NCBI RefSeq assembly: GCF_000520955.1
Contig: NZ_JACC01000035.1
Location: 1-64,000 of the forward strand
Origin: Aquimarina pacifica
GTDB lineage: Bacteria; Bacteroidota; Bacteroidia; Flavobacteriales; Flavobacteriaceae
Direction of reading: 5' to 3'
Length of the DNA stretch: 64,000 bases
Positions 1 through 64,000 of this stretch are shown here, piece by piece. Under the pieces are notes generated by a model. The model made no database searches. It saw nothing but the letters and a program-made list of their open reading frames with translations, and was not told the origin of the DNA. Position 1 is the stretch's first letter. Every line of letters starts with the position of its first letter. A program made the position numbers and the translations under genes.

Positions 1-2345
1 TCAAAATTAAGATGCCATAAAGGACCATCAGGTATAATAATGAGTTTGTCTCCCACTAACTTATTTTTTATAGGTTCTATAAGTTCTTTGTGCAATTGGT
101 AACCTAGGTGTACGTAATTTTTGTTATGGACTGTAGTGATATCGTTATAAAGGGCATTAATGTTTTCTTGTAGCTTTGGGGTATGAAGTTCTTTAACCGA
201 GACGTCATGTTTAGAAATAGTAAATGCGTAGGTTATAGTATCTGCTGTAAAGAATTCTAACACTGTCGTTTGTTTATCTAGTTTTTGTTGTATTGCTTTA
301 CTAGAAATTATATTTTTTTGATGTTTGAGTTGATAATACTTTGGGTATTTGCTCTCTAAAACCTTAGTTATAGAATCTTGTCTTTGACCAACATCAAACA
401 ATTTACTTTCATATTCTTGTATGCGGGTTTTATCAATAGAGTCTTTGGATTGTTCTGCTGCGATCTGTGATTGATAAAAAGCACGGTTAGCTTTTAATGA
501 GGTCTCCAATGTTATAGTTTCCTTTGGTATTTCTGAGAAGTTTTTTGCATTAGCATCCAGAAGTAGATCTTTTAAAATATTAGATTTACTTTTTCCGCTA
601 TAATAGAATGCTTTTTTAAGCATTGTATCATTATTAGTGATACTATAGCTTGTTAAATGGGTAGAAATTGCATTTGCATACATTTCTTTGGCTTGTTCTG
701 CAAAAGTAATTTTGTCCCTGCGATTTTGATAAGATACTTTAAGATTATCAGCAAGAGTATCTAACTTTTTGTATAGTACTATACTTTGTTCAAGATTTTT
801 GACATTTTGATCTTTTTTATAAAGTTCTTGTAGGGCCTTAGCTTTGTGTAAAAAAATTAAAAATAGACTAGCATCGTGTCTTTCAAAATTATTAGAATCA
901 TTCTTTATTAATTCTTTTTTTCTAATAGATTTTAAACCTTTGTTATAATAAGAAATAGCTTCTTCGTATCTATTTTGCATGTAAAAACCTTTGCCAATTC
1001 CGATATAACAAGCAGATTTGAGTTTGTGATTTTCATCATTGGATTTTTTCTTCAAAGCCTTAAGACTTTTATTAAAAAAATAAAAAGCTAAATTATGTTC
1101 TCCATTTAAGTTATATGTCTCGCCAATATGATTGTAGTTTTTGATAATTCTAGAATGATTTTCATCGAAAATTGTTTTTAAAATTTCAGATGATTTTTTA
1201 TAGTAATCAATTGCCGTATTGTATTCGTTGTTTTTTTGATATATGGTTCCTAAATTAGTATATATAAGTGCCGTGTTTTGATTTTGGATACCCAAAATAT
1301 TTTCATTTAATTTTAGAAGTTCTTTATAATACGATATTGATTGTTTGGGGTTAAGACCTTCAAGAAGATTTGCTACATTGATGCCTGTTTCTATTAGAAT
1401 TGGATGATTATTCCCATAAATCTTTTTTTTCAAACTTAAACTTTGATTAAAATAATTTAAGGCTTTTTTATTTTGGTTTTTATCCTCGTAAACGATTCCC
1501 ATATTATTATACAAAATGCTGAGACCAAAAATATGATTCTGTTTTTTGAGTATTGGAAATGCTTTTAAGTAGTAGTTTAGGGCTACATCGAATTGTTGTA
1601 TTTGTTCATATATAATCCCAATATTAATGTAAATTCGGGCTAGTTTTACGTCGTCTTTTTCTAAGCTCTCCATAGTAGCGGATAAACTTTTCTTATGATA
1701 CTTAATAGCAGTTTCGTGATTTTCTAGGGTACTGTGTATATTACCCAAATTATTATAAACGTATGCTATATCAGTCCCTTTAGCATCGCTTACTTTTAAA
1801 AATATATCTAGAGCTTTTTCATAATATATAATTGCCTCATCATACTTATGCATTTTTTCGTTTAGAAAGCCTAAGTTGTAATAAGACTTTGCAATATAAT
1901 AATGATACTTCGGAAATATTTTTTTTTTGATTTTTAATGAATGAAGCAGATATTCCAGCGCTTTTTTATAGTTCGCTTTACCTCTATAATATTGGCCTAA
2001 ATTATCATACGCATTTACTTCTTCTAAATTATCTTTTGGCATATATTTGGTACTTATTCGTAAAGCATTTTTTGAATTCTTTAGCGATTTTTCGAGTTTT
2101 CGTGCTCTCCATTGGTTTTCAGAAATTTTGTTATAGCACTTGGCTACACGTTCCCAGATTTTTGCTTTTTCATAAATAGGAAGAACTTTTTCAAATAAAT
2201 AAATAGATTCTTCATAATTTTTGGTAAGGAAAAGCGAGTCTGCTTTTTGATAGTGTTGCCAGGCAATCAGGGTATCATTTTTGGTTTGTGCAGAAATGGT
2301 GATACATCCTATTACCGATAGGATGCCAATTAGAAATAACCTCAT
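1..2345 (-). CDS. TPR-CHAT domain protein, 3' end outside the window
   Basis: The reading frame is open on the minus strand from the ATG at 2343-2345 to the left edge, so about 781 residues are visible and the C-terminus is missing. It begins with a signal peptide (MRLFLIGILSVIGCITISAQ). Many tetratricopeptide repeats follow, with recurring Tyr-rich helices such as AYVYNNLGNIHSTLENHETA. The last visible part reads KLIIIPDGPLWHLNF, the typical entry motif of a CHAT (caspase/HetF-like protease) domain. The catalytic His and Cys of CHAT lie beyond the window, so activity cannot be judged. The family is known for TPR-controlled proteolysis in bacteria; the role here is unknown. The gene lies 208 bp downstream of groEL behind a terminator, so it is probably transcribed separately. 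It was missed by simple ORF calling because it is cut by the edge. Confidence 0.85.
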   Translation of the reverse strand, partial: MRLFLIGILSVIGCITISAQTKNDTLIAWQHYQKADSLFLTKNYEESIYLFEKVLPIYEKAKIWERVAKCYNKISENQWRARKLEKSLKNSKNALRISTKYMPKDNLEEVNAYDNLGQYYRGKANYKKALEYLLHSLKIKKKIFPKYHYYIAKSYYNLGFLNEKMHKYDEAIIYYEKALDIFLKVSDAKGTDIAYVYNNLGNIHSTLENHETAIKYHKKSLSATMESLEKDDVKLARIYINIGIIYEQIQQFDVALNYYLKAFPILKKQNHIFGLSILYNNMGIVYEDKNQNKKALNYFNQSLSLKKKIYGNNHPILIETGINVANLLEGLNPKQSISYYKELLKLNENILGIQNQNTALIYTNLGTIYQKNNEYNTAIDYYKKSSEILKTIFDENHSRIIKNYNHIGETYNLNGEHNLAFYFFNKSLKALKKKSNDENHKLKSACYIGIGKGFYMQNRYEEAISYYNKGLKSIRKKELIKNDSNNFERHDASLFLIFLHKAKALQELYKKDQNVKNLEQSIVLYKKLDTLADNLKVSYQNRRDKITFAEQAKEMYANAISTHLTSYSITNNDTMLKKAFYYSGKSKSNILKDLLLDANAKNFSEIPKETITLETSLKANRAFYQSQIAAEQSKDSIDKTRIQEYESKLFDVGQRQDSITKVLESKYPKYYQLKHQKNIISSKAIQQKLDKQTTVLEFFTADTITYAFTISKHDVSVKELHTPKLQENINALYNDITTVHNKNYVHLGYQLHKELIEPIKNKLVGDKLIIIPDGPLWHLNF

Positions 2346-2464
2346 TAGTTGAGTGTTTAGTTGGTTGTAATATGTTTACGGTAGGACTCTTGGGTAAAAT
2401 TAGAATATTATTTTTAGACAGAAGCAATATTTTTAATTTGATTCTATTACCCAATAAAAAGATG

Positions 2465-2500
2465 AAACCCTATCCAGAAAATTCTCTGGATAGGGTTTTT
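2465..2500 (-). terminator. Rho-independent terminator after groEL
   Basis: A perfect 14-bp stem (2465-2478 paired with 2485-2498) with a 6-nt loop lies between groEL and the TPR-CHAT gene. T-rich tracts follow on both strands, so it could act in either direction. Its natural client is the groES-groEL transcript. Confidence 0.8.
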
Positions 2501-2553
2501 AATAATAGTTTTTTCCATAAACAAGCTCATAAAGAGCCCGTGGTGGCTCACCA

Positions 2554-4197
<1,644 letters not shown>

Positions 4198-4303
4198 TTA
4201 TAATTTGTGTTATTCTAAATTGATACTATCTTATTTTTTTAATCAATACTTAAAAAGCTAATTTTAGGATAGCTCAATTTATACTAGAAATGAAATGATT
4301 TAT

Positions 4304-4579
4304 TTATACAATAGCAAGGATATCATCCTCACGCATAATTAGATAATCTTTTCCGTCTAATTTTAATTCTGTGCCAGAATATTTACCATATAATACAGTA
4401 TCACCAACTTGAACAGTCATGTCGTGATCTTTTTTACCACTACCTACGGCAGCTACTTTCCCTTTTTGCTGCTTTTCCTGAGCAGAATCAGGAATGAATA
4501 ATCCTGATGCAGTTTGTGTTTCTGCCGGAAGAGGCTCTACAACTACACGGTCTGAAAGAGGTTTGATATTTACTCCCAT
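4304..4579 (-). CDS. groES: Co-chaperonin GroES (Hsp10)
   Basis: This 91-residue protein is the heptameric lid of GroEL. The start [20 protein letters not shown] and the mobile loop around [18 protein letters not shown] are typical of the family, as is the end [14 protein letters not shown]. It is the first gene of the groES-groEL operon. The 150-bp gap to secG contains the secG terminator and a candidate operator, so the operon probably has its own promoter. Confidence 0.99.
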
Positions 4580-4631
4580 TATGATTAGTTTTTTTATTAA
4601 AATTAAAATGAAATATTTGAAAAATGTTATT

Positions 4632-4661
4632 TCAGAAATTATGCCACTGGGGCATTACTGA
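4632..4661 (-). promoter_or_regulatory. Candidate groESL operator/promoter region
   Basis: An interrupted inverted repeat, ATGCC-N5-GGCAT at 4641-4655, is extended by outer TCAG and CTGA arms. It lies about 60 bp upstream of groES. On the minus strand a TTG and a weak TAnnTT-like element overlap it with a 20-bp spacer. No CIRCE sequence is visible. Calling this a heat-shock operator is inference from position and symmetry. Confidence 0.3.
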
Positions 4662-4675
4662 CAAATTGAAATAAA

Positions 4676-4710
4676 AAATGCCGACTTTATGACAAGTCGA
4701 CATTTTTTTA
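4676..4710 (-). terminator. Terminator after secG
   Basis: An approximately 11-bp stem with one non-Watson-Crick position (ATGCCGACTT against AAGTCGACAT) is followed on the minus strand by six T residues. It lies 20 bp after the secG stop codon and separates secG from groES. Confidence 0.75.
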
Positions 4711-4729
4711 TTGTTTTTATTAAAAGATA

Positions 4730-5056
4730 TTACTCATTAGTGTCATCTCCTGCAGGAGGAGTCACTGGAGTTTCTATTTGGACATCATCAGTGTTTACTT
4801 TTGACTCTTGACTAGCGTTACCACTCATAAGGTCAATATTAGATAGTAAAATTAATACTAATAATAAGGTTGCAAGTGTCCAGGTACTTTTATCCAAAAA
4901 GTCGGTAGTCTTTTTTACACCACCTAATTGCTGTGTTCCTCCACCACCGAAAGAAGAAGAAAGTCCACCTCCTTTAGGGTTTTGTACCATTATTACTACT
5001 ACCAGTAGAAAAGATACAATAACTATTAAGATTAGAAATATTGTGAATGTTGTCAT
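4730..5056 (-). CDS. secG: Preprotein translocase subunit SecG
   Basis: This 108-residue inner-membrane protein has two hydrophobic segments (about residues 5-23 and 55-75) separated by the Gly-rich SecG loop MVQNPKGGGLSSSFGGGG. SecG assists SecYEG during preprotein export. The acidic, Thr/Pro-rich C-terminal tail is longer than in E. coli. It follows the TPR gene by 7 bp, so the two are probably cotranscribed. Confidence 0.95.
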   Translation of the reverse strand: MTTFTIFLILIVIVSFLLVVVIMVQNPKGGGLSSSFGGGGTQQLGGVKKTTDFLDKSTWTLATLLLVLILLSNIDLMSGNASQESKVNTDDVQIETPVTPPAGDDTNE

Positions 5057-5063
5057 TATATTG

Positions 5064-6023
5064 TTATTTATTTTCTTTTAATTTCTTTATTGCTCGAATT
5101 TGGTCTGCAAAGAAACCACTTTTTTCGGGATTTTTCAAAATTAATATATTGTATGCTTGAATAGCCTTTTTATAATTTTTTTGAGCTAGATATACTTTTG
5201 CTAGTGTTTCGGTCATCAATTGATCCGTAGGAATTAGATTCTTCTCTGCCAGATTACGGATAGACGCACTTTTTGAGACTGGTTTGATCTTAGGATTATT
5301 AGAAATAAACTCATCAATTAATTCGAACTTGTCTTTAGTTTCTAAGGTTTTTGGAGCTTTCTTTTCTTCATTTTCAGAAGAATTGACCTTTGTTTTCTGA
5401 TCATCTTTACGATTTATAGGATGCAAAGAAGTTAGTTTAAGCCATTCTGCAAAAGAATGAGTTTCTTTTGTGTTAAAATCTAGTGGTGTGTCAGGGTGAA
5501 TGTCTTTTTCTAAAACGTTATTTTTATCACCTTTCTCTTCCTTTATATTATTTTTTTCAGGTAATGCGTCTTCTTTATAACTTGTTGTTATCTGTTGCTC
5601 CTGAGTATCATTTTCTTTTATTCTTTCAAAAAATGAAGGATCAAGAGTTTTTTTTGCATCATCTTCTTGTACCTGTTCATTGTGCTCTGTTGTTATTCCT
5701 TCTGCAGGTATTATTTCTTTAGGTTCGATGACTTTAATGTCAGACTTGTTTTTCTTTTCTTCCTTATCAAGACTTAGATTTTGGTTAAAAATTGGGGAAG
5801 TTATAAAGTCAAACAAAACACTTCTATCTGTGGTGTAAGCTGCTGTGGTTTTTAGTTCTTGATTATACCTGAAGCTTTCCTGGTCTTTTAGGCCTTTTAA
5901 AAGTAAGGAGCGCGCGGATTGAAAATAAGGAAAAGCAATAATGAGTTGCTCAAGCTCACTTGTTTGTTCTTTATTGAGTTGTGTAGGGTTTTGAAGTAAG
6001 TATGTAAACTCTGTTGTTTTCAA
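5064..6023 (-). CDS. Conserved flavobacterial TPR protein, function unknown
   Basis: The 319-residue protein has no signal peptide. Its N-terminal ~95 residues (FTYLLQNPTQLNKEQTSELE...) look folded. The middle (about 95-240) is a Lys/Glu/Asp-rich, low-complexity linker. The C-terminus (about 268-310) contains a TPR-like hairpin, LAKVYLAQKNYKKAIQAYNI. It sits between the LptE-like gene (58 bp) and secG (7 bp) on the same strand, which suggests an envelope-biogenesis transcription unit. No specific function can be assigned. Confidence 0.8.
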   Translation of the reverse strand: MKTTEFTYLLQNPTQLNKEQTSELEQLIIAFPYFQSARSLLLKGLKDQESFRYNQELKTTAAYTTDRSVLFDFITSPIFNQNLSLDKEEKKNKSDIKVIEPKEIIPAEGITTEHNEQVQEDDAKKTLDPSFFERIKENDTQEQQITTSYKEDALPEKNNIKEEKGDKNNVLEKDIHPDTPLDFNTKETHSFAEWLKLTSLHPINRKDDQKTKVNSSENEEKKAPKTLETKDKFELIDEFISNNPKIKPVSKSASIRNLAEKNLIPTDQLMTETLAKVYLAQKNYKKAIQAYNILILKNPEKSGFFADQIRAIKKLKENK

Positions 6024-6081
6024 TCTGTTTTTATTTTCAAGAAATAGTTGATGTTTTAGGTCAAATTAATTAGTCGCATAG

Positions 6082-6588
6082 TTACCATCTAGCCAAAGTG
6101 GCATTAAACATATCTTGTGTTATTCTTTCAAAAATGATTTCCATAGCTTCCTCTCTTATTGTATTTTCTGACGAAGATGCAGGGTAATCAAAGAAAAAAG
6201 AAAATCGTTGATCTAGATCTTTTGTACTGTCTTTTGAGTCATAAAACCTTAAATTAATAGCAATAGTTAAACGGTTTTGGGCAGCAGTTATCTCTGATGT
6301 TGCTGTAGTCGGAGATACATAATCTTGTATTATTTCTCCTTCATACACGATATCTCCCCCAGATGTAGTTAAACTAAGGTTGGTTTGGTTAAGGATTAAA
6401 TCCTGTAATTGGTTTGTAAATGTTTGATCTACTCCGGGTGTAATTCTTGGTGATTGATTCTGAAAAAAATTAACCTGAAATGTTTTAGTTTCAGGAGAAA
6501 TAGATATTCCGCTAAAAGAATAAATACCACATCCCTGAAATATCACTAACGTGATAATTGCTATTGTAATAGATTTTATTGTCCTCAT
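6082..6588 (-). CDS. lptE: LptE-like outer-membrane lipoprotein
   Basis: The 168-residue protein has a lipoprotein signal (MRTIKSITIAIITLVIFQGC, lipid-modified Cys at 20). It continues GIYSFSGISISPETKTFQVNFFQNQ, the pattern of Bacteroidota LptE proteins. LptE plugs and helps assemble LptD for lipopolysaccharide insertion in the outer membrane. The stop lies 58 bp before the TPR gene, and the start is 3 bp after the sigma-54 activator stop, so the genes are cotranscribed. Assignment rests on overall pattern and gene order, which is common in flavobacteria. Confidence 0.85.
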   Translation of the reverse strand: MRTIKSITIAIITLVIFQGCGIYSFSGISISPETKTFQVNFFQNQSPRITPGVDQTFTNQLQDLILNQTNLSLTTSGGDIVYEGEIIQDYVSPTTATSEITAAQNRLTIAINLRFYDSKDSTKDLDQRFSFFFDYPASSSENTIREEAMEIIFERITQDMFNATLARW

Positions 6589-6591
6589 TAA

Positions 6592-7860
6592 TTATAGGTC
6601 AAATTGTTTAATTTTTCGATATAAAGTGCGTTCACTAATTCCTAATTCGTCTGCAGCAGCTTTTCGTTTTCCTTTATGACGTTCTAATGATTTTTTAATC
6701 AATTCGAGTTCTTTGTCATGAAGGGATAGTGTTTCTTCTTCCTCAATTTCTTCTGCAAAATGATACTTGTCATCTTCCTTTAGTGTCGAAGGAGAAGGAG
6801 GGGTTGAAGTAATCTGTAACATTTCAGTCTTAGATACCTCAGGTTCTTCAAAAAGGATTTCCTCTTCTTCTTTGGTGCTATATATTTTCTCAATTAGTCC
6901 TTCATTGTCTTTTTGTACTTGTTGTGTATTACCACTTTGCATTAGCTCCATGGTTAATTTTTTAAGATCATTAAGGTCACTTTTCATATCAAAAAGAACT
7001 TTGTATAAAATCTCTCTTTCGTTACTAAAATCACTGTCCTTTTTTTGTTCGGATACAACGGCGGGTAAATTGCGACCGATATTTGGTAGGTATCCATGCA
7101 AAGAAGCAGCCGATATAGTTCTATTTTGTTCAAGGACTGAGATTTGTTCTGCAATGTTGCGTAATTGTCTTATGTTTCCGCTCCAGCGATACTTTTCTAG
7201 TAAGATAATAGCTTCATCACTTAAACGAATAGTTGGCATTTTATATTTTGTCGCAAAATCAGAAGCAAATTTTCTAAAAAGTAAGTGAATGTCATCCTTT
7301 CTTTCTCTTAGGGGCGGTAGTAGGATTTCTACAGTGCTTAGGCGGTAGTATAGGTCTTCTCTAAACTTTCCTTTTTCTATAGCCTCGAACATGTTGACAT
7401 TAGTAGCGGCTACAATACGTACGTCTGTCTTTTGAACCTTTGAGGAGCCCACTTTTATAAATTCTCCATTTTCTAATACTCTAAGTAGGCGTACTTGAGT
7501 GGTTAGCGGAAGTTCTCCTACTTCATCTAAAAATATAGTTCCTCCATTGGCGACTTCAAAATATCCATTTCTCGTCTGGGTAGCACCGGTAAATGCTCCT
7601 TTTTCATGACCAAAAAGCTCACTGTCAATTGTTCCTTCTGGAATTGCCCCGCAGTTTACGGCAATAAATTTTCCGTGTTTTCTATGCGAAAGTGAATGTA
7701 TTATTTTCGGGATACTTTCTTTTCCTACACCACTTTCTCCAGTTACCAAAACTGAAATGTCTGTAGGAGCAACCTGAATAGATTTTTCGACCGCACGGTT
7801 AAGTTTAGGGTCATTCCCTATAATGCCAAATCGCTGTTTTGTGGCTTGTACTGATTCCAT
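6592..7860 (-). CDS. Sigma-54-interacting transcriptional activator (AAA+, Fis HTH)
   Basis: The 422-residue protein starts directly with the AAA+ domain and has no N-terminal receiver or sensor. Visible motifs are Walker A GESGVGKE (41-48), the sigma-54 contact loop GAFTGA (about 88-93), Walker [13 protein letters not shown] (about 106-117) and the sensor region RIVAATN. After an acidic linker rich in Glu (about 300-390) comes a Fis-type [23 protein letters not shown], at the C-terminus. Such proteins remodel RNA polymerase-sigma54 at distant enhancers. Without a sensor domain, its input is unclear. It lies 97 bp after miaB on the same strand. Confidence 0.95.
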
Positions 7861-7957
7861 AATCCTTTACCCAATAATACGGGGATTTAAGCGGTTAGAC
7901 GATGTTTTATTAAATAAAATATCCATTTTAGTTTTTGATTTTAAAAGTCAGGAACTT

Positions 7958-9403
7958 TTAATTGTTGTCAGAGTATCCTGTTGCTTTTCCTAATAAAGTG
8001 GCACTTGTACAGTCTTCAATATGCACCATTACAAAATCTCCGATCTCATACATTTCTTTCGGAAATATGGCGACTATATTTTTAGTTGTTCTGCCACTCC
8101 AGTGCTGATTCGACTTTTTAGATTCTTTTTCTATAAGAACCTCAAAGGTTTGTCCTATAAGTGATTCATGACGATAATTACAATGTTCTCGTTGCAGGGC
8201 GATCACTTCTGCTAATCGTCTTTTTTTAATCTCTTCAGGGACATCATCTTCTAGTTTTCGTTCGGCAAGGGTTCCTGGTCTTTCTGAATATGCATACATA
8301 TATCCATGCTCATACTTAATCTGTTTCAAAAGCGATAATGTATCTTGGTGATCTTCCTCAGTCTCTGTTGGGAAGCCTATAATCATATCTTGAGTAATAG
8401 AGCATTCAGGAATGATTTCCTTAATGTTTTCTACCAATTCTATATATTCCTGTCTAGTGTGTAATCGATTCATCTCTTTCAAGATTCGGTCACTTCCACT
8501 TTGTATAGGTAGATGTATATGTTTACAGATGTTTTTGTGTTTAGCCATTATTTTGATCACATCCAGCGTCATATCCTGTGGATTAGAAGTAGAAAATCGT
8601 ATACGTAGTTTAGGATAACTTTGCGCAACCATGTCAAGCAGTTTGGCGAAATCAGTTGCTGTCGCTTTCTGAAAATCGGAAGCTTTTTCAAAATCTTTTT
8701 TAAGACCACCACCATACCATAAGTAGCTATCTACATTTTGTCCCAGAAGTGTGATTTCTTTATAGTTTTGTTGTACTAATTCATCTATTTCTTTTAGGAT
8801 ACTTTGCGGATCACGACTACGTTCTCTTCCTCGAGTGAAAGGGACTACGCAAAATGTACACATGTTGTCACAACCACGAGTGATAGATACAAATGCTGAA
8901 ACGCCATTACTTTGTAATCTTACAGGAGCTATATCTCCATAAGTTTCTTCTTTAGAAAGTACAACGTTAACCGCATTGCGACCAGCATCAACTTCTTCAA
9001 TTAAATTAGGAAGATCTTTATAGGCATCTGGCCCAACAACAAGATCAACTATTTTTTCTTCTTCGAGAAACTTACTTTTAAGACGTTCTGCCATACATCC
9101 GAGTACTCCGACCTTCATCTTAGGATTGATTCTCTTTACGGCATTGTATTTCTCTAAACGTTTCCTTACGGTTTGTTCTGCTTTTTCTCTTATAGAACAA
9201 GTGTTTACCAGTACCAGATCTGCGTCTTCAAGGTTTTGTGTGGTATTAAAACCTTCTTTAGACAAAATTGAAGCTACGATTTCACTATCGCTAAAATTCA
9301 TTTGGCAACCATAGCTCTCTATAAAAAGTTTTCTCTGGTTTTGTTTATTCTGGTCAAGGATGAGAGGCTGTCCTTGTATATTTTCATCAATAATCTTCTC
9401 CAT
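7958..9403 (-). CDS. miaB: tRNA-2-methylthio-N6-dimethylallyladenosine synthase MiaB
   Basis: The 481-residue radical-SAM enzyme adds the 2-methylthio group at A37 of tRNAs reading U-starting codons. The N-terminal UPF0004 domain supplies Cys33 (YGCQMN), Cys69 (NTCSIRE) and Cys103 (LGCMAE) for one 4Fe-4S cluster. The radical-SAM motif RGCDNMCTFC gives Cys178, Cys182 and Cys185. A C-terminal TRAM-like region follows. The N-terminal extension of about 25 residues before KLFIESYGCQMN is usual in Bacteroidota. A strong promoter lies just upstream. Confidence 0.97.
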   Translation of the reverse strand: MEKIIDENIQGQPLILDQNKQNQRKLFIESYGCQMNFSDSEIVASILSKEGFNTTQNLEDADLVLVNTCSIREKAEQTVRKRLEKYNAVKRINPKMKVGVLGCMAERLKSKFLEEEKIVDLVVGPDAYKDLPNLIEEVDAGRNAVNVVLSKEETYGDIAPVRLQSNGVSAFVSITRGCDNMCTFCVVPFTRGRERSRDPQSILKEIDELVQQNYKEITLLGQNVDSYLWYGGGLKKDFEKASDFQKATATDFAKLLDMVAQSYPKLRIRFSTSNPQDMTLDVIKIMAKHKNICKHIHLPIQSGSDRILKEMNRLHTRQEYIELVENIKEIIPECSITQDMIIGFPTETEEDHQDTLSLLKQIKYEHGYMYAYSERPGTLAERKLEDDVPEEIKKRRLAEVIALQREHCNYRHESLIGQTFEVLIEKESKKSNQHWSGRTTKNIVAIFPKEMYEIGDFVMVHIEDCTSATLLGKATGYSDNN

Positions 9404-9440
9404 ATAGATAATTCCTTAATAATTGGGGGCAAATAGTGTG

Positions 9441-9471
9441 CAAAGATACTTTTAAATCCGGTTTATGACAA
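9441..9471 (-). promoter_or_regulatory. Bacteroidota-type promoter for miaB
   Basis: On the minus strand TTG (9469-9471) is followed by exactly 20 bp and then TATCTTTG (9441-9448), a perfect match to the Bacteroidota -33 TTG / -7 TAnnTTTG consensus. It lies 38 bp upstream of the miaB start codon. Confidence 0.75.
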
Positions 9472-9593
9472 AGTGTCATGGGTTTTTTTAGTATTAAATT
9501 TTGGTTTCGAAACTTTTTCAAGACTAGCGGTTTTTTTGGCAAAAGTACTTTAGGATTCCTTTTTTTTTTGAACTAATTTTTTGATAAAGAATC

Positions 9594-9621
9594 TTGATAT
9601 CAAAAAATTGATATACTTTTG
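9594..9621 (+). promoter_or_regulatory. Bacteroidota-type promoter for topA
   Basis: TTG (9594-9596), a 17-bp spacer and TACTTTTG (9614-9621) fit the TTG-TAnnTTTG consensus and lie 20 bp before the topA ATG. The 238-bp gap between miaB and topA thus holds two divergent promoters. Confidence 0.65.
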
Positions 9622-9641
9622 TTCTCACAAATTAAACAATT

Positions 9642-12146
9642 ATGGCTAAGAATTTAGTGATTGTAGAGTCGCCTGCTAAGGCCAAAACAATAGAGAAATT
9701 TCTTGGAAAAGATTATAAAGTTGCATCCAGTTTTGGACATATTGCAGACTTACCGGCAAAAGAATTAGGTGTTGATGTTGAAGGGGATTTTAAGCCAAAA
9801 TATATTGTCTCAAGTGATAAGAAAGATGTTGTTAAAAAACTAAAAGATCTTTCTAAGAAAGCAGAAATGGTTTGGCTAGCTAGTGATGAGGACCGTGAAG
9901 GAGAGGCGATTGCATGGCACCTTGCAGAAACTTTAAAACTTGATAAAGAGAAGACACGGCGTATAGTTTTTCATGAGATAACCAAAAATGCGATTCTCAA
10001 AGCAATAGAAAATCCACGTACGATTGATTATAATTTAGTCAATGCACAACAGGCAAGACGAGTTTTGGATCGTTTAGTTGGATATGAATTGTCACCAGTA
10101 CTTTGGCGAAAAGTAAAAGGAGGTTTATCTGCAGGAAGAGTGCAGTCCGTTTCGGTACGCCTAATCGTAGAGCGTGAACGTGATGTGTTAGGTTTTAAAC
10201 CAGAAGCTTCTTATAGGGTAGATGCCGAATTCTCGAATCAAGCAGGGAAAACAGTAAAGGCTAAACTTCCTAAAAACTTTAAAACGAAAGAAGAAGCAGA
10301 AGAATTTTTAAGAAAAAATATAGGAGCTTCTTTTAAAGTAGCTGATCTTACAACAAAACCTGCGAAAAAATCACCAGCACCGCCATTTACAACATCGACA
10401 TTACAACAAGAAGCTTCGAGGAAATTGTATTTTTCTGTAAGTAAAACAATGACCATGGCGCAACGGTTGTATGAAGCGGGATTGATTACGTACATGAGAA
10501 CTGATAGTGTGAATTTATCTGTTGAAGCACAGAAAGGTGCAAAAGCAGAAATTGATTCGGCTTACGGCAGTGAGTATAGTAACCCAAGGCAGTACAAAGG
10601 GAAGTCTAAAGGAGCACAAGAAGCTCATGAAGCTGTTCGTCCTACTGATTTTTCTAGACATTCTATAAATAATTTAGAATATGATCAACAGCGTTTGTAT
10701 GAGTTGATCTGGAAACGGGCTATTGCATCGCAAATGAGTGATGCTAAGCTAGAAAGAACAAATGTTCGCATTGCGGCAAATACACATAAAGAACAATTCA
10801 CCGCTAATGGAGAAGTTATTAAGTTCGAAGGTTTTTTAAAGGTGTATTTAGAGGGTAATGACGATGAAGATGAAGAGCAAGAGGGGATTTTGCCTGCGAT
10901 GAAAGTGCAGGAACCGATGTTTAATAATTACATTTCTGCAACAGAACGATTTACGCGACCACCAGGGCGTTTCACCGAAGCTTCATTGGTAAAAAAATTA
11001 GAGGAATTAGGGATCGGGAGACCTTCTACATACGCGCCAACAATTTCTACGATTCAAAATAGGAAATATGTTGTTAAGGGTTCCAAAGATGGAGAAGAGC
11101 GTAACTATGTGCAGATGATTCTTTCGGGAGATACGATCGAAAAGAAGGATTTGTCAGAAAAAGTAGGTAGCGACAAGGGTAAATTGATTCCTACAGATGT
11201 TGGGATGGTAGTCAATGATTTTCTGGTGAATCATTTTTCTGGAATTCTTGATTATAATTTTACAGCAAAAGTCGAGCAAGATTTTGATGAAATTGCAGAG
11301 GGTCAGGAAGATTGGACTCAGGTAATGAAAACATTTTATGATGAATTTCATCCAAGAGTAGAAGAGGTAGCCCAGAATGCCGAACGAGAAGTAGGAGAGC
11401 GTGTTTTAGGAAAAGACCCTGCAACAGGAAAACCTGTTAGTGTTCGTTTAGGGAAGTTTGGTCCTATGGTTCAAATAGGAAGTGTAGAAGATGAGGATAA
11501 GCCTCGTTTTGCAAGCTTGTCACCTGGACAGACGTTAAGTGGGATTACTTTTGAGGAAGCAATGGATTTATTTCAATTGCCCAAAGAGTTAGGAGAATAT
11601 AAAGGAGAAACTATCATAGTTAATAATGGTAGATTTGGACCCTATGTACGTTTTGGAGAAAAGTTTGTTTCTTTAGAGAAAGGAGAAGATCCATTAAGTA
11701 CATCTTTGGATAGAGCCATAGTGCTTATTGATGCCAAAGAGAAAGCTGATGCACCTATATATACTTATGAGAATCTTCCTGTGCAAAAAGGAACCGGGCG
11801 ATTCGGTCCTTTTATAAAATGGAATGGGATGTTTATCAATGTCAATAAAAAGTATGATTTTGATAACCTTTCAGATACAGATATTGTAACACTTATAGAA
11901 GAAAAGAAGCAAAAAGAAATTGATAAGGTTCTTCATAACTGGGAAGAAGAAGGGATACGTGTAGAAAAGGCAAGATGGGGAAGAAGCAATGTGATAAAAG
12001 GTAAGATTAAAATAGAATTACCTAAAACAGTAGATGCTTCTAAGTTGACACTAGATAAAGTGAAGGCTATAATTGAAAAAAATGCACCTAAGAAAAAACC
12101 CGCAGCAAAAAAGAAGACCACAAAAAAGACAGCTAAAAAGAAATAA
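9642..12146 (+). CDS. topA: DNA topoisomerase I (type IA)
   Basis: This 834-residue enzyme relaxes negative supercoils by transient cleavage of one strand. The TOPRIM domain opens with KNLVIVESPAKAKTIEKFLG and has the metal-binding acidic motif DEDREGEAIAW near residue 85. The active-site tyrosine is in LITYMRTDSVN near residue 284. Several C-terminal repeats of the form GRFGPYVRFG/GRFGPFIKW follow, as in Bacteroidota TopA, and a Lys-rich tail (about the last 25 residues) probably binds DNA. The next gene starts 2 bp after its stop, which suggests cotranscription. Confidence 0.97.
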   Translation: MAKNLVIVESPAKAKTIEKFLGKDYKVASSFGHIADLPAKELGVDVEGDFKPKYIVSSDKKDVVKKLKDLSKKAEMVWLASDEDREGEAIAWHLAETLKLDKEKTRRIVFHEITKNAILKAIENPRTIDYNLVNAQQARRVLDRLVGYELSPVLWRKVKGGLSAGRVQSVSVRLIVERERDVLGFKPEASYRVDAEFSNQAGKTVKAKLPKNFKTKEEAEEFLRKNIGASFKVADLTTKPAKKSPAPPFTTSTLQQEASRKLYFSVSKTMTMAQRLYEAGLITYMRTDSVNLSVEAQKGAKAEIDSAYGSEYSNPRQYKGKSKGAQEAHEAVRPTDFSRHSINNLEYDQQRLYELIWKRAIASQMSDAKLERTNVRIAANTHKEQFTANGEVIKFEGFLKVYLEGNDDEDEEQEGILPAMKVQEPMFNNYISATERFTRPPGRFTEASLVKKLEELGIGRPSTYAPTISTIQNRKYVVKGSKDGEERNYVQMILSGDTIEKKDLSEKVGSDKGKLIPTDVGMVVNDFLVNHFSGILDYNFTAKVEQDFDEIAEGQEDWTQVMKTFYDEFHPRVEEVAQNAEREVGERVLGKDPATGKPVSVRLGKFGPMVQIGSVEDEDKPRFASLSPGQTLSGITFEEAMDLFQLPKELGEYKGETIIVNNGRFGPYVRFGEKFVSLEKGEDPLSTSLDRAIVLIDAKEKADAPIYTYENLPVQKGTGRFGPFIKWNGMFINVNKKYDFDNLSDTDIVTLIEEKKQKEIDKVLHNWEEEGIRVEKARWGRSNVIKGKIKIELPKTVDASKLTLDKVKAIIEKNAPKKKPAAKKKTTKKTAKKK

Positions 12147-12148
12147 TT

Positions 12149-13312
12149 ATGTCGTTTGAATTTCTTGTGCCAGTTAGTGATTTAATCGTAGCACATACGA
12201 AGTTGCTTCCTGAATTTTCTTTAGGAAAACAAATTAAAATTCATACAACCAAAGAGGGAGTTCCGGATATTGAGAACGTTAATATTGCGATTATCGGAAT
12301 TCAAGAAAATAGGAACGACACCAATTTTTTAGGAGAAGGATTATGTTTTGATTCGATACGGAAATCTTTATATGAATTATTTCCAGGTAATTGGGATTCT
12401 AATATTATAGATTTAGGAGATATTCGGCCGGGTAATGAAGTAAGTGATACTTATTATTTGGCTCAAGAAGTATTGTCAGACTTATTGAAAAAGGATATTA
12501 TTCCTGTTGTTCTCGGGGGTAGCCAAGATTTGGTGTATGCGCAATATCGCGCATTCGATGTCTTAGAGCGAATGGTTAATTTGGCGAACGTGGATAGTAG
12601 GTTTGATCTCGGAGATTCTTCACAGCCTATTACGAATACATCCTTTGTTGGAAAAATTATTGTTGAAAAACCATACAATCTTTTTAACTATAGTAATATA
12701 GGATACCAAACATATTTTAATTCTCAGGAAGAAATAGATCTTATTGAAAAACTATATTTTGATGCATATCGCTTAGGTGAAGTTATTTCTGATATTACTA
12801 TTGTTGAGCCTATAATGCGTGATGCAGATATTGTTTCTATTGATTTGGGTGTTATGACTGCTGCCAGCTTAAACGGAGCAGTAATTTCTCCTAATGGTTT
12901 TGATGGGCGTGAGATTTGCGCAATTTCGAGATATGCCGGAATAAGTGACAAAGTTAAAAGCTTTGGAGTTTATGAATTTAAAAATTTTAAGGGTGAAGAA
13001 ACAACGGCTTTGTTAGTTGCCCAAATTATTTGGTATTTTATAGAAGGTGTTAACTTTAGGTCTAATGAGCTAACTATAAAAAACTTAGAAAGTACGCTGC
13101 ATTATAATGTGCCTGTAGACGGTGAAATTTTGTCTTTTTATAAAAGTCCTAAGACAGGACGTTGGTGGATAGAGATACCTTTTATTTCATCTGGCAATAA
13201 TAAATTGAAAAGACACACGTTATTACCTTGCACATACAACGATTATGAGCGAGCTTGTAATCAAGAAATACCTGAAAGATGGTATAAAGCAAAACGAAAA
13301 AACGAAGTTTAA
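12149..13312 (+). CDS. Arginase/formimidoylglutamase-fold protein lacking key metal ligands
   Basis: The 387-residue protein has the ureohydrolase framework but with replaced Mn ligands. The usual GG(G/D)H motif reads GGSQD (Gln126 for His). The usual DAHxD motif reads DSRFD (149-153, Arg for His). The usual SxDxDxxDP motif reads SIDLGVMTA (Gly234 for the second Asp). The family helix FDGREICAISRYAG and the ending VYEF...TALLVAQIIWYFIEG are kept. Known relatives hydrolyse arginine, agmatine or formimidoylglutamate; with these losses catalysis is unlikely. It sits between topA and gldK, so a role linked to gliding or T9SS is possible but unproven. Confidence 0.8.
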   Translation: MSFEFLVPVSDLIVAHTKLLPEFSLGKQIKIHTTKEGVPDIENVNIAIIGIQENRNDTNFLGEGLCFDSIRKSLYELFPGNWDSNIIDLGDIRPGNEVSDTYYLAQEVLSDLLKKDIIPVVLGGSQDLVYAQYRAFDVLERMVNLANVDSRFDLGDSSQPITNTSFVGKIIVEKPYNLFNYSNIGYQTYFNSQEEIDLIEKLYFDAYRLGEVISDITIVEPIMRDADIVSIDLGVMTAASLNGAVISPNGFDGREICAISRYAGISDKVKSFGVYEFKNFKGEETTALLVAQIIWYFIEGVNFRSNELTIKNLESTLHYNVPVDGEILSFYKSPKTGRWWIEIPFISSGNNKLKRHTLLPCTYNDYERACNQEIPERWYKAKRKNEV

Positions 13313-13353
13313 CATTTTTATTAGGGAGATTTAAGGTTTTTTTTGGAAAAAAA

Positions 13354-13384
13354 TTGCTTTTCTGGAAATAAATAAATAGGTTTA
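13354..13384 (+). promoter_or_regulatory. Probable gldKLMN promoter
   Basis: TTG (13354-13356), a 20-bp spacer and TAGGTTTA (13377-13384) match the Bacteroidota promoter at all but the last position. It lies 39 bp before gldK, in the only sizeable gap upstream of the cluster. Confidence 0.55.
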
Positions 13385-13423
13385 CGTCCTTAAATCTTTG
13401 AAGATCTTAACCTAAAACACATT

Positions 13424-14797
13424 ATGAAGAAATTTGTATTATTCTTTGCTATTTTAGCAATGCTTTACAGTTGTGGCGGAGGAAACCGTGGAGAACTGGT
13501 TGGAGCACAAGGAAAAAAATGGCACCCGCAGAAACCATATGGAATGGCCCTCATCCCCGGAGGATCGTTTATAATGGGTAAGTCTGATGATGACAAAGCG
13601 GCAATTGCAAATGCCCCAACAAGAATGGTTACTGTTCGTTCTTTTTATATGGACGAAACAGAAATAACCAATAGTGAGTATCGACAATTCGTTACTTGGG
13701 TACGTGATTCTGTAATAAGAATGCGATTGGCAATAATGGCCGATGAATTAGGAAAAACTCCTGGAGACGATGGTATCGGAGAGTATGCTTTCTTAGACGC
13801 AGATACCGAGAACATGACCGTTTACGAAAAATATATGTACGACAACTATAGTGGTACAGGAGAAACAGGTTATGAAGGTAGAGCACTTAATAAGGATATT
13901 GATATTGAGTGGGACATCGAAGATTACCCAGATGAATTCTATGCAGAGGTAATGGATACTATGTATATTCCTTTAGAAGAGTCTTACAACGGAAGACGTA
14001 CGTTAGATGTGAGTAAATTCGAATTCAGATTTACATGGATGGATATTCAGGCTGCAGCTCGTGCGAAAAAGGGTGGTAGAAAAGACTTTGTTAAAGAAGA
14101 GGTAATTGAAGTATATCCTGATACAACCGTATGGATCAAGGATTTTAATTACTCTTACAACGAACCTATGCACAATGACTATTTCTGGCACAGTGCATAT
14201 GATGATTATCCTGTAGTAGGTGTATCTTGGGAACAAGCGAAAGCCTTCTGTAGATGGAGAACCATAGAGAAAAATACTTTTCAGAAAAAGAAAGGAAAAG
14301 AATTTGTAAACTATTTTAGATTGCCAACAGAGGCAGAATGGGAGTATGCGGCAAGAGGAGGTCTTGAGTCTGCTACCTATCCTTGGGGTGGTCCATATGC
14401 TTTAAACGATCGAGGTTGTTTCTTAGCTAATTTCAAACCTTTAAGAGGTAATTACGCTGCAGATAACTTCTTATATACTGTAGAAGCTAAAACATTTGAC
14501 GCGAATGATTATAATCTTTATAACATGGCGGGGAATGTTTCAGAATGGGTACAGTCATCCTATGATCCTGCGGCATACGAATATGTTTCATCAATGAACC
14601 CAAATGTTAATGATGATGACAATAAACGAAAAGTTGTTCGTGGAGGGTCTTGGAAAGATGTTGCTTATTTCCTACAAGTAAGCACAAGAGATTACGAATA
14701 CGCTGATTCAGCAAGGAGTTATATCGGATTTAGAACCGTTCAGGATTACATGGGTACTGACGTTACTGGAGAAGATAACACTCAGAATCAAAAATAA
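13424..14797 (+). CDS. gldK: Gliding motility/T9SS lipoprotein GldK
   Basis: The 457-residue protein has a lipoprotein signal (MKKFVLFFAILAMLYSC, Cys17). It then shows a formylglycine-generating-enzyme-like fold, seen in ALIPGGSFIMGKSDDD, MDETEITNSEYRQFV, RLPTEAEWEYAARGG and NMAGNVSEWV. GldK forms, with GldN, the periplasmic ring under the outer membrane in the type IX secretion system. FGE catalytic activity is not expected in GldK. It is the first gene of gldK-L-M-N, the standard order. Confidence 0.97.
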   Translation: MKKFVLFFAILAMLYSCGGGNRGELVGAQGKKWHPQKPYGMALIPGGSFIMGKSDDDKAAIANAPTRMVTVRSFYMDETEITNSEYRQFVTWVRDSVIRMRLAIMADELGKTPGDDGIGEYAFLDADTENMTVYEKYMYDNYSGTGETGYEGRALNKDIDIEWDIEDYPDEFYAEVMDTMYIPLEESYNGRRTLDVSKFEFRFTWMDIQAAARAKKGGRKDFVKEEVIEVYPDTTVWIKDFNYSYNEPMHNDYFWHSAYDDYPVVGVSWEQAKAFCRWRTIEKNTFQKKKGKEFVNYFRLPTEAEWEYAARGGLESATYPWGGPYALNDRGCFLANFKPLRGNYAADNFLYTVEAKTFDANDYNLYNMAGNVSEWVQSSYDPAAYEYVSSMNPNVNDDDNKRKVVRGGSWKDVAYFLQVSTRDYEYADSARSYIGFRTVQDYMGTDVTGEDNTQNQK

Positions 14798-14875
14798 TAC
14801 GTCCCAAAATTTCTATCAACTTAATTACTAACCTTATTTTTTAAAACTAAGATTTAAAAAACAAAAAAATTTATT

Positions 14876-15502
14876 ATGGCAAATTCAAAAGCAAGCAAGA
14901 AATTAATGAATATGGTATACGGTCTCGGAGCGGCCGTAGTAATATTAGGTGCACTTTTTAAGATTATGCACTGGCCCTTTGGTAACGAAATGCTAATTAT
15001 AGGTCTTGTAACAGAAGCATTAGTATTTACTGTTTCTGCATTCGAACCTGTAGATGACGAATTAGATTGGTCTTTAGTATACCCAGAATTATCAGGAGGA
15101 AATAAAAAAGATAAAAAAGCAGATACAACTCCAGAAGGTTTATTATCTAAGAAATTAGATGATATGTTAAAAGAAGCAAGAGTAGATTCTAGTTTGATGA
15201 GTAGTTTAGGAGAGAGTATCCGTAATTTTGAAGGAGCTGCAAAAGGAATTTCTCCTACTATCGATTCTATTCAGGGTCAGAAAAAATATAGTGAAGAAAT
15301 GGCTAAGGCGGCAACGCAATTAGAATCTCTTAATAGTCTTTATAAGGTACAGTTAGAGTCTTCAGCTTCTCAAGCAGAGGCGAATCAAGCTATTGCAGAA
15401 AATGCAACGAAGCTTAAAGAACAAATGGAAAGTCTTGCTAGTAACTTATCCTCTCTAAATGGAGTATATGGTGGTATGTTAAGTGCTATGAATAAAAGCT
15501 AG
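14876..15502 (+). CDS. gldL: T9SS/gliding motor inner-membrane protein GldL
   Basis: The 208-residue protein has two N-terminal transmembrane helices (about residues 14-30 and 37-56) carrying the conserved KIMHWPFG link and a buried Glu in VTEALVF (Glu47). That acidic residue corresponds to the proton-path residue of GldL. The rest is a cytoplasmic coiled-coil region. GldL pentamers surround a GldM dimer and form the proton-driven motor of T9SS and gliding. It lies 78 bp after gldK. Confidence 0.97.
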   Translation: MANSKASKKLMNMVYGLGAAVVILGALFKIMHWPFGNEMLIIGLVTEALVFTVSAFEPVDDELDWSLVYPELSGGNKKDKKADTTPEGLLSKKLDDMLKEARVDSSLMSSLGESIRNFEGAAKGISPTIDSIQGQKKYSEEMAKAATQLESLNSLYKVQLESSASQAEANQAIAENATKLKEQMESLASNLSSLNGVYGGMLSAMNKS

Positions 15503-15565
15503 TTTATAACACATATCATATCAATTAAACATATACTAACATAATAACTACCAAAATTTAAAAAT

Positions 15566-17113
15566 ATGGCAGGAGGAAAATTATCACCAAGGCAGAAGAT
15601 GATTAATCTGATGTACTTGGTATTTATAGCAATGATGGCATTAAATATGTCAAAAGAAGTGCTATCTGCATTCGGATTGATGAATGAGAAGTTGGCTTCG
15701 GCAAATGCTATTGCAACTGAAAGAAACGGTGCATTTATGGCGGGTCTGGCAGAAAAAGTTACTGAGCAACCTGAAAAATATACACCACTAAAACAAAAAG
15801 CGGATGAAATTAGTAGCTTTTCTAATGAATTCAACGCTTATGTAGAGCAAATAAAGACAGAAATTCTGGAAACAGCTGATGATCCTACAGATTATGAGAC
15901 TATGGATAAGCCCGATGCTTTGGATACCAAATTTTTTGAAGGAGGAAAAACTACAGCAGCAGCTACTGAGTTTTTAAGTAAGATTGCTACTTACAGGGAT
16001 GGTGTTGTTACTGCGATTCGTTCTGTAAAAGAAGTGGACCCTCAAGTTGCTACTGATGTAGAAACTACATTTAGTACCGAAAAAGTAAAAGATAGAGCAG
16101 GTGTTTCTAAAGACTGGTTAAACTATAATTTTGAAGGTTTTCCTTTAGTAGCTTCTTTGACCAAGCTTACACAAATGCAGGCAGATGTTAAAACAACTGA
16201 AAGTAAAGTATTGTCAGCTTTACTTGCAGGACAACAAGCATCAGAATTATCTTTTAGTAATTACGAAGCTATCGTGGTTGCAGATAAAACGGCTTTCTTT
16301 AGTGGAGAGAAGTTTAAAGGAAGAATCGTTCTAGGACGTTTTGATGCTACACTGAAGCCTACAAAAGTAATGGTGAACGGAAAAGAGCAAACAGAAGTTC
16401 AAAACGGACAGATTATGCTTGATTTCCCAGCAGGTAATGTTGGAGAAAGAGATGTAAAAGGAGAGTTAGAATTTAAAGAAGGAGATTCTACAGTCACTAT
16501 ACCAATAAAAAGTTCATATACAGTAATACCAAGACCAAATTCAGCGGTTATTTCTGCGGATAAAATGAATGTAGTATATCGAGGTGTAAATAACCCGATG
16601 ACTATTTCTATCCCTGGTGTACCTAATGTAAGTGCGTCTGCTCCTGGTATAAAGAAATTAAGTGGAGCTGGTAAATATGTGATGAATGTTACTACAGTAA
16701 GAGCACGTGAAGTTAACATTAAAGTAAGTGGTAAACTTGCAAATGGTACTGTTGTTAGTGATAGTAAGAAATTTAGAATTAAAGATATCCCAAGACCTGT
16801 AGGGACTGTAAGAGGAGAAGATGGGTCTATCAAAATGCAAAGAAATGCATTAGAGATTTCATCAATTGGTGCTATTTTACCAGATTTTGATTTTGATATT
16901 AAATTAAAAGTAACAGGATTTAAGTTTAAGGTAGAAGGTCAACCTACAGTTAGTGTTAACGGAGGTCGACTTAACTCTAAAGCTAAATCAGCGCTACGAA
17001 AGGCAAAAAGAGGTTCTTCGGTACAAATTATCGATATCAAGGCCCAGCTGACTACTAATGCAGGATATAAATTGAAAAAAATATCCCCAGTTATCGTAGA
17101 GCTAACAAATTAA
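15566..17113 (+). CDS. gldM: T9SS/gliding motor protein GldM
   Basis: The 515-residue protein has one N-terminal transmembrane helix (NLMYLVFIAMMALNMSKEV) and a long periplasmic part made of the several beta-rich GldM domains. The start MAGGKLSPRQKMINLMYLV is typical. It spans the periplasm and transmits force from GldL to the GldK-GldN ring. It lies 63 bp after gldL and 13 bp before gldN. Confidence 0.97.
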   Translation: MAGGKLSPRQKMINLMYLVFIAMMALNMSKEVLSAFGLMNEKLASANAIATERNGAFMAGLAEKVTEQPEKYTPLKQKADEISSFSNEFNAYVEQIKTEILETADDPTDYETMDKPDALDTKFFEGGKTTAAATEFLSKIATYRDGVVTAIRSVKEVDPQVATDVETTFSTEKVKDRAGVSKDWLNYNFEGFPLVASLTKLTQMQADVKTTESKVLSALLAGQQASELSFSNYEAIVVADKTAFFSGEKFKGRIVLGRFDATLKPTKVMVNGKEQTEVQNGQIMLDFPAGNVGERDVKGELEFKEGDSTVTIPIKSSYTVIPRPNSAVISADKMNVVYRGVNNPMTISIPGVPNVSASAPGIKKLSGAGKYVMNVTTVRAREVNIKVSGKLANGTVVSDSKKFRIKDIPRPVGTVRGEDGSIKMQRNALEISSIGAILPDFDFDIKLKVTGFKFKVEGQPTVSVNGGRLNSKAKSALRKAKRGSSVQIIDIKAQLTTNAGYKLKKISPVIVELTN

Positions 17114-17126
17114 TAAAAAACCTACT

Positions 17127-18026
17127 ATGATGATTATGAATTTGAGAAGTTTTGTATTAACCGTTTTAACCGTTGTGGTTTCAACACTTTCTTATGGGCA
17201 AGAAAATATTCTAAATGCCGATAACCCAGATGAGATTGGGCGTAAGACTGAGGAGCAAATCATGGCTGATAATGATAAGCCATTAGAATATGGTTATGTA
17301 GATAAACGTGACGTATTATGGGCTAAGACAACGTGGGAAACGATTGATCTAGATGAAAGAATAAATTTCCCATTATACTATCCTATTGATACTAACAATA
17401 TCGGTGCTAATCGTCGATCTTTATACGATGTTTTAGTGGGTAATATCAAAAACGGAAAAATCAAGAATATTTATTCGGATTCATATTTTACAGAAACACG
17501 TACATTTCAGGATTTAGAGTCTACAATGTCTAAGATCGATACAACTGATTTAGGATATGAGCAATACAATGCTGGTGAAACGGTAGATCCTCAATATATC
17601 AATAGGAGAGACATTACTTCTGCTGATATCTCAGAATATCGAATTAGAGGATACTGGTATTTTGATAAGCGTCAAGGAGAATTAAGATACAGATTGTTAG
17701 GATTAGCACCAGTTGCTCCTGATGTTAACTTTATCGATGATGATGAGCCAGATATGGTTCCTTTATTCTGGGTTTGGTATCCTGATGCTAGAGAAATGCT
17801 TCACAATGCAGCGGCTTTTAATAGAAAAAATACTTCTATGCCTTTTACATATGATCATATTCTTAATGCAAGACGATTTAGCTCTGTAATCTATAAAGAA
17901 GATAACATTCAGGGTGACCGTGAAATTAAGGATTATGTCGTTGACAATGCTTTAATGCAACTTCTGGAGAGTGAGAGGATAAAAGAGAGTATACGAAATT
18001 TTGAAATGGATATGTGGAGTTATTAA
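17127..18026 (+). CDS. gldN: T9SS/gliding protein GldN
   Basis: The 299-residue periplasmic protein starts with a signal peptide ending near SYGQ. Alternative ATGs at 17130 and 17136 are possible. It has the GldN pattern, including WAKTTWETIDLDERINFPLYYP and YRIRGYWYFDKRQGELRYRL. GldN binds GldK in the outer-membrane-associated ring of the T9SS. It ends the gldKLMN operon and is followed by a strong terminator. Confidence 0.96.
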   Translation: MMIMNLRSFVLTVLTVVVSTLSYGQENILNADNPDEIGRKTEEQIMADNDKPLEYGYVDKRDVLWAKTTWETIDLDERINFPLYYPIDTNNIGANRRSLYDVLVGNIKNGKIKNIYSDSYFTETRTFQDLESTMSKIDTTDLGYEQYNAGETVDPQYINRRDITSADISEYRIRGYWYFDKRQGELRYRLLGLAPVAPDVNFIDDDEPDMVPLFWVWYPDAREMLHNAAAFNRKNTSMPFTYDHILNARRFSSVIYKEDNIQGDREIKDYVVDNALMQLLESERIKESIRNFEMDMWSY

Positions 18027-18052
18027 ATTCTGTATATTTTAAGATAAGATAT

Positions 18053-18080
18053 AAACGCCCAACATACTTGTTGGGCGTTT
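18053..18080 (+). terminator. Terminator of gldKLMN
   Basis: A 12-bp perfect stem (AAACGCCCAACA paired with its complement) with a 4-nt loop is followed by a T-rich run. It lies 27 bp after gldN and only 16 bp before the next start codon, so the downstream promoter overlaps it. Confidence 0.85.
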
Positions 18081-18095
18081 TGTTATTTTTGTAGT

Positions 18096-19142
18096 ATGTT
18101 AGATTATTTTGTAGTAGGTCTAGGATTGGCAGGAATGTCTTTCGTTGAGGAATTAGAGAAGAACGGTAAATCCTTTGTGGTTTATGAAAATTATTCACAG
18201 AAATCGTCAAGAGTAGCTGGGGGGTTATATAATCCAGTAATTTTAAAGAGATTTACAGCTGCATGGAAAGCACTTGAACAAGTAGAGAATGCATTCTCGT
18301 TTTATAAGAACATTGAAAAAAAACTTAACATATCAATTCTCATAGAGGTACCCGTTTTAAGAAGGTTTAATGCTGTAGAAGAGCAAAATACCTGGTTTGA
18401 GGCTGCTGATAAACCTATTCTTACAGATCTCCTTTCTACAGAATTGATTCCTAATAAAAATCAAGCTTTAGATATCCCTTATCAATACGGTAAAGTAAAA
18501 AATACGGGTAGAATAGATACAGAAAAATTACTAACCTCTTATATTAATTATCTAAAAGATAAGGATAGTATATTAAACGAATCCTTTAATTATGATAGCT
18601 TGGTGATACAAAAGGACTATGTCGAGTATAAAGGACAAAGAGCAAGAAATATTATTTTTACTGAAGGTTATGGGGTGGTAAACAATACTTTTTTTAACTA
18701 CCTTCCTATTCATGGTAATAAAGGTGAGTACATCATTATAAAATGTGATAAACTTAAATTATCTGAGGCAGTAAAATCTTCAGTTTTTATTATTCCGTTA
18801 GGAAACGATTATTATAAAGTAGGTGCGACTTATAATAATAAAGATAAAACATCAGCTATTACAGATGAAGCAAAAAAAGAACTGCAAGAAAAATTAGAAC
18901 GTTTTTTAAGAGCAGAATATACTGTAGAAGATCAGGTGGCAGGGATTCGTCCGACTACAAAGGATAGAAAACCGATGGTTGGGTCTCACCCAGAACATCA
19001 AAATATTCATATTCTTAATGGTTTAGGAAGTAGGGGGATACTCATAGGTCCATATGTAGCAAAGAAACTATATGATTATATTGAATATCAAAAACCACTA
19101 GATGGTGAAATAAATATAAGTCGATTTAAAAATTTAAGATAA
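18096..19142 (+). CDS. FAD-dependent oxidoreductase (DAO family)
   Basis: The 348-residue protein opens with a dinucleotide-binding fold, MLDYFVVGLGLAGMSFVEEL, followed by the GG motif in RVAGGLYNPV. It ends with the DAO-type signature GLGSRGILIGPYVAKKLYD, preceded by GIRPTTKDRKP. It probably oxidises an amine or imino acid using FAD; the substrate is unknown. A TATTTTTG element at 18084-18091 lies just 4 bp before the ATG, with no good -33 element, so transcription could be nearly leaderless. Its 3' end overlaps the convergent DUF983 gene by 9 bp. Confidence 0.85.
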   Translation: MLDYFVVGLGLAGMSFVEELEKNGKSFVVYENYSQKSSRVAGGLYNPVILKRFTAAWKALEQVENAFSFYKNIEKKLNISILIEVPVLRRFNAVEEQNTWFEAADKPILTDLLSTELIPNKNQALDIPYQYGKVKNTGRIDTEKLLTSYINYLKDKDSILNESFNYDSLVIQKDYVEYKGQRARNIIFTEGYGVVNNTFFNYLPIHGNKGEYIIIKCDKLKLSEAVKSSVFIIPLGNDYYKVGATYNNKDKTSAITDEAKKELQEKLERFLRAEYTVEDQVAGIRPTTKDRKPMVGSHPEHQNIHILNGLGSRGILIGPYVAKKLYDYIEYQKPLDGEINISRFKNLR

Positions 19143-19520
19143 TTTTTGTTTCTTTTTATAATGCATAAAAAAGTTAATCCAGATATTTCGAGACAATCGT
19201 AGAATCACGGGTAAAAGAGAAATCATGGTAGCCGCTATTAAAAAGAAGGTAGTCAATAAACTCAATTTTAATAGTAAATAACCAATTACGAAAGCAGCAA
19301 CTGCAAAAGCAATGCCTACAGGATAACTGACATACATGGCGCCATAGAAAAAAGAAGGTTCTATTTTGTATTTGGTGTCACAATGACTGCATCGCTCCTT
19401 CATGTTCAAGGTTTGACTTAGTTTATAAGCATTCGATTCTGTGTACATGCTCTCTTCATGACAAACAGGACAGCTCCCAGTAAAAATACTATATATTTTA
19501 GTTCCTTTTAAGATATTCAT
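19134..19520 (-). CDS. DUF983 family membrane protein
   Basis: The likely start is the ATG at 19518-19520 (MNILKGTKIYSIFTGSCPVC), giving 128 residues. An upstream in-frame ATG at 19571 would add 17 residues but runs into the promoter of the divergent ABC-F gene. Two CxxC pairs (CPVC and CSHC) form a probable zinc ribbon. Two hydrophobic helices follow (about residues 60-105). DUF983 proteins are widespread and uncharacterised. Confidence 0.85.
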   Translation of the reverse strand: MNILKGTKIYSIFTGSCPVCHEESMYTESNAYKLSQTLNMKERCSHCDTKYKIEPSFFYGAMYVSYPVGIAFAVAAFVIGYLLLKLSLLTTFFLIAATMISLLPVILRLSRNIWINFFMHYKKKQKLS

Positions 19521-19549
19521 TAGGGTTTTTATTCTAGCATAAAAATAAT

Positions 19550-19557
19550 CATCTTTG
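19550..19557 (+). promoter_or_regulatory. -7 element upstream of the ABC-F gene
   Basis: CATCTTTG followed by CAC matches TAnnTTTG at all but the first base and lies 20 bp before the ATG of the ABC-F gene. No clear TTG at the -33 position is visible. Confidence 0.35.
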
Positions 19558-19577
19558 CACAAAATATTCAAAAACTG

Positions 19578-21497
19578 ATGTTAAACATACACAACTTATC
19601 GATTTCGTTTGGAGGAGAGTATCTTTTCGAAGAAATAGCTTTTAGATTAAGTGCAGGAGATCGGGTCGGATTAGTAGGCAAGAATGGAGCAGGAAAATCT
19701 ACGATGCTTAAGATTTTATCCAAGGAGCAAGAGCCGGATTCAGGTCAAATAGCTATGGATAAAGATGTCAAGATTGGTTTTCTTAAACAAGATATTGATT
19801 TTGTGTTAGGACGTACAGTGCTAGATGAGTCTTACGAAGCTTTTATTGATATAAAAAGGATTGAGCGTGATATCGAGAAAATCAATGCGCAATTGGCAGA
19901 ACGCACAGATTATGAGAGTGAGTCATATAATCAATTAATAACAGACTTAAGTGATCATACACATCAATATGAGATTCTTGGAGGTTATAATTATCAAGGA
20001 GAAACAGAAAGAGTATTACAAGGACTTGGGTTTGTTCGCGAAGATTTTAACAAGTTAACAGATACATTTTCTGGTGGGTGGCGAATGCGAATAGAATTGG
20101 CCAAACTTTTATTACAAAACAATGATATCTTATTATTAGATGAGCCGACGAACCACTTAGATATTGAATCCATTATTTGGTTAGAGAATTTTTTAAAAAG
20201 TTATGTAGGGGTAGTGGTCATTGTATCGCATGATAAGATGTTTCTTGATAATGTTACAAATAGGACTATAGAAATCTCATTGGGGCGTATTTATGATTAT
20301 AATAAACCATACTCTAAATATCTGGTGCTTCGCAAAGAGATAAGAGAACAGCAACTGGCAACTCAGAAAAATCAGTCTAAACAAATAGAGCAAACTGAGA
20401 AGTTAATAGAGAAGTTCAGGGCAAAAGCTTCGAAGGCTTCTATGGCACAATCATTAATAAAAAAGTTGGATAAGATTGATAGAATCGAGGTAGATGAGGA
20501 TGATAATGCGGTCATGAATATCAATTTTCCCATAAGTATACAGCCAGGTAAAGTTGTTATCGAAGCCGAAAAAGTAGGTAAGAACTATGGTCCAAAAGAA
20601 ATTCTTAAGGATATTGATTTACTAGTAGAAAGAGGGTCAAAAATAGCTTTTGTAGGACAGAATGGACAAGGGAAATCTACACTGGCAAAAATTATAATAG
20701 ATGAGATTCCTTATAGTGGGACATTTAAGCTGGGACACAATGTACAAATAGGGTATTTTGCACAAAATCAGTCGGAGTATCTTGATGGAGAATTAACAGT
20801 GCATGATACTATGATACATGCAGCTGATGAGAAAACGCGTAGCAAAGTTCGTGATATGCTTGGGGCTTTTCTTTTTAGAGGAGATGAAGTAGATAAAAAG
20901 GTAAAAGTACTTTCTGGAGGAGAAAGAAATCGCTTAGCCTTGTGTAAAATGCTTTTACAGCCTTTTAACGTGTTGGTTATGGATGAACCTACCAATCACT
21001 TAGATATTAAATCAAAGAACGTACTAAAGGAAGCGTTAAAAAATTTCGAAGGAACCTTGATATTAGTATCTCATGATCGTGATTTTTTACAAGGACTAAG
21101 CAATCGAGTTTATGAGTTTAAAAATAGAAAGATTAAAGAATATCTTGGTGATATTGATTTTTACCTCGAAGAAAGGCGTGTTAATGATCTTCGCGAAATA
21201 GAAAAAAAAGATAAACAGGTAAAATCAGTTTCAAGTAACAAAGAAACCGCTAAGCAATCTTATCAGGATCAAAAGAAAATCAAATCCTTAAACAATAGAT
21301 TGAGTAATGTAGAATCAAAAATTAATAAACTAGAAAGAGAAATCAAAGAAATTGATGTCGAACTAGCAATTAACTATGACCAAACAATTGCGCAACCTAA
21401 CTTTTTTGATACGTACCAACAAAAAAAGGATAATTTGTCTTCTTTACTAGAAGATTGGGAAAAAATACAAGGAGAAATCGATGATTTGATGAATTAG
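19578..21497 (+). CDS. ABC-F family ATPase (Uup/EttA-like)
   Basis: The 639-residue protein has two ABC domains in one chain and no membrane segments. Walker A motifs are GKNGAGKST (34-42) and GQNGQGKST in the second half. Signature motifs are FSGGWRMR and LSGGERNR. Both Walker B regions read DEPTNHLDI. A charged ABC-F linker lies between them, and a C-terminal coiled coil (about 560-639) resembles Uup/YheS. ABC-F proteins act on ribosomes or in DNA/RNA metabolism. Whether this one gives antibiotic protection cannot be told. Confidence 0.93.
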   Translation: MLNIHNLSISFGGEYLFEEIAFRLSAGDRVGLVGKNGAGKSTMLKILSKEQEPDSGQIAMDKDVKIGFLKQDIDFVLGRTVLDESYEAFIDIKRIERDIEKINAQLAERTDYESESYNQLITDLSDHTHQYEILGGYNYQGETERVLQGLGFVREDFNKLTDTFSGGWRMRIELAKLLLQNNDILLLDEPTNHLDIESIIWLENFLKSYVGVVVIVSHDKMFLDNVTNRTIEISLGRIYDYNKPYSKYLVLRKEIREQQLATQKNQSKQIEQTEKLIEKFRAKASKASMAQSLIKKLDKIDRIEVDEDDNAVMNINFPISIQPGKVVIEAEKVGKNYGPKEILKDIDLLVERGSKIAFVGQNGQGKSTLAKIIIDEIPYSGTFKLGHNVQIGYFAQNQSEYLDGELTVHDTMIHAADEKTRSKVRDMLGAFLFRGDEVDKKVKVLSGGERNRLALCKMLLQPFNVLVMDEPTNHLDIKSKNVLKEALKNFEGTLILVSHDRDFLQGLSNRVYEFKNRKIKEYLGDIDFYLEERRVNDLREIEKKDKQVKSVSSNKETAKQSYQDQKKIKSLNNRLSNVESKINKLEREIKEIDVELAINYDQTIAQPNFFDTYQQKKDNLSSLLEDWEKIQGEIDDLMN

Positions 21498-21718
21498 TGA
21501 ATTTAGGGACTTGTTTTGTTGAATTAATAAAATATGCTGATTTAATTATTTTTTTGATATTAAAACACAGGTTTTGTTAAAAAAATCAAATGTTAGAATG
21601 TTTGGGTTAATTTTTTTAAAAAAACATAAGTTACTTTTATGATATTTTTATCGTTAGGTAATGTGCAAGTTGATTTTTATGGATATTTTTGTACCAGATA
21701 AATTAAAGAACATTATTT

Positions 21719-22177
21719 ATGAAAACGACAAAGGTCATTGACTTAAATTCTCACGCATTATCTTGGGTGGGTAAGATTCATTATGATTTTGGTTTTTTGG
21801 TTCAAAAGGCATTTCATGAGAACGGATTAGATTTATCCAAGGAACAATGGAGTGTTTTAAAACGTTTAAATGTGAAAGATGGTCAACCACAAAATGATCT
21901 TGCTTTTATAACACATCGAGACAAAACATCAATGACTAGATTGGTAAATACCATGGAAGGTAAAGACTTGGTGGTTAGAAAGATTGATGAAAATGATAGA
22001 CGAGTTAATCGTATTTTCTTGACAGACCATGGTAAGGAAATAATACAAAAGGTACAACCTATTATGTACGATTTGATTCCTGCAGTCCAAGAAAGCTTAA
22101 GTGAGGAAGAAATAGAGACGTTAATTACTGTTCTTAAGAAAGTAAAGTCCAAAATAGCAGATATTGCCGAGCAATAA
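21719..22177 (+). CDS. MarR-family transcriptional regulator
   Basis: The 152-residue protein has a winged-helix core. The recognition part reads QNDLAFITHRDKTSMTRLVNTME and the wing reads RKIDENDRRVNRIFLTDHGK. MarR proteins usually repress efflux or stress genes and are released by small ligands. It lies 364 bp upstream of an RND efflux operon on the same strand, so it is the obvious candidate regulator. A strong terminator separates the two. Confidence 0.93.
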   Translation: MKTTKVIDLNSHALSWVGKIHYDFGFLVQKAFHENGLDLSKEQWSVLKRLNVKDGQPQNDLAFITHRDKTSMTRLVNTMEGKDLVVRKIDENDRRVNRIFLTDHGKEIIQKVQPIMYDLIPAVQESLSEEEIETLITVLKKVKSKIADIAEQ

Positions 22178-22541
22178 CAAAAAAGCTTTTTTGATTTTTT
22201 ACATATAAAATTACTCAAAAGTAAAACATATAATATCTAATAATTATATGTTTTTTTTGATACAAAAATATACACAAGCAAATACATAATTAATTATGTA
22301 TTTGCTTTTTTCTTGATAAGACTTTTCTCAAAATTAATCAGGCATAATTATAGTTTCAGTCGATCTAAAAGCAAAAGAGTTATTTTGGTTGGCATGAATC
22401 AAATATGTTAGAAATACTATAAAATTAGTCCCAACGTCTAACTTTTATGAGTTTTTTAACTGCAACTGAATATGAGGGTCGATAGTTTTGCTTGATTCTT
22501 TAATAGAATTTGTAGACTATACCCTAACGATTTAAGACTTT
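22178..22541. other. Intergenic region between marR gene and RND operon
   Basis: This 364-bp gap holds the palindromic terminator at 22276-22311 and a perfect TAGTTTTG -7-type element at 22483-22490, 52 bp upstream of the adaptor gene. No matching TTG lies at the right distance. MarR operators should be sought here; no clear one was recognised by eye. Confidence 0.5.
22276..22311 (+). terminator. Palindromic terminator after marR-family gene
   Basis: A perfect 32-bp palindrome (22276-22307, beginning AAGCAAATACATAATTA) is followed by a T run. It lies 99 bp after the MarR stop codon. Confidence 0.75.
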
Positions 22542-23729
22542 ATGAGAAATGTTATTCTTTCTGTTCTAGGATTAATTTTGGTTATTGGTTCTTTAGTTAT
22601 TGCCAAAAAACTTGTTGATAGTAAAAAAAGACCCAGACCGGTACCCGCAAAAGTAATAAAAACCGTATTTGTAGATACAGTACAGAATACTACAATCCCG
22701 ATTAAAATAGCAGCTAATGGAAGCCTTATAGCCAAAAGAAGAGTAGAGCTTTATTCTGAAGTTGGTGGGATTTTTAAAGGAGTAGATGTTCTTTTTAAAA
22801 CAGGACAAAAATATAAGAAAGGGCAAACACTAATTAAAATCGATGCATCAGAATACTATGCAAGTGTTCAATCGGCCAAAAGTGAGTTGCACAATCTTAT
22901 TGCTTCTATAATGCCTGATTTACGGTTAGATTATCCAGATATATATATAAAATGGCAAAAGTATCTCGATAACTTTGATATCAATAAACAAACTCCCAGT
23001 CTTCCTAAGAGTACATCAAAACAAGAAACTTATTTCATAACCGGGCGAAATATATATTCTAGCTACTATAATGTAAAAAACTTAGAGCAACGCCTAGGAA
23101 AGTATATAATTTCGGCTCCATTTGAAGGTGTATTAACAGAGGCACTAGTCACCGAAGGAACCTTAATTCGTCAAGGTCAAAAATTAGGAGAATATATTGA
23201 TACCAATATCTATGAAATGGAAGTCGCTATAGAGAGGGAATATGGAGACTTACTTCAGGAAGGAAAGATGGTTCAGCTCTCTAATCTTAATAAAACAAAA
23301 ACATATAAAGGAACGGTATCTCGAATTAATGGTAGTGTAAATCAAGGAACACAAACGATAACAGCGTTTATAGAGGTAGCAGACAAAGGTTTAAGAGAAG
23401 GGATGTATCTTGAAGCATATCTTGATGCTAAACAAGAAGAAAATGCTATAGAAATAGATAGAGGCCTTTTACAAGAAGGAAATACCATATTTGTGGTTAG
23501 AGATAGTATTTTGGATAATATAGAAGTGCATCCAGTATATTTTTCGGACAAAAAGGTTGTGCTCAAGGGTGTTCCTAACAAAACAGTGATTTTATCCAAA
23601 AGTGTTCCGGGGGCCTATTCGGGAATGTTAGTATCTATATATAATTCAGGAAAATCAAGGGCAAACGTTAGCAAATCAGCAAATAAAGGTAATCATTCAG
23701 GGAATAAAGGTAAGGCAGTTCAGAAATGA
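22542..23729 (+). CDS. RND efflux periplasmic adaptor (HlyD/AcrA family)
   Basis: The 395-residue protein has an N-terminal membrane anchor (about 4-21). It then shows the barrel-sandwich half-motif ELYSEVGGIFKGVDVLFKTGQKYKKGQTLIKID and its partner half ISAPFEGVLTEALVTEGTLI. A beta-barrel and a membrane-proximal domain follow, with a Ser/Asn/Lys-rich tail. It links the pump to the outer-membrane channel. It overlaps the pump gene by 4 bp (ATGA), showing translational coupling. Confidence 0.93.
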   Translation: MRNVILSVLGLILVIGSLVIAKKLVDSKKRPRPVPAKVIKTVFVDTVQNTTIPIKIAANGSLIAKRRVELYSEVGGIFKGVDVLFKTGQKYKKGQTLIKIDASEYYASVQSAKSELHNLIASIMPDLRLDYPDIYIKWQKYLDNFDINKQTPSLPKSTSKQETYFITGRNIYSSYYNVKNLEQRLGKYIISAPFEGVLTEALVTEGTLIRQGQKLGEYIDTNIYEMEVAIEREYGDLLQEGKMVQLSNLNKTKTYKGTVSRINGSVNQGTQTITAFIEVADKGLREGMYLEAYLDAKQEENAIEIDRGLLQEGNTIFVVRDSILDNIEVHPVYFSDKKVVLKGVPNKTVILSKSVPGAYSGMLVSIYNSGKSRANVSKSANKGNHSGNKGKAVQK

Positions 23730-26700
23730 GAAAAATCATAACTTATTTTATAAAGTACCATGTTGCGGTTAATGTTATTGTTATAGCATTTGTCGTATTT
23801 GGGATTGTTGGTGCACTATCTCTGAAATCTTCATTTTTTCCTTTAGTTGATTCAAAAATTGTTACGATCAGTATTACATACCCTGGCGCATCGCCCCAAG
23901 AAATAGAAGAAGGGGTGGTTCTTAAGATTGAAGATAATCTCAAAGGCCTCGAGGGGATTGATAGGGTAACCTCTACTTCTACAGAAAATAGCGGTACCAT
24001 TACCGTAGAGATTATTACTGGCGAGGATATTGATTTTATGCTTCTAGAAATTAAGAATGCGGTAGATAGAGTACCTTCATTTCCTGTGGGAATGGAACCA
24101 TTAGTCGTTGCTAAAAGAGAAGAAGTAAGACCTACTATTAGTTTTGCTATAAGTGGTGACAAAGTTCCTATGGCAACATTAAAACAAATAGGAAGAACAG
24201 TAGAAAATGATCTAAGAGCAATAGATGGAATCTCACAAATTACTATAGCTGGGTATCCAGATGAAGAAATTGAAATTGCAGTCAATGAAAGTGATCTGTT
24301 AGCGTATAATCTTTCGTTTAGTGAAGTGGCTCAAGCCGTCAGCAATGCAAATATATTAGTTACTGGAGGTAACATAAAAACGGATGAAGAAGAATATCTA
24401 ATTAGAGCAAATAACAAATCATATTACGGAAACGAATTGTCAAATTTGATTGTTAGAGCAGATACGTTAGGTCGTGTTATACGCTTAGGAGATGTCGCAA
24501 ACATAAGGGATCGTTTTTCAGAAACACCAAATGCCTCATATTTTAATGGAGATCTCTCAGTCAATATTACAGTAACTAGTACAAATAGTGAAGATTTGAT
24601 TTCTTCTGCAGATAAAGTGAAGGCTTATGTAGAAGAATTTAATCAGAAATATGAAAATATACAGATTAATGTGGTGAGAGACTTATCGATTACTCTTAAT
24701 CAACGTACGGCTTTATTAACAGAGAATGCAATTATCGGAATGATTTTAGTGTTACTGTTTTTATCTGTTTTCTTGAATACCAGGCTTGCATTTTGGGTAG
24801 CCTTTGGTTTGCCTATTGCATTTTTAGGAATGTTTGTTTTTGCGGGTCAATTTGAGGTAACTATTAATGTATTATCCTTGTTTGGGATGATAATAGTTAT
24901 TGGGATTTTGGTTGATGATGGTATTGTTATTGCTGAGAATATTTATCAACACTACGAAAAAGGAAAACCTCCGATTCAGGCTGCAATTGATGGAACATTA
25001 GAGGTGATTCCTCCTATTGTTTCGGCTATTATAACCACAATTCTTGCATTCTCTACATTTTTATTCCTAGAAGGAAGAATTGGTAACTTTTTTAGTGAAG
25101 TATCAACCATCGTAATACTAACCTTAATAGTTTCTCTTGTAGAAGCATTAATTATACTTCCTGCCCATTTAGCACATTCTAAAGCATTAAAAGCCAAAGA
25201 TGATACTTCTAAAAAAGGAAAACTGAACTTCTTTTCTAAAATGAGGTATATAAATGAGTTTGGAGATAAAATTATGGGATGGCTTAGAGATAAAGTATAT
25301 AGCCCAGCTTTATATTTTACGATAAAAAATAAGATACTTACTTTCTCTTTATTTGCGGTAGCTTTAATCTTGACTATTGGTTCTATTGGTGGAGGGATTA
25401 TTGGTGTGACTCTTTTTCCGAGAATAGCCAGTGATAGAGTAGCTATTGAGTTGGTAATGCCAAATGGGACTACAGGAAAGGTAACCGACTCTATTATCTC
25501 AATGATAGAAGAAAAAGCTTGGGAAGTCAATGAAGAACTTACGGCAGAATATCTCAAAGACGACGAAAAGTATAAAGGAAAAAAACTTTTTGAAAATATT
25601 ATAAAGAATATTAATTCAGCATCCAGTGCCTCTGTCAATATTAATATGTTACCAGGAGAGGAACGCCCTGATGCTGTAAACTCTGCAATAGTAGCAAATC
25701 GCTTGCGCGAAAAAGTGGGTGTTGTTTTTGGCGCTGAACAATTGATTTTTGGTTCTGGGGGTAATTTTGGAGGTAGTCCGGTATCAGTTTCATTGCTAAG
25801 TACCGATATTACAGATCTCAAAGCAGCCAAAATTGATCTCAAAAAAAGATTGCTGGATGACCCAAGACTAAAAGATGTGTTTGATAACGATCCAGAAGGG
25901 ATCAAAGAAATACGATTAAGGCTTAAAGAGAATGCATATCTCCTAGGCTTGGATTTACAAACAGTAATGAATCAAGTACGTTCTGGCTTTTTTGGAGTTC
26001 AGGCACAGCGTTTTCAGAGAGGGCAGGACGAAATAAGGGTTTGGGTACGGTACGATCGTCAAAATAGATCCTCGATTAATGATCTAGATGATATGAGGAT
26101 TGCTACTCCTGCAGGAAATCGAGTTCCACTAAGAGAAATAGCAACCTACAGTATCGTAAGAGGAGATGTATCTATAAACCATCTAGACGGGAAACGAGAA
26201 ATTCAGATATCTGCAGATTTAAAAGATCCAAGTCAAAGCGCGACAGATATTTTGGATGAAATTAGAACCGTTATTATGCCAGAGTTACAGCAAAATTACC
26301 CAACGGTTTCTGCATCATACGAAGGACAAAATAGAGAAGCTTCGAGAATATCAAGCTCTGCGAGCGTTGTATTTCCGATAGTTTTCTTTTTGATTTATAT
26401 CACAATCGCCTTTACATTTCGTAGCTATAGTCAACCATTATTATTGTTATTGTTGATTCCCTTTAGTCTTACTGCAGTGGCTTGGGGGCATTTTTTTCAT
26501 GGGTTTTCGATTAATGTTTTATCTCTACTAGGTATTATAGCACTGATTGGTATTATGGTAAACGACGGATTGGTTTTAATTGAAAAATTTAATAGTTACC
26601 TTAGAGAAGGACTCACCTTTGATAATGCCCTATACGAGGCCGGGAAATCTCGTTTTAGAGCTATTTTCCTAACTTCCTTAACTACTATTGCTGGTCTCGC

Positions 26701-26938
26701 ACCCCTGATTTTCGAGAAGAGTAGACAAGCACAGTTTCTAAAGCCTATGGCTATTTCAATTGCTTACGGAATAGGGTTTGCGACTATATTAACACTCCTC
26801 ATGTTACCTTTGTTTTTGTCATTTAGTAACCTTATTAAAGTAGGGGTTAAGTGGTTAATAACAGGTGATAAAATTACCAAAGAAGAAGTAGAACGAGCTA
26901 TAAAAGAACAAAATGAAGAGTATGAGAATCATACATAA
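23726..26938 (+). CDS. RND efflux pump, inner-membrane permease (AcrB/MMPL-type HAE family)
   Basis: The 1070-residue protein has the RND architecture: a TM helix near residues 10-32, a large periplasmic loop beginning KSSFFPLVDSKIVTISITYPGASPQEIE, a first helix bundle (about 330-500), a second periplasmic loop and a second bundle (about 875-1045). The proton-relay Asp pair is visible in GILVDDGIVIAENI. It exports hydrophobic compounds using the proton gradient; the substrate is unknown. It is the middle gene of adaptor-pump-channel. Confidence 0.95.
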   Translation: MRKIITYFIKYHVAVNVIVIAFVVFGIVGALSLKSSFFPLVDSKIVTISITYPGASPQEIEEGVVLKIEDNLKGLEGIDRVTSTSTENSGTITVEIITGEDIDFMLLEIKNAVDRVPSFPVGMEPLVVAKREEVRPTISFAISGDKVPMATLKQIGRTVENDLRAIDGISQITIAGYPDEEIEIAVNESDLLAYNLSFSEVAQAVSNANILVTGGNIKTDEEEYLIRANNKSYYGNELSNLIVRADTLGRVIRLGDVANIRDRFSETPNASYFNGDLSVNITVTSTNSEDLISSADKVKAYVEEFNQKYENIQINVVRDLSITLNQRTALLTENAIIGMILVLLFLSVFLNTRLAFWVAFGLPIAFLGMFVFAGQFEVTINVLSLFGMIIVIGILVDDGIVIAENIYQHYEKGKPPIQAAIDGTLEVIPPIVSAIITTILAFSTFLFLEGRIGNFFSEVSTIVILTLIVSLVEALIILPAHLAHSKALKAKDDTSKKGKLNFFSKMRYINEFGDKIMGWLRDKVYSPALYFTIKNKILTFSLFAVALILTIGSIGGGIIGVTLFPRIASDRVAIELVMPNGTTGKVTDSIISMIEEKAWEVNEELTAEYLKDDEKYKGKKLFENIIKNINSASSASVNINMLPGEERPDAVNSAIVANRLREKVGVVFGAEQLIFGSGGNFGGSPVSVSLLSTDITDLKAAKIDLKKRLLDDPRLKDVFDNDPEGIKEIRLRLKENAYLLGLDLQTVMNQVRSGFFGVQAQRFQRGQDEIRVWVRYDRQNRSSINDLDDMRIATPAGNRVPLREIATYSIVRGDVSINHLDGKREIQISADLKDPSQSATDILDEIRTVIMPELQQNYPTVSASYEGQNREASRISSSASVVFPIVFFLIYITIAFTFRSYSQPLLLLLLIPFSLTAVAWGHFFHGFSINVLSLLGIIALIGIMVNDGLVLIEKFNSYLREGLTFDNALYEAGKSRFRAIFLTSLTTIAGLAPLIFEKSRQAQFLKPMAISIAYGIGFATILTLLMLPLFLSFSNLIKVGVKWLITGDKITKEEVERAIKEQNEEYENHT

Positions 26939-28262
26939 GAATGAAAACATGTTTCATGTCCTTGGCTTGATTGTCGTTGTGTTTTTGTTTTCATGGAGTG
27001 GAACTGCACAACAATTAACCAAGCAAAAGGCAATAGAATTAACGCTTAAGAATAATTTTGGGATACTCATTGCCGAAAATAATCTCGAAATTGCCGAAAA
27101 TAACAAAGGAGTGCTTAATTCTGGATACCTACCCACGGTAACAGGCGCAGCAACAGCAGTGCATAATATAGATAATACAGAAGCTACTTTTTCTAATGGG
27201 GATGTAACCGTTTTAAGAGGAGCAGAAAGTGATCGTTTTAGTGCCTCTATTGGGGTTGATTATACATTGTTTGATGGATTAGGCCGTTATTATAACTATA
27301 AGATATTTAAGGAACAGTATAACTTAACTTCTTTGCAAGCCAGAGAAACCATTGAGAATACAATTCTGCAACTATTTACGGTCTATTATGAAGTCGCTAG
27401 ATTGTCAGAAAATATAGCTATTCTTAAGGAAACCCTCGAAATTTCAAAAAAACGAGTAACTCGATCTGAGTATCAATTTGAATATGGACAGAACACGAAG
27501 CTAAATATTCTGAACGCAAGAGTAGATGTGGTTAATGATAGTATTAACCTGTTAAATGCAAATCAACAATGGTCGAATGCCAAAAGGGATTTGAATGTAC
27601 TGCTAAATGAGGACTTAGATCGTTTATTCGATGTCGATACTATTGTTAGGTTTATCCCTCGATTACAATTGGATAATTTTACGAGTACATATCAGGATCA
27701 TAATGTTACTATATTGCAAAATGAAGCTAATCTAAAAATCAACGAATATGATGTAAAAGTAAGTAAATCAGGGTATTTGCCTACTGTGGGTCTTAACGGA
27801 ACCTATGGTTGGAATAAAAATAATAACAATGCTGCTTCTTTTCTTACAACTCAAACATCTGATGGGTTATCTACATCGGTAAGTCTTTCCTGGAATCTTT
27901 TTGATGGGGGAAGTACTATAACCAATATAAAAAATGCTAAAATTACATTAGAAAATCAAGAGCTAGCCAAAAAGCAGGTCGAACAACAAGTAAGAAGAGA
28001 TATTTTGAATGCAAATAAAACTTACAGAAGCCTTTTGAGCATACACAAAATTCAGCAACAAAATGTAATCACCAATCAAAATAATTTTGAACGTTCTGAG
28101 GAAGGCTATCAGAGGGGATTGGTCACTTCAATAGAATTTAGGCAAGCTCAAATTAATTTGATGAACGCACAAACGAATCTAAATACTGCTAAGTATAATG
28201 CAAAAATGGCAGAGTTAGAACTATTACAACTTACAGGACAATTATTGAATGTAGAATTTTAA
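26913..28262 (+). CDS. TolC-family outer-membrane efflux channel
   Basis: The 449-residue protein overlaps the 3' end of the pump gene by 26 bp if the first ATG is used; starts at 26922 or 26949 are also possible. A signal peptide (FHVLGLIVVVFLFSWSGTAQ) is followed by two repeated TolC halves, with coiled-coil helices such as LTLKNNFGILIAENNLEIAE and the second-half motif NLFDGGSTITNIKNAK. It forms the exit duct of the RND system. Confidence 0.93.
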   Translation: MKSMRIIHKNENMFHVLGLIVVVFLFSWSGTAQQLTKQKAIELTLKNNFGILIAENNLEIAENNKGVLNSGYLPTVTGAATAVHNIDNTEATFSNGDVTVLRGAESDRFSASIGVDYTLFDGLGRYYNYKIFKEQYNLTSLQARETIENTILQLFTVYYEVARLSENIAILKETLEISKKRVTRSEYQFEYGQNTKLNILNARVDVVNDSINLLNANQQWSNAKRDLNVLLNEDLDRLFDVDTIVRFIPRLQLDNFTSTYQDHNVTILQNEANLKINEYDVKVSKSGYLPTVGLNGTYGWNKNNNNAASFLTTQTSDGLSTSVSLSWNLFDGGSTITNIKNAKITLENQELAKKQVEQQVRRDILNANKTYRSLLSIHKIQQQNVITNQNNFERSEEGYQRGLVTSIEFRQAQINLMNAQTNLNTAKYNAKMAELELLQLTGQLLNVEF

Positions 28263-28275
28263 TACCTTTATGTGT

Positions 28276-28731
28276 ATGATAAAGTTACTAAGGACAGATT
28301 CAAAACATCAGGATTTTATCTCACTTGTTGTGGACTTAGATAAATATTTGGCGGTTACTGATGGAGAAGATCATGCTTTTTATGATCAGTTTAATAAAAT
28401 TGGCGCCATAAAATATGTTGTTATAGCCTACGAAAATGATGTTGCCGTAGGATGTGGAGCCATAAAAGAGATGAATTCTGATAGTATGGAGGTTAAAAGA
28501 ATGTATACTAATCCACAATTTAGAGGAAAAGGAATCGCCTCAAAAGTATTGTCAGAATTAGAAAAATGGACTGCAGAATTACGGTATAAAAAATGTGTAC
28601 TAGAAACAGGAAAAAAGCAAGTAGAGGCAATACAACTTTATAAAAAGCAGGGGTATACATTAATAGATAACTATGGTCAATATGTTGGTGTCGAAAATAG
28701 TTTGTGTTTTGAAAAACGAGTCAAAAATTAG
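28276..28731 (+). CDS. GNAT-family N-acetyltransferase
   Basis: The protein is 151 residues from the ATG at 28276 (MIKLLRTDSKHQDFISLVVD); an ATG at 28270 would add two residues. The acetyl-CoA motif is VKRMYTNPQFRGKGIASKVL, followed by the GNAT beta5-alpha4 region ALETG-like CVLETGKKQVEAIQLYKKQGY. The acceptor substrate is unknown. It lies 13 bp after the TolC-like gene and may be cotranscribed. Confidence 0.9.
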   Translation: MIKLLRTDSKHQDFISLVVDLDKYLAVTDGEDHAFYDQFNKIGAIKYVVIAYENDVAVGCGAIKEMNSDSMEVKRMYTNPQFRGKGIASKVLSELEKWTAELRYKKCVLETGKKQVEAIQLYKKQGYTLIDNYGQYVGVENSLCFEKRVKN

Positions 28732-28737
28732 TAAAGA

Positions 28738-28792
28738 ACCTAGGACAGAATAAAGTGTATTTTATCTAGGTACGGTATTTGATTGTACCTAG
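28738..28792 (+). other. Three-armed inverted repeat after the GNAT gene
   Basis: ACCTAG (28738-28743), CTAGGTAC (28766-28773) and GTACCTAG (28785-28792) can pair in two mutually exclusive ways. No T run follows the second hairpin, so simple termination is doubtful. Confidence 0.3.
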
Positions 28793-28809
28793 CTAAAAAA
28801 TAATAGCAT

Positions 28810-29031
28810 ATGATTTTTAGAATTTTATTACTAACTGCAGTTGTTTATGGTATATTCTATCTAATTAAAAAAGTAAAGCCCATAAACAAACTCAAAGAAG
28901 TACGCCTTAAATTTGATCCTCTTAAGTGCAGAAAATGTAATGGTATGGGATATTGGATAGCTACTCGTGGAGAAAAAGAGAAGTGCAACCTATGTTGGGG
29001 TTCAGGAAAAATGCCACATAAAGGATTATAA
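28810..29031 (+). CDS. Small membrane-anchored DnaJ-like zinc-finger protein
   Basis: The 73-residue protein has an N-terminal hydrophobic helix (about 2-19), a basic stretch and two CxxCxGxG-like motifs, CRKCNGMG and CNLCWGSG. These resemble one zinc centre of the DnaJ central domain. No J domain is present. The function is unknown. Confidence 0.7.
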   Translation: MIFRILLLTAVVYGIFYLIKKVKPINKLKEVRLKFDPLKCRKCNGMGYWIATRGEKEKCNLCWGSGKMPHKGL

Positions 29032-29089
29032 TATGTCTTAGATACCCAAGTCTTATAGTGTGATTCAATAAAATAGTTAATCGAAGTAC

Positions 29090-29272
29090 ATGTTTGAACA
29101 CTTTTTTCAATGCCCTTATTGTTGGGAAGAAATATCAATGTTACTTGATCCTTCTGTATCTTATCAAGTATATGTAGAGGATTGTGAAGTATGTTGTAAT
29201 CCAATCCAATTACAACCAAGATTTGAAGATCAGGAATTAGTAGCCTTTGAGGCAATCAATTTAGAACAGTAA
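29090..29272 (+). CDS. CPXCG-motif cysteine-rich protein
   Basis: The 60-residue protein begins MFEHFFQCPYCWEEISMLLD and has a second Cys pair in DCEVCCNPIQL. This matches the small CPXCG cysteine-rich family, with CPYCW in place of CPYCG. It is likely a zinc-binding protein of unknown role. It lies 58 bp after the DnaJ-like zinc-finger gene, and the two may share a transcript. Confidence 0.8.
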   Translation: MFEHFFQCPYCWEEISMLLDPSVSYQVYVEDCEVCCNPIQLQPRFEDQELVAFEAINLEQ

Positions 29273-30082
29273 TTGAGTTGATGACATTATCTTAAAGTGT
29301 TCTAGATAACTTTATGCCATCCTAAGGTAGTATCAAATTAAACCCATCGAAGAATAACTATTTTTTATATCTCTAAACACACAATCTTCTATTTCAATTG
29401 TCGAAGAACTGTAGTGTCATACACCTTGATTTCTTACCTAACCATTGCAGAAGTTTATCTGATCCTATTTATGTGCTATGTTGGCAACATATATCAATAT
29501 ATCGATAAATTTTACAGTCAAAACTCCAAAATACGCTTCTGTCTCCAAAAGCAACTTAATTCGACCACAAATGGCATATTAACGTATTTTCTGTTGAAAG
29601 AATATCTGAAATAATAAATAATATCCAGTATACGTCTTAATATTCTAACAGAAGTATCCATTTCTTTTTGTGCTCCCATATCTATACTATTATTCATAGC
29701 GTTACGGTGAAAAAGAATTTTGGTATCCTAATAAAAGAAAGCAACTGCGTCTTTTTTTAACTTGGTTTAAATTAAAATTGTTGTAAACACCTATTGATTA
29801 CATGGTATTTCTTCTCCTCTTTTACAAAACGAAATGTCAATTTTTAAACGAATGTAAAGGTAGAATAATGTTAATAAAATTAACATATAAGACTAAAAAA
29901 GCATCTATTCTGTTAATTTTTTTAGCTTGTTAACCAAAAATTAACCTTCCTTAAGGCACAAGTATACCTTTTATAAACCTGTATCGGGTTAAAAAAATAC
30001 TTCACAAAACTTAATTTTATAATTCACAATGAAAAGAAAGTTAAAAGATCACAGTTCTTAAGTATTTAAAATAATATGCCTT
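29273..30082. other. 810-bp gap upstream of the polysaccharide lyase gene
   Basis: No long coding frame looks convincing on either strand. A 66-codon plus-strand frame at 29414-29614 has no protein-like features. A 59-residue minus-strand frame is listed separately. The last 200 bp is very AT-rich and probably carries the lyase promoter, but no perfect TAnnTTTG element was found. Confidence 0.5.
29518..29697 (-). CDS. Possible 59-residue small protein or gene remnant
   Basis: The minus-strand frame starts MNNSIDMGAQKEMDTSVRIL and continues with a basic, hydrophobic stretch (RRILDIIYYFRYSFNRKY). The start looks protein-like and the end does not, so it may be a truncated remnant. No family was recognised. 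Confidence 0.25.
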   Translation of the reverse strand: MNNSIDMGAQKEMDTSVRILRRILDIIYYFRYSFNRKYVNMPFVVELSCFWRQKRILEF

Positions 30083-33000
30083 ATGAAACACAATCAAAAA
30101 AAACTAAAAGATTCATTAAAGGACATTGTTCCTTTAGTAAATAAAGAGTTCTCTTTTATGGGAATGATCATCACAACGAGCGATCTGCAAAGGGTTCTAA
30201 TTATTGCCTTATTATTGACCAATTCGATAACACAAGCGCAAAACCCTTCTGACGTATTAGATTTATCGACCTGGAGTTTGACCTGGCCGGTTGATCAAAA
30301 CGGTAATGATAGTAGTGGAGCAACTACTTGTGAACAGATAAACAGAAATGCCGCAACTTGGGATCCCGATGAAATCACAGGTGTCATACCCGCAGCCTAT
30401 CAGGATTTTTTTGAGGCTGTTGGATCCGAGGTTGTTTTCAGGGCACCCGTATCCGGCGCAACTACAGGAGGTACCGATTATGCCAGAAGTGAGCTAAGAC
30501 AACAAATTCCGTTGGATGGTGTGTTAGGAAATAATTTTTGGTCCGTACAAAATGAACAGGAACTGGACGTAAGAGTTCGAGTGACTAACCTACCTAGTGT
30601 AAAACCTGCCGTTTCAATGGTACAAATTCATGCCTATAATGAAGATTACGAACCGCTACGTTTGCAATATGATGCCGAAACCGACGGTAATGGTCTTCAT
30701 ATTGTAATCAACGAATCCACTACCCATCCTAATATTGTTGATTACACCCTTGGGGATCAACTTAAAGTGAATGTCAAAGTAAATGAAGGTCGAATCTATT
30801 TAAGTCTTACTAATGAAAGTAAGCCCAATGCAGCCTCATATGCATTAGACTGGCTCTCTGGCAGAGAAAATTGTTACTTCAAGGTTGGGGCCTATGTACA
30901 ATCTAGCCATGTGCTAATGGATTGCAAACCTGATGATGGGTATACTACAAACCCGGACCCAGATGAATTTGCCGCAGTAGCCGTATCGGATATGTCAGTT
31001 ATTGTTAATGGGAGTGGAACTATTACTCCAACAGAACCTATCAACCCTACCCATGGACAGACAACGTACCTTCAAGAAAATTTTGATGACTATGATACCG
31101 ATGATTCTCTAGGAGATGGAGTTCCTTTTGTAGAATCAGGAATCTGGATTGATGGAGGTTCTAATGCATTTCTCAAATCCACCGAAAAATATAATGGAAA
31201 CAGGAGTTTTGTGATTTCTAAGTCAGACGAAACAAATACAGATCTAGAAAATCCAAAACCATACTATTCTTCTATCTATACAAAACCATTAGATTTTTCT
31301 GGAGCTACAGCAGCGGCATTGGACTTTAGATATTTGATAACTACAAAGACAGATGCGACGACTGGCGAACTACTTGTGCCAACAGGGTCTTTTAGTGCAG
31401 AAATATCGTTCGATGGCGGAGAAAATTTCGTTGACCTAGAGAATTTTATTATGGCGAATCAAACGATTATAAGTAATACCGGATCACTTTATGTAGTAGA
31501 TTGTAAAGCAGAATGTGATGTTACATATCCTGATGATAAGACTACAAGAGATGCCTGTAGAGCACAATGTGATGCTGATAAGGAAGACAATGCTATTCCT
31601 GCAGAAGAAACGCAACAATATTGGTCTTTAGCTTCTATCGTTATCCCACAAGAGCAGCTATCTAATATGACAGTTTTTAGAATCAAAAGCTACCTTGGTG
31701 CTAACGATGAGGCCTCTATATATCTAGATAACATCGTGCTCAGTTATGAAGGTACTGAACCTGATCTCAGTGAAAATACGATCACGGTAGCGGGGATTGC
31801 CGACCCTGCAACATCAGGAAGATCATTACTTCAGATTGATGGCATATCAAATACTTTCGAAGATTTTGATGCTATTGACGATTGGGGTATCTGGCAAGAT
31901 GGAGGTAGAAATGTATTTATTACCGGTTTCAACTCAGTAGATGAAAATGGTGTCGCATATGACAAAGATGCATGTGAGGTAGACCCAAGCCAATGTTCCT
32001 ATGGAGTGGGGATGCGTAGTTTCTTTTCAGGAAAATCAAATGGTACGGACGAGAATGGTGTTGATCTTGGATTTCAAAAATCTGCATATTCCTCTATCAT
32101 AACTCAAAATTTGGATCTCACTACGGTTTCGGGAAGTGTGGACCTAGAATTTTCTTTTATTTCTTATCAAATGAAATTAGCTGATCCGACTCAAGAAGAA
32201 CTCGAGGCTGCTGGAAACGTAAATCTTGTAAATATCGATGGCGAACCTATACTGGGATACGCTCCTGGACCTGATCGAGTAGAAATTTCTATATCTACGG
32301 ATTGCGGATATACTTCTAAACTGTTTAAAACACTTACCTTCGGTGAACACTTTATAAATGATGTTCGCCAGACAGTAAATTTTACTATTCCTGCAAATTT
32401 TATGGCTAGTGATGATGAAGCCGATCCAGAGAGTATACTCAATACAGATTTCTTAACAACAACAACTCAAATCAAAATTCAATGCTTCTCAGATACTGAT
32501 ACGCAACTGTTTTATATTGATGAAATCGGTTTATATACCTCGGGGGCTCAGGAATCTCCTAAGGGAACTCCAAGAGATTTGACATGGGCAAACTACCCAC
32601 AAACGATACTGACTGCAAATACCAGTTTTGACTCCTATGATCGCATCAATAGTAAGTTTTTAAGACAAGATGTTTATGAAAGTAACTCTTATCTTGGAGG
32701 TGATGGACTTTTTGAACAATTTGATGAAGAAACTGGTCAAATAGAATATATACCAGGACTATATGGTGCTGTAGAGCATCCTGATGACTGTGGTGATCAT
32801 ACCTATTTAGGCGATTGGGCTGAAGGTGAAAAACACATCGAACAAGAGTTTGATGCACAATTAGGAAAGTATGTGTTTAATTTTTATTCGCATCTTACGG
32901 CAGATACAGAACGTTGTCGTTATTTCGAGGGACAACAACCCGGTGAAGGTAAATATCAAGACCGACAACGTGTAGAGATCAAAACATATGATGATTCTGC

Positions 33001-35131
33001 AGACGAACAGTTATCCGTGCAGGGAGAAACTCATTTTTATGCTTGGAAAATGAAATTACCTGAAGGTTTTCAAGCTTCTAATAAATTTACACATTTGCAT
33101 CAAATAAAACCTGCCGGTGGAGAGCATAAAGGCATGCCTACTTTTACATTGACGGCAACTAGCAAGGTGGATCCTGCAGATGTAGATGGCGATCAAGAAG
33201 GGGATAGCGATGAAGGTCTTAGTGAGCTAAAGTTGCGTTATGCAGGCTTGTCAGAATCACAAGTGACCGCGGCAACCATAGATCTTGATGACTTAAAAGG
33301 ACGATGGATTCAGATTGTAGAAAAAATATTCTTTGGAGAATCCGACAAAGGTCGTTACGAAATTCTTATTTATGATCCAATCAATGGAAGCATTGATAAT
33401 CCATTACTAAGTTTTGAATCCTATAGTCTGCAAACCTGGAAAATTGGAGATACGGAAGGGGAAGATCCTGATAAATTTTTTGCGCGTCCAAAATGGGGTA
33501 TTTATAGAAGTACAGTAGAAGCTACAAAATTACGAGATGAAACTATTGGTTTTACAGATTTTGTATTACTAGAAGTGACCGATAGACAAGATGGACTTTA
33601 TGGAAACATAAAATCATTTGCAAAATATGCTGAGAGTATTCAGGGAGACGATATTGTAAACACTGACAGATATATCATCCAATTAGAGCCTAGTTCAGAA
33701 CCACTTATAATAAGTGATCCAGGCGTAAAATTTAACAGCCTATCTTATGATCGAGGATTCTACAAGGATGATTTTATTAATGTTGGTGGTTTAGGAGGTT
33801 TTGCTTTCAAAGCACAATCGACCATTTCTCAACCCGTAACGGTAGATAATTTGAGCTTTACTGTTCGTAGTAAAGCGGCAGATGATCTCGTAACCTTCTC
33901 AGTAACCGTGGGCGATCAAACTCAAGAATTCCAGTATCAGTCTACCAGTAATCAGGATTATCAGGTTTTTACTTTTGATGGGCCTTTTAGTTTTGAAAAT
34001 GCTGAACCTACAGAAATAGCTTTTGAAATCACAGCTAGTGAAAATAGCGAAACTGGAGATATCGCAAAATTTAGACTTTACGATATGACTTTTAATTATG
34101 ATGAATTTGCAATCAGCGAAATCTATGTAGATTATGATACCGATGTACAGAATGGCAATGGTACAGAGGCTGCTCCTTTTGGAAATATCCAATCAGCAAC
34201 AAACGCAATAGGCCAGGCCACAGGAGCATTAATCGTATATATTAGTGGGACTTTCCCAAACTCAGAATCTTTCAATTTGAACAATATAAATGAGCCTATT
34301 ACTTTCATTAGCGAAACAGGGTTTACTATAAAAAGTACAATTCAAGGCGGGACAACAGTATCTTCTGTAGGAGGGCTTTCTGGATTAGGAGCTACATTGT
34401 CGGATTCAGGATCCTTTACTATAGAACCCGATCGAACAGAATTAACAGGAGGAGCTACGGGTAACTCAAATGATCTCTTTATTGTCAATTCTGATGAAAG
34501 TGAAAACGATGCTAGTTTTCGTCTGCAAACTAAAGCAAATGGTGATAATAGGTATAGCGACTGGAATATAGCAGCAACAGCGCACCCTGCTCTGGGGAGT
34601 CGATTAAAGTTTGGTCTTTGGGAGGGTAACTCGCATAGCGATGATAACGAAAGAGAATTAGGGACAGAACATATGGCTATTTCATTAGATGGATATACCA
34701 TTGTTGAGAATGCTATGACCGTTGGAACAGAAACTTTAGTAGCAGGTTCAACATTAAGTATATCCGGAGCAGTATATATGTTGGGTCCGGTAGGATCTCC
34801 GGCAACTTCTAATATTTCAAGTCTCAAAGACAAATACTTATTAATGGTAGAAGGGGGGATTATAAGTGAGAATTATACAATTGCAAGTCCAGATAAATGG
34901 ATGGATGATGTGTTTAAAGATAAGTATAAGCTTCCATCACTTGATTCTGTAGATATTTTTATAAAAGAAAATGGTCATTTACCCGATGTCCCATCCGAAA
35001 AAGAAATCAAAACCAAAGGATATGATCTGCACGATATGAGTGTCATATTGCTTCAAAAAATCGAAGAGCTGACATTATATATTCTTGAAAATGAAAAGCT
35101 AATTAAGCGATTAGAATCATTAGAACATTAG
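30083..35131 (+). CDS. Giant multidomain polysaccharide lyase (PL7-like plus second lyase-like domain) with tail-fibre-like C-terminus
   Basis: The 1682-residue secreted protein has its hydrophobic signal segment at about residues 36-52, ending TQAQ; a start at Met26 or Met28 is possible. Residues ~57-310 resemble PL7 alginate lyase: RSELRQ (~135), QIHA (~181) and YFKVGAYVQ (~263). Two related beta-rich modules follow (~340-560 and ~590-835; each has GIWxDGG). Residues ~846-1165 resemble heparin-lyase/PL20-type jelly rolls (RVEIKTYDD, THLHQIKP, KWGIYRS). A beta domain and a short repeat with DYDTDVQNGNGTEAAPFGNI come next. Residues ~1458-1682 form an NSDE module plus a tail-fibre-like domain ending in a coiled coil. 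No T9SS sorting domain is present. The role is probably degradation of alginate-like polyuronates at the cell surface. Domain assignments are from motifs only. Confidence 0.8.
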   Translation: MKHNQKKLKDSLKDIVPLVNKEFSFMGMIITTSDLQRVLIIALLLTNSITQAQNPSDVLDLSTWSLTWPVDQNGNDSSGATTCEQINRNAATWDPDEITGVIPAAYQDFFEAVGSEVVFRAPVSGATTGGTDYARSELRQQIPLDGVLGNNFWSVQNEQELDVRVRVTNLPSVKPAVSMVQIHAYNEDYEPLRLQYDAETDGNGLHIVINESTTHPNIVDYTLGDQLKVNVKVNEGRIYLSLTNESKPNAASYALDWLSGRENCYFKVGAYVQSSHVLMDCKPDDGYTTNPDPDEFAAVAVSDMSVIVNGSGTITPTEPINPTHGQTTYLQENFDDYDTDDSLGDGVPFVESGIWIDGGSNAFLKSTEKYNGNRSFVISKSDETNTDLENPKPYYSSIYTKPLDFSGATAAALDFRYLITTKTDATTGELLVPTGSFSAEISFDGGENFVDLENFIMANQTIISNTGSLYVVDCKAECDVTYPDDKTTRDACRAQCDADKEDNAIPAEETQQYWSLASIVIPQEQLSNMTVFRIKSYLGANDEASIYLDNIVLSYEGTEPDLSENTITVAGIADPATSGRSLLQIDGISNTFEDFDAIDDWGIWQDGGRNVFITGFNSVDENGVAYDKDACEVDPSQCSYGVGMRSFFSGKSNGTDENGVDLGFQKSAYSSIITQNLDLTTVSGSVDLEFSFISYQMKLADPTQEELEAAGNVNLVNIDGEPILGYAPGPDRVEISISTDCGYTSKLFKTLTFGEHFINDVRQTVNFTIPANFMASDDEADPESILNTDFLTTTTQIKIQCFSDTDTQLFYIDEIGLYTSGAQESPKGTPRDLTWANYPQTILTANTSFDSYDRINSKFLRQDVYESNSYLGGDGLFEQFDEETGQIEYIPGLYGAVEHPDDCGDHTYLGDWAEGEKHIEQEFDAQLGKYVFNFYSHLTADTERCRYFEGQQPGEGKYQDRQRVEIKTYDDSADEQLSVQGETHFYAWKMKLPEGFQASNKFTHLHQIKPAGGEHKGMPTFTLTATSKVDPADVDGDQEGDSDEGLSELKLRYAGLSESQVTAATIDLDDLKGRWIQIVEKIFFGESDKGRYEILIYDPINGSIDNPLLSFESYSLQTWKIGDTEGEDPDKFFARPKWGIYRSTVEATKLRDETIGFTDFVLLEVTDRQDGLYGNIKSFAKYAESIQGDDIVNTDRYIIQLEPSSEPLIISDPGVKFNSLSYDRGFYKDDFINVGGLGGFAFKAQSTISQPVTVDNLSFTVRSKAADDLVTFSVTVGDQTQEFQYQSTSNQDYQVFTFDGPFSFENAEPTEIAFEITASENSETGDIAKFRLYDMTFNYDEFAISEIYVDYDTDVQNGNGTEAAPFGNIQSATNAIGQATGALIVYISGTFPNSESFNLNNINEPITFISETGFTIKSTIQGGTTVSSVGGLSGLGATLSDSGSFTIEPDRTELTGGATGNSNDLFIVNSDESENDASFRLQTKANGDNRYSDWNIAATAHPALGSRLKFGLWEGNSHSDDNERELGTEHMAISLDGYTIVENAMTVGTETLVAGSTLSISGAVYMLGPVGSPATSNISSLKDKYLLMVEGGIISENYTIASPDKWMDDVFKDKYKLPSLDSVDIFIKENGHLPDVPSEKEIKTKGYDLHDMSVILLQKIEELTLYILENEKLIKRLESLEH

Positions 35132-35186
35132 GAAATGAGCAAAAAATAAGATTCGAAACACTGCTAAAATTTAAAAAAAATAAAAA

Positions 35187-35948
35187 ATGAAAAACTATAA
35201 AATCATGCAATTAGGTGTTCTGCTAATGCTTTTTGCAATACAATGGATGAGTGCTCAGGAAACATTAAATGCCTCTACATTTGGAGATGAGAGTGATCTC
35301 TATATTATCAACTCTGATGAAGGTGAAAATGATGCTGCACTTAGAATACAAACCAAAATTGATGTTGGTGACCTATATAACGATTGGGTAATATGGAATA
35401 ATCAAATGAATGGAGACCTGAATTTTTCGGTCTTTAGATCTCCAACACATGATGATACAGATGAGAGCAATTCGGGAGAGGTGCACCTAAAAATTAACAA
35501 AGAAGGAGTTGTATCTGTAAAGAATCTATTTACAGTAGGTACTGGAACATATCTTAATGATGTTTCTATGATCGTTGGAGGGGGAACCCACATAGGACGC
35601 TATGAGGGGTATAGTTCACTTAGCAACATTGAAGATCAATATCAATTATTTGTCGAAAAAGGTATTGTCAGTGATACTTTTTATCTGTCAGAGGTACCAA
35701 GTTGGGCAGACTATGTATTCTCAAAAGACTACAAGCTACCCAGTTTAGCATCTGTAGAAAATTTTATTCAAAAAAATGGTCATTTACCAGAGGTACCCTC
35801 AGAAAAAGAAATTCTTACAGAAGGGTATCAGCTACACGATATGAATGTAACGTTTTTACAAAAGATCGAAGAACTTACTTTGTATACAATCCAACAACGA
35901 AAGTTATTAGAGCAATTGTTGGATAATGTAGAAAAAAATAATCAGTAA
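35187..35948 (+). CDS. Secreted tail-fibre-like protein, paralogue of the lyase C-terminus
   Basis: The 253-residue protein has a signal peptide (ending WMSAQ) and then essentially only the C-terminal module of the preceding lyase. It shows DLYIINSDEGENDAALRIQT, then DYVFSKDYKLPSLASVENFI, NGHLPEVPSEKEI and the coiled-coil FLQKIEELTLYTIQQ. The domain is common at the end of Bacteroidota surface and tail-fibre-like proteins. It starts 55 bp after the lyase gene, suggesting an operon. It could co-assemble with the lyase through the coiled coil; this is inference. Confidence 0.75.
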   Translation: MKNYKIMQLGVLLMLFAIQWMSAQETLNASTFGDESDLYIINSDEGENDAALRIQTKIDVGDLYNDWVIWNNQMNGDLNFSVFRSPTHDDTDESNSGEVHLKINKEGVVSVKNLFTVGTGTYLNDVSMIVGGGTHIGRYEGYSSLSNIEDQYQLFVEKGIVSDTFYLSEVPSWADYVFSKDYKLPSLASVENFIQKNGHLPEVPSEKEILTEGYQLHDMNVTFLQKIEELTLYTIQQRKLLEQLLDNVEKNNQ

Positions 35949-35965
35949 CCATCAAATAGAAAAAT

Positions 35966-36772
35966 ATGAAAACTAAATATATAAACAGTAGTTACCACAG
36001 ATATATCCTGTTCGTATTTATCACCTTAGCAAGTACATTAGGATGGGGGCAAGATTTAACAGGTGGATTAACAGGGACAAGGAGTGATTTTTTTATTATT
36101 AATAGCGATGAATCCGAAAATGATGCAGGTATACGATTACAAACAAGAGAAGGCGAATCGTATTCTGATTGGACCATATGGACAGACTCTTTTGGAGGAG
36201 AGCTTAATATTTCTTCATGGCGAAATACTTTTCATAATGATGATATCGAATATGAACCAGGAGATACCCGTTTATCTATCCATCCAGATACCAAACAGAC
36301 AATTCTATACAATGCATTATCAATAGGCAATGATGTAATTAAGGGTAACTCTGAATTGAGTGTTTTTGGGGTCACTTACATTTCAGAAAAAAATCAAGAA
36401 CCTAGAGGATTTAATGTAGGTTCCCATGCTGACAACTATTTGTTATGGGTTGAGACGGGTATTGTATCCGACGATCTAGCTATTATAAATGTAGAACATT
36501 GGTCCGATCATGTTTTCGAGGAGAATTATGAATTAAAAGACCTCGATGCACTAGAAGAATTTATCAAGAAAAACGGACATTTACCCAATATCCCATCAGA
36601 AAAAGAAATTTTAAAAGAAGGCTACAGCATCCATGACATGAATGCACGTTTTCTTGAAAAAATAGAAGAACTCACGCTATATAGTATCGAGCAAAACAAA
36701 AAAATCAATGCTTTATTAAAAGCTCAGGGTTTGCAAGATCAAATCAAACAAAGCACTACTCAAAAAAACTAA
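35966..36772 (+). CDS. Secreted tail-fibre-like protein, second paralogue
   Basis: The 268-residue protein has a signal peptide ending GWGQ, the shared module DFFIINSDESENDAGIRLQT, and the end module HVFEENYELKDLDALEEFI, NGHLPNIPSEKEI and FLEKIEELTLYSIEQ. It begins 17 bp after the previous paralogue. The three consecutive copies indicate local duplication. Function is unknown beyond probable oligomerisation or surface display. Confidence 0.75.
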   Translation: MKTKYINSSYHRYILFVFITLASTLGWGQDLTGGLTGTRSDFFIINSDESENDAGIRLQTREGESYSDWTIWTDSFGGELNISSWRNTFHNDDIEYEPGDTRLSIHPDTKQTILYNALSIGNDVIKGNSELSVFGVTYISEKNQEPRGFNVGSHADNYLLWVETGIVSDDLAIINVEHWSDHVFEENYELKDLDALEEFIKKNGHLPNIPSEKEILKEGYSIHDMNARFLEKIEELTLYSIEQNKKINALLKAQGLQDQIKQSTTQKN

Positions 36773-36776
36773 ACAT

Positions 36777-37373
36777 ATGAAAACTATAATTTTAAAGATA
36801 GTATGTACCATACCAGCACTGCTATTGTGCTTGTCTATACAGTCACAAGTAGATCTAGATGCAGATGATCATAATTTTCTAGATCCATATGATGATAATG
36901 GAGATAAATGGTTTGAAGATATTCAAGACCGTAGGGATTTTTTTAACAACTTAGTCGCTGCTATAAAAACTAATGACGAACTATATGGTGATATGGGCTT
37001 TGTGTCAATTACGGAAGATCTTTTTATAGCTAGTGTAAGAACGGATGATGATAGAGTATATGATGATAAAAACTATTTTCTTACTTTCTCTACGATCTAT
37101 GATAGTTTTTCAAGATCTGAAACTATTTGTTGTACTAATAGTTTAGAACTCGATTATTACAGAATTCATTTTTTTATCGGATCTAATATTTCGGAAGCTC
37201 AAATTGAAGTTAATAGTCAAGTGCCAGCTGCATTGTCTAATTGGAGCGATACATTTGCAACGGATAATTTTGAATTAGATTTAATAGAGTCGAATGCTTT
37301 AAAGAGCGAATGGCTTGAACTAGTTCCTCCTTTACAATCATCCCTAAATTCTCTTTACATTACTGGAAAATGA
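36777..37373 (+). CDS. Secreted protein of unknown function in the lyase operon
   Basis: The 198-residue protein begins 4 bp after the previous stop, so it belongs to the same operon. It has a signal peptide (MKTIILKIVCTIPALLLCLSIQSQ) followed by an acidic stretch, VDLDADDHNFLDPYDDNGDKW. Two adjacent Cys residues occur in TICCTN. No known domain or T9SS tail is recognised. Confidence 0.65.
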   Translation: MKTIILKIVCTIPALLLCLSIQSQVDLDADDHNFLDPYDDNGDKWFEDIQDRRDFFNNLVAAIKTNDELYGDMGFVSITEDLFIASVRTDDDRVYDDKNYFLTFSTIYDSFSRSETICCTNSLELDYYRIHFFIGSNISEAQIEVNSQVPAALSNWSDTFATDNFELDLIESNALKSEWLELVPPLQSSLNSLYITGK

Positions 37374-37510
37374 AAATAGAATAGCTGTTACTTTTTAAGG
37401 TTTCCTCTATAACCATTGTATATGGAGGTAACAATACTATATCAAGAAAACAACATTGATTTAGTAGGTCCACAAAGCTTGGATGATTAAATCGTTAAAA
37501 AATAAATACC

Positions 37511-39082
37511 ATGAAAAATAGTATCAAAAAACAGAATATTAAAATTTGGCTAATTCTAATAGCCCTAATGACTTTACCAGTTACCATTCAATCTCAATTT
37601 CTTGTGGAATCTGACGGGACATATGTAATTACATCTAAAACTCATGAGTTGGACTATAAGCCAATAGTTGCTTCTCCTGAATGGTTCAAAGGTTTTTTTA
37701 GAACTTTAGCTTTATTTGTTACAAATGATAAGACCGAATGTGAATTAGATAGCGCTATCCTGGGACAAAAAATCAAACTTCACATCTACTACCCTACACC
37801 AGATAATGCTCATAATCAGGACAACTACGACCTACCTGTTATAGTTTTTGGTTATGGAGGTGGTTTTTTAAATAAATGGGCAGCTCCTCAAGGTATTCCA
37901 CCAGGGAATGATTACAAGGTTCCTGAATATTTTGCTAAACGTGGGTATATTGTAATTGCCCCAGAATATCGAATTGGTATAGACCTACATAATGCACAGC
38001 TTGCCGAACGTGCTATATGGAGAGCTGTTCAGGATTTACGAGTTACTATTAGGTATGCTCGAGCATACGTAAGTGATAATCTCGTAAAAGCAGATACAAA
38101 CGCACCCTTAACGTATTTGGGATGGAGTTCCGGAGGTTTTATGGGATTACATAATCTTTACCTCAGGGATACGGGTACCAACAGGCCTATTTCTACTACC
38201 GACAGTTTAGAAGTAGATTATGATGTTTCAAATTGGTTTTTGTCAACTGTTCCAATAGAAGGCAGTACTTATGATCTTGGCACACTGGATGCACCCAGAC
38301 ATGGTAAGGGTGATGATGATTTTACAAATTATTACCCAGAGTTGCAAGGTGATCCTGTTCAGGACATTAGTGTAATCGTTTCAGGAGCTTTAGGGAAACT
38401 GAATTGGATAGGCACAATACCCGATTCAACAACTACGGGAAGACCTAAAGCTCTTATGATGATGCAGCATAGACAAGATGGAGTAGTTCCCTCTGGAAAA
38501 GGTAAGGCATATCAAGGTTTTTCTTTTTTTCAGAACGATTCTTTTCAATACCCTGAAGTGAATGGTACTTTTGCAATCGATGAGTATTTTACTAATAACC
38601 CGGATTATAGACCCCAAATATATGAATTTTTAGAGGTAACTCAGGGCTGTGCTAATGCTAATTGTGTGGAAGGTAATGCGGGTGGAGATACTGGACCATT
38701 GGGTAAACAAACCTGGTATCACGATCCGATGGAATATGCCTCGAATCTCGCGGTAATGGGAAAAATAGAAAGCTTTATAGAAGCAAGTATTGATAGTCTA
38801 AGTTCTGGAAGTAAATTAGCTAAAACACCTCTACTAGATAAAGGACAATCAGACCTGTACCCTAATCCAACACTTGATTATGTTAATATAAAAATGACCG
38901 ACAAAAAAGTATCAGAATTTAGAATTTATGATATTAGTGGAAATCTTTTATTAAGTCAAGAAATTAGTAACACTAATGATGAAACCTTGCAAATTGATGT
39001 TAGCAATTTTTCTGAAGGTATATATATGTTACACCTATTTACTGACACAGAAATCGAATTTTATAAAATTGCAAAACAATAG
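37511..39082 (+). CDS. Secreted alpha/beta hydrolase (esterase-like) with T9SS type A sorting domain
   Basis: The 523-residue protein has a signal peptide ending IQSQ. Its alpha/beta-hydrolase core shows GYGGGF (~114, oxyanion region, with Tyr where many relatives have His), YRIGIDLHNAQLAERAIWRA and the nucleophile elbow GWSSGG (Ser ~207). A candidate His is in WYHDPMEYA. The last ~75 residues are a T9SS type A domain: DLYPNPTLDYVNIKMT, FRIYDISGNLLL and FSEGIYMLHLF. A likely role is deacylation or de-esterification of a polysaccharide near the cell surface; the substrate is not known. It follows the lyase operon after 137 bp. Confidence 0.85.
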   Translation: MKNSIKKQNIKIWLILIALMTLPVTIQSQFLVESDGTYVITSKTHELDYKPIVASPEWFKGFFRTLALFVTNDKTECELDSAILGQKIKLHIYYPTPDNAHNQDNYDLPVIVFGYGGGFLNKWAAPQGIPPGNDYKVPEYFAKRGYIVIAPEYRIGIDLHNAQLAERAIWRAVQDLRVTIRYARAYVSDNLVKADTNAPLTYLGWSSGGFMGLHNLYLRDTGTNRPISTTDSLEVDYDVSNWFLSTVPIEGSTYDLGTLDAPRHGKGDDDFTNYYPELQGDPVQDISVIVSGALGKLNWIGTIPDSTTTGRPKALMMMQHRQDGVVPSGKGKAYQGFSFFQNDSFQYPEVNGTFAIDEYFTNNPDYRPQIYEFLEVTQGCANANCVEGNAGGDTGPLGKQTWYHDPMEYASNLAVMGKIESFIEASIDSLSSGSKLAKTPLLDKGQSDLYPNPTLDYVNIKMTDKKVSEFRIYDISGNLLLSQEISNTNDETLQIDVSNFSEGIYMLHLFTDTEIEFYKIAKQ

Positions 39083-39100
39083 TCCAAATACGTTTGCTTA

Positions 39101-39143
39101 AAAAAGTCTTGTAAAATTATTATAATTTTACAAGACTTTTTTT
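39101..39143 (+). terminator. Strong terminator after the esterase gene
   Basis: A near-perfect 20-bp stem (arms around AAAAGTCTTGTAAAATTA) is followed by seven T residues. It lies 19 bp after the esterase stop and ends the plus-strand secretome block. Confidence 0.85.
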
Positions 39144-39327
39144 ACATCTTAGTCTATTTTATATAGCATCAGCCACCAATAGTTCGTGTTGTATATTTTT
39201 GGTAATAGCCCTCAGAAACATGGATGCTATAACATTCTTATATGTATTCTAATATTCTAACGCCTCCTTGAGCACTTCTTCCTCTACCTACCTCATACAT
39301 AAAAACAAGAAATTAAATAGATATTCG

Positions 39328-41109
39328 CTACGATACAGATGCAGCTGTCTCCATATACATAGTATCCAAATATTGTTTAAAAGACAAGGTCTGATCTATA
39401 CCCATCTTCTTTTTTAGTCTACTCCGGGTTACTTTTACCGTATTGGGAGATACATTGAGCATGCTAGCGGTTTCCTTAAGAGACAAATTTAATTTGGTCA
39501 GCAAGCAGTATCTAATTTCATTTTCGGTAAGCTCCGGGTGTTTCATCCTAAGTTCGGTGGCCACGGTAGGATATTGAGATTCTATTCTGTCTGTTATTGC
39601 AGATACATCGGATGCAGAGAGAATGAGATCTTTTAATGTATTATTTACTTGAGCTAACTTAGGGTTATCATCCTTTATTAAGGCTAACTCCTTTTTTATT
39701 GTATTTAACACTTCAACTCTCTGAGAAAGGGCAATAGCCGTAGCATCTAATTCATTATCCCGCAAACGGATTTGTTCTTCTAATAATTGCTTTTCATTCG
39801 TACGGAGTATCACAACATCTTTTTTGCTTTTATTGTACTTACGATACAGATATAGCATGCTTAATACCAAGAGGACAAATATCAATAAAACAGTAACTAT
39901 CAATGAATACAGTTCCTGTGCTTTGTTTTTTTCTTCTAACAACTGATTCTTATAAGTTGTTTCAATACTTTTTTGCTTTTCGTGAATCAATTTCATTTGA
40001 GCATCACTATAGTTCACTAATATTCTTTTTTCGAAAGAACGGATACTATCTATTAACTCATTCTCTTTTTCATAATAAAAAATAGCTTTACTATACTCTT
40101 TTTTTGCTTTATGGAATTTGGCAAGATTTCCATGTGCTTTAGATACTTCAACGACAGAAAATGGGAAATCAATATTTTTCTCGCCATAATAGATTGCCTT
40201 ATCAATATTTCCTATCGCAAAATAAAAATCTGCGAGTCCTTCAGCTGTATTAAATAGTCCTGGCTTAAAATCTATTTTTTTAAAATATGCTCGCACTGCT
40301 AATAGAGAATCTATTGCTTTCTGGTAATCTCCAAAAAGAAAATAATCATATGGGATTTTCCCTTTAACATACCATTTATAGCGTTCCTCTGTACTCTTAT
40401 TTGCAAGAAAAAGGGCTTTGTTATTAAAAGTAAAACTTTGTTCTGGCATCTTCTTTAGCCTATAGTTTTTGGCTAGATTAATAAATAAAAGTTTTTTTGT
40501 GGCATCGTTCATTTGGATGGTGTCTTTTAAACGGTTGTTTAAGAGTTGTAATGACCTATTATATTGTTCTTTGATTGTATATGTCTGAGAAACAAGAACA
40601 TCGTATTTTGTAAGTTGATTAATGTCATTTTTGTCTATATATGGATATGCTTTAAAAAAAGATGCCAATCCTGGTTCTATTAAACCGAAACCATTGGTCA
40701 AAACATTACCTTTAGTAAGATAATGATGTGCAGTTCTAGATGATAAATTCTTAGTAAACTTAGAGCTGTCCAAAACTGCTATTGCAGATTCATACTTATC
40801 ACAATAATATAATACACTGTCTAAACTTCGTGATCCTATATGCCCATAGGAATGATCCTCAACCAAGACAGTATAGCACGCCAGCTCGATATTAAAAAAG
40901 GACTGCATTACAGCTTCTTTGAGTATTCTAAGATGATTAGCATGTGCGTCCTTATCATTTCTTTTTGAATATTTCTTGTAATCAGCTTTTATTCTTTTTC
41001 TAACTATAGAATCTTCCGTTTTTTGAGCAGAAACAGGCACTACCAAAACAGAAAGTAAAATAGAAAAAAACAAAAAACGGGAAGCCTTGTAAAATGAGAT
41101 CATGTGCAA
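39328..41109 (-). CDS. Membrane-anchored TPR regulator with LuxR-type HTH
   Basis: The 593-residue protein has a signal peptide or N-terminal anchor (ending VSAQ), a long periplasmic TPR region (~70-390), a transmembrane helix YSLIVTVLLIFVLLVLSMLY (~396-416), a coiled coil and a C-terminal HTH (~530-593: LTENEIRYCLLTKLNLSLKE then MLNVSPNTVKVTRSRLKKKM). Such one-piece sensor-regulators are common in Bacteroidota and often sit beside polysaccharide-utilisation genes. It lies convergently next to the lyase/esterase block, so it may control it. That link is inference. Confidence 0.85.
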   Translation of the reverse strand: MHMISFYKASRFLFFSILLSVLVVPVSAQKTEDSIVRKRIKADYKKYSKRNDKDAHANHLRILKEAVMQSFFNIELACYTVLVEDHSYGHIGSRSLDSVLYYCDKYESAIAVLDSSKFTKNLSSRTAHHYLTKGNVLTNGFGLIEPGLASFFKAYPYIDKNDINQLTKYDVLVSQTYTIKEQYNRSLQLLNNRLKDTIQMNDATKKLLFINLAKNYRLKKMPEQSFTFNNKALFLANKSTEERYKWYVKGKIPYDYFLFGDYQKAIDSLLAVRAYFKKIDFKPGLFNTAEGLADFYFAIGNIDKAIYYGEKNIDFPFSVVEVSKAHGNLAKFHKAKKEYSKAIFYYEKENELIDSIRSFEKRILVNYSDAQMKLIHEKQKSIETTYKNQLLEEKNKAQELYSLIVTVLLIFVLLVLSMLYLYRKYNKSKKDVVILRTNEKQLLEEQIRLRDNELDATAIALSQRVEVLNTIKKELALIKDDNPKLAQVNNTLKDLILSASDVSAITDRIESQYPTVATELRMKHPELTENEIRYCLLTKLNLSLKETASMLNVSPNTVKVTRSRLKKKMGIDQTLSFKQYLDTMYMETAASVS

Positions 41110-41647
41110 TTGGGAATTAAAAAATAAGTAAAAAACAATTATAATTTTGTTTGACTTTATTAGTAATTGACTGAATCAAAGTTATTACACTTTTTTTAAA
41201 CTTACATGAAATTATCAACCAAATAAGAATTTAAATAACAAGAGTTTTTTTATGAAAGAACTTTGTTTGTTTTTGATGTAATTATCTGGATACCAGATGG
41301 TAAAATCAGTACTATGTGAAGTGAATTTAAGGAATCATCTTGGTGATAGAAGTAAAAAATAGTTTTAGTTGAGAGCGAATAAAAACCACTTAAATATTTA
41401 AACAGATGTAGCTGTCTCGGTATACATAGTATCTAAATATTGTTTAAAAGACAAGGTATGATCTATACTTATCTTCTTTTTTATCCTGCTATCGGTTACT
41501 TTTAAAGTATTCTAGGGAGTCATTATAAATTGCAGCAGTTTCTTTAAAAGACACATGTACTTTGGTACGGAGTCTAAATTCGTTATTTACAATCGAGACC
41601 TCCCCATTTTGTTACATTGATTGATAATAATTGGTTTTAGAGGTTCT
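41110..41647. other. 538-bp gap containing a regulator-gene relic
   Basis: No intact gene is visible. The left part probably carries the promoter of the TPR regulator. The segment 41401-41600 is a decayed copy of that regulator's 3' end and is listed as a pseudogene. The short tail before 41648 shows nothing else. Confidence 0.6.
41401..41600 (-). pseudogene. Decayed duplicate of the 3' HTH end of the TPR/LuxR regulator
   Basis: This segment aligns by eye over about 190 bp with 39335-39535, the C-terminal coding end of the intact regulator. Long identical blocks include ATATTGTTTAAAAGACAAGG and the CATCTTCTTTTTTA-like run. The copy has substitutions and small deletions and no open frame upstream. 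It is a relic of a second regulator gene of which only the end is recognisable. Confidence 0.75.
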
Positions 41648-42400
41648 CTAAATATTAATAGTGCTTAGTTCTGTAATACTAACTCCGGTAGCCTCGTCGG
41701 TGGCTAGTTTGTATTGAAATAGGCCAGTTTCACCAATAGCAATTAAAATGTCTCTAGAAATGATAACGTCAAAAGCACTTTTATTCACAGAAGTTACTAA
41801 GGTAGACGCTGTAGGATCAGAAACATCGAATACTTTGATCTCATCATCGCAAACAATTAGATAGTCGCCATATAAACCAAGTCCTCTGGGGAATGTTAAG
41901 TTTCTTGAATTAATAAGAATCGGTTCAGTCACATCAGTAACGTCATATACTTCTAGTACATTGATGTCATTTCCACAAAAAGTTTGAGAATGTAATGTTA
42001 CATATGCATGCGTGTCATTTGCTATAACGGGATCGCATGCAGTAAAATGTTGTACTTCTGATAGTTTTTCGGGAAATTCTGGATTTGTTAATCCATAAAT
42101 AAACATGCCGTTTCTAGAGCCGATGTATAGATACTCATTATAACTAAACAGCGTTTCTATATCAAAACCAATAGGGATTGTATTAACAAGCACTGGGTTT
42201 TTAATGTTTGTAATATTAAAGATATTTAAGTCTGAATAATCTACTGCATATAAGTAGTCTCCTTTTAGGGTAAAGGTTGCCAAAGACCCTCCTTGTCCAT
42301 CTGCCTCTGACACTGATTCTGAAGTCGTAGTGTCATTGGTGCTGTCACTACTACAATTAAATAAAAATATAGTTGCAAGTATCATAATATATTTTTTCAT
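41648..42400 (-). CDS. LVIVD-type beta-propeller lipoprotein
   Basis: The 250-residue protein has a lipoprotein signal (MKKYIMILATIFLFNC). Repeats of about 40-45 residues follow, of the form DYLYAVDYSDLNIFNITNIK and DYLIVCDDEIKVFDVSDPTA, which match the LVIVD beta-propeller type. Its role is unknown; it is probably on the outer membrane, facing periplasm or surface. It lies 66 bp downstream of the related lipoprotein gene on the same strand. Confidence 0.8.
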   Translation of the reverse strand: MKKYIMILATIFLFNCSSDSTNDTTTSESVSEADGQGGSLATFTLKGDYLYAVDYSDLNIFNITNIKNPVLVNTIPIGFDIETLFSYNEYLYIGSRNGMFIYGLTNPEFPEKLSEVQHFTACDPVIANDTHAYVTLHSQTFCGNDINVLEVYDVTDVTEPILINSRNLTFPRGLGLYGDYLIVCDDEIKVFDVSDPTASTLVTSVNKSAFDVIISRDILIAIGETGLFQYKLATDEATGVSITELSTINI

Positions 42401-42466
42401 AAGGTTACTATTTTTGATTGCTTGTGTACAATCAATCTTACTTGGTGTGATATTTTGTGATCAGTG

Positions 42467-42994
42467 TTAGTTAATAAGTTTCCATCCTACGATTACAGAG
42501 TTTTCTGGGGTGCTATATGGTATATATCCATCAGGCGATATGAGTTCAGGAAAAACATTAGAGATACGTTTTGCTAATGAAATCTCTTGATTCTCACTGT
42601 TGTATTCTAAAGCAATAAGATCCGTTGCTTGATTAATATAAATTATCTGGTCACGAATAGAAATATCTGTGGATCCAGGAACTTCTAAAAATTTAACTGG
42701 AATCGGCGATGTAGGGTCAGAATTATCATAAATATGAAAACCTTTGTGGAATTCATTAATAAATAATAAATCATTTTGTAGGTAAATTTTCCCAGAAGTG
42801 GTAATGGTTATTGGGTCAGTAATGTGTATAGAATTTTCAAAATCTATTTTATCTAGATAGATGGGTTCGTATTGCGAAAAAGAAGGCTCAATCACGATAT
42901 CGTCTGTACTATCATCACCACAACCAGGTGTATAGCAACAGCTTTTTAGCACTACTGATATTCCCAAGATCAGTAAAAAAACACGTTTTCTCAT
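42467..42994 (-). CDS. Propeller-like lipoprotein of unknown function
   Basis: The 175-residue protein has a short signal with a Cys cluster (SCCYTPGCGDD). It then has propeller-like phrases, KIYLQNDLLFINEFHKGFHI and YDNSDPTSPIPVKFLEV, resembling the LVIVD repeats of the next gene. It is shorter than a complete propeller. The two genes appear to form a cotranscribed pair. Confidence 0.65.
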   Translation of the reverse strand: MRKRVFLLILGISVVLKSCCYTPGCGDDSTDDIVIEPSFSQYEPIYLDKIDFENSIHITDPITITTSGKIYLQNDLLFINEFHKGFHIYDNSDPTSPIPVKFLEVPGSTDISIRDQIIYINQATDLIALEYNSENQEISLAKRISNVFPELISPDGYIPYSTPENSVIVGWKLIN

Positions 42995-44138
42995 TACTTT
43001 TTGTTTGCTTAAAAGATGTGAGAAATTATAAAAGGTTGCGTGCCAGTTAGCGTATATAACCTGACAGGTTTATCTCTAATTGCGTAATAGGACTTTTCGT
43101 GAAGAGGACTTAGAGTATCATAAATACTAATATTTTCTTTATTTTTAACCTAGTATCGCTGCGAGTACATTAAAAATAGTATTGATCACAATATTATTAG
43201 GGTACTACCTAATCAACAGACATTTATTTTATGTTTTATGAGGTTTATGAATCTTTAATTACTTAACATAGAGTTTAACAATTTTTAACCTGAAAACATT
43301 GTAGAATTCCGAATCTTATTGAGGTTCAAAATTCCCCGAATTCAGGATTAATAAAATCAATATTTTTTAGGTTTTTTGAAGATAAATTCGAAAAAAAAGG
43401 CCCTAATTATTAGGATAAATTGGTTGCAGAAAAATCCCTTATTTCAAATTCAATTGCTACTTTTAACTTATCCTAGGGAGGTATATTCCGTAATAGTTTG
43501 CAAACTTTATTTGAAGAGGAGTAGCCTGAAATTTATAAATATTTAATTTTTTAAGATGTGCCAACCACTATTACTACAAATAGGTGGTCTAGAATACTAT
43601 TGCTTTAAAAAACAACAACAAGGATATGATTAATACATATAGTATTAAGTAAACTTTTAAAACTCATACTAATGAAAAACAAACCTTTCATCTTTACCAA
43701 TTGGTATTGTTTTTACTATACCCATTCACACTCAAACATGAATTTTGAGAAGTTTGATCACAAATGCAAACTACCATTATTTTACCAAAGGCGGTGAGAA
43801 CTTAGCCATTTACATCAATCAAAATTCAATAGATGCTAATGTGCCTATTCTAAAATTTTACATAGATAGGTACTATAAGAGAGAACGAACTGGGTTTGGA
43901 AACTAATTACCAAACAGGAGGAGAGACCGTTTTGTTAGTACCACTGTGAACAGAACTTGAAAACTATGTTCATAGAGACGGTCCTCTAAAAAATATCTAA
44001 GCACTCAATAGGCTGAAAAAACACAAAACTACTTCTGATGATCAGAAGAAGTGATCCAGTATACCTTTTTTAGAAACAAAAAAATGAATAATTAAATTAA
44101 ATATATAAAGTAAAACACAAATCAGAAAAACGAAAATT
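42995..44138. other. 1.1-kb gap with a relic gene
   Basis: No intact coding frame is visible. The segment 43673-44010 is a decayed coding region listed as a pseudogene. The left part (42995-43670) is AT-rich with scattered stops and shows no feature I can name. Confidence 0.55.
43673..44010 (+). pseudogene. Relic of a secreted protein gene
   Basis: Starting from the ATG at 43673 and shifting frame once, a signal-like stretch IGIVFTIPIHTQT can be read. After a stop comes NYHYFTKGGENLAIYINQNS, which resembles YYYHKGKKVFLTINTQAVSV near the N-terminus of the subtilase at 45563. A further shift gives ELGLETNYQTGGETVLLVPL and then TELENYVHRDGPLKNI. At least two frameshifts and several stops separate these protein-like blocks. 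Confidence 0.5.
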
Positions 44139-45083
44139 ATGAAAAAATTAGTTACAATTATCATCGTCGCAATCTATGCAGTATCCTACGGACAAACAAC
44201 AATTGATGAAACTGCTATTCCTTCAACGGGTATTTCTTACCAAAATGGTCCAGGTACCTCCAATGAAGAAAACTGGACGTATCCGTACAGTGTCAAATTA
44301 AGTGTTTTTGGTAATATACACCGAAATTTTGAACTCGCGAATACAAGTAAAACCGGAACTACAACACTTGCCATGCGAACATACAATGGTGAAACTTCTA
44401 GTTGGTCAGACTGGCGAGAATTTCTTTTTAAAAACCAAAACGGATATGTTGGTATAGGGACTTCTTCACCAAATAGTCTTCTAGATATTAATGGAACTGG
44501 TGATGGAACTGAACTTTTGAGGTTTTCTACCGAAAGACCTTGGGTTTTTCGTCAGCTCAATTCTGGGGCAAGTTCTCGGCTTGATTTGCATTCTACTGTG
44601 GGTAGTAAGAATTTTTTAATTACATCGCCAAACAATAGTATAGCGGCTCAATTTATGGTATCAGACAATCAGGACGGAAGTCGAGTATTCCTTGTTCCTG
44701 ATGGAGGAAAAGTTGGTGTTGGAACCACTTCTTTTGGAAGTCATACGTTTGTTGTAGATGGTACTGTTGGAGCCAGAGAAATTAGAGTAGAATCAGGTAG
44801 TTGGTCTGATTTTGTTTTCGAATCAGGTTATGCGCTTCCTTCGCTACGAGATGTAGAAAATCACATTAAAGAAAATGGTCATCTTCAGGATATCCCTAGT
44901 GCAAAAGAGGTTGTAGCAAATGGATTCTTCCTTGGAGAAATGGATGCCAAATTGCTTCAGAAAATAGAAGAACTTACACTGTATACTATACAACAAGAGA
45001 AAAAAATCAAGGAATTAGAATTAATGAATCAAAAACTTCTTGAATTGCAGGAAAGAATTGAACTCCTTGAATCAAAAAAATAA
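44139..45083 (+). CDS. Secreted tail-fibre-like protein with coiled-coil C-terminus
   Basis: The 314-residue protein has a signal peptide ending SYGQ. Its middle contains GYVGIGTSSPNSLLDINGTG and KVGVGTTSFGSHTFVVDGTV, the repeat type of Bacteroidota tail-fibre-like proteins. The end reads SDFVFESGYALPSLRDVENH, NGHLQDIPSAKEV and LLQKIEELTLYTIQQEK. It is the fourth protein in the window with this C-terminal module, about 9 kb from the lyase cluster. No T9SS domain is present. Confidence 0.75.
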   Translation: MKKLVTIIIVAIYAVSYGQTTIDETAIPSTGISYQNGPGTSNEENWTYPYSVKLSVFGNIHRNFELANTSKTGTTTLAMRTYNGETSSWSDWREFLFKNQNGYVGIGTSSPNSLLDINGTGDGTELLRFSTERPWVFRQLNSGASSRLDLHSTVGSKNFLITSPNNSIAAQFMVSDNQDGSRVFLVPDGGKVGVGTTSFGSHTFVVDGTVGAREIRVESGSWSDFVFESGYALPSLRDVENHIKENGHLQDIPSAKEVVANGFFLGEMDAKLLQKIEELTLYTIQQEKKIKELELMNQKLLELQERIELLESKK

Positions 45084-45562
45084 AATGCCATAGCCATGAA
45101 GTTGATATCAACTAAAATCGAAGATTCATACATGCTTTAATTTAAAAATAAGAGATGATGAACAAATGATTATTGGCAAATTATTCAGACTATTTTGATT
45201 ACATCATTCAGGAAAGTTATACTCAATAGTAGTATAAACTGACACATGATTCTTTTGAATGTATTGAAGATAAACAGGATCAGTAACAATATCGAAGCAG
45301 CAGCAGAGGTTATGGTTTTCTTTGATGAGCATGTATTTATTGTAAAAAATGTATGCCATTATAACAGAAAAAATGAGGTTGACGCATGTGATTTTTTAGA
45401 TGAACTAGCTTCAAAATGTTAAAGCACTTACACTATCATGTTATCCCCCAAATACGTTGTCAGGAGTCGATTTGTTTAGAAAAACAAGATTTATAAACCA
45501 AAACGAACGGGTTTTACTGAATGAATTAATCAATCAAACACACAAATTAAAGAATATACAAA
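45084..45562. other. 479-bp gap upstream of the subtilase gene
   Basis: No intact gene of normal size. A 58-codon frame at 45246-45422 reads protein-like in its second half and is listed separately as a doubtful gene or relic. The rest is AT-rich with no motif recognised. Confidence 0.5.
45246..45422 (+). CDS. Doubtful 58-residue ORF, possibly a relic
   Basis: The frame starts MILLNVLKINRISNNIEAAA and continues EVMVFFDEHVFIVKNVCHYN, ending DFLDELASKC. The composition is protein-like but no family is recognised and no promoter was seen. It could be a fragment left from a deleted gene between two secreted-protein genes. Confidence 0.25.
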   Translation: MILLNVLKINRISNNIEAAAEVMVFFDEHVFIVKNVCHYNRKNEVDACDFLDELASKC

Positions 45563-47767
45563 ATGAGAAAAATAGTATACAACATATTGTTTCCACTACT
45601 ATTGTTCTTAACCATTAGTAGTTATGGGCAAGATCAATTAGATAGTTATTATTATCATAAAGGAAAAAAGGTATTTTTAACTATAAATACCCAAGCTGTT
45701 TCTGTTTCATTTGAGGGAGAAAGTTCTGTAAGTTCTTTTTCTTCTTTTAAATCCAGTGAGACAGAAATATCCGAAATAGTTGAAGATCGAACTAGATCTA
45801 TTGCAAACCCAATAGACGCAGAAGCTTCCAAAAGAAAAAATCGTAAGTCATTTTATATGGAAGTTGCTACAAAAACTTCTTTGTCGAATAAAGAATATCG
45901 TGAGCAAATAGCATCATTTAAGTTGAAGGCGAATACGCTAATGGTTTCACCAACGTATATAAAGAACGGTCATAAAATAGGTTTAACCAATAACTTTTAT
46001 GTAAAATTAAAGCATCAAGATGATGTTAAACTACTATATGCAAAAGCAAAAGAAATGGATGTTGAAGTATTGGGGCACGATAAATTTATGCCACTTTGGT
46101 TTACATTATCAATTAATAAACCGAAAGATTTGAATGCACTGAACTTAGCTAATATATTTTATGAGACAGGTCTTTTTGAAAGTACAGAACCAGCTTTTAC
46201 CTATCATGATTTAATAGCATCAGATGATACATTCTTTGGTAATCAATGGGCATTATTGAATACCGGACAAAACGAAGGAACCTCTGGGATTGATATTAAT
46301 GCTGAGCAGGCTTGGAATCTTACCACCGGATCTTCGGATATCAAAACGGCAGTTTTTGATCATGGAATAGAGTTGGATCATCCAGACTTAGTCAACAGGA
46401 TACACGGTACAGGGTTTGATGCAAATAATGGGACGACACCCGCTACAGTAAGAGGCTCTCATGGAACCGCCTGTGCAGGAATCGTTAGTGCAGAACAAGA
46501 TAACAATCTTGGGGTTTCTGGTGTGGCTCCAGATAGCGAATTAATCTCGATAAGTATTAATTTACGATTTTCTGATACCGCTGCGCAATTGGCAAGTGGT
46601 TTTAACTGGGCATGGCAAAATGGAGCCGATATTATTAGTAATTCATGGGGAGGATATACGCCATCTAGTATTATCGATGATGCTATTGCCAATGCTATTA
46701 CTAATGGTAGAGATGGGAAAGGTTGTGTTATTGTTTTTGCAGCAGGAAACGAGGACAATACTAATATAAGGTATCCAGGAAACAATAATCCAGATATTTT
46801 GGTAGTAGGAGCAATGAGCCCTTGTGGAGAAAGAAAAAGTCCAGACTCTTGTGATGGAGAATCTTGGTGGGGAAGTTGTTTTGGAGCTGAACTTGATGTA
46901 GTGGCTCCGGGAGTATTAATACCAACAACAGATAGACAGGAAGGTTCAGGGTATTCTGAAACGGATTATGTTCAGGATTTTAATGGTACTTCGTCTGCTT
47001 GTCCTGCCGTGGCTGGGGTTGCCGCATTGGTATTGAGTGTAAACCCAAGTTTAACATTTCAGCAAGTCAATGATATCATTGAACAATCTGCACAAAAGGT
47101 AAGAACAGATTTATATACCTATGATACTACAAGTGGCCGTAACAATGGTACTTGGAATATAGAAATGGGGTATGGGTTAGTAGATGCTTATCAGGCTGTC
47201 ATATTGGCTCAGGCTCAGGTGAGTGATTGCGTCGAAAATCTAACTATAACGCAAAATGTACCTTCTGGAGACACTGATATACAAAAAGCGGCTACTAGCG
47301 TTACAGCAAGCAATGTAATTTCTAATGGAGGTGCTGCCATATATACAGCAGGAACAAGAGTAATAATGACTACAGGTTTTATCGCTCAATCGGGGTCGTA
47401 TTTTCAAGCTTTAACAGAGGTTTGTACAGGAGCTAGTGCTGCCCAAGAATCTGTGGCATCGAACAAAGTCAATATTACGTATGAGACGATAGATCCACAA
47501 CTTTTGGCCGAATACAAGGAAGAAGAAAAAACATTTGATGCTTTTCCTATCCCAACGAATGATATATTAACTATTACCAGTAAAGAAAATATGGTTAGTT
47601 GGCAATTAGTTAATCAAACAGGAAACGTTGTTCGAGTTTCAAATTCTAAAAACAATGCTTTTCAAAGGGATCAGGTTGCTTTAGGTGCGTTATCATCTGG
47701 ATTTTATATGCTACTGGTTACTCTGGATACTGGTGAGAAAACGTATAAAAGCTTGATTAAAAACTAA
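45563..47767 (+). CDS. Secreted subtilisin-like serine protease (S8) with T9SS sorting domain
   Basis: The 734-residue protein has a signal peptide ending SYGQ and a propeptide of about 200 residues. The S8 domain shows the catalytic Asp in AVFDHGIELDHPDL (~266), His in GSHGTACAG (~300), oxyanion Asn in VFAAGNEDN (~394) and Ser in FNGTSSACPAVAG (~478). A 3-coathanger-like module follows, seen in LTITQNVPSGDTDIQKAATS and TGFIAQSGSYF. The last ~75 residues are T9SS type A-like, with FPIPTNDILTI (Ile for the usual Asn) and LSSGFYMLLV. It is an exported endopeptidase, probably surface-bound or released. Confidence 0.92.
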   Translation: MRKIVYNILFPLLLFLTISSYGQDQLDSYYYHKGKKVFLTINTQAVSVSFEGESSVSSFSSFKSSETEISEIVEDRTRSIANPIDAEASKRKNRKSFYMEVATKTSLSNKEYREQIASFKLKANTLMVSPTYIKNGHKIGLTNNFYVKLKHQDDVKLLYAKAKEMDVEVLGHDKFMPLWFTLSINKPKDLNALNLANIFYETGLFESTEPAFTYHDLIASDDTFFGNQWALLNTGQNEGTSGIDINAEQAWNLTTGSSDIKTAVFDHGIELDHPDLVNRIHGTGFDANNGTTPATVRGSHGTACAGIVSAEQDNNLGVSGVAPDSELISISINLRFSDTAAQLASGFNWAWQNGADIISNSWGGYTPSSIIDDAIANAITNGRDGKGCVIVFAAGNEDNTNIRYPGNNNPDILVVGAMSPCGERKSPDSCDGESWWGSCFGAELDVVAPGVLIPTTDRQEGSGYSETDYVQDFNGTSSACPAVAGVAALVLSVNPSLTFQQVNDIIEQSAQKVRTDLYTYDTTSGRNNGTWNIEMGYGLVDAYQAVILAQAQVSDCVENLTITQNVPSGDTDIQKAATSVTASNVISNGGAAIYTAGTRVIMTTGFIAQSGSYFQALTEVCTGASAAQESVASNKVNITYETIDPQLLAEYKEEEKTFDAFPIPTNDILTITSKENMVSWQLVNQTGNVVRVSNSKNNAFQRDQVALGALSSGFYMLLVTLDTGEKTYKSLIKN

Positions 47768-47909
47768 TACCATTTATACGTTGAATTTACCGTAATAAAA
47801 TTCTCTTTTTCTTCTTTGCATACACAAAAAATAGCTGATTTTCTTTTACAGTAAATTCATTTATCTAAATAAAACAACATAAAACATAAAAAGCTATATT
47901 TTATAGGGG

Positions 47910-47944
47910 TTAACAGAATATTTTGTAATTAAATATTCTGTTAA
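47910..47944. repeat. 14-bp perfect inverted repeat upstream of the integrase
   Basis: TTAACAGAATATTT (47910-47923) is perfectly complementary to 47931-47944 across a 7-nt loop and is flanked by GGGG on the left and GACCC on the right. It lies 143 bp after the subtilase stop and 85 bp before the integrase start. It may be the integrase core site or a terminator. The right arm merges with the 12-bp repeat described as a candidate attachment site. Confidence 0.55.
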
Positions 47945-47952
47945 GACCCTCT
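47941..47952. repeat. Candidate left attachment repeat
   Basis: TTAAGACCCTCT recurs exactly at 56264-56275. A TTCTG lies just upstream of both copies, two to three bases further away at the right copy. The pair encloses the integrase gene set. Boundary assignment is inference. Confidence 0.35.
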
Positions 47953-48028
47953 GTTTTTTGTGCTTTTTTGTTTATTATTGTCTCGTAATTGTACCTCTAA
48001 CTACAAAAGGCACAAAAAATATATAATC

Positions 48029-49156
48029 ATGAATGTAACTTTACGACAGAAAACATTAAAGGACGGCAGACAAAGTTTGTTTTTAGATTATTATTTACCC
48101 AAGGCTAAACAAACTCGAAAAAAAGAAGCCCTTAAATTATATCTCTATCCTAAGCCAAAATCAAAACTAGAGAAAGAGCATAATAAGAAAGTCTCTTTGT
48201 TGGCCGAGAGCATTCGTTCTAAACGTTTATTACAACTTCAGCATGAGGATCATGAGTTTTCACATTTAATATCCAATAAGGATTCAGGTTCGAGTCGAAA
48301 CTTCATTGCCTATTTTAGAGAACTAACCAATAAAAAAATTAACCAACCGGCCACCTATGGAATTTGGAATAGTACATTAAATTATATTATCGATTATACA
48401 GGAGAACGGCAGCTTGGTATTGGAGATATTGATAAGGAATGGGTAGAGGGGTTTAAAAAATACCTTGTAACAGTAGAAGCCTCGGTGGAAGGTACTCCCT
48501 TATCGCTAAATACTTGTCATGTCTATTTTAGTAAGTTTCGATCTTCTTTCAAAAAAGCAGTAAAAGAAAAACTAATCACTCACAACCCTTGTGAAGATGT
48601 AGCACATATCCCAAAAGAAGAAACAGAACGAGAATTCCTGACTTTTGAGGAATTACAATCCGCTTTTAGAACCGAATGCCATCCATTGATTCTAAAAAAG
48701 GCATTTCTATTTAGTTCATTAACAGGGCTGCGAAAATCAGATATTTTAAAAATGAAATGGTCAGAGGTACAACATTCAGAAAATCAAGGGTGGTATATCC
48801 GTTTTACACAAAAGAAAACAAAAGGGGTAGAGACTCTCCCTATTTCAGATGAAGCCAGAGCTTTACTAGGTGAAAAGTCAGGTTTGGACAATCCTGTTTT
48901 TGAGGGGCTTAAATTCGATGGTGCCACATCCATTAAACTTCAACGATGGATGTTACAATCTGGGATTACAAAAATCATTACTTTTCATTGTGCCAGACAT
49001 ACCTATGCTACCCTACAACTGACCTTCGGAACAGATATTTACACCTTATCTAAACTACTAGGGCATAAAACATTACAAACCACCCAGATTTATGCAAAAA
49101 TCATAGATAAAAAGAAAGTAGAGGCAGCAAACAGGATTCCAAATTTGGGAGTATAA
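48029..49156 (+). CDS. Tyrosine recombinase / integrase
   Basis: The start is placed at 48029 (MNVTLRQKTLKDGRQSLFLD), giving 375 residues; an upstream frame from 47960 adds an unlikely N-terminus. The N-terminal part is the arm-type DNA-binding domain usual in Bacteroidota integrases (DYYLPKAKQTRKKEALKLYL). Catalytic residues are Arg in LTGLRKSDILK (~235), HCARHTY (His/Arg ~320-323) and Tyr in TTQIYAKI (~355). It catalyses site-specific integration and excision. It is the leftmost gene of a compact element and points inward. Confidence 0.93.
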   Translation: MNVTLRQKTLKDGRQSLFLDYYLPKAKQTRKKEALKLYLYPKPKSKLEKEHNKKVSLLAESIRSKRLLQLQHEDHEFSHLISNKDSGSSRNFIAYFRELTNKKINQPATYGIWNSTLNYIIDYTGERQLGIGDIDKEWVEGFKKYLVTVEASVEGTPLSLNTCHVYFSKFRSSFKKAVKEKLITHNPCEDVAHIPKEETEREFLTFEELQSAFRTECHPLILKKAFLFSSLTGLRKSDILKMKWSEVQHSENQGWYIRFTQKKTKGVETLPISDEARALLGEKSGLDNPVFEGLKFDGATSIKLQRWMLQSGITKIITFHCARHTYATLQLTFGTDIYTLSKLLGHKTLQTTQIYAKIIDKKKVEAANRIPNLGV

Positions 49157-49288
49157 AAGAAGAATAATCCATCTGGGTATAGCATTTCAATATTCATTAA
49201 CTTAAAATTAACACTACGGAAACGAAACATTTTAGGTTCTTGAGACACATACATAAGGGATAGTATCACTCTTATTTGTTTTGCCTTT

Positions 49289-50326
49289 ATGTTAACACCT
49301 TGTTTTTCTTATTATCAAATTAATACTGTGGATATTTGGGATTTTGAATATCACTTGTTTTTTAACCCTTCTGAAGAATTTAAGCATTTTTCCAGAATTC
49401 GGGTGATGGAAGAGCTATCTCAAAAACTTCAAGTCATTGTCATTTCAGAAACGCCTCCTTTTATTACCTATGACAATTACATAGGTGGAGATAAAGACAT
49501 GAAAACATATTATCTTAACAAGGTAAATCGTTTTACACAAGCCATAGACTTTTCGGAGTCTATACGATTAGCATATTTTTTTAGTAATAATGATGGATAT
49601 TCATATCGAATAGACAAAGAAATTAAAAGTGATCATAAAGATTTTGCTTTTTGGTTTTCCCTAAAACTGCGACAATACGAGTTAGGGTTACATCATATCA
49701 ACTCTTTTTTAGAGTACCATCTAACCCATTCTTTTGAAAGGTATATCCTTAGTTATATGGATTTTCTGAACAAAAGAATAATACGACAATATCAGAATAT
49801 ATTTTTTTCACCCAGACTTAGTCAAACCATCACAGAATATTTACAGAGTTTTGCTGATACTTTAGATCCTCAGGATACCCCTCCTAAGGAAACACCAAAG
49901 TACCATAAAAGACCCAGAACCCGAAAAAACTATAATTCATATTATTTAACCATTCTTCAAAAAGAACCTACTTATCTACAGAATAATGGAGGTTATCAAG
50001 CATTTGAACAGCTCATCGAATATGGGTTTATCAAAGCAGACATTGATTTTGATTTTGAAAATTTTAAAAATATTTTTTCAGGAGTTGGAGTTACTAAAAC
50101 TAAAAGAATTATTTGGTTGGGCGGGAAAATCTATCTCAAACTGTTTGTACATTATTTGGTTCGAACGAAAAAAATTGAACCTATGGGTAATGAAAATTGG
50201 ACAACGACCATAAAGTGTTTTTTAAATAAAGAAGGCAAAGAATTTGAAACCACTCAACTTCAATATGCCAATGGAGGAACTGACCAAAGAAAAGAAGTAC
50301 TATACGCTATTGCTGATATCTTATAA
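49289..50326 (+). CDS. Element-encoded protein of unknown function
   Basis: The 345-residue protein has no signal peptide. Its C-terminal ~120 residues carry a pattern often seen in Bacteroidota mobile-element proteins: FKNIFSGVGVTKTKRIIWLG, then LKLFVHYLVRTKKIEP and KCFLNKEGKEFE. The N-terminal half is rich in aromatic residues and unrecognised. It may be a regulator comparable to RteC-type proteins, but similarity is not clear enough to name it. Confidence 0.6.
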   Translation: MLTPCFSYYQINTVDIWDFEYHLFFNPSEEFKHFSRIRVMEELSQKLQVIVISETPPFITYDNYIGGDKDMKTYYLNKVNRFTQAIDFSESIRLAYFFSNNDGYSYRIDKEIKSDHKDFAFWFSLKLRQYELGLHHINSFLEYHLTHSFERYILSYMDFLNKRIIRQYQNIFFSPRLSQTITEYLQSFADTLDPQDTPPKETPKYHKRPRTRKNYNSYYLTILQKEPTYLQNNGGYQAFEQLIEYGFIKADIDFDFENFKNIFSGVGVTKTKRIIWLGGKIYLKLFVHYLVRTKKIEPMGNENWTTTIKCFLNKEGKEFETTQLQYANGGTDQRKEVLYAIADIL

Positions 50327-50606
50327 TACACCTATAAAATTTTAGTTTTTTAAGGTCCTCTCCCTATTGATAGACTGCCTCCTTTCTTTCGCTCTATTCT
50401 CTACGTTTTTTTTGATAAAATAGTGTTTTTAAAAAACCTAGTATTTACAAGAGATCACAAAGAATACCAAAAGTAAAACATCTGGTAAACTCTACGCTCT
50501 ACGATTTTACGAAAAAACGCTTTGATATGTTTTGTTATTTGGTCTTCGATATCAATAAAACAAAGCATTACGTAATGCTCATTTCTAATTTTTAAAAAAG
50601 AAGTAT
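50327..50606. other. 280-bp regulatory gap of the element
   Basis: This gap holds a 16-bp perfect palindrome (listed separately) just before the HTH gene. No coding frame is visible. Confidence 0.5.
50564..50579. promoter_or_regulatory. 16-bp perfect palindrome, candidate operator
   Basis: AGCATTACGTAATGCT is fully self-complementary and lies 27 bp before the start of the excisionase-like HTH gene. It is a natural candidate for binding of that protein or another dimeric regulator of the element. Confidence 0.45.
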
Positions 50607-50951
50607 ATGAGCGATTTATTAAAACCATTGTATTCTTTAACTATTGGAGAATACAAAGAATTACAACGAGAAATTTTTAACGAACAAGCAGAAAAGATAT
50701 TAAAAAAGGATAGGACTCAACCTTTAGTAAAAGAAAACAATGACATCATCTTTTTAGAGGAAGTATGTGAAATAACAGGATATACAAAACCAACTTTATA
50801 TTCTAAAATCAGTAGGTACGAAATCCCAGTACTCTCCAGAGGAAAACCACTCACTTTTTCTAAAAAAGACATTATTGATTGGATACATCAGGGAAAGCCT
50901 AATACATTGGATGACCAAGTCAAGGATTATTTAAAATCTAACCCCCTGTAA
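50607..50951 (+). CDS. Excisionase-like HTH protein
   Basis: The 114-residue protein contains a MerR/excisionase-type winged helix, FLEEVCEITGYTKPTLYSKI, then RGKPLTFSKKDIIDWIHQGK. Proteins of this kind in Bacteroidota elements control excision or transcription. It lies 11 bp before the VirE-N-like gene, so the three genes to 53715 are probably one operon. Confidence 0.85.
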   Translation: MSDLLKPLYSLTIGEYKELQREIFNEQAEKILKKDRTQPLVKENNDIIFLEEVCEITGYTKPTLYSKISRYEIPVLSRGKPLTFSKKDIIDWIHQGKPNTLDDQVKDYLKSNPL

Positions 50952-50962
50952 AACGTTGCGTT

Positions 50963-51928
50963 ATGATAACACGAAAGGATATTATAGCCAAGACACATTA
51001 TGGGTTGAAGATATATAGTTATGTTCTTAGAGAATTTAACCCTAATCAAGTGCTAAAAGTTGACCTAAATGGGGATAAACAAATTGTAAACCCATCCAGT
51101 GTAAACCGATGTAAACTAATAGTAAACCCTTTTTTACAATGGGAAGAAGCGAGTCTATCAATTGTCATTGAAAACCGAATTGCAGTTTACAAAGACTTGA
51201 TGGATACTTCTTTTTATGGAGATCCATTTGATTTTGCACAATTGTATTTTAAAGAGGATAGTGAATATGAATTATTAAAACGTATTAATGAAGTCCTTCA
51301 TTTAACAATAGCGTCTAAACCTTCAGAATATGAACAAAATAATCAGCACGTTACAACACTTCTAGATACAATACCAGATCATCGTATCATACCAAAATTT
51401 AGTTACTTCCATAGAAATCTTTTTAACCTCTATCCTAATGAAAGTTTAGACATTCCAAAAACCTATGAAATGATAAGGCACCCTATTCGAAAATACAAAA
51501 CAGAAAAGCTACGAAGTTTGGGTGCTGCCCAACAAAAAATATTCAAAAGACAGAATTTTGATTATGTCACCTTTTCAGGAACTTTTACCAAGCGTGCTAA
51601 CAACTCTTTAATCAAACATTCTAACTTATTAACAGTGGACATTGATGATGTACAAGATCAAAGTCGATTGGAAGAAATAAAAGAAATACTATTACATGAC
51701 CCGTATTTTCCTACCGAGTTATTATTTGTTTCTCCCAGAGGAAACGGATTAAAGTGGGTTGTTGAAATCTCATTAAAAGAGGTATCTCATGGAGATTATT
51801 TTACAGCAATCAGCAAGTATTTAAAACAAACCTATACAATAGAGATAGATACCCATGGAGAAGATGTTGCCAGAGCTTGTTTATTACCTTATGACCCCAA
51901 TGCCTATATCCACCCTAAATATACCTAA
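50963..51928 (+). CDS. BT4734/VirE N-terminal domain protein, primase-like
   Basis: The 321-residue protein has the conserved core KYKTEKLRSLGAAQQKIFKR, then VTFSGTFTKRANNSLIKHSN, LLTVDIDD, LLFVSPRGNGLKWVVEI and DTHGEDVARACLLPYDPNAY. This pattern is the BT4734-like / VirE-N domain found fused or adjacent to DUF3987 proteins. The LLTVDIDD and SPRGNGLKW motifs are like those of archaeo-eukaryotic primase-type polymerases. Its stop codon shares a base with the next ATG (TAATG), showing translational coupling. Confidence 0.85.
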   Translation: MITRKDIIAKTHYGLKIYSYVLREFNPNQVLKVDLNGDKQIVNPSSVNRCKLIVNPFLQWEEASLSIVIENRIAVYKDLMDTSFYGDPFDFAQLYFKEDSEYELLKRINEVLHLTIASKPSEYEQNNQHVTTLLDTIPDHRIIPKFSYFHRNLFNLYPNESLDIPKTYEMIRHPIRKYKTEKLRSLGAAQQKIFKRQNFDYVTFSGTFTKRANNSLIKHSNLLTVDIDDVQDQSRLEEIKEILLHDPYFPTELLFVSPRGNGLKWVVEISLKEVSHGDYFTAISKYLKQTYTIEIDTHGEDVARACLLPYDPNAYIHPKYT

Positions 51929-53715
51929 TGATACAAAGATTTGATCCTAAAAAATATTTGAATACCGATAAGAATGCTAACATGAATATTGTTTCTGATT
52001 CCATTGAATCAAACCGCTATAGTTCTAATGAGACATTAGAAGTTGTTCAGAGGATTATTGGAGCATTGGAAATGAAAGGTATTGACCTTACTTCCAATTA
52101 TGAAGATTGGCTAAAAATTGGTTTTGCACTTGCAGATGAATTTGGGCAAAATGGAACATCATTGTTTCACAGGGTAAGTAAAAATTATCCCGGCTATGAG
52201 TATAAAGCCTGTCAAAAACAATATGAACACTGTCTAAAAAGTAAGCGCACAGGCGTCACTCTGGGAACCTTCTTTCATTTAGCAAAACAAGCAGGAGTCG
52301 ATTTAAAACGAAAAAAGAATAGGTCTCTGGATTATACCTTGCCTACAGCGTCTTCCAACACAGAAGAAATGGTTGTAGCTAAAAAAACATTGGCTACATT
52401 TCCTGATTTTATTTTTGAACAAATACCACGTTTATTGCAAGATGTGGTGGTTTGCGCTAAAACTGATACAGAGAAAGATATTCTTTTTTTAGGTGCATTA
52501 ACCACGATGAGTGCATGCCTGCCCAATGTTTACGGGATTTATGATCAATATACGGTATATCCTAATTTGTTCTTGTTCATTACTGCTCCAGCTTCTTCTG
52601 GCAAAGGGAGAGTAAATCTGTGTAGAAGGTTGGTACAATCTATTCATACGGTAAAACGTGATACTACGATGGCTGATAAAGCGCAATATCAAATAGATTT
52701 AGCTGCTTATCGATCCAAAAAAAAGAAGGATGCTTTAGCCATCAAACCATCTAAACCCCCAGAGCAAATGCTTTTTATTCCTGCCAATAATAGTGCTACG
52801 GGTACATTTCAGTTATTAGCCGAAAATAATGGAGAAGGGTTGATTTTTGAAACTGAAGGAGACACACTGGCACAGACTTTTAAAAGTGAATACGGTAATT
52901 ATAGTGATGGATTTAGAAAAGCTTTTCATCATGAAGCTATTAGTTATTATCGAAGAACGGATAGTGAATATATAGATATTCCTTGTCCTAAAATATCTAC
53001 AGTCCTAACAGGTACACCCGATCAGGTGCTTGCCTTAATGCCTGATTCAGAAAATGGATTATTCAGTCGATTTATATTCTACCATATGAAACGCCAAAAG
53101 CAATGGCGTAATGTATTTGCTGATTCAAAACAAGAAAGTTTAGACATTACTTTTGATCGGTTAGGGCAACAATTTCATAGGTGTTACAATACATTATGCA
53201 CCTATAGTGAAGGAATTCAGATTACCTTACAAAAGGAACAAGAAGATCGTTTTCATGATTTTTTTAGTAAACAATATGACAAGTTCCTGTTTTTACAAAA
53301 GAATGGTTTAGAAGCCTCCTTACTAAGATTAGGCTTGATTTGTTATCGAATAGCCATGATTTTGACAGTACTTAGAATGTCAGAAGAGGGTAATATTACC
53401 AATTGCAGAACATGTAGTGATTCTGATTTTGAAGTGGCACTGCGTATGATTACCATTTTATTAGCACATACCGAACATGTTTTTTTGCACTTACCGGAAC
53501 CCAAACGAGTACTACCACGTCAAAAAAATCATAAAGAACGTTTTTTGGATCAGTTACCAATACGTTTCTCTACTCAGGAATTTAAGAGGATTTCTGATAC
53601 TATGAATATTGCTTCCAAGAGTGCAGAACGGTATATTAAGGAATTTATAGAGAAAGGATACTTGCAAAGAGTTGCCCAGGGGGAGTACAAAAATATTTTA
53701 AAAAAGGACACCTGA
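51928..53715 (+). CDS. PriCT-2/DUF3987 replication protein (primase-helicase-like)
   Basis: The 595-residue protein has an N-terminal PriCT-2-like domain (~28-125: IIGALEMKGIDLTSNYEDWL, GFALADEFG, KQYEHCLKS, GTFFHLAKQAGVDL). A DUF3987 ATPase-like domain follows, with the P-loop APASSGKGRV (~221-230) and EGDTLAQTFKSEYGNYSDGF. A C-terminal HTH-like region is seen in KISDTMN-like RISDTMNIASKSAERYIKEF. Together with the upstream protein it probably primes or unwinds DNA for element replication. Its TGA stop lies inside the first of four 9-bp iteron-like repeats. Confidence 0.85.
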   Translation: MIQRFDPKKYLNTDKNANMNIVSDSIESNRYSSNETLEVVQRIIGALEMKGIDLTSNYEDWLKIGFALADEFGQNGTSLFHRVSKNYPGYEYKACQKQYEHCLKSKRTGVTLGTFFHLAKQAGVDLKRKKNRSLDYTLPTASSNTEEMVVAKKTLATFPDFIFEQIPRLLQDVVVCAKTDTEKDILFLGALTTMSACLPNVYGIYDQYTVYPNLFLFITAPASSGKGRVNLCRRLVQSIHTVKRDTTMADKAQYQIDLAAYRSKKKKDALAIKPSKPPEQMLFIPANNSATGTFQLLAENNGEGLIFETEGDTLAQTFKSEYGNYSDGFRKAFHHEAISYYRRTDSEYIDIPCPKISTVLTGTPDQVLALMPDSENGLFSRFIFYHMKRQKQWRNVFADSKQESLDITFDRLGQQFHRCYNTLCTYSEGIQITLQKEQEDRFHDFFSKQYDKFLFLQKNGLEASLLRLGLICYRIAMILTVLRMSEEGNITNCRTCSDSDFEVALRMITILLAHTEHVFLHLPEPKRVLPRQKNHKERFLDQLPIRFSTQEFKRISDTMNIASKSAERYIKEFIEKGYLQRVAQGEYKNILKKDT

Positions 53716-53748
53716 GGTTTTTGAGGTTTCTGAGGTTTTTGAGGTTTT
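53713..53748 (+). repeat. Iteron-like cluster, four TGAGGTTT(T/C) units
   Basis: Four 9-bp units beginning TGAGGTTT start at 53713, 53722, 53731 and 53740, exactly 9 bp apart. The first overlaps the stop codon of the DUF3987 gene. The block is followed by GGTTATT, which also follows the central repeat at 53926. Confidence 0.8.
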
Positions 53749-53905
53749 GGTTATTTTACATGCTCCAAAAACGGCATTTATAGCGCTCATGTCAAAAAAA
53801 AAATATAATGCAAAATACTTAAAAATAAGGTTTTTATGATTAAATACACATATGTTTTCCATTGAAATAACTCTTCCTAAATCTCAAACCAGAACTACAT
53901 TGCCG

Positions 53906-53934
53906 AAAACCTCAAAACCTCAAACTGAGGTTTT
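53906..53934. repeat. Central inverted copies of the 9-bp repeat
   Basis: Two AAAACCTCA copies (53906-53914 and 53914-53922, sharing one base) are followed after 3 bp by TGAGGTTTT (53926-53934). The last two form a perfect 9-bp hairpin with a 3-nt loop. Confidence 0.75.
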
Positions 53935-54126
53935 GGTTATTAAATAAGTAACTTCAGGTATTTAGATGCATTTTCCTTGGTGGCAACTCTGAATAGGTAG
54001 AAGTCTGTTTTGCATGTATCTAATTGATTTTAAGTTTTTTGAAACCAAATTAACATGTGTTAATGTAGGTTTAATTAGGTTCAAAATATATTTTTTGTAG
54101 ATCTGTATACTCCAGAAATTACGATC

Positions 54127-54194
54127 AAAACCTCAGAAACCTCAGAAACCTCAAAAACCTCACCTTTCTCTTTTTGAGGTTTTTTTGAGGTATA
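54127..54194 (-). repeat. Right iteron-like cluster in inverse orientation
   Basis: Four units (A/G)AAACCTCA start at 54127, 54136, 54145 and 54154, again at exact 9-bp spacing. Two forward units follow at 54175 and 54186 (the second imperfect). The four-unit block is the mirror of the left cluster. Confidence 0.8.
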
Positions 54195-54196
54195 CG

Positions 54197-54781
54197 TCAC
54201 CCATATATGTTTACATCAATTGAAGAAATGACCCATGCTTTGGTAGTCGCGTTATAATTATGAAATAATACGGTCCATGATATCTCGACATCATCATCTG
54301 CAATCAATCCTTGTTCATATTGATAAGCAAGTTCTTTTTCCATGACACGATCAATCGCTGCAAAATATTCCAGTATCTCAATTTCTGGAAGCTCCTTTTT
54401 AAAGGTAATATTACAAAAACATGTTTCTTTTCCATTTTTAGAAACATATGTTAATATGCAATACACGCTGTAGGGATCTGCACCATCATCAATGATGTCT
54501 ACCTTGTATTTGGTAGAAGTATCATTTAGGATAGTACTATCGGCAAAAGATGTGATGTACAACCGATCATTAAATACCAATTTTCCAGTATCATCTTTCA
54601 GTTGAATAAAAGGTTTATACGTCTCTTTTGAACTATACAATTTGGCATAGGTACATAGAAAAGAAAGAATAGATTCATAACGTCTTTTAGGGCTAAAGTG
54701 AATATAATTCTGGATGGTTTTTGATTCGCATGGATGGATAGTTCCATTTATAATTTCTAGTAAGTGGTCTTGATCGGACAT
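54197..54781 (-). CDS. Element-encoded protein of unknown function
   Basis: The 194-residue soluble protein starts MSDQDHLLEIINGTIHPCES and has no signal peptide or known motif. The C-terminal half (CFCNITFKKELPEIEILEYF, then DVEISWTVLFHNYNATTKAW) reads as a beta-alpha domain. It is the only minus-strand gene of the element and lies between the iteron-like region and the 50-bp tandem array. Confidence 0.65.
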   Translation of the reverse strand: MSDQDHLLEIINGTIHPCESKTIQNYIHFSPKRRYESILSFLCTYAKLYSSKETYKPFIQLKDDTGKLVFNDRLYITSFADSTILNDTSTKYKVDIIDDGADPYSVYCILTYVSKNGKETCFCNITFKKELPEIEILEYFAAIDRVMEKELAYQYEQGLIADDDVEISWTVLFHNYNATTKAWVISSIDVNIYG

Positions 54782-55334
54782 AATACATTCTTTGGTTTTA
54801 AAAGTGGTCTAGGGTAAAGTTACAATTCTTTTGAAGTCTAAAAACAATCAAAAACGTATGACGGTATTTTTCAGTTTTAGTAAAAAAAGCGGTGCCACAA
54901 AAAAAATACACACCTACCCATGGGGTGTGTATTCTGTTGATTAGCTTAAAATAAAGAGGTTACTACTAGGTAAACAAGTGAGAATAGCTATGAATTAAGA
55001 AGAGGATGCTACAGAAAAACAATGATTGTTATAAAAATAGGGATGTGTTTTCTTAAATATACATGGCATCCCCTAGTGTATATTCTGTTTATTAGTTTAA
55101 CATCACGTAAGTCCTATTGCAAATGAACAAGGGGCATAGTTGTTTTTATAATTTAGAAAAAGAATCAATTGCGTAAACTATTCGCTTATATAAAATAGGC
55201 ATGTCCTACACATTGTATTCCTGTATTATTAATTTTTTTTGAAATAATGTATTTAAGAAAGTCATGTCAAATCGTAAAAAATATTAAAATGCGGCTTAAT
55301 TATAATTTGTACCAAATTTATTAGGTAATCCAGA
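54782..55334. other. 553-bp non-coding stretch with degenerate long repeats
   Basis: No gene is seen. A hairpin with 10-bp arms AATACACACC/GGTGTGTATT lies at 54905-54933. Three degenerate 35-40-bp segments, at about 54911, 55062 and 55198, share the core GT(G)TAT-TCTGTTGATTAG-like sequence at roughly 135-150-bp spacing. Confidence 0.45.
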
Positions 55335-56200
55335 ATGACACGCAACTTTTCCTTATAACACGAACTTAACTTTTCACTATAGGGATGACACGTAACTCTT
55401 TCTTATAACACTGACTTGACTTTTCTCTATAGGAATGACACGCAACTCTTCCTTATAGCGCTGACCTGACTTTTTTCTATAGGAATGACACGTAACTCTT
55501 CCTTATAGCACTGACCTAACTTTTCCCTATCGGAATGACACGCAACTTTTCCTTATAACACTGACCTAACTTTTCACTATAGGGATGACACGCAACTCTT
55601 CCTTATAGCACTGACCTGACTTTTTTCTATAGGAATGACACGTAACTCTTTCTTATAACACTGACCTAACTTTTCCCTGTAGGAATGACACGCAGCTCTT
55701 TCTTATAACACTGACCTAACTTTTCTCTATAGGGATGACACGCAAGTCTTCCTTATAGCACTGACCTCACTTTTCTCTATAGGAATGACACGCAACTCTT
55801 TCCTATAACACTGACCTAACTTTTCTCTATAGGGATGACACGTAACTTTTCCTTATAACACTGACCCAACTTTTCTCTATAGGGATGACACGCAACTCTT
55901 CCTTATAGCACTGACCTGACTTTTTTCTATAGGAATGACACGTAACTCTTCCTTATAACACTGACCTAACTTTTCCCTGTAGGAATGACACGCAGCTCTT
56001 TCTTATAACACTGACCTAACTTTTCTCTATAGGGATGACACGCAAGTCTTCCTTATAGCACTGACCTCACTTTTCTCTATAGGAATGACACGCAACTCTT
56101 TCTTATAACACTGACCTAACTTTTCTCTATAGGGATGACACGTAACTCTTCCTTATAGCACTGACCTAACTTTTCCCTATAGGGATGACATGTAGCTCTT
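55335..56200 (+). repeat. 50-bp tandem repeat array, 17 full copies plus a partial one
   Basis: Units begin ATGACACG at 55335 and every 50 bp to 56135. A truncated eighteenth copy starts at 56185 and fades after about 16 bp. A typical unit runs ATGACACG(C/T)AACTCTT, then CCTTATA(A/G)CACTGACCTA, then ACTTTTCTCTATAGG(A/G). Units differ at a few fixed positions and have no spacers, so this is not CRISPR. The 300-bp block 55585-55884 is repeated at 55885-56184 with only about six differences by eye. All frames are interrupted by stops (TGA, TAG, TAA), so it is non-coding. Within a unit TTCC(T)TATAG and CTATAGGAA can pair. Confidence 0.95.
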
Positions 56201-56865
56201 ACTAGCCTTTGTGTGAATTATACTACTAAAAACAATAAACTATCATTGCACAAAGTTCTGGGTTTAAGACCCTCTCTGTATCCATAGCGGACTCGTGGGG
56301 AACTATTCCTCCAATATATCCCAATACTCCTATATAGGAAGTGGTGAATTAGGGAAATGTTCTTCTATTTGTTTTAAACAGAAACAAACGTTTACAAATG
56401 AATAATAGTTGTGTAGTCTATTGTTTAAGTTTATCATCTGTAATAAAAAAGTTGTGGATCTATTCACCAAACCTTTACGGCCTGATATGCATTTATTTTC
56501 GCATTGAACATAAAGATCTAGTTTTATAAAAATCCAAAGTAACTTCCTTAAATCTAATTATATGTTAAAAATATATACCTGCTGAAAAATCTTCTCCAAT
56601 CAGTTTTAAATTAGTTAGAGGAATATATTTAAAATTATTTTCGTACCGATTTTGATGTAGTAATTTATACCCCCTATAAATTGGAATAACCCAGTATGAT
56701 AGCGTTTGCATAGTTTACAAATAAATAGAAAAAATATATATGTAACACCTTGGTATATTACCATTACAAAAAGTGCTATTTAATACTTATTTTAGACGTA
56801 TCTTTCAATTAAACAATCTCCTTTAGAAAGGGGTTTAGCCATCTTCACTATTTAAACCAAGAAAT
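56201..56865. other. 665-bp gap right of the tandem array
   Basis: No gene is seen. It contains the candidate right attachment repeat at 56264-56275. The following AT-rich stretch (56380-56860) probably includes the promoter of the small-gene cluster, but no full consensus was found. Confidence 0.45.
56264..56275. repeat. Candidate right attachment repeat
   Basis: TTAAGACCCTCT matches the copy at 47941-47952. It lies 64 bp after the tandem array, in a sequence (GTTCTGGGTTTAAGACCC and onward to TATCCA) that faintly resembles a tRNA T-arm end but lacks a recognisable tRNA body. Confidence 0.35.
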
Positions 56866-57096
56866 ATGAACACAAAAAAAAGGGAAAGAGCATCATCTGA
56901 TTTCGTAAAAACTGAACTGAAAAAATTAACACATTTGAAAATAGAAAGCGAACCACTCTACAAAAATATGTGGGTAAAAGGAGCGTTGGTTGTTGCCAGT
57001 ATATACGGGCTAATGTTTGTTTCTAAATATTTTATTAGCCAGTATGCCGATTTAATTACAGCAACCAAAAAATTACGCAATGCAAAACGACTATAG
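56866..57096 (+). CDS. Small single-pass membrane protein
   Basis: The 76-residue protein has a basic, charged N-terminal half and one transmembrane helix (GALVVASIYGLMFVSKYF, ~39-56), ending KKLRNAKRL. No family was recognised. It is the first of four closely spaced small plus-strand frames. Confidence 0.6.
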   Translation: MNTKKRERASSDFVKTELKKLTHLKIESEPLYKNMWVKGALVVASIYGLMFVSKYFISQYADLITATKKLRNAKRL

Positions 57097-57104
57097 TTAC
57101 AAAT

Positions 57105-57257
57105 ATGAAGACCACAGAAAAGTTACTCCAACATAGGAATTCGGATGTATTAGCAACAGCACTTAAGTTAATTACTGCCATCTATATAGTTTCGAGAACA
57201 GTAAAAACATGTACAGACCTGTATTATCAAATTGAAAATGAAAAGCGAAAGAGATAA
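57105..57257 (+). CDS. 50-residue small protein with a hydrophobic helix
   Basis: The frame MKTTEKLLQHRNSDVLATAL then KLITAIYIVSRTVKTCTDLY ends in KRKR. It starts 9 bp after the previous stop, and its charged ends and central hydrophobic helix resemble its neighbour, so it is probably a real gene despite its length. Confidence 0.5.
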   Translation: MKTTEKLLQHRNSDVLATALKLITAIYIVSRTVKTCTDLYYQIENEKRKR

Positions 57258-57266
57258 TGTTTTAAA

Positions 57267-57431
57267 ATGACTATTAACATCTCTTATCGTAACCGTTCGG
57301 CAAACTACATCTTGTATAATTTTGATTTAGGTTCTAGTTTTGCGGTATGCAAAAAGAAAAGACCAAAAGAAAGAGATGTACTCCATTTTAAAGAACTGGC
57401 GAAAAACGTGGTATTAATTATGGTATTATGA
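57267..57431 (+). CDS. 54-residue small basic protein
   Basis: The frame starts MTINISYRNRSANYILYNFD and contains KKKRPKERDVLHFKELAKNV. It begins 10 bp after the previous frame and overlaps the next by ATGA (57428-57431), a sign of translational coupling. No family was recognised. Confidence 0.45.
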   Translation: MTINISYRNRSANYILYNFDLGSSFAVCKKKRPKERDVLHFKELAKNVVLIMVL

Positions 57432-57601
57432 AATACTGGAATAGACAGTTTAGGATTGATTTTCCAGAACCTAAAATACGAATTTCAAAACAAGAGACTA
57501 TTTTTATTCCTGTAGAAATCTCTTACCTGTGGTTCACTACTTTTACCACCACCGAATTTTTTGTCGTTCTTGTTGTTTTACTTTGGAAGCAATTGTTATA
57601 A
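57428..57601 (+). CDS. 57-residue small protein, possibly frameshifted
   Basis: The frame starts MKYWNRQFRIDFPEPKIRIS and ends in a hydrophobic run, FFVVLVVLLWKQLL. In another frame the DNA just beyond reads TLEAIVITTTERYLKSIGLL then EDENAIIMIPTI before a stop at about 57678, which looks like the continuation of a longer protein. A frameshift mutation or a programmed shift in the run of Ts near 57558 is possible. Confidence 0.4.
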   Translation: MKYWNRQFRIDFPEPKIRISKQETIFIPVEISYLWFTTFTTTEFFVVLVVLLWKQLL

Positions 57602-57693
57602 CAACCACCGAACGTTACTTAAAATCTATAGGACTGTTAGAAGATGAAAATGCAATTATTATGATTCCTACTATTTAAGTAGTATTTAATAAA

Positions 57694-57721
57694 GAAAAGC
57701 TGTCCAGTAAGACAGCTTTTC
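57694..57721. terminator. Bidirectional terminator between convergent units
   Basis: A perfect 11-bp stem GAAAAGCTGTC / GACAGCTTTTC with a 6-nt loop has A and T runs on its two sides. It can end both the small-gene cluster and the toxin/immunity transcript. Confidence 0.8.
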
Positions 57722-57732
57722 CTGAAATTCCA

Positions 57733-58521
57733 TTATTTTAGCTCCATTAACTTCCTAAATCTTTTAGCATCTTCGGTTTCGAGAAACAAATCAGGATTTT
57801 TAGTATTAACGATTACATATTGAGATTGGTTTAATCTCTTTTGGGCAACTTTAAGTTCTGATTTATCCAATCGCCAAATAGTTAATTGGTCATTCAATTT
57901 TACTATTCCCCCTATATTTTCTTTAATTAACTCTTTAATTATTGGTTGATCAATTTGGGTATTATTAAGAATATTATATTCATAAACATTTTTAATATAA
58001 CCTTCTTTAACTCCCATTGAATGAAAAATCCACTTTTGTTCCAAAACAGAGTTATTTTTAGATTCTTTCTGCTTCTTTCTATAATCGTTTATATATCCAT
58101 AATCAAAAGAATATACGTCATTCATATTATGAATTAATTGATTAACAAGAGTCTTGTCAAAATATTTCTTATCTATAATTATTTCTAAGCTAATAGACGA
58201 TAAATTTGGAGGATGTTCTAAATTCATAATTGGGTTATTTATGATGAAATAATTTTCAGAACGATTATCGTTAAAATAAGCCATTATGTTTACTACATCT
58301 TTATTTTCCAAACTATTTATAGCTTTTAGAAAACCTTCTTTCGTTTTCCATACTTTTCTGCCATAATTATAAGCAAAACTTAATGAAGTAGGTTTGTCAA
58401 TACTCTGTAAAATGAAATCATATAGAACCTTAAAACAATCTTTAATTAAAAAAAACTCTCCTTCTAAGGGGGTCACTATCTTACAGAATTCAATTATTTT
58501 ATATTTATCTTGAAAAAACAT
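57733..58521 (-). CDS. Probable immunity protein for the RHS toxin
   Basis: The 262-residue protein has no signal peptide and starts MFFQDKYKIIEFCKIVTPLE. No catalytic motif is recognised. It lies 7 bp downstream of a polymorphic-toxin gene on the same strand, the standard place for a cognate immunity gene. Its end (QYVIVNTKNPDLFLETEDAK) is charged and mostly alpha/beta in pattern. The family is not recognised; the immunity role is inferred from position. Confidence 0.6.
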   Translation of the reverse strand: MFFQDKYKIIEFCKIVTPLEGEFFLIKDCFKVLYDFILQSIDKPTSLSFAYNYGRKVWKTKEGFLKAINSLENKDVVNIMAYFNDNRSENYFIINNPIMNLEHPPNLSSISLEIIIDKKYFDKTLVNQLIHNMNDVYSFDYGYINDYRKKQKESKNNSVLEQKWIFHSMGVKEGYIKNVYEYNILNNTQIDQPIIKELIKENIGGIVKLNDQLTIWRLDKSELKVAQKRLNQSQYVIVNTKNPDLFLETEDAKRFRKLMELK

Positions 58522-58528
58522 AATTATT

Positions 58529-61500
58529 TTATTTTGAAAATATTTTATTTAGCAATCTTGCACCCCAGTATACGTTTATACCAACTGTTTTGATCCCATT
58601 TAAGTTCAAAAAATCTCTGTTTCTTGATCTTAAAATACTTAACACATCCGTTTTAGAACCAATTTCAATAGCACGAACTTTTCCATTTTTATATAGAACA
58701 CCGACATCAGGTCTGGGACCGTATCGTAAGCCTTTGGGTGTTAAATTTCCCATTAATGACCTATACCCTCTATCTAATGTTACTCTAACTACATTTGGAT
58801 TCAAGGAATAAAATCTAGCTGCTAAGTTACTAAAAAAAGCATGTCCTCTAGTACCTGTTTTTTGTGCTGTTCCGACAATTTTGCTTCCAGTTCGTCCAAC
58901 TCTTGACAACCCTTTTAGAACCCCTGCACCTGGCACTATACTTAACGCTTCTATTTTTGCTCCTGCCATCTGCCCACCCATTGTATGAGCTAGGTTATTA
59001 ATATCACCCGTTGCTGCCGCATTATGTATGTCATACACCTGTCTTGCATGCTTAAGCATAGGGAAAGACATTTCTGCACCCCCCATTAGTCGTTGCATAT
59101 AGGCTTCTCCGGTAAACATAGAGGATGGGTTCGTAACGATATTTACCAGACCGTTCCACATGCCTTTCACATGACTTAGCTGACCTCCTAAATAACTATT
59201 TCCCGCACTCACAAACATATCTCCAATCCCCGGGTTGGGTGCAATCATAGGGTCGGCACTGGCATAATTTTGTGAGGTTTCTACGACCCTAGGAACTCTT
59301 GTGGCACTTTCGCTACTGCCACGACTAAATAAACTAAAAGGCATTGCTAACAAGTTTGTTATCCCATCCCATGCACTATCAATATTATTGCCTATCCAAC
59401 TTCCTACTTGGGTATCTTCAAAAATTTTATAGCCTGCAATCGCTGCAATAGCATATTTTAGAACGATAACACTTTCTATAGCCAATTCTCCACTAGGGTC
59501 CGTATACTTTAGAGGATTATTAAGGACATAACTGTATCGGTTATAGTTTTGGGTATCATACGGGTTCTGTATATAATTATCAGGGGATAAAAACCTACCT
59601 AGATTCGGGTCATACATTCTTCCATTCATATGTATAAGTCCCACATCAAAGAAATGTTCATGCCCCGTATACCCGCGATCAATAAGGTTATTATATCCAA
59701 AATCGGTATTATTCTCACTTGACCAAAACGCATCTATAGTTCCCCATGCACCAAATTGTCTTGATTCGACCAAGGTGACAGAGGTATCTGCGGCACCTTC
59801 CTTTTCTTGTTTTAGGATGTTTATAATACTTCCCAAGTGATCGCGATGTAAATAGTATTGATTGGGACCATCACTACTCCCATCGGTAAATAGCTCTATC
59901 TGTACCATTGGTGCAGTATATGCGTCTCCACCCTTAAAAGAGATAAACTTATAACTATCTGCTTCTCTGTCATACACCACCTCGACAGGTATGATCGAAG
60001 AATAGATTTTGTGATATCTACGCTCTTCTTTGGTAGTTTGCTCACCTCCATACCATGCCTGTGTTCTATCCATCATAGGACCATAGGCAAAACTGACCCT
60101 GCCTTTTCCTTGTTCGTAAATCTCCACAGGTTTTTTGTGGGCATTGTAGGTGATTTCTTGTCCTATTCGATTTTCAAAATATTCCTCTCCGTTATTATTT
60201 AAGGTAATATCCTTTATCTGATATCGATGATCACCACTGGCATAAGCATATTCACCGATATTGGTATCACTGGTAATTCGCCCACGAGTATCAAAAGTTT
60301 TGGTTTGTGCAAAAGGACCGCTTATTACGGTTAATCGTTCCTTTGCATCATAGGTAAATGTTTCTTCATATTTTTGAACATTTCCCACATTTGTTTCATG
60401 TATTCTATTACTTAATGTACCTCTGGCGGTATTAAAGGAATAGCTAGTTTTTATATCGTAGGTATCTGCATTAGTACTGCCTAATTGATCTCCTTTTGTA
60501 TATCCGTATGCGTCATAATTTTTTTGGTGCAAATAAGTATCACTGCCAAAAGTTATGAGTGTCGGTTGTTCTCTTTCGTTCATACCCTTAATGGTCCAGT
60601 CCCCAGAAATACCCGTATACATACCACTCGTATCATAGGTATAGGATTGTAGCATCGTACTGGATTGTCCCCCTACTTGTGCGGTATGCGTTTCTGATTG
60701 TATTCTAGCGTAAGCATCATAGCTCATTTTTTTTGTAAATGTCCCGTTTGATGTAATTTCTGTAATCTGTGAAGGACGCAAATCACTATCATAGTCGTAG
60801 GTGTAATTATGTGTAGACCCGGTAATGGCATCTGTAGCTGCCATTCCTACCAGTAGCTTGCTACTACTATCATAGGTATAATAGGTGGTCATGTCCGTTA
60901 GATCTCCTTTACTTTTTTCTAATTGTAGTCTACCGTTTGGCAAATATTCATAGGTGGTGCTACCCTTGGGAGTTGTTTCTTTGGTTACTTCGCCAAAACC
61001 ATTATACTCATAGGTATATACTCCTCCCGAAGGATCGGTAAGTTTAGTTCTACGCCCCCAACCATCTTGTTCTATAAGCTGATTTACACCAAAATGACCT
61101 ACGGATCTTAAGGCTCCATTGCCATAATAGTTTAGAGCGATGGATTCTCCAGAGTCAATTACAAATATATCTTGACCCATAGGATTTTTTTCTGTACTTA
61201 CTGTTTTGACCCCGTCATTCACTGTAGTTGTTAATTTATCATAGGTATACGTAATGGTCTGACCGGTATATAATTCTTGTGTACTGACTCTACCATAAAA
61301 ATCATAAGATGTTGTATTCCATTGTGTAGGAGAACTACCAAAGTGAGGCTCACTTTGTCCCGTTAGCCGATCTAGCATATCATAATCATAGGTAACTCGT
61401 ATCCATTCTCCCCCAAAACTCTTTTTACCGATATACTGGATTCTACCCAGTGGGTCATACTGGGTGATGGTTGCACTACCGTCATTACTCTCTGTAGTGA

Positions 61501-64000
61501 CTTGGTATCTAAGATCTGTCTCAGTATAGGTCGTTGTTGTACTTATACCCAAATCATCTGTAACACCAATAATACGATTCCAAACATCGTATGTATAGTG
61601 TATGGATTGATTAAAAGGATTTGTCTCTTTGGTAAGAAACCCTGTAGCTGTATTATAGGCATAAGTAGAGGTTAATCCTTCTACATCCGTGGCTTCGGTC
61701 ATAAAACGACCAGAAGAATCGTAGGTTGCACTAATGGTTCTACCAACTTCTCCATAGGGAGTTGTAGTGGTTTCTATAACGTTACCAAAATTATCATACG
61801 TATAGGTTTCTGTATTAAACTCTGTATCATTTCCTTTGACTTGTAAGGCAGTGAGTAAGTATCCCGAATAGGTATATTGTTCTTCTGTACTAAATGTTTT
61901 TGTGCCTATTGTAGAGGTTACTTTTTTGTGTGATGGTCTACCTATAGAATAGGACCCAGTACTTGTGTTATTGTTATAAGTAAGCTCAGTAATCATACTA
62001 CCCTTACCAGAATAATTGACAGTTTCATTGGTAGGATTGCCATAACTATCGTATTGATATTGTGTTGTGGTTGTTGTACCTAACAATTGGTTTTGATGGG
62101 TACTAGTGTCTACCTCTAATCTGAATACTTTGTTAGTACCCAAGGTATAGTCATATGCTGTATTTGTATGGGTAATGTAATCCGAAGGAATCGTACCAAA
62201 ACGATGGGTATATGGAGTCTTATACTGATCAGTAACCGCGCCTCTTAATTGTAGATCTCGCGTAGTATTGGTATAGATCAATTGGCTTGTATCATTAACA
62301 GGATACCAATTACTGCGAGCGATATACTTGAACCCCATAAATCCTAATCCCCCAAGATGGGAAACCCCTCCTTTATAATAATAATTCTGATATCGACTAA
62401 CATTTGGTGCCGATTTTTCTATGGTACGTACTAATTTGATGGTGGGAGCACTAACAATATCTACATAGGGATATGTCATTTGATAAGGATCAGAAGAGTA
62501 TACATTGGTCGTAGGATACGAATCACTAAAAGGATCTAGATCACTATATCTAATAGAATAATCAGTATCATTTTGAGTTATCGTTTGTATAGTAGATGTT
62601 AATTTATGATCATAATTATAGCTGAAAGAATGTATATTACGATCACTAATGGTAGCAAACTCTAATTTATTATTGGGTTGATCAGAAGATAAGAAAATAG
62701 GAAGCGGATAATGTTTTGTCTGACCTCTGGATGTTGAATAGCTCCCGGCAACCTCAAATCCTACAAAATTACTAGAGGCAGACATTCCGTTATTTTTGAA
62801 CATTGTTATTTGTTGGTAGCCATCAGTTCCATCATTATTTGTACTTGAATTATGACTTATGATGTCTGTTTTTCCATCCCCATTAATATCTATCGGGATC
62901 AAATTATACGTATAGGCTTTTCCTGTTATAGGGTGATATGTACTTGCATTATATGTAAATGCATAGGTTCCCGAAGTTCCTATAAATGATGTTCCGGTGG
63001 CTGTAAATAGATAAAATAGCCTAAAACCGTCAGTACTTGGTGTAAGAAAATCCGTTTTTCCATCTCCATTATAATCTCCTAGTAAAATGGGCATGTCGGT
63101 TTTAATAGCCGTATTTGTACTTTGCCAGAGTAATTGCAATGAATGAGTATCCATATCAAAGGAATACACATATACTTTTCCGGTAGTAAAATGAAGAAGA
63201 TCCGTTTTTCCATCCCCATTAACATCAGCTGCCAGCAGTCTATCCCCTGAGATATAGGATGCTTGTAATACGCCCGAATTCGTAACAAAACCTGTCGTCT
63301 TTCGCCGATCCATGTCTATAAAATGCACTTCTGGTGTAGGCGTATTGTTTGTATCATTACACTGACAATATGTTGACCCCCAACCTTTACAATCTGTACT
63401 TGTATATTCTTTAGGGATCGCAACGATATCGGTTAATCCATCACCGTTAAAATCACCGGAAACATATTCCTGTGGAATAATTCTTGAAAAATTACTAGAG
63501 AAACATGTCAAATCTGTAGAATAGGTGGGTGGATTCCATGTTTTTTCATAGTGTACAGTAAGTGGTTCTGAAGCGCCATTAGAATACGCCTTTAATACTG
63601 CTTGACCTGAACTACTATTATGCTTTATAATGGTAAACCCTTGACCTGATATCATATTGTTGTTATCATTTAATAAGGTCATGGGTACAATCTTTTCAAA
63701 TTCACCAGAATCTACAGTAATAGCAGATTCATAATTCTGATTTTTAAACACCCTAAATTCATCGTTTGTTTTTGGATGTATAATAAAATCCATTCTACCA
63801 TTACCTGTTAAATCCATCGTCACAACTTCTGAGGTACGTTGCTCAATCCCCACAGCAGGAAGATTTGCGGTAATCAAAGAATAATCAACAGACTCACTAC
63901 CTCGATTATAGTTATAGGTAAAATTAATTGGACTATGTGCCTGAGAATTGTCTCCCGTTTTTTCGATAATCTGTTCTAATATATCATAATCCAGTGCATC
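58529..64000 (-). CDS. FG-GAP/RHS-repeat polymorphic toxin, 5' end outside the window
   Basis: The minus-strand frame is open to the right edge, giving at least 1823 residues; the N-terminus lies outside. The visible N-terminal part has FG-GAP/VCBS calcium-type repeats (DVNGDGKTDLLHF, DYNGDGKTDFLTP, DINGDGKTDIISH). Long YD/RHS repeats follow (YTYDNFGNVIETTTTPYG, YDPLGRIQYIG). The RHS core signature MNGRMYDPNLGRFLSPDNYI ends at DPSGEL (about 59490). Beyond it, 317 variable residues end in a domain with RPDVGVLYKNGKVRAIEIGS then KTD, a nuclease-like Asp...Glu-x-x-Ser-Lys pattern. RHS shells encapsulate a C-terminal toxin. The export route is not visible here. Confidence 0.9.
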   Translation of the reverse strand, partial: DALDYDILEQIIEKTGDNSQAHSPINFTYNYNRGSESVDYSLITANLPAVGIEQRTSEVVTMDLTGNGRMDFIIHPKTNDEFRVFKNQNYESAITVDSGEFEKIVPMTLLNDNNNMISGQGFTIIKHNSSSGQAVLKAYSNGASEPLTVHYEKTWNPPTYSTDLTCFSSNFSRIIPQEYVSGDFNGDGLTDIVAIPKEYTSTDCKGWGSTYCQCNDTNNTPTPEVHFIDMDRRKTTGFVTNSGVLQASYISGDRLLAADVNGDGKTDLLHFTTGKVYVYSFDMDTHSLQLLWQSTNTAIKTDMPILLGDYNGDGKTDFLTPSTDGFRLFYLFTATGTSFIGTSGTYAFTYNASTYHPITGKAYTYNLIPIDINGDGKTDIISHNSSTNNDGTDGYQQITMFKNNGMSASSNFVGFEVAGSYSTSRGQTKHYPLPIFLSSDQPNNKLEFATISDRNIHSFSYNYDHKLTSTIQTITQNDTDYSIRYSDLDPFSDSYPTTNVYSSDPYQMTYPYVDIVSAPTIKLVRTIEKSAPNVSRYQNYYYKGGVSHLGGLGFMGFKYIARSNWYPVNDTSQLIYTNTTRDLQLRGAVTDQYKTPYTHRFGTIPSDYITHTNTAYDYTLGTNKVFRLEVDTSTHQNQLLGTTTTTQYQYDSYGNPTNETVNYSGKGSMITELTYNNNTSTGSYSIGRPSHKKVTSTIGTKTFSTEEQYTYSGYLLTALQVKGNDTEFNTETYTYDNFGNVIETTTTPYGEVGRTISATYDSSGRFMTEATDVEGLTSTYAYNTATGFLTKETNPFNQSIHYTYDVWNRIIGVTDDLGISTTTTYTETDLRYQVTTESNDGSATITQYDPLGRIQYIGKKSFGGEWIRVTYDYDMLDRLTGQSEPHFGSSPTQWNTTSYDFYGRVSTQELYTGQTITYTYDKLTTTVNDGVKTVSTEKNPMGQDIFVIDSGESIALNYYGNGALRSVGHFGVNQLIEQDGWGRRTKLTDPSGGVYTYEYNGFGEVTKETTPKGSTTYEYLPNGRLQLEKSKGDLTDMTTYYTYDSSSKLLVGMAATDAITGSTHNYTYDYDSDLRPSQITEITSNGTFTKKMSYDAYARIQSETHTAQVGGQSSTMLQSYTYDTSGMYTGISGDWTIKGMNEREQPTLITFGSDTYLHQKNYDAYGYTKGDQLGSTNADTYDIKTSYSFNTARGTLSNRIHETNVGNVQKYEETFTYDAKERLTVISGPFAQTKTFDTRGRITSDTNIGEYAYASGDHRYQIKDITLNNNGEEYFENRIGQEITYNAHKKPVEIYEQGKGRVSFAYGPMMDRTQAWYGGEQTTKEERRYHKIYSSIIPVEVVYDREADSYKFISFKGGDAYTAPMVQIELFTDGSSDGPNQYYLHRDHLGSIINILKQEKEGAADTSVTLVESRQFGAWGTIDAFWSSENNTDFGYNNLIDRGYTGHEHFFDVGLIHMNGRMYDPNLGRFLSPDNYIQNPYDTQNYNRYSYVLNNPLKYTDPSGELAIESVIVLKYAIAAIAGYKIFEDTQVGSWIGNNIDSAWDGITNLLAMPFSLFSRGSSESATRVPRVVETSQNYASADPMIAPNPGIGDMFVSAGNSYLGGQLSHVKGMWNGLVNIVTNPSSMFTGEAYMQRLMGGAEMSFPMLKHARQVYDIHNAAATGDINNLAHTMGGQMAGAKIEALSIVPGAGVLKGLSRVGRTGSKIVGTAQKTGTRGHAFFSNLAARFYSLNPNVVRVTLDRGYRSLMGNLTPKGLRYGPRPDVGVLYKNGKVRAIEIGSKTDVLSILRSRNRDFLNLNGIKTVGINVYWGARLLNKIFSK

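Follow-up and report, generated by a model that had tools for sequence, protein, structure and literature searches.

A 1682-residue Aquimarina protein with a PL7 lyase domain, a second lyase domain of PL13/PL20-like fold and a fibre-like end

The open reading frame at 30083–35131 on the forward strand of the window (the whole 64,000-nucleotide stretch of Aquimarina pacifica DNA analysed here) encodes a chain of 1682 residues, in which a PL7 alginate-lyase-type domain and a second lyase domain of another type are combined with a fibre-like C-terminal end. We consider it fairly likely that the protein is secreted and combines two polyuronate-lyase sites with an oligomerizing stalk, probably acting on alginate, a polymer from brown algae. 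The translation in this marine bacterium is free of stops, and an independent ortholog of 1659 aa with matching architecture and neighbours is present in uncultured Aquimarina 2-863 (L058). These results bear out the first-pass annotation, in which one protein with this architecture had been proposed. The gene's closest named relatives are from Aquimarina.

Lyase domains and substrate

The chain begins with a signal peptide of unusually long n-region (residues 1–53, 30083–30241; all features of the chain lie on the forward strand). The hydropathy maximum is located at about residue 37, the hydrophobic core covers approximately residues 37–50, and the peptide ends with ...TQAQ. No lipobox cysteine was seen in it. 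The L058 ortholog retains the n-region KKLKDSLKDI, and the conserved charged extension of ~35 residues ahead of the signal peptide (30083–30190) is longer than usual.

The first lyase domain corresponds to residues 55–310 (30245–31012). According to the Pfam search, residues 59–276 match PF08787 (Alginate_lyase2, PL7) with an E value of 3.3e-32 and a score of 112.6 bits (cut-off 29.7). The catalytic motifs RSELRQ, QIH and YFKVGAY, from which a PL7-like lyase had been proposed, are present at 135, 181 and 265, respectively. The solved PL7 enzyme AlgAT5 (PDB 5zqi) was aligned with an E value of 3e-11, and RSELR, QIH and YFKxGxY are in register. The same genome contains several further PL7 genes, the best of which is 48% identical; one of the genes is on a frame of 1930 aa with a PL6-like start. 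In the same genome, a giant ORF of 1927 aa (L040, 5195–10978, G000:C27) has a PL6-like start, a PL7 domain at ~712–957 and then long repeats.

Two jelly-roll-like modules are located between the lyase domains, M1 at residues 318–560 (31034–31762) and M2 at residues 565–820 (31775–32542). They are internal duplicates of each other (pair E value 3e-6), in agreement with the duplicated modules expected at this position. The matching module of the homolog L050 hits Reelin_subrepeat-B with an E value of 1e-7. The two modules probably act as spacers or bind sugar.

The second lyase domain corresponds to residues 864–1170 (32672–33592). PF14099 (Polysacc_lyase) spans residues 957–1143. Its score of 27.7 bits in the whole-protein scan is under the cut-off of 29.9, whereas the domain scanned alone gave 30.6 bits, and 24 of 25 relatives of the domain match the family. 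PF14099 was built around both heparin lyase I (PL13) and glucuronan lyase (PL20); a literature search for the family gave nothing relevant. The second set of motifs was found as DRQRVEIK at 960, HLHQIK at 1004 and KWGIYRS at 1137. When the domain is numbered from residue 864 as position 1, R98, R100, H141, H143, Q144, K146, R272, K274, Y278 and R279 are invariant across 70 aligned sequences.

No PDB relative of the domain was found by single-sequence or profile searches, and a fold search was therefore needed. The AlphaFold (AF2) model has a mean pLDDT of 79.9, and it is poor only in domain residues 1–46 and in two loops. With this model, Foldseek placed glucuronan lyase (PL20) at the top (E value 2e-10), followed by ulvan lyase, heparin lyase I, and PL14, PL7 and PL36 alginate lyases. 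By VIA-align, where rows less than 1 Z apart were counted as tied, heparin lyase I (PL13) came first, with a Z of 16.9 and an r.m.s. difference of 3.5 over 215 residues. Glucuronan lyase (PL20) gave a Z of 15.9 over 199 residues, and GH131 (~15) and PL7 enzymes (~14) were lower. The earlier guess of heparin-lyase/PL20-like motifs was therefore right as to fold. Heparin lyase I and endo-beta-1,4-glucuronan lyase thus share the jelly-roll fold of the second lyase, but their identity to it is just 14–16%, and the gene context of its standalone relatives points to alginate instead. As to the CAZy family of the domain, the literature yielded just lists of alginate lyase families (PL34, PL36, PL44 and others). 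According to sequence and predicted fold, the second domain is a lyase of a family different from PL7, with its putative catalytic residues conserved. A single region of lyase fold, or catalytic residues missing in both regions, was looked for as evidence against the two-lyase architecture. Two lyase domains were found instead, both with conserved putative catalytic residues.

The assignment of alginate as the likely substrate comes from the PL7 domain and from the genes that surround standalone relatives of the second lyase. These relatives adjoin PL6, PL7, PL17, kdgK or kdgA genes in 43 of 74 loci; among the 45 loci with full flanks, the count is 31. In a small set of control stretches, no such alginate genes were found apart from the window gene itself. 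According to a reading of the translations, the standalone paralog of the same genome adjoins a KdgK-like kinase gene and a KDPG-aldolase-like gene. Apart from the fused PL7, however, alginate pathway genes are missing from the loci of the giant proteins. As the giant clade is also far from the alginate-linked standalone enzymes, the second lyase may cut another uronate, and we hold alginate as the substrate at moderate confidence.

Thus the two lyases may differ in substrate, the PL7 domain acting on alginate and the PL13/PL20-like domain on a glucuronan-like polymer or a sulfated uronan, so that a mixed wall would be dismantled. We regard this as possible and less likely than a common substrate. 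The closest folds of the second domain, heparin lyase I and glucuronan lyase, and the separation of the giant clade with its loci free of alginate genes are consistent with two substrates, and a two-substrate Aquimarina enzyme is known (CelAly; PMC13235733). On the other hand, substrate is not given by fold similarity. The standalone relatives are ~34–45% identical over the domain and share the invariant residues, and most of their full-flank loci are alginate-linked. We prefer alginate for both sites as the more likely reading, at the confidence stated above.

Fibre-like end, export and neighbouring genes

Behind the second lyase, the unassigned module M3 (residues 1171–1345, 33593–34117) is 84.6% identical to that of the L058 ortholog, with a dN/dS of 0.07. 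A PDB search with M3 gave just an insignificant match to a xylanase chain (2y6j, E value 0.32). The following short stretch (residues 1346–1440, 34118–34402) is beta-helix-like by the look of its sequence, and no Pfam match was found for it. The tail-fibre-like end then covers residues 1441–1682 (34403–35128) and is related both to proteins encoded downstream and to proteins of phage contigs. In the predicted model of the tail, the last ~75 residues form confident helices, the final one of 33 residues, and the preceding beta part is poor. The helical prediction and the C-terminal homology to phage proteins agree with the fibre-like end described by the first-pass annotation.

Two small exported proteins of the same kind are encoded directly downstream on the forward strand. 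The first (253 aa, 35187–35948) starts 55 bases downstream and is 43% identical to residues 1454–1677 of the giant lyase. The second (268 aa, 35966–36772) is 45% identical to residues 1453–1677. Both have signal peptides, and both are kept in L058, at 78% and 76% identity, respectively. The next gene on the same strand encodes a 198-aa protein (36777–37373) with no Pfam match; it is kept in L058 at 57% and probably belongs to the same operon. It is followed by an alpha/beta-hydrolase (esterase-like) gene (37511–39082, forward strand), whose product carries a T9SS type A domain (Por_Secre_tail, E value 3e-14). The hydrolase part matches BD-FAE at 8e-5, below the cut-off, and the gene is kept in L058 at 52%. 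Thus the same four downstream genes are kept in L058. The wider neighbours read, from their translations, as gliding/T9SS (gldKLMN-like), efflux and metabolic-type genes, and Rfam and tRNA scans gave no matches. At 58529–63877 on the reverse strand, an RHS-like ORF of 1782 aa has a 262-aa gene directly behind it, an arrangement like that of a polymorphic toxin and its partner. In L042 and L043 of the same genome, tandem sets of fibre-tail proteins are located beside large RHS-like genes.

The most conserved part of the end is a C-terminal module at 34832–35128 with the motifs HLPxVPS and KIEELTLY. An alignment (A4) of this module from the window and phage sequences has 12 invariant columns in 26 sequences. 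Within the same genome, the last ~80 residues occur in 17 copies, and across the phylum 45 of 247 genomes have them. Further copies in the window are located at 35637–35933, 36434–36730 and 44736–45032, and others were found at the loci L138–L150. In eight multi-copy genomes, the copies are arranged as 14 pairs and 5 triplets versus 31 singletons; the tandem copies may be the result of duplication or may reflect assembly partners. No convincing family for the module was found in Pfam, PHROGs, NCBIfam or the PDB, the last giving no match at all. As an unnamed C-terminal module common to phage proteins and exported bacterial proteins, it merits its own family.

Of the bacterial carriers examined, nearly all start with a Sec signal peptide, and the module is located at or near the C-terminus. 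The module also ends proteins of marine-looking viral contigs (L144–L150). The last ~80 residues of these phage proteins, with the HLPxVPS/KIEEL C-terminus, are homologous to those of the giant lyase, but the phage proteins are without a signal peptide, whereas the window gene has bacterial genes, and none of phage type, as its neighbours. The giant lyase thus shares the C-terminal module with phage tail fibres, and a phage or prophage gene cluster is not found with it. As phage genes are lacking around it, an origin of the complete gene from a phage or prophage was rejected. In two viral contigs, fibre-tail proteins with a signal peptide (L139, 4611–5423; L140, 4524–5261) are located beside phage-type genes, as if they were cargo genes of Bacteroidota prophages.

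The T9SS type A domain, whose absence had been pointed out, was indeed not found. No type A or B domain (PF18962/TIGR04183, PF13585/TIGR04131) was detected in the giant lyase at E<=1 with Pfam and NCBIfam, and on the same result a domain of either type masked by divergence was rejected. PF18962 is present in three relatives (L049, L060 and L050), and the fibre-like end occupies the place of their T9SS domain. Thus the fibre-like end could be a new C-terminal signal of the type IX secretion system and a substitute for the type A domain, three signal types (A, B and C) being already known (PMC10202324). The Sec signal peptides of the bacterial carriers and the T9SS domain on a downstream neighbour fit such a signal. 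SprA was found in 45 of 45 module-bearing genomes versus 190 of 247 overall (Fisher p 2.6e-6), but we discount this co-occurrence as mostly shared descent, because the listed SprA-negative genomes are nearly all of one family. In addition, only 45 of the 190 SprA-positive genomes have the module. The module is also found on phage proteins that have no signal peptide, and therefore its basic role cannot be T9SS export. We thus regard a new secretion signal as unlikely.

A rather doubtful extension is that the ~80-residue module on the enzyme would let the lyase assemble with the two short fibre-like proteins into a heteromeric extracellular fibre, which would display the two-site polyuronate lyase and replace T9SS surface anchoring.

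Relatives and history of the architecture

According to the tree, six giant proteins with the M1-M2-lyase core group on a single branch (100/99), separate from 65 standalone or other relatives, and the window protein is nested beside L058 and then L060. The core was found in 3 of the 66 genomes searched as the genus. Three PL7-free proteins that terminate in a T9SS type A domain also have it, namely L060 (Aquimarina RZ0), L049 (G177) and L050 (another flavobacterium). The whole core was aligned with that of L049, resulting in 50% identity over 858 columns. The core is also present without PL7 in Gammaproteobacteria, namely Leucothrix arctica and a Pseudomonadales bacterium (L061, 6405–13376, and L062, 6504–11888). 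In Leucothrix, RTX repeats and F5/8 modules come after the core. These gammaproteobacterial cores suggest transfer between phyla with changed C-terminal parts. The giants L060, L049, L050, L061 and L062 are thus homologous to the window protein across the whole ~850-aa core, but they are without PL7, and their ends are T9SS domains, F5/8 modules or RTX repeats and not fibre-like.

Among the giant proteins found, PL7 in front and the fibre-like end occur in the window protein and L058 only. On the evidence of the sequences, M1-M2-second lyase appears to be an older core, and the most economical reading is that the window/L058 lineage gained PL7 and replaced its end. A similar regulator-like gene is present downstream on the opposite strand in the window, L058 and L060 (39–41% to the window copy). 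The T9SS-ended relatives and the fibre-ended lyase form a natural before-and-after pair. Therefore, it is testable whether the fibre-like end replaces the T9SS domain or alters location and valency.

Comparison of the window gene with L058 indicates purifying selection on all modules that follow the signal peptide. The overall dN/dS is 0.15, with values of 0.18 (PL7), 0.13 (second lyase) and 0.12 (tail), and the signal peptide alone is looser at 0.59. The selection on the second lyase bears on the question of whether this domain has lost its activity and serves as a mere binding module, the protein being a single-lyase enzyme. The jelly roll is common in lectins and binding modules, and legume lectins are among the weaker fold matches. 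However, the top fold matches are lyases, the invariant R, H, Q, K and Y residues are intact, and the domain is constrained as given above. A loss of activity thus appears improbable. An assembly or frame artefact fusing adjacent genes, which the unusual domain order in two genomes only might suggest, is hardly credible and was rejected, as the independent L058 genome has the equivalent ORF and neighbours and the stop-free frame is under purifying selection throughout.

Proposed action and comparison with known systems

The protein would be a Sec-exported multimodular lyase, in which the N-terminal PL7 site and the internal PL13/PL20 (PF14099)-type site are spaced by the duplicated jelly-roll-like modules. 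The two sites would most likely cut alginate by beta-elimination, each taking different block types. The architecture would have arisen by addition of PL7 to the older M1-M2-lyase core, and the chain would now be ended, in place of the T9SS domain of its relatives, by a fibre-like module related to the downstream neighbours. From helix prediction and homology, the last ~75 residues probably oligomerize via a coiled coil, either by themselves or together with the two fibre-like proteins encoded alongside. We propose that the lyases would therefore be held in a multivalent array.

Two-lyase chains and multimodular wall-degrading enzymes of Aquimarina are already known. In the literature compared, neither the pairing of PL7 with a PL13/PL20-type lyase nor a fibre-like end on such an enzyme was found. 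CelAly of Aquimarina sp. 2-A2 unites a GH5 and a PL31 domain in a single chain, and activity was demonstrated for both (PMC13235733, ISME J 2026). Two-enzyme chains are thus an established strategy in this genus. CelAly resembles the present protein as a multimodular exported protein with two catalytic domains and accessory modules, connected with brown-algal walls. In contrast, CelAly has a cellulase beside its PL31 lyase, and a T9SS domain is found on all CelAly homologs, whereas the present protein has two lyases and a fibre-like end. Aly35 of Vibrio sp. H204 is a PL7-class enzyme with two lyase domains of split preference (PMC11671496), and it shares with other tandem alginate lyases (PMC9331746) and with the present protein the presence of two lyase domains per chain, the preferences in the known enzymes being partly different. 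However, Aly35 is classed as PL7 with both domains in a much shorter chain, whereas the second domain here comes from a different family.

Follow-up and report, generated by a model that had tools for sequence, protein, structure and literature searches.

The window, the whole stretch of 64,000 nucleotides of Aquimarina pacifica DNA that we analysed, carries the genes of an integrated element followed by a tandem array, which we refer to as the CTATAGG array, and a small ORF, F1 (Table 1). The strand given for the array is the one that reads CTATAGG...AACTTTT. The initial annotation had placed the array at the end of an integrated element. Its association with integrated elements was supported, but the word "end" is only loosely right, since the DUF3987 gene and F1 lie on either side of it.

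Table 1. Features of the element and its array in the window.
Feature	Position	Strand	Basis
Tyrosine recombinase (integrase)	47960..49156	+	
HTH_17 protein (excisionase-like)	50607..50951	+	
BT4734-like (VirE-N) protein	50963..51928	+	
PriCT-2/DUF3987 protein (primase/helicase-like) of the element	51928..53715	+	
Candidate origin: TGAGGTTTT in four copies (53713-53749) and inverted in another four (54126-54162)	53713..54162	.	TRF, repeat inspection
Tandem array, 17.2 x 50 bp, ~34 half-units in all, with alpha (26 bp) and beta (24 bp) in alternation	55333..56190	+	TRF, half-unit split
Six-unit block, copy 1	55585..55884	+	Unit comparison
Six-unit block, copy 2 (6 differences)	55885..56184	+	Unit comparison
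Degenerate remnant of the 119-bp module, palindrome AATTTATA-CCCCC-TATAAATT	56622..56727	.	Weak match, 17.7 and 14.3 bits on the two strands
F1, 76-aa small protein, likely transmembrane helix (by eye)	56866..57096	+	

TRF reported a period of 50 with 88% matches, 0% indels and a score of 1303, bearing out the exact period, the roughly 17 copies and the lack of insertions noted initially. The duplicated six-unit block was also confirmed, the two copies differing at exactly 6 of 300 positions, and neighbouring units are indeed more divergent than this, with an average of 6.0 differences per 50 positions between adjacent units. When the order of the units was shuffled 20,000 times, the best lag similarity was equalled three times and a near-identical six-unit block was never reproduced. 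The proposed growth by unequal exchange of whole blocks is supported. The 50-mer is in turn a dimer of a ~25-bp repeat, as becomes apparent when the array is split at TATA, and the alignment score between alpha and beta was equalled in 30 of 20,000 shuffles. The hierarchy of the array is ~25, 50 and 300 bp, which corrects the view of a 50-bp unit.

In agreement with the first reading, the array DNA is non-coding, with a longest open stretch of 41 codons and many stops that close all six frames. A CRISPR-like array was rejected, as the units are contiguous and without unique spacers. Two structural suggestions fared less well. The weak hairpin proposed for each unit was not supported by 100-nt folds, five of which gave z values between -0.65 and +0.66 and the sixth -2.6. 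As for the idea that 50 bp corresponds to five helical turns, homologous arrays have monomers of 23, 24, 25, 26 and 28 bp and dimers of 49-53 bp, so a 50-bp phasing with the helix does not hold generally.

Comparison of ~160 units from nine arrays revealed a strongly conserved core of ~21 bp, AA[CG]T-W-TT-YNY-TATA-[GA][GC]RR-TGA, and a linker between TGA and AA[CG]T that varies by up to 5 bp. This combination of a conserved core and a length-variable linker resembles a repeated, putative protein-binding core. A weak dyad is centred on CTATAG, where 3.3-4.9 of 9 outer pairs match, compared with 2.3 elsewhere. In homologous arrays, alpha measures 26 or 28 bp and beta 23-25 bp, and a third type of half-unit, gamma (26 bp, e.g. 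CTATAGGAGTGAGCTACAACTTTTCC), is also found; the composite arrays (C6, L028, L030, L087 and L095) have alpha-beta in their first part and gamma in their second.

A sequence-only model of the dimer detected the array family in 19 of 66 Aquimarina genomes, including one (G030) with a single weak match; homologous loci come, among others, from G014, G063 and G025, which match A. latercula DSM 2041, sp. AU58 and sp. RZ0, respectively. In other genera of a 397-genome family sample the same model gave two marginal single matches, none convincing, and we found no match by BLAST of the array against plasmids and phages or by searching IMG/VR viral contigs with two exact patterns. Within the samples searched, the family is thus restricted to Aquimarina. 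A literature search on tandem repeats in this genus gave nothing relevant, in line with the initial annotation, which knew of no described function. The family comprises about 30 arrays, several of which stop at contig ends, as expected of repeats. Apart from arrays in other or decayed settings (L032, L082, L083 and L091), they occur mainly in two contexts, types A and B, with the same orientation relative to the genes in both. The array of the window is a member of a genus-restricted family that occurs in fixed orientation in two otherwise unrelated mobile elements, usually near a conserved 119-bp module.

Type A elements, to which the window belongs, have the order VirE-N, PriCT-2/DUF3987, array, F1 and then opposite-strand cargo, consisting of an Rhs-like protein in the window and of effector-like or other genes at other loci. 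F1 was found downstream of 13 arrays, and at several type A loci the array is preceded by repeated ATACACATCCCGAT-like motifs. Some loci keep the array and F1 without DUF3987; DUF3987 elements without an array also exist, so the array is dispensable for that element class.

One reading of the array is that it represents the replication origin of the element, its units acting as iterons bound by an element-encoded initiator. Consistent with this, oriented tandem sites of ~25 bp lie in non-coding DNA beside PriCT-2/DUF3987 in type A (only indirectly in type B), type B elements have a helicase and a DnaA domain IV-like protein, and the iteron origins of PLE and SGI1 sit in such non-coding regions (PMC7145576, PMC7433901). 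However, the 9-bp repeats TGAGGTTTT lie directly 3' of the DUF3987 gene of the window, with inverted copies ~375 bp further on, and a short-repeat cluster is found directly 3' of the gene in most DUF3987 loci, whether the array is present or not (absent or not significant in L108, weak in L107, L114 and L099). This is the origin position known from PICI and SGI1: in the PICI/SaPI replication module, integrase, HTH and primase-like genes are followed by repeats directly 3' (PMC6092414), and SGI1 has a repeat-containing iteron oriV just 3' of rep (PMC7433901). The repeats of the window likewise flank a spacer directly 3' of the primase/rep gene, as in most DUF3987 loci, whereas the CTATAGG array is further downstream, outside the PICI layout. 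Since the 3' cluster matches both the PICI layout and the SGI1 oriV, the array probably does not serve as the primary origin, and by this analogy the separate 9-bp repeats are the more likely origin of the element. Moreover, the array is common to both element types and the replication genes are not, no conserved exact DnaA box was found beside the arrays (TTATCTACA, with one mismatch, is conserved in type B only), and the array is less AT-rich than its AT-rich flanks. We therefore consider an origin function of the array itself unlikely. In Vibrio cholerae, PLE likewise carries several families of repeats in non-coding DNA, and one of these families is the origin iteron (PMC7145576); the likeness lies in the repeat-rich non-coding region, whereas sequences and proteins are unrelated and the PLE initiator is a RepA_N protein.

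Type B elements have the order F8, F9, F14, array, giant methylase and Strawberry-notch helicase, followed by AAA_5, DUF7192, a DnaA domain IV-like protein (an assignment below the Pfam cut-off) and an A32/Zot-like ATPase. The methylase has 1,300-2,000 aa and an Eco57I/N6 methylase domain. The array lies just upstream of its start codon at all nine close methylase loci, one of which (L163) is at a contig start, the distance being 35-50 bp where measured; no array was found at the 11 distant methylase homologues with upstream sequence. The non-coding DNA 5' of the array is 81-93% identical across loci, and a near-invariant block of ~105 bp with two copies of ACTCCCGCTACAAGGAG directly precedes the array. 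Repeat clusters of unrelated sequence are present upstream of three distant methylase homologues (z 16, 30 and 11.5; most controls below 2); at L158, L159 and L161 such short repeats (AACGCTGAATCAGC, ATGGCATATCC and TATAGACAGCA) stand where type B has the CTATAGG array. Unrelated clusters at the same place suggest that a repeat cluster there is normal in the methylase family despite the differing sequence. The GGAAAACAT repeats of L105/L106 were compared with those upstream of the L159 methylase, but on inspection the motifs differed. In one genome (G054), a contig carrying a methylase homologue has ~30 copies of a 121-bp repeat (L169, 481-4098), which could be coding.

These arrangements bear on two further possibilities. 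The boundary role suggested initially is unlikely, since the type B array is internal to its element and directly upstream of the methylase gene. The array might instead be transcribed, as a repetitive non-coding RNA or as an mRNA leader; because it ends so close to the methylase start in type B, a transcript beginning upstream would contain it. Yet an Rfam search of the array and its flanks gave no match and, in five of six folds, predicted folding was no better than that of shuffles, and we regard this explanation as highly unlikely.

Near most arrays we found a second conserved sequence, a module of 119-121 bp with nearly fixed internal spacing (TTTTTTACTAC[AG]GTTT-N6/7-TTAATTTATAGGGGGTATAAATTGGGAA ... 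TTACGCAACGATAG). In type B it precedes the array by 310-350 bp, whereas at most type A loci it follows the array at ~275-560 bp and is roughly 220-280 bp before F1; the order of array and module thus differs between the types. The module model gave strong matches in 16 of 19 array-bearing genomes and in none of the 47 others (Fisher p 1e-12), and one weak match in G002 (E 1.5e-4). Twenty of the 22 strong matches were linked to an array, in one case with a transposase-like gene inserted in between, and the other two were on contigs outside the linkage check; as the module was found beside arrays and its model built from those copies, this linked count is partly by construction, whereas the absence from 47 genomes is not. 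Outside the genus, the family sample gave marginal matches only. Matches to R2 in L166-L168 were taken as chance, being apparently in coding DNA. In L030, a transposase-like ORF of 513 aa (9710-11251) is inserted between array and module. In the remnant of the window, the central five bases of the palindrome are inverted relative to its homologues.

Array and palindromic module could also form a recombination junction, serving as a site of cargo exchange or cassette insertion. Type A arrays do separate the replication module from variable cargo, the palindrome with its centre of 5 bp is reminiscent of the core site of a tyrosine recombinase, and in L091 and L092 the array has a module copy on each side. 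However, most loci have a single copy, the type B array is internal and without cargo, and the window contains no convincing att pair or element-end repeats, all of which make such a junction very unlikely.

Information on the turnover of the array came from a second array in the same genome as the window (C6), which lies inside a ~104-kb block (G000:C6:100938-204821; L009/L035/L036 and neighbours). Outside the array this block is ~99.99% identical to A. latercula, and it differs at both ends; in topA the two genomes share only 77% identity. This looks like a very recent interspecies transfer, or cross-contamination of the assemblies. By eye, the island carries metal-efflux-like and VgrG/effector-like genes. 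A serine-recombinase-like gene lies near its right end, and its left junction shows what looks like the 3' end of a tRNA. The sequence is free of mismatches over 9.3 kb on the left side of the array and 9.9 kb on the right, but the two versions of the array have 9 and 1 exact gamma copies. The C6 array thus travelled with a genomic island, unless one assembly is contaminated, and in this one pair compared the copy number changes faster than the surroundings, unless one assembly is collapsed or contaminated. Such a difference in otherwise identical DNA, as well as the concerted evolution within arrays and their hierarchical duplication, would also be expected of a neutral minisatellite that grows by slippage and unequal exchange and simply rides on mobile elements. 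We find this quite unlikely, given that the core is kept across divergent elements in fixed orientation, that the distance to the methylase start is fixed, and that the array co-occurs tightly with the independent 119-bp module.

Instead, we favour the reading, with a probability of about 0.45, that the array is a multi-copy cis-acting, iteron- or operator-like putative binding site with a regulatory or replication-control role in two mobile-element families; that it belongs to mobile elements is far more certain. The evidence for it includes the kept core with its variable linker length, the fixed place of the array in types A and B, the co-occurrence of the module, the similar non-coding DNA 5' of the type B array and the unrelated repeat clusters at distant methylase homologues. 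Points that weigh against it are the differing order of array and module in the two types, the degenerate module of the window and the DUF3987 elements that lack an array. The ~34 copies of a ~21-bp recognition-type core, separated by short linkers, would be bound cooperatively by a protein, and array and module would act as a control region (operator or enhancer), possibly coupled to replication or transfer, for the neighbouring genes of the element: F1 (type A) or the methylase operon (type B). Unequal exchange would both make and maintain the array. As for the protein binding and the partition or origin role suggested initially, a repeated binding site of the partition, origin or regulatory kind is plausible and an origin role is possible, but the 3' DUF3987 repeats are a better origin candidate in type A. 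Plasmid partition sites of the parC and parS types can be tandem repeats. The array resembles them in its tandem, oriented sites of ~20 bp in a non-coding region beside element genes, and differs in its 17-34 copies with hierarchical duplication; no ParA/ParM or centromere-binding genes were recognised among the part of the array neighbours scanned.

The retention of one site in both element types makes it probable that a single DNA-binding protein, or homologous ones, act on them, by analogy with SGI1, which answers to the AcaCD activator of its IncC helper plasmid through a shared helper-satellite site (PMC7433901). In both cases a cis-acting control sequence is common to an integrative element and one unrelated to it, and both SGI1 and the window's element have an HTH_17 gene and a rep gene (here DUF3987) with repeats just 3'. 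The Aquimarina array, however, has far more copies, no AcaCD-like factor was recognised, and a helper relation is hypothetical here. Among the gene families around the arrays, we recognised neither a binding protein nor a family clearly common to types A and B; F3, which is regulator-like, and the DnaA domain IV-like protein of type B are the first candidates for the binding protein. When otherwise unrelated mobile elements have repeated cis-acting sites in common, shared control or parasitism is often the reason, and the idea of one element class exploiting the other is attractive but hypothetical. The recurrence of the array, usually with the module, in both kinds of element suggests that they carry a common, previously undescribed control site. 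A bolder proposal, that through this new two-part site a protein of the methylase/Strawberry-notch element activates or mobilises DUF3987 elements with their toxin/effector cargo, as a new helper-satellite pair in Bacteroidota, is speculative and improbable. In any case, array and module provide a genus-specific, easily searched marker of a possible link between elements in marine Bacteroidota, and the array is a defined DNA bait for finding the protein involved.

Finally, NBU1-type mobilizable elements of Bacteroides are integrative elements that have an integrase, a primase gene and small HTH proteins. The window's element has the same gene set, a likeness that we treat as a lead, although no mobilization protein was recognised in it, and we know of no comparable array described for NBU1-type elements. 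Within Aquimarina, L171, L172 and L174 carry distant F1 homologues after a ~709-aa primase-like gene and a ~117-aa ORF, with an HTH gene also present in L172 and L174, and represent a related element type without the array.
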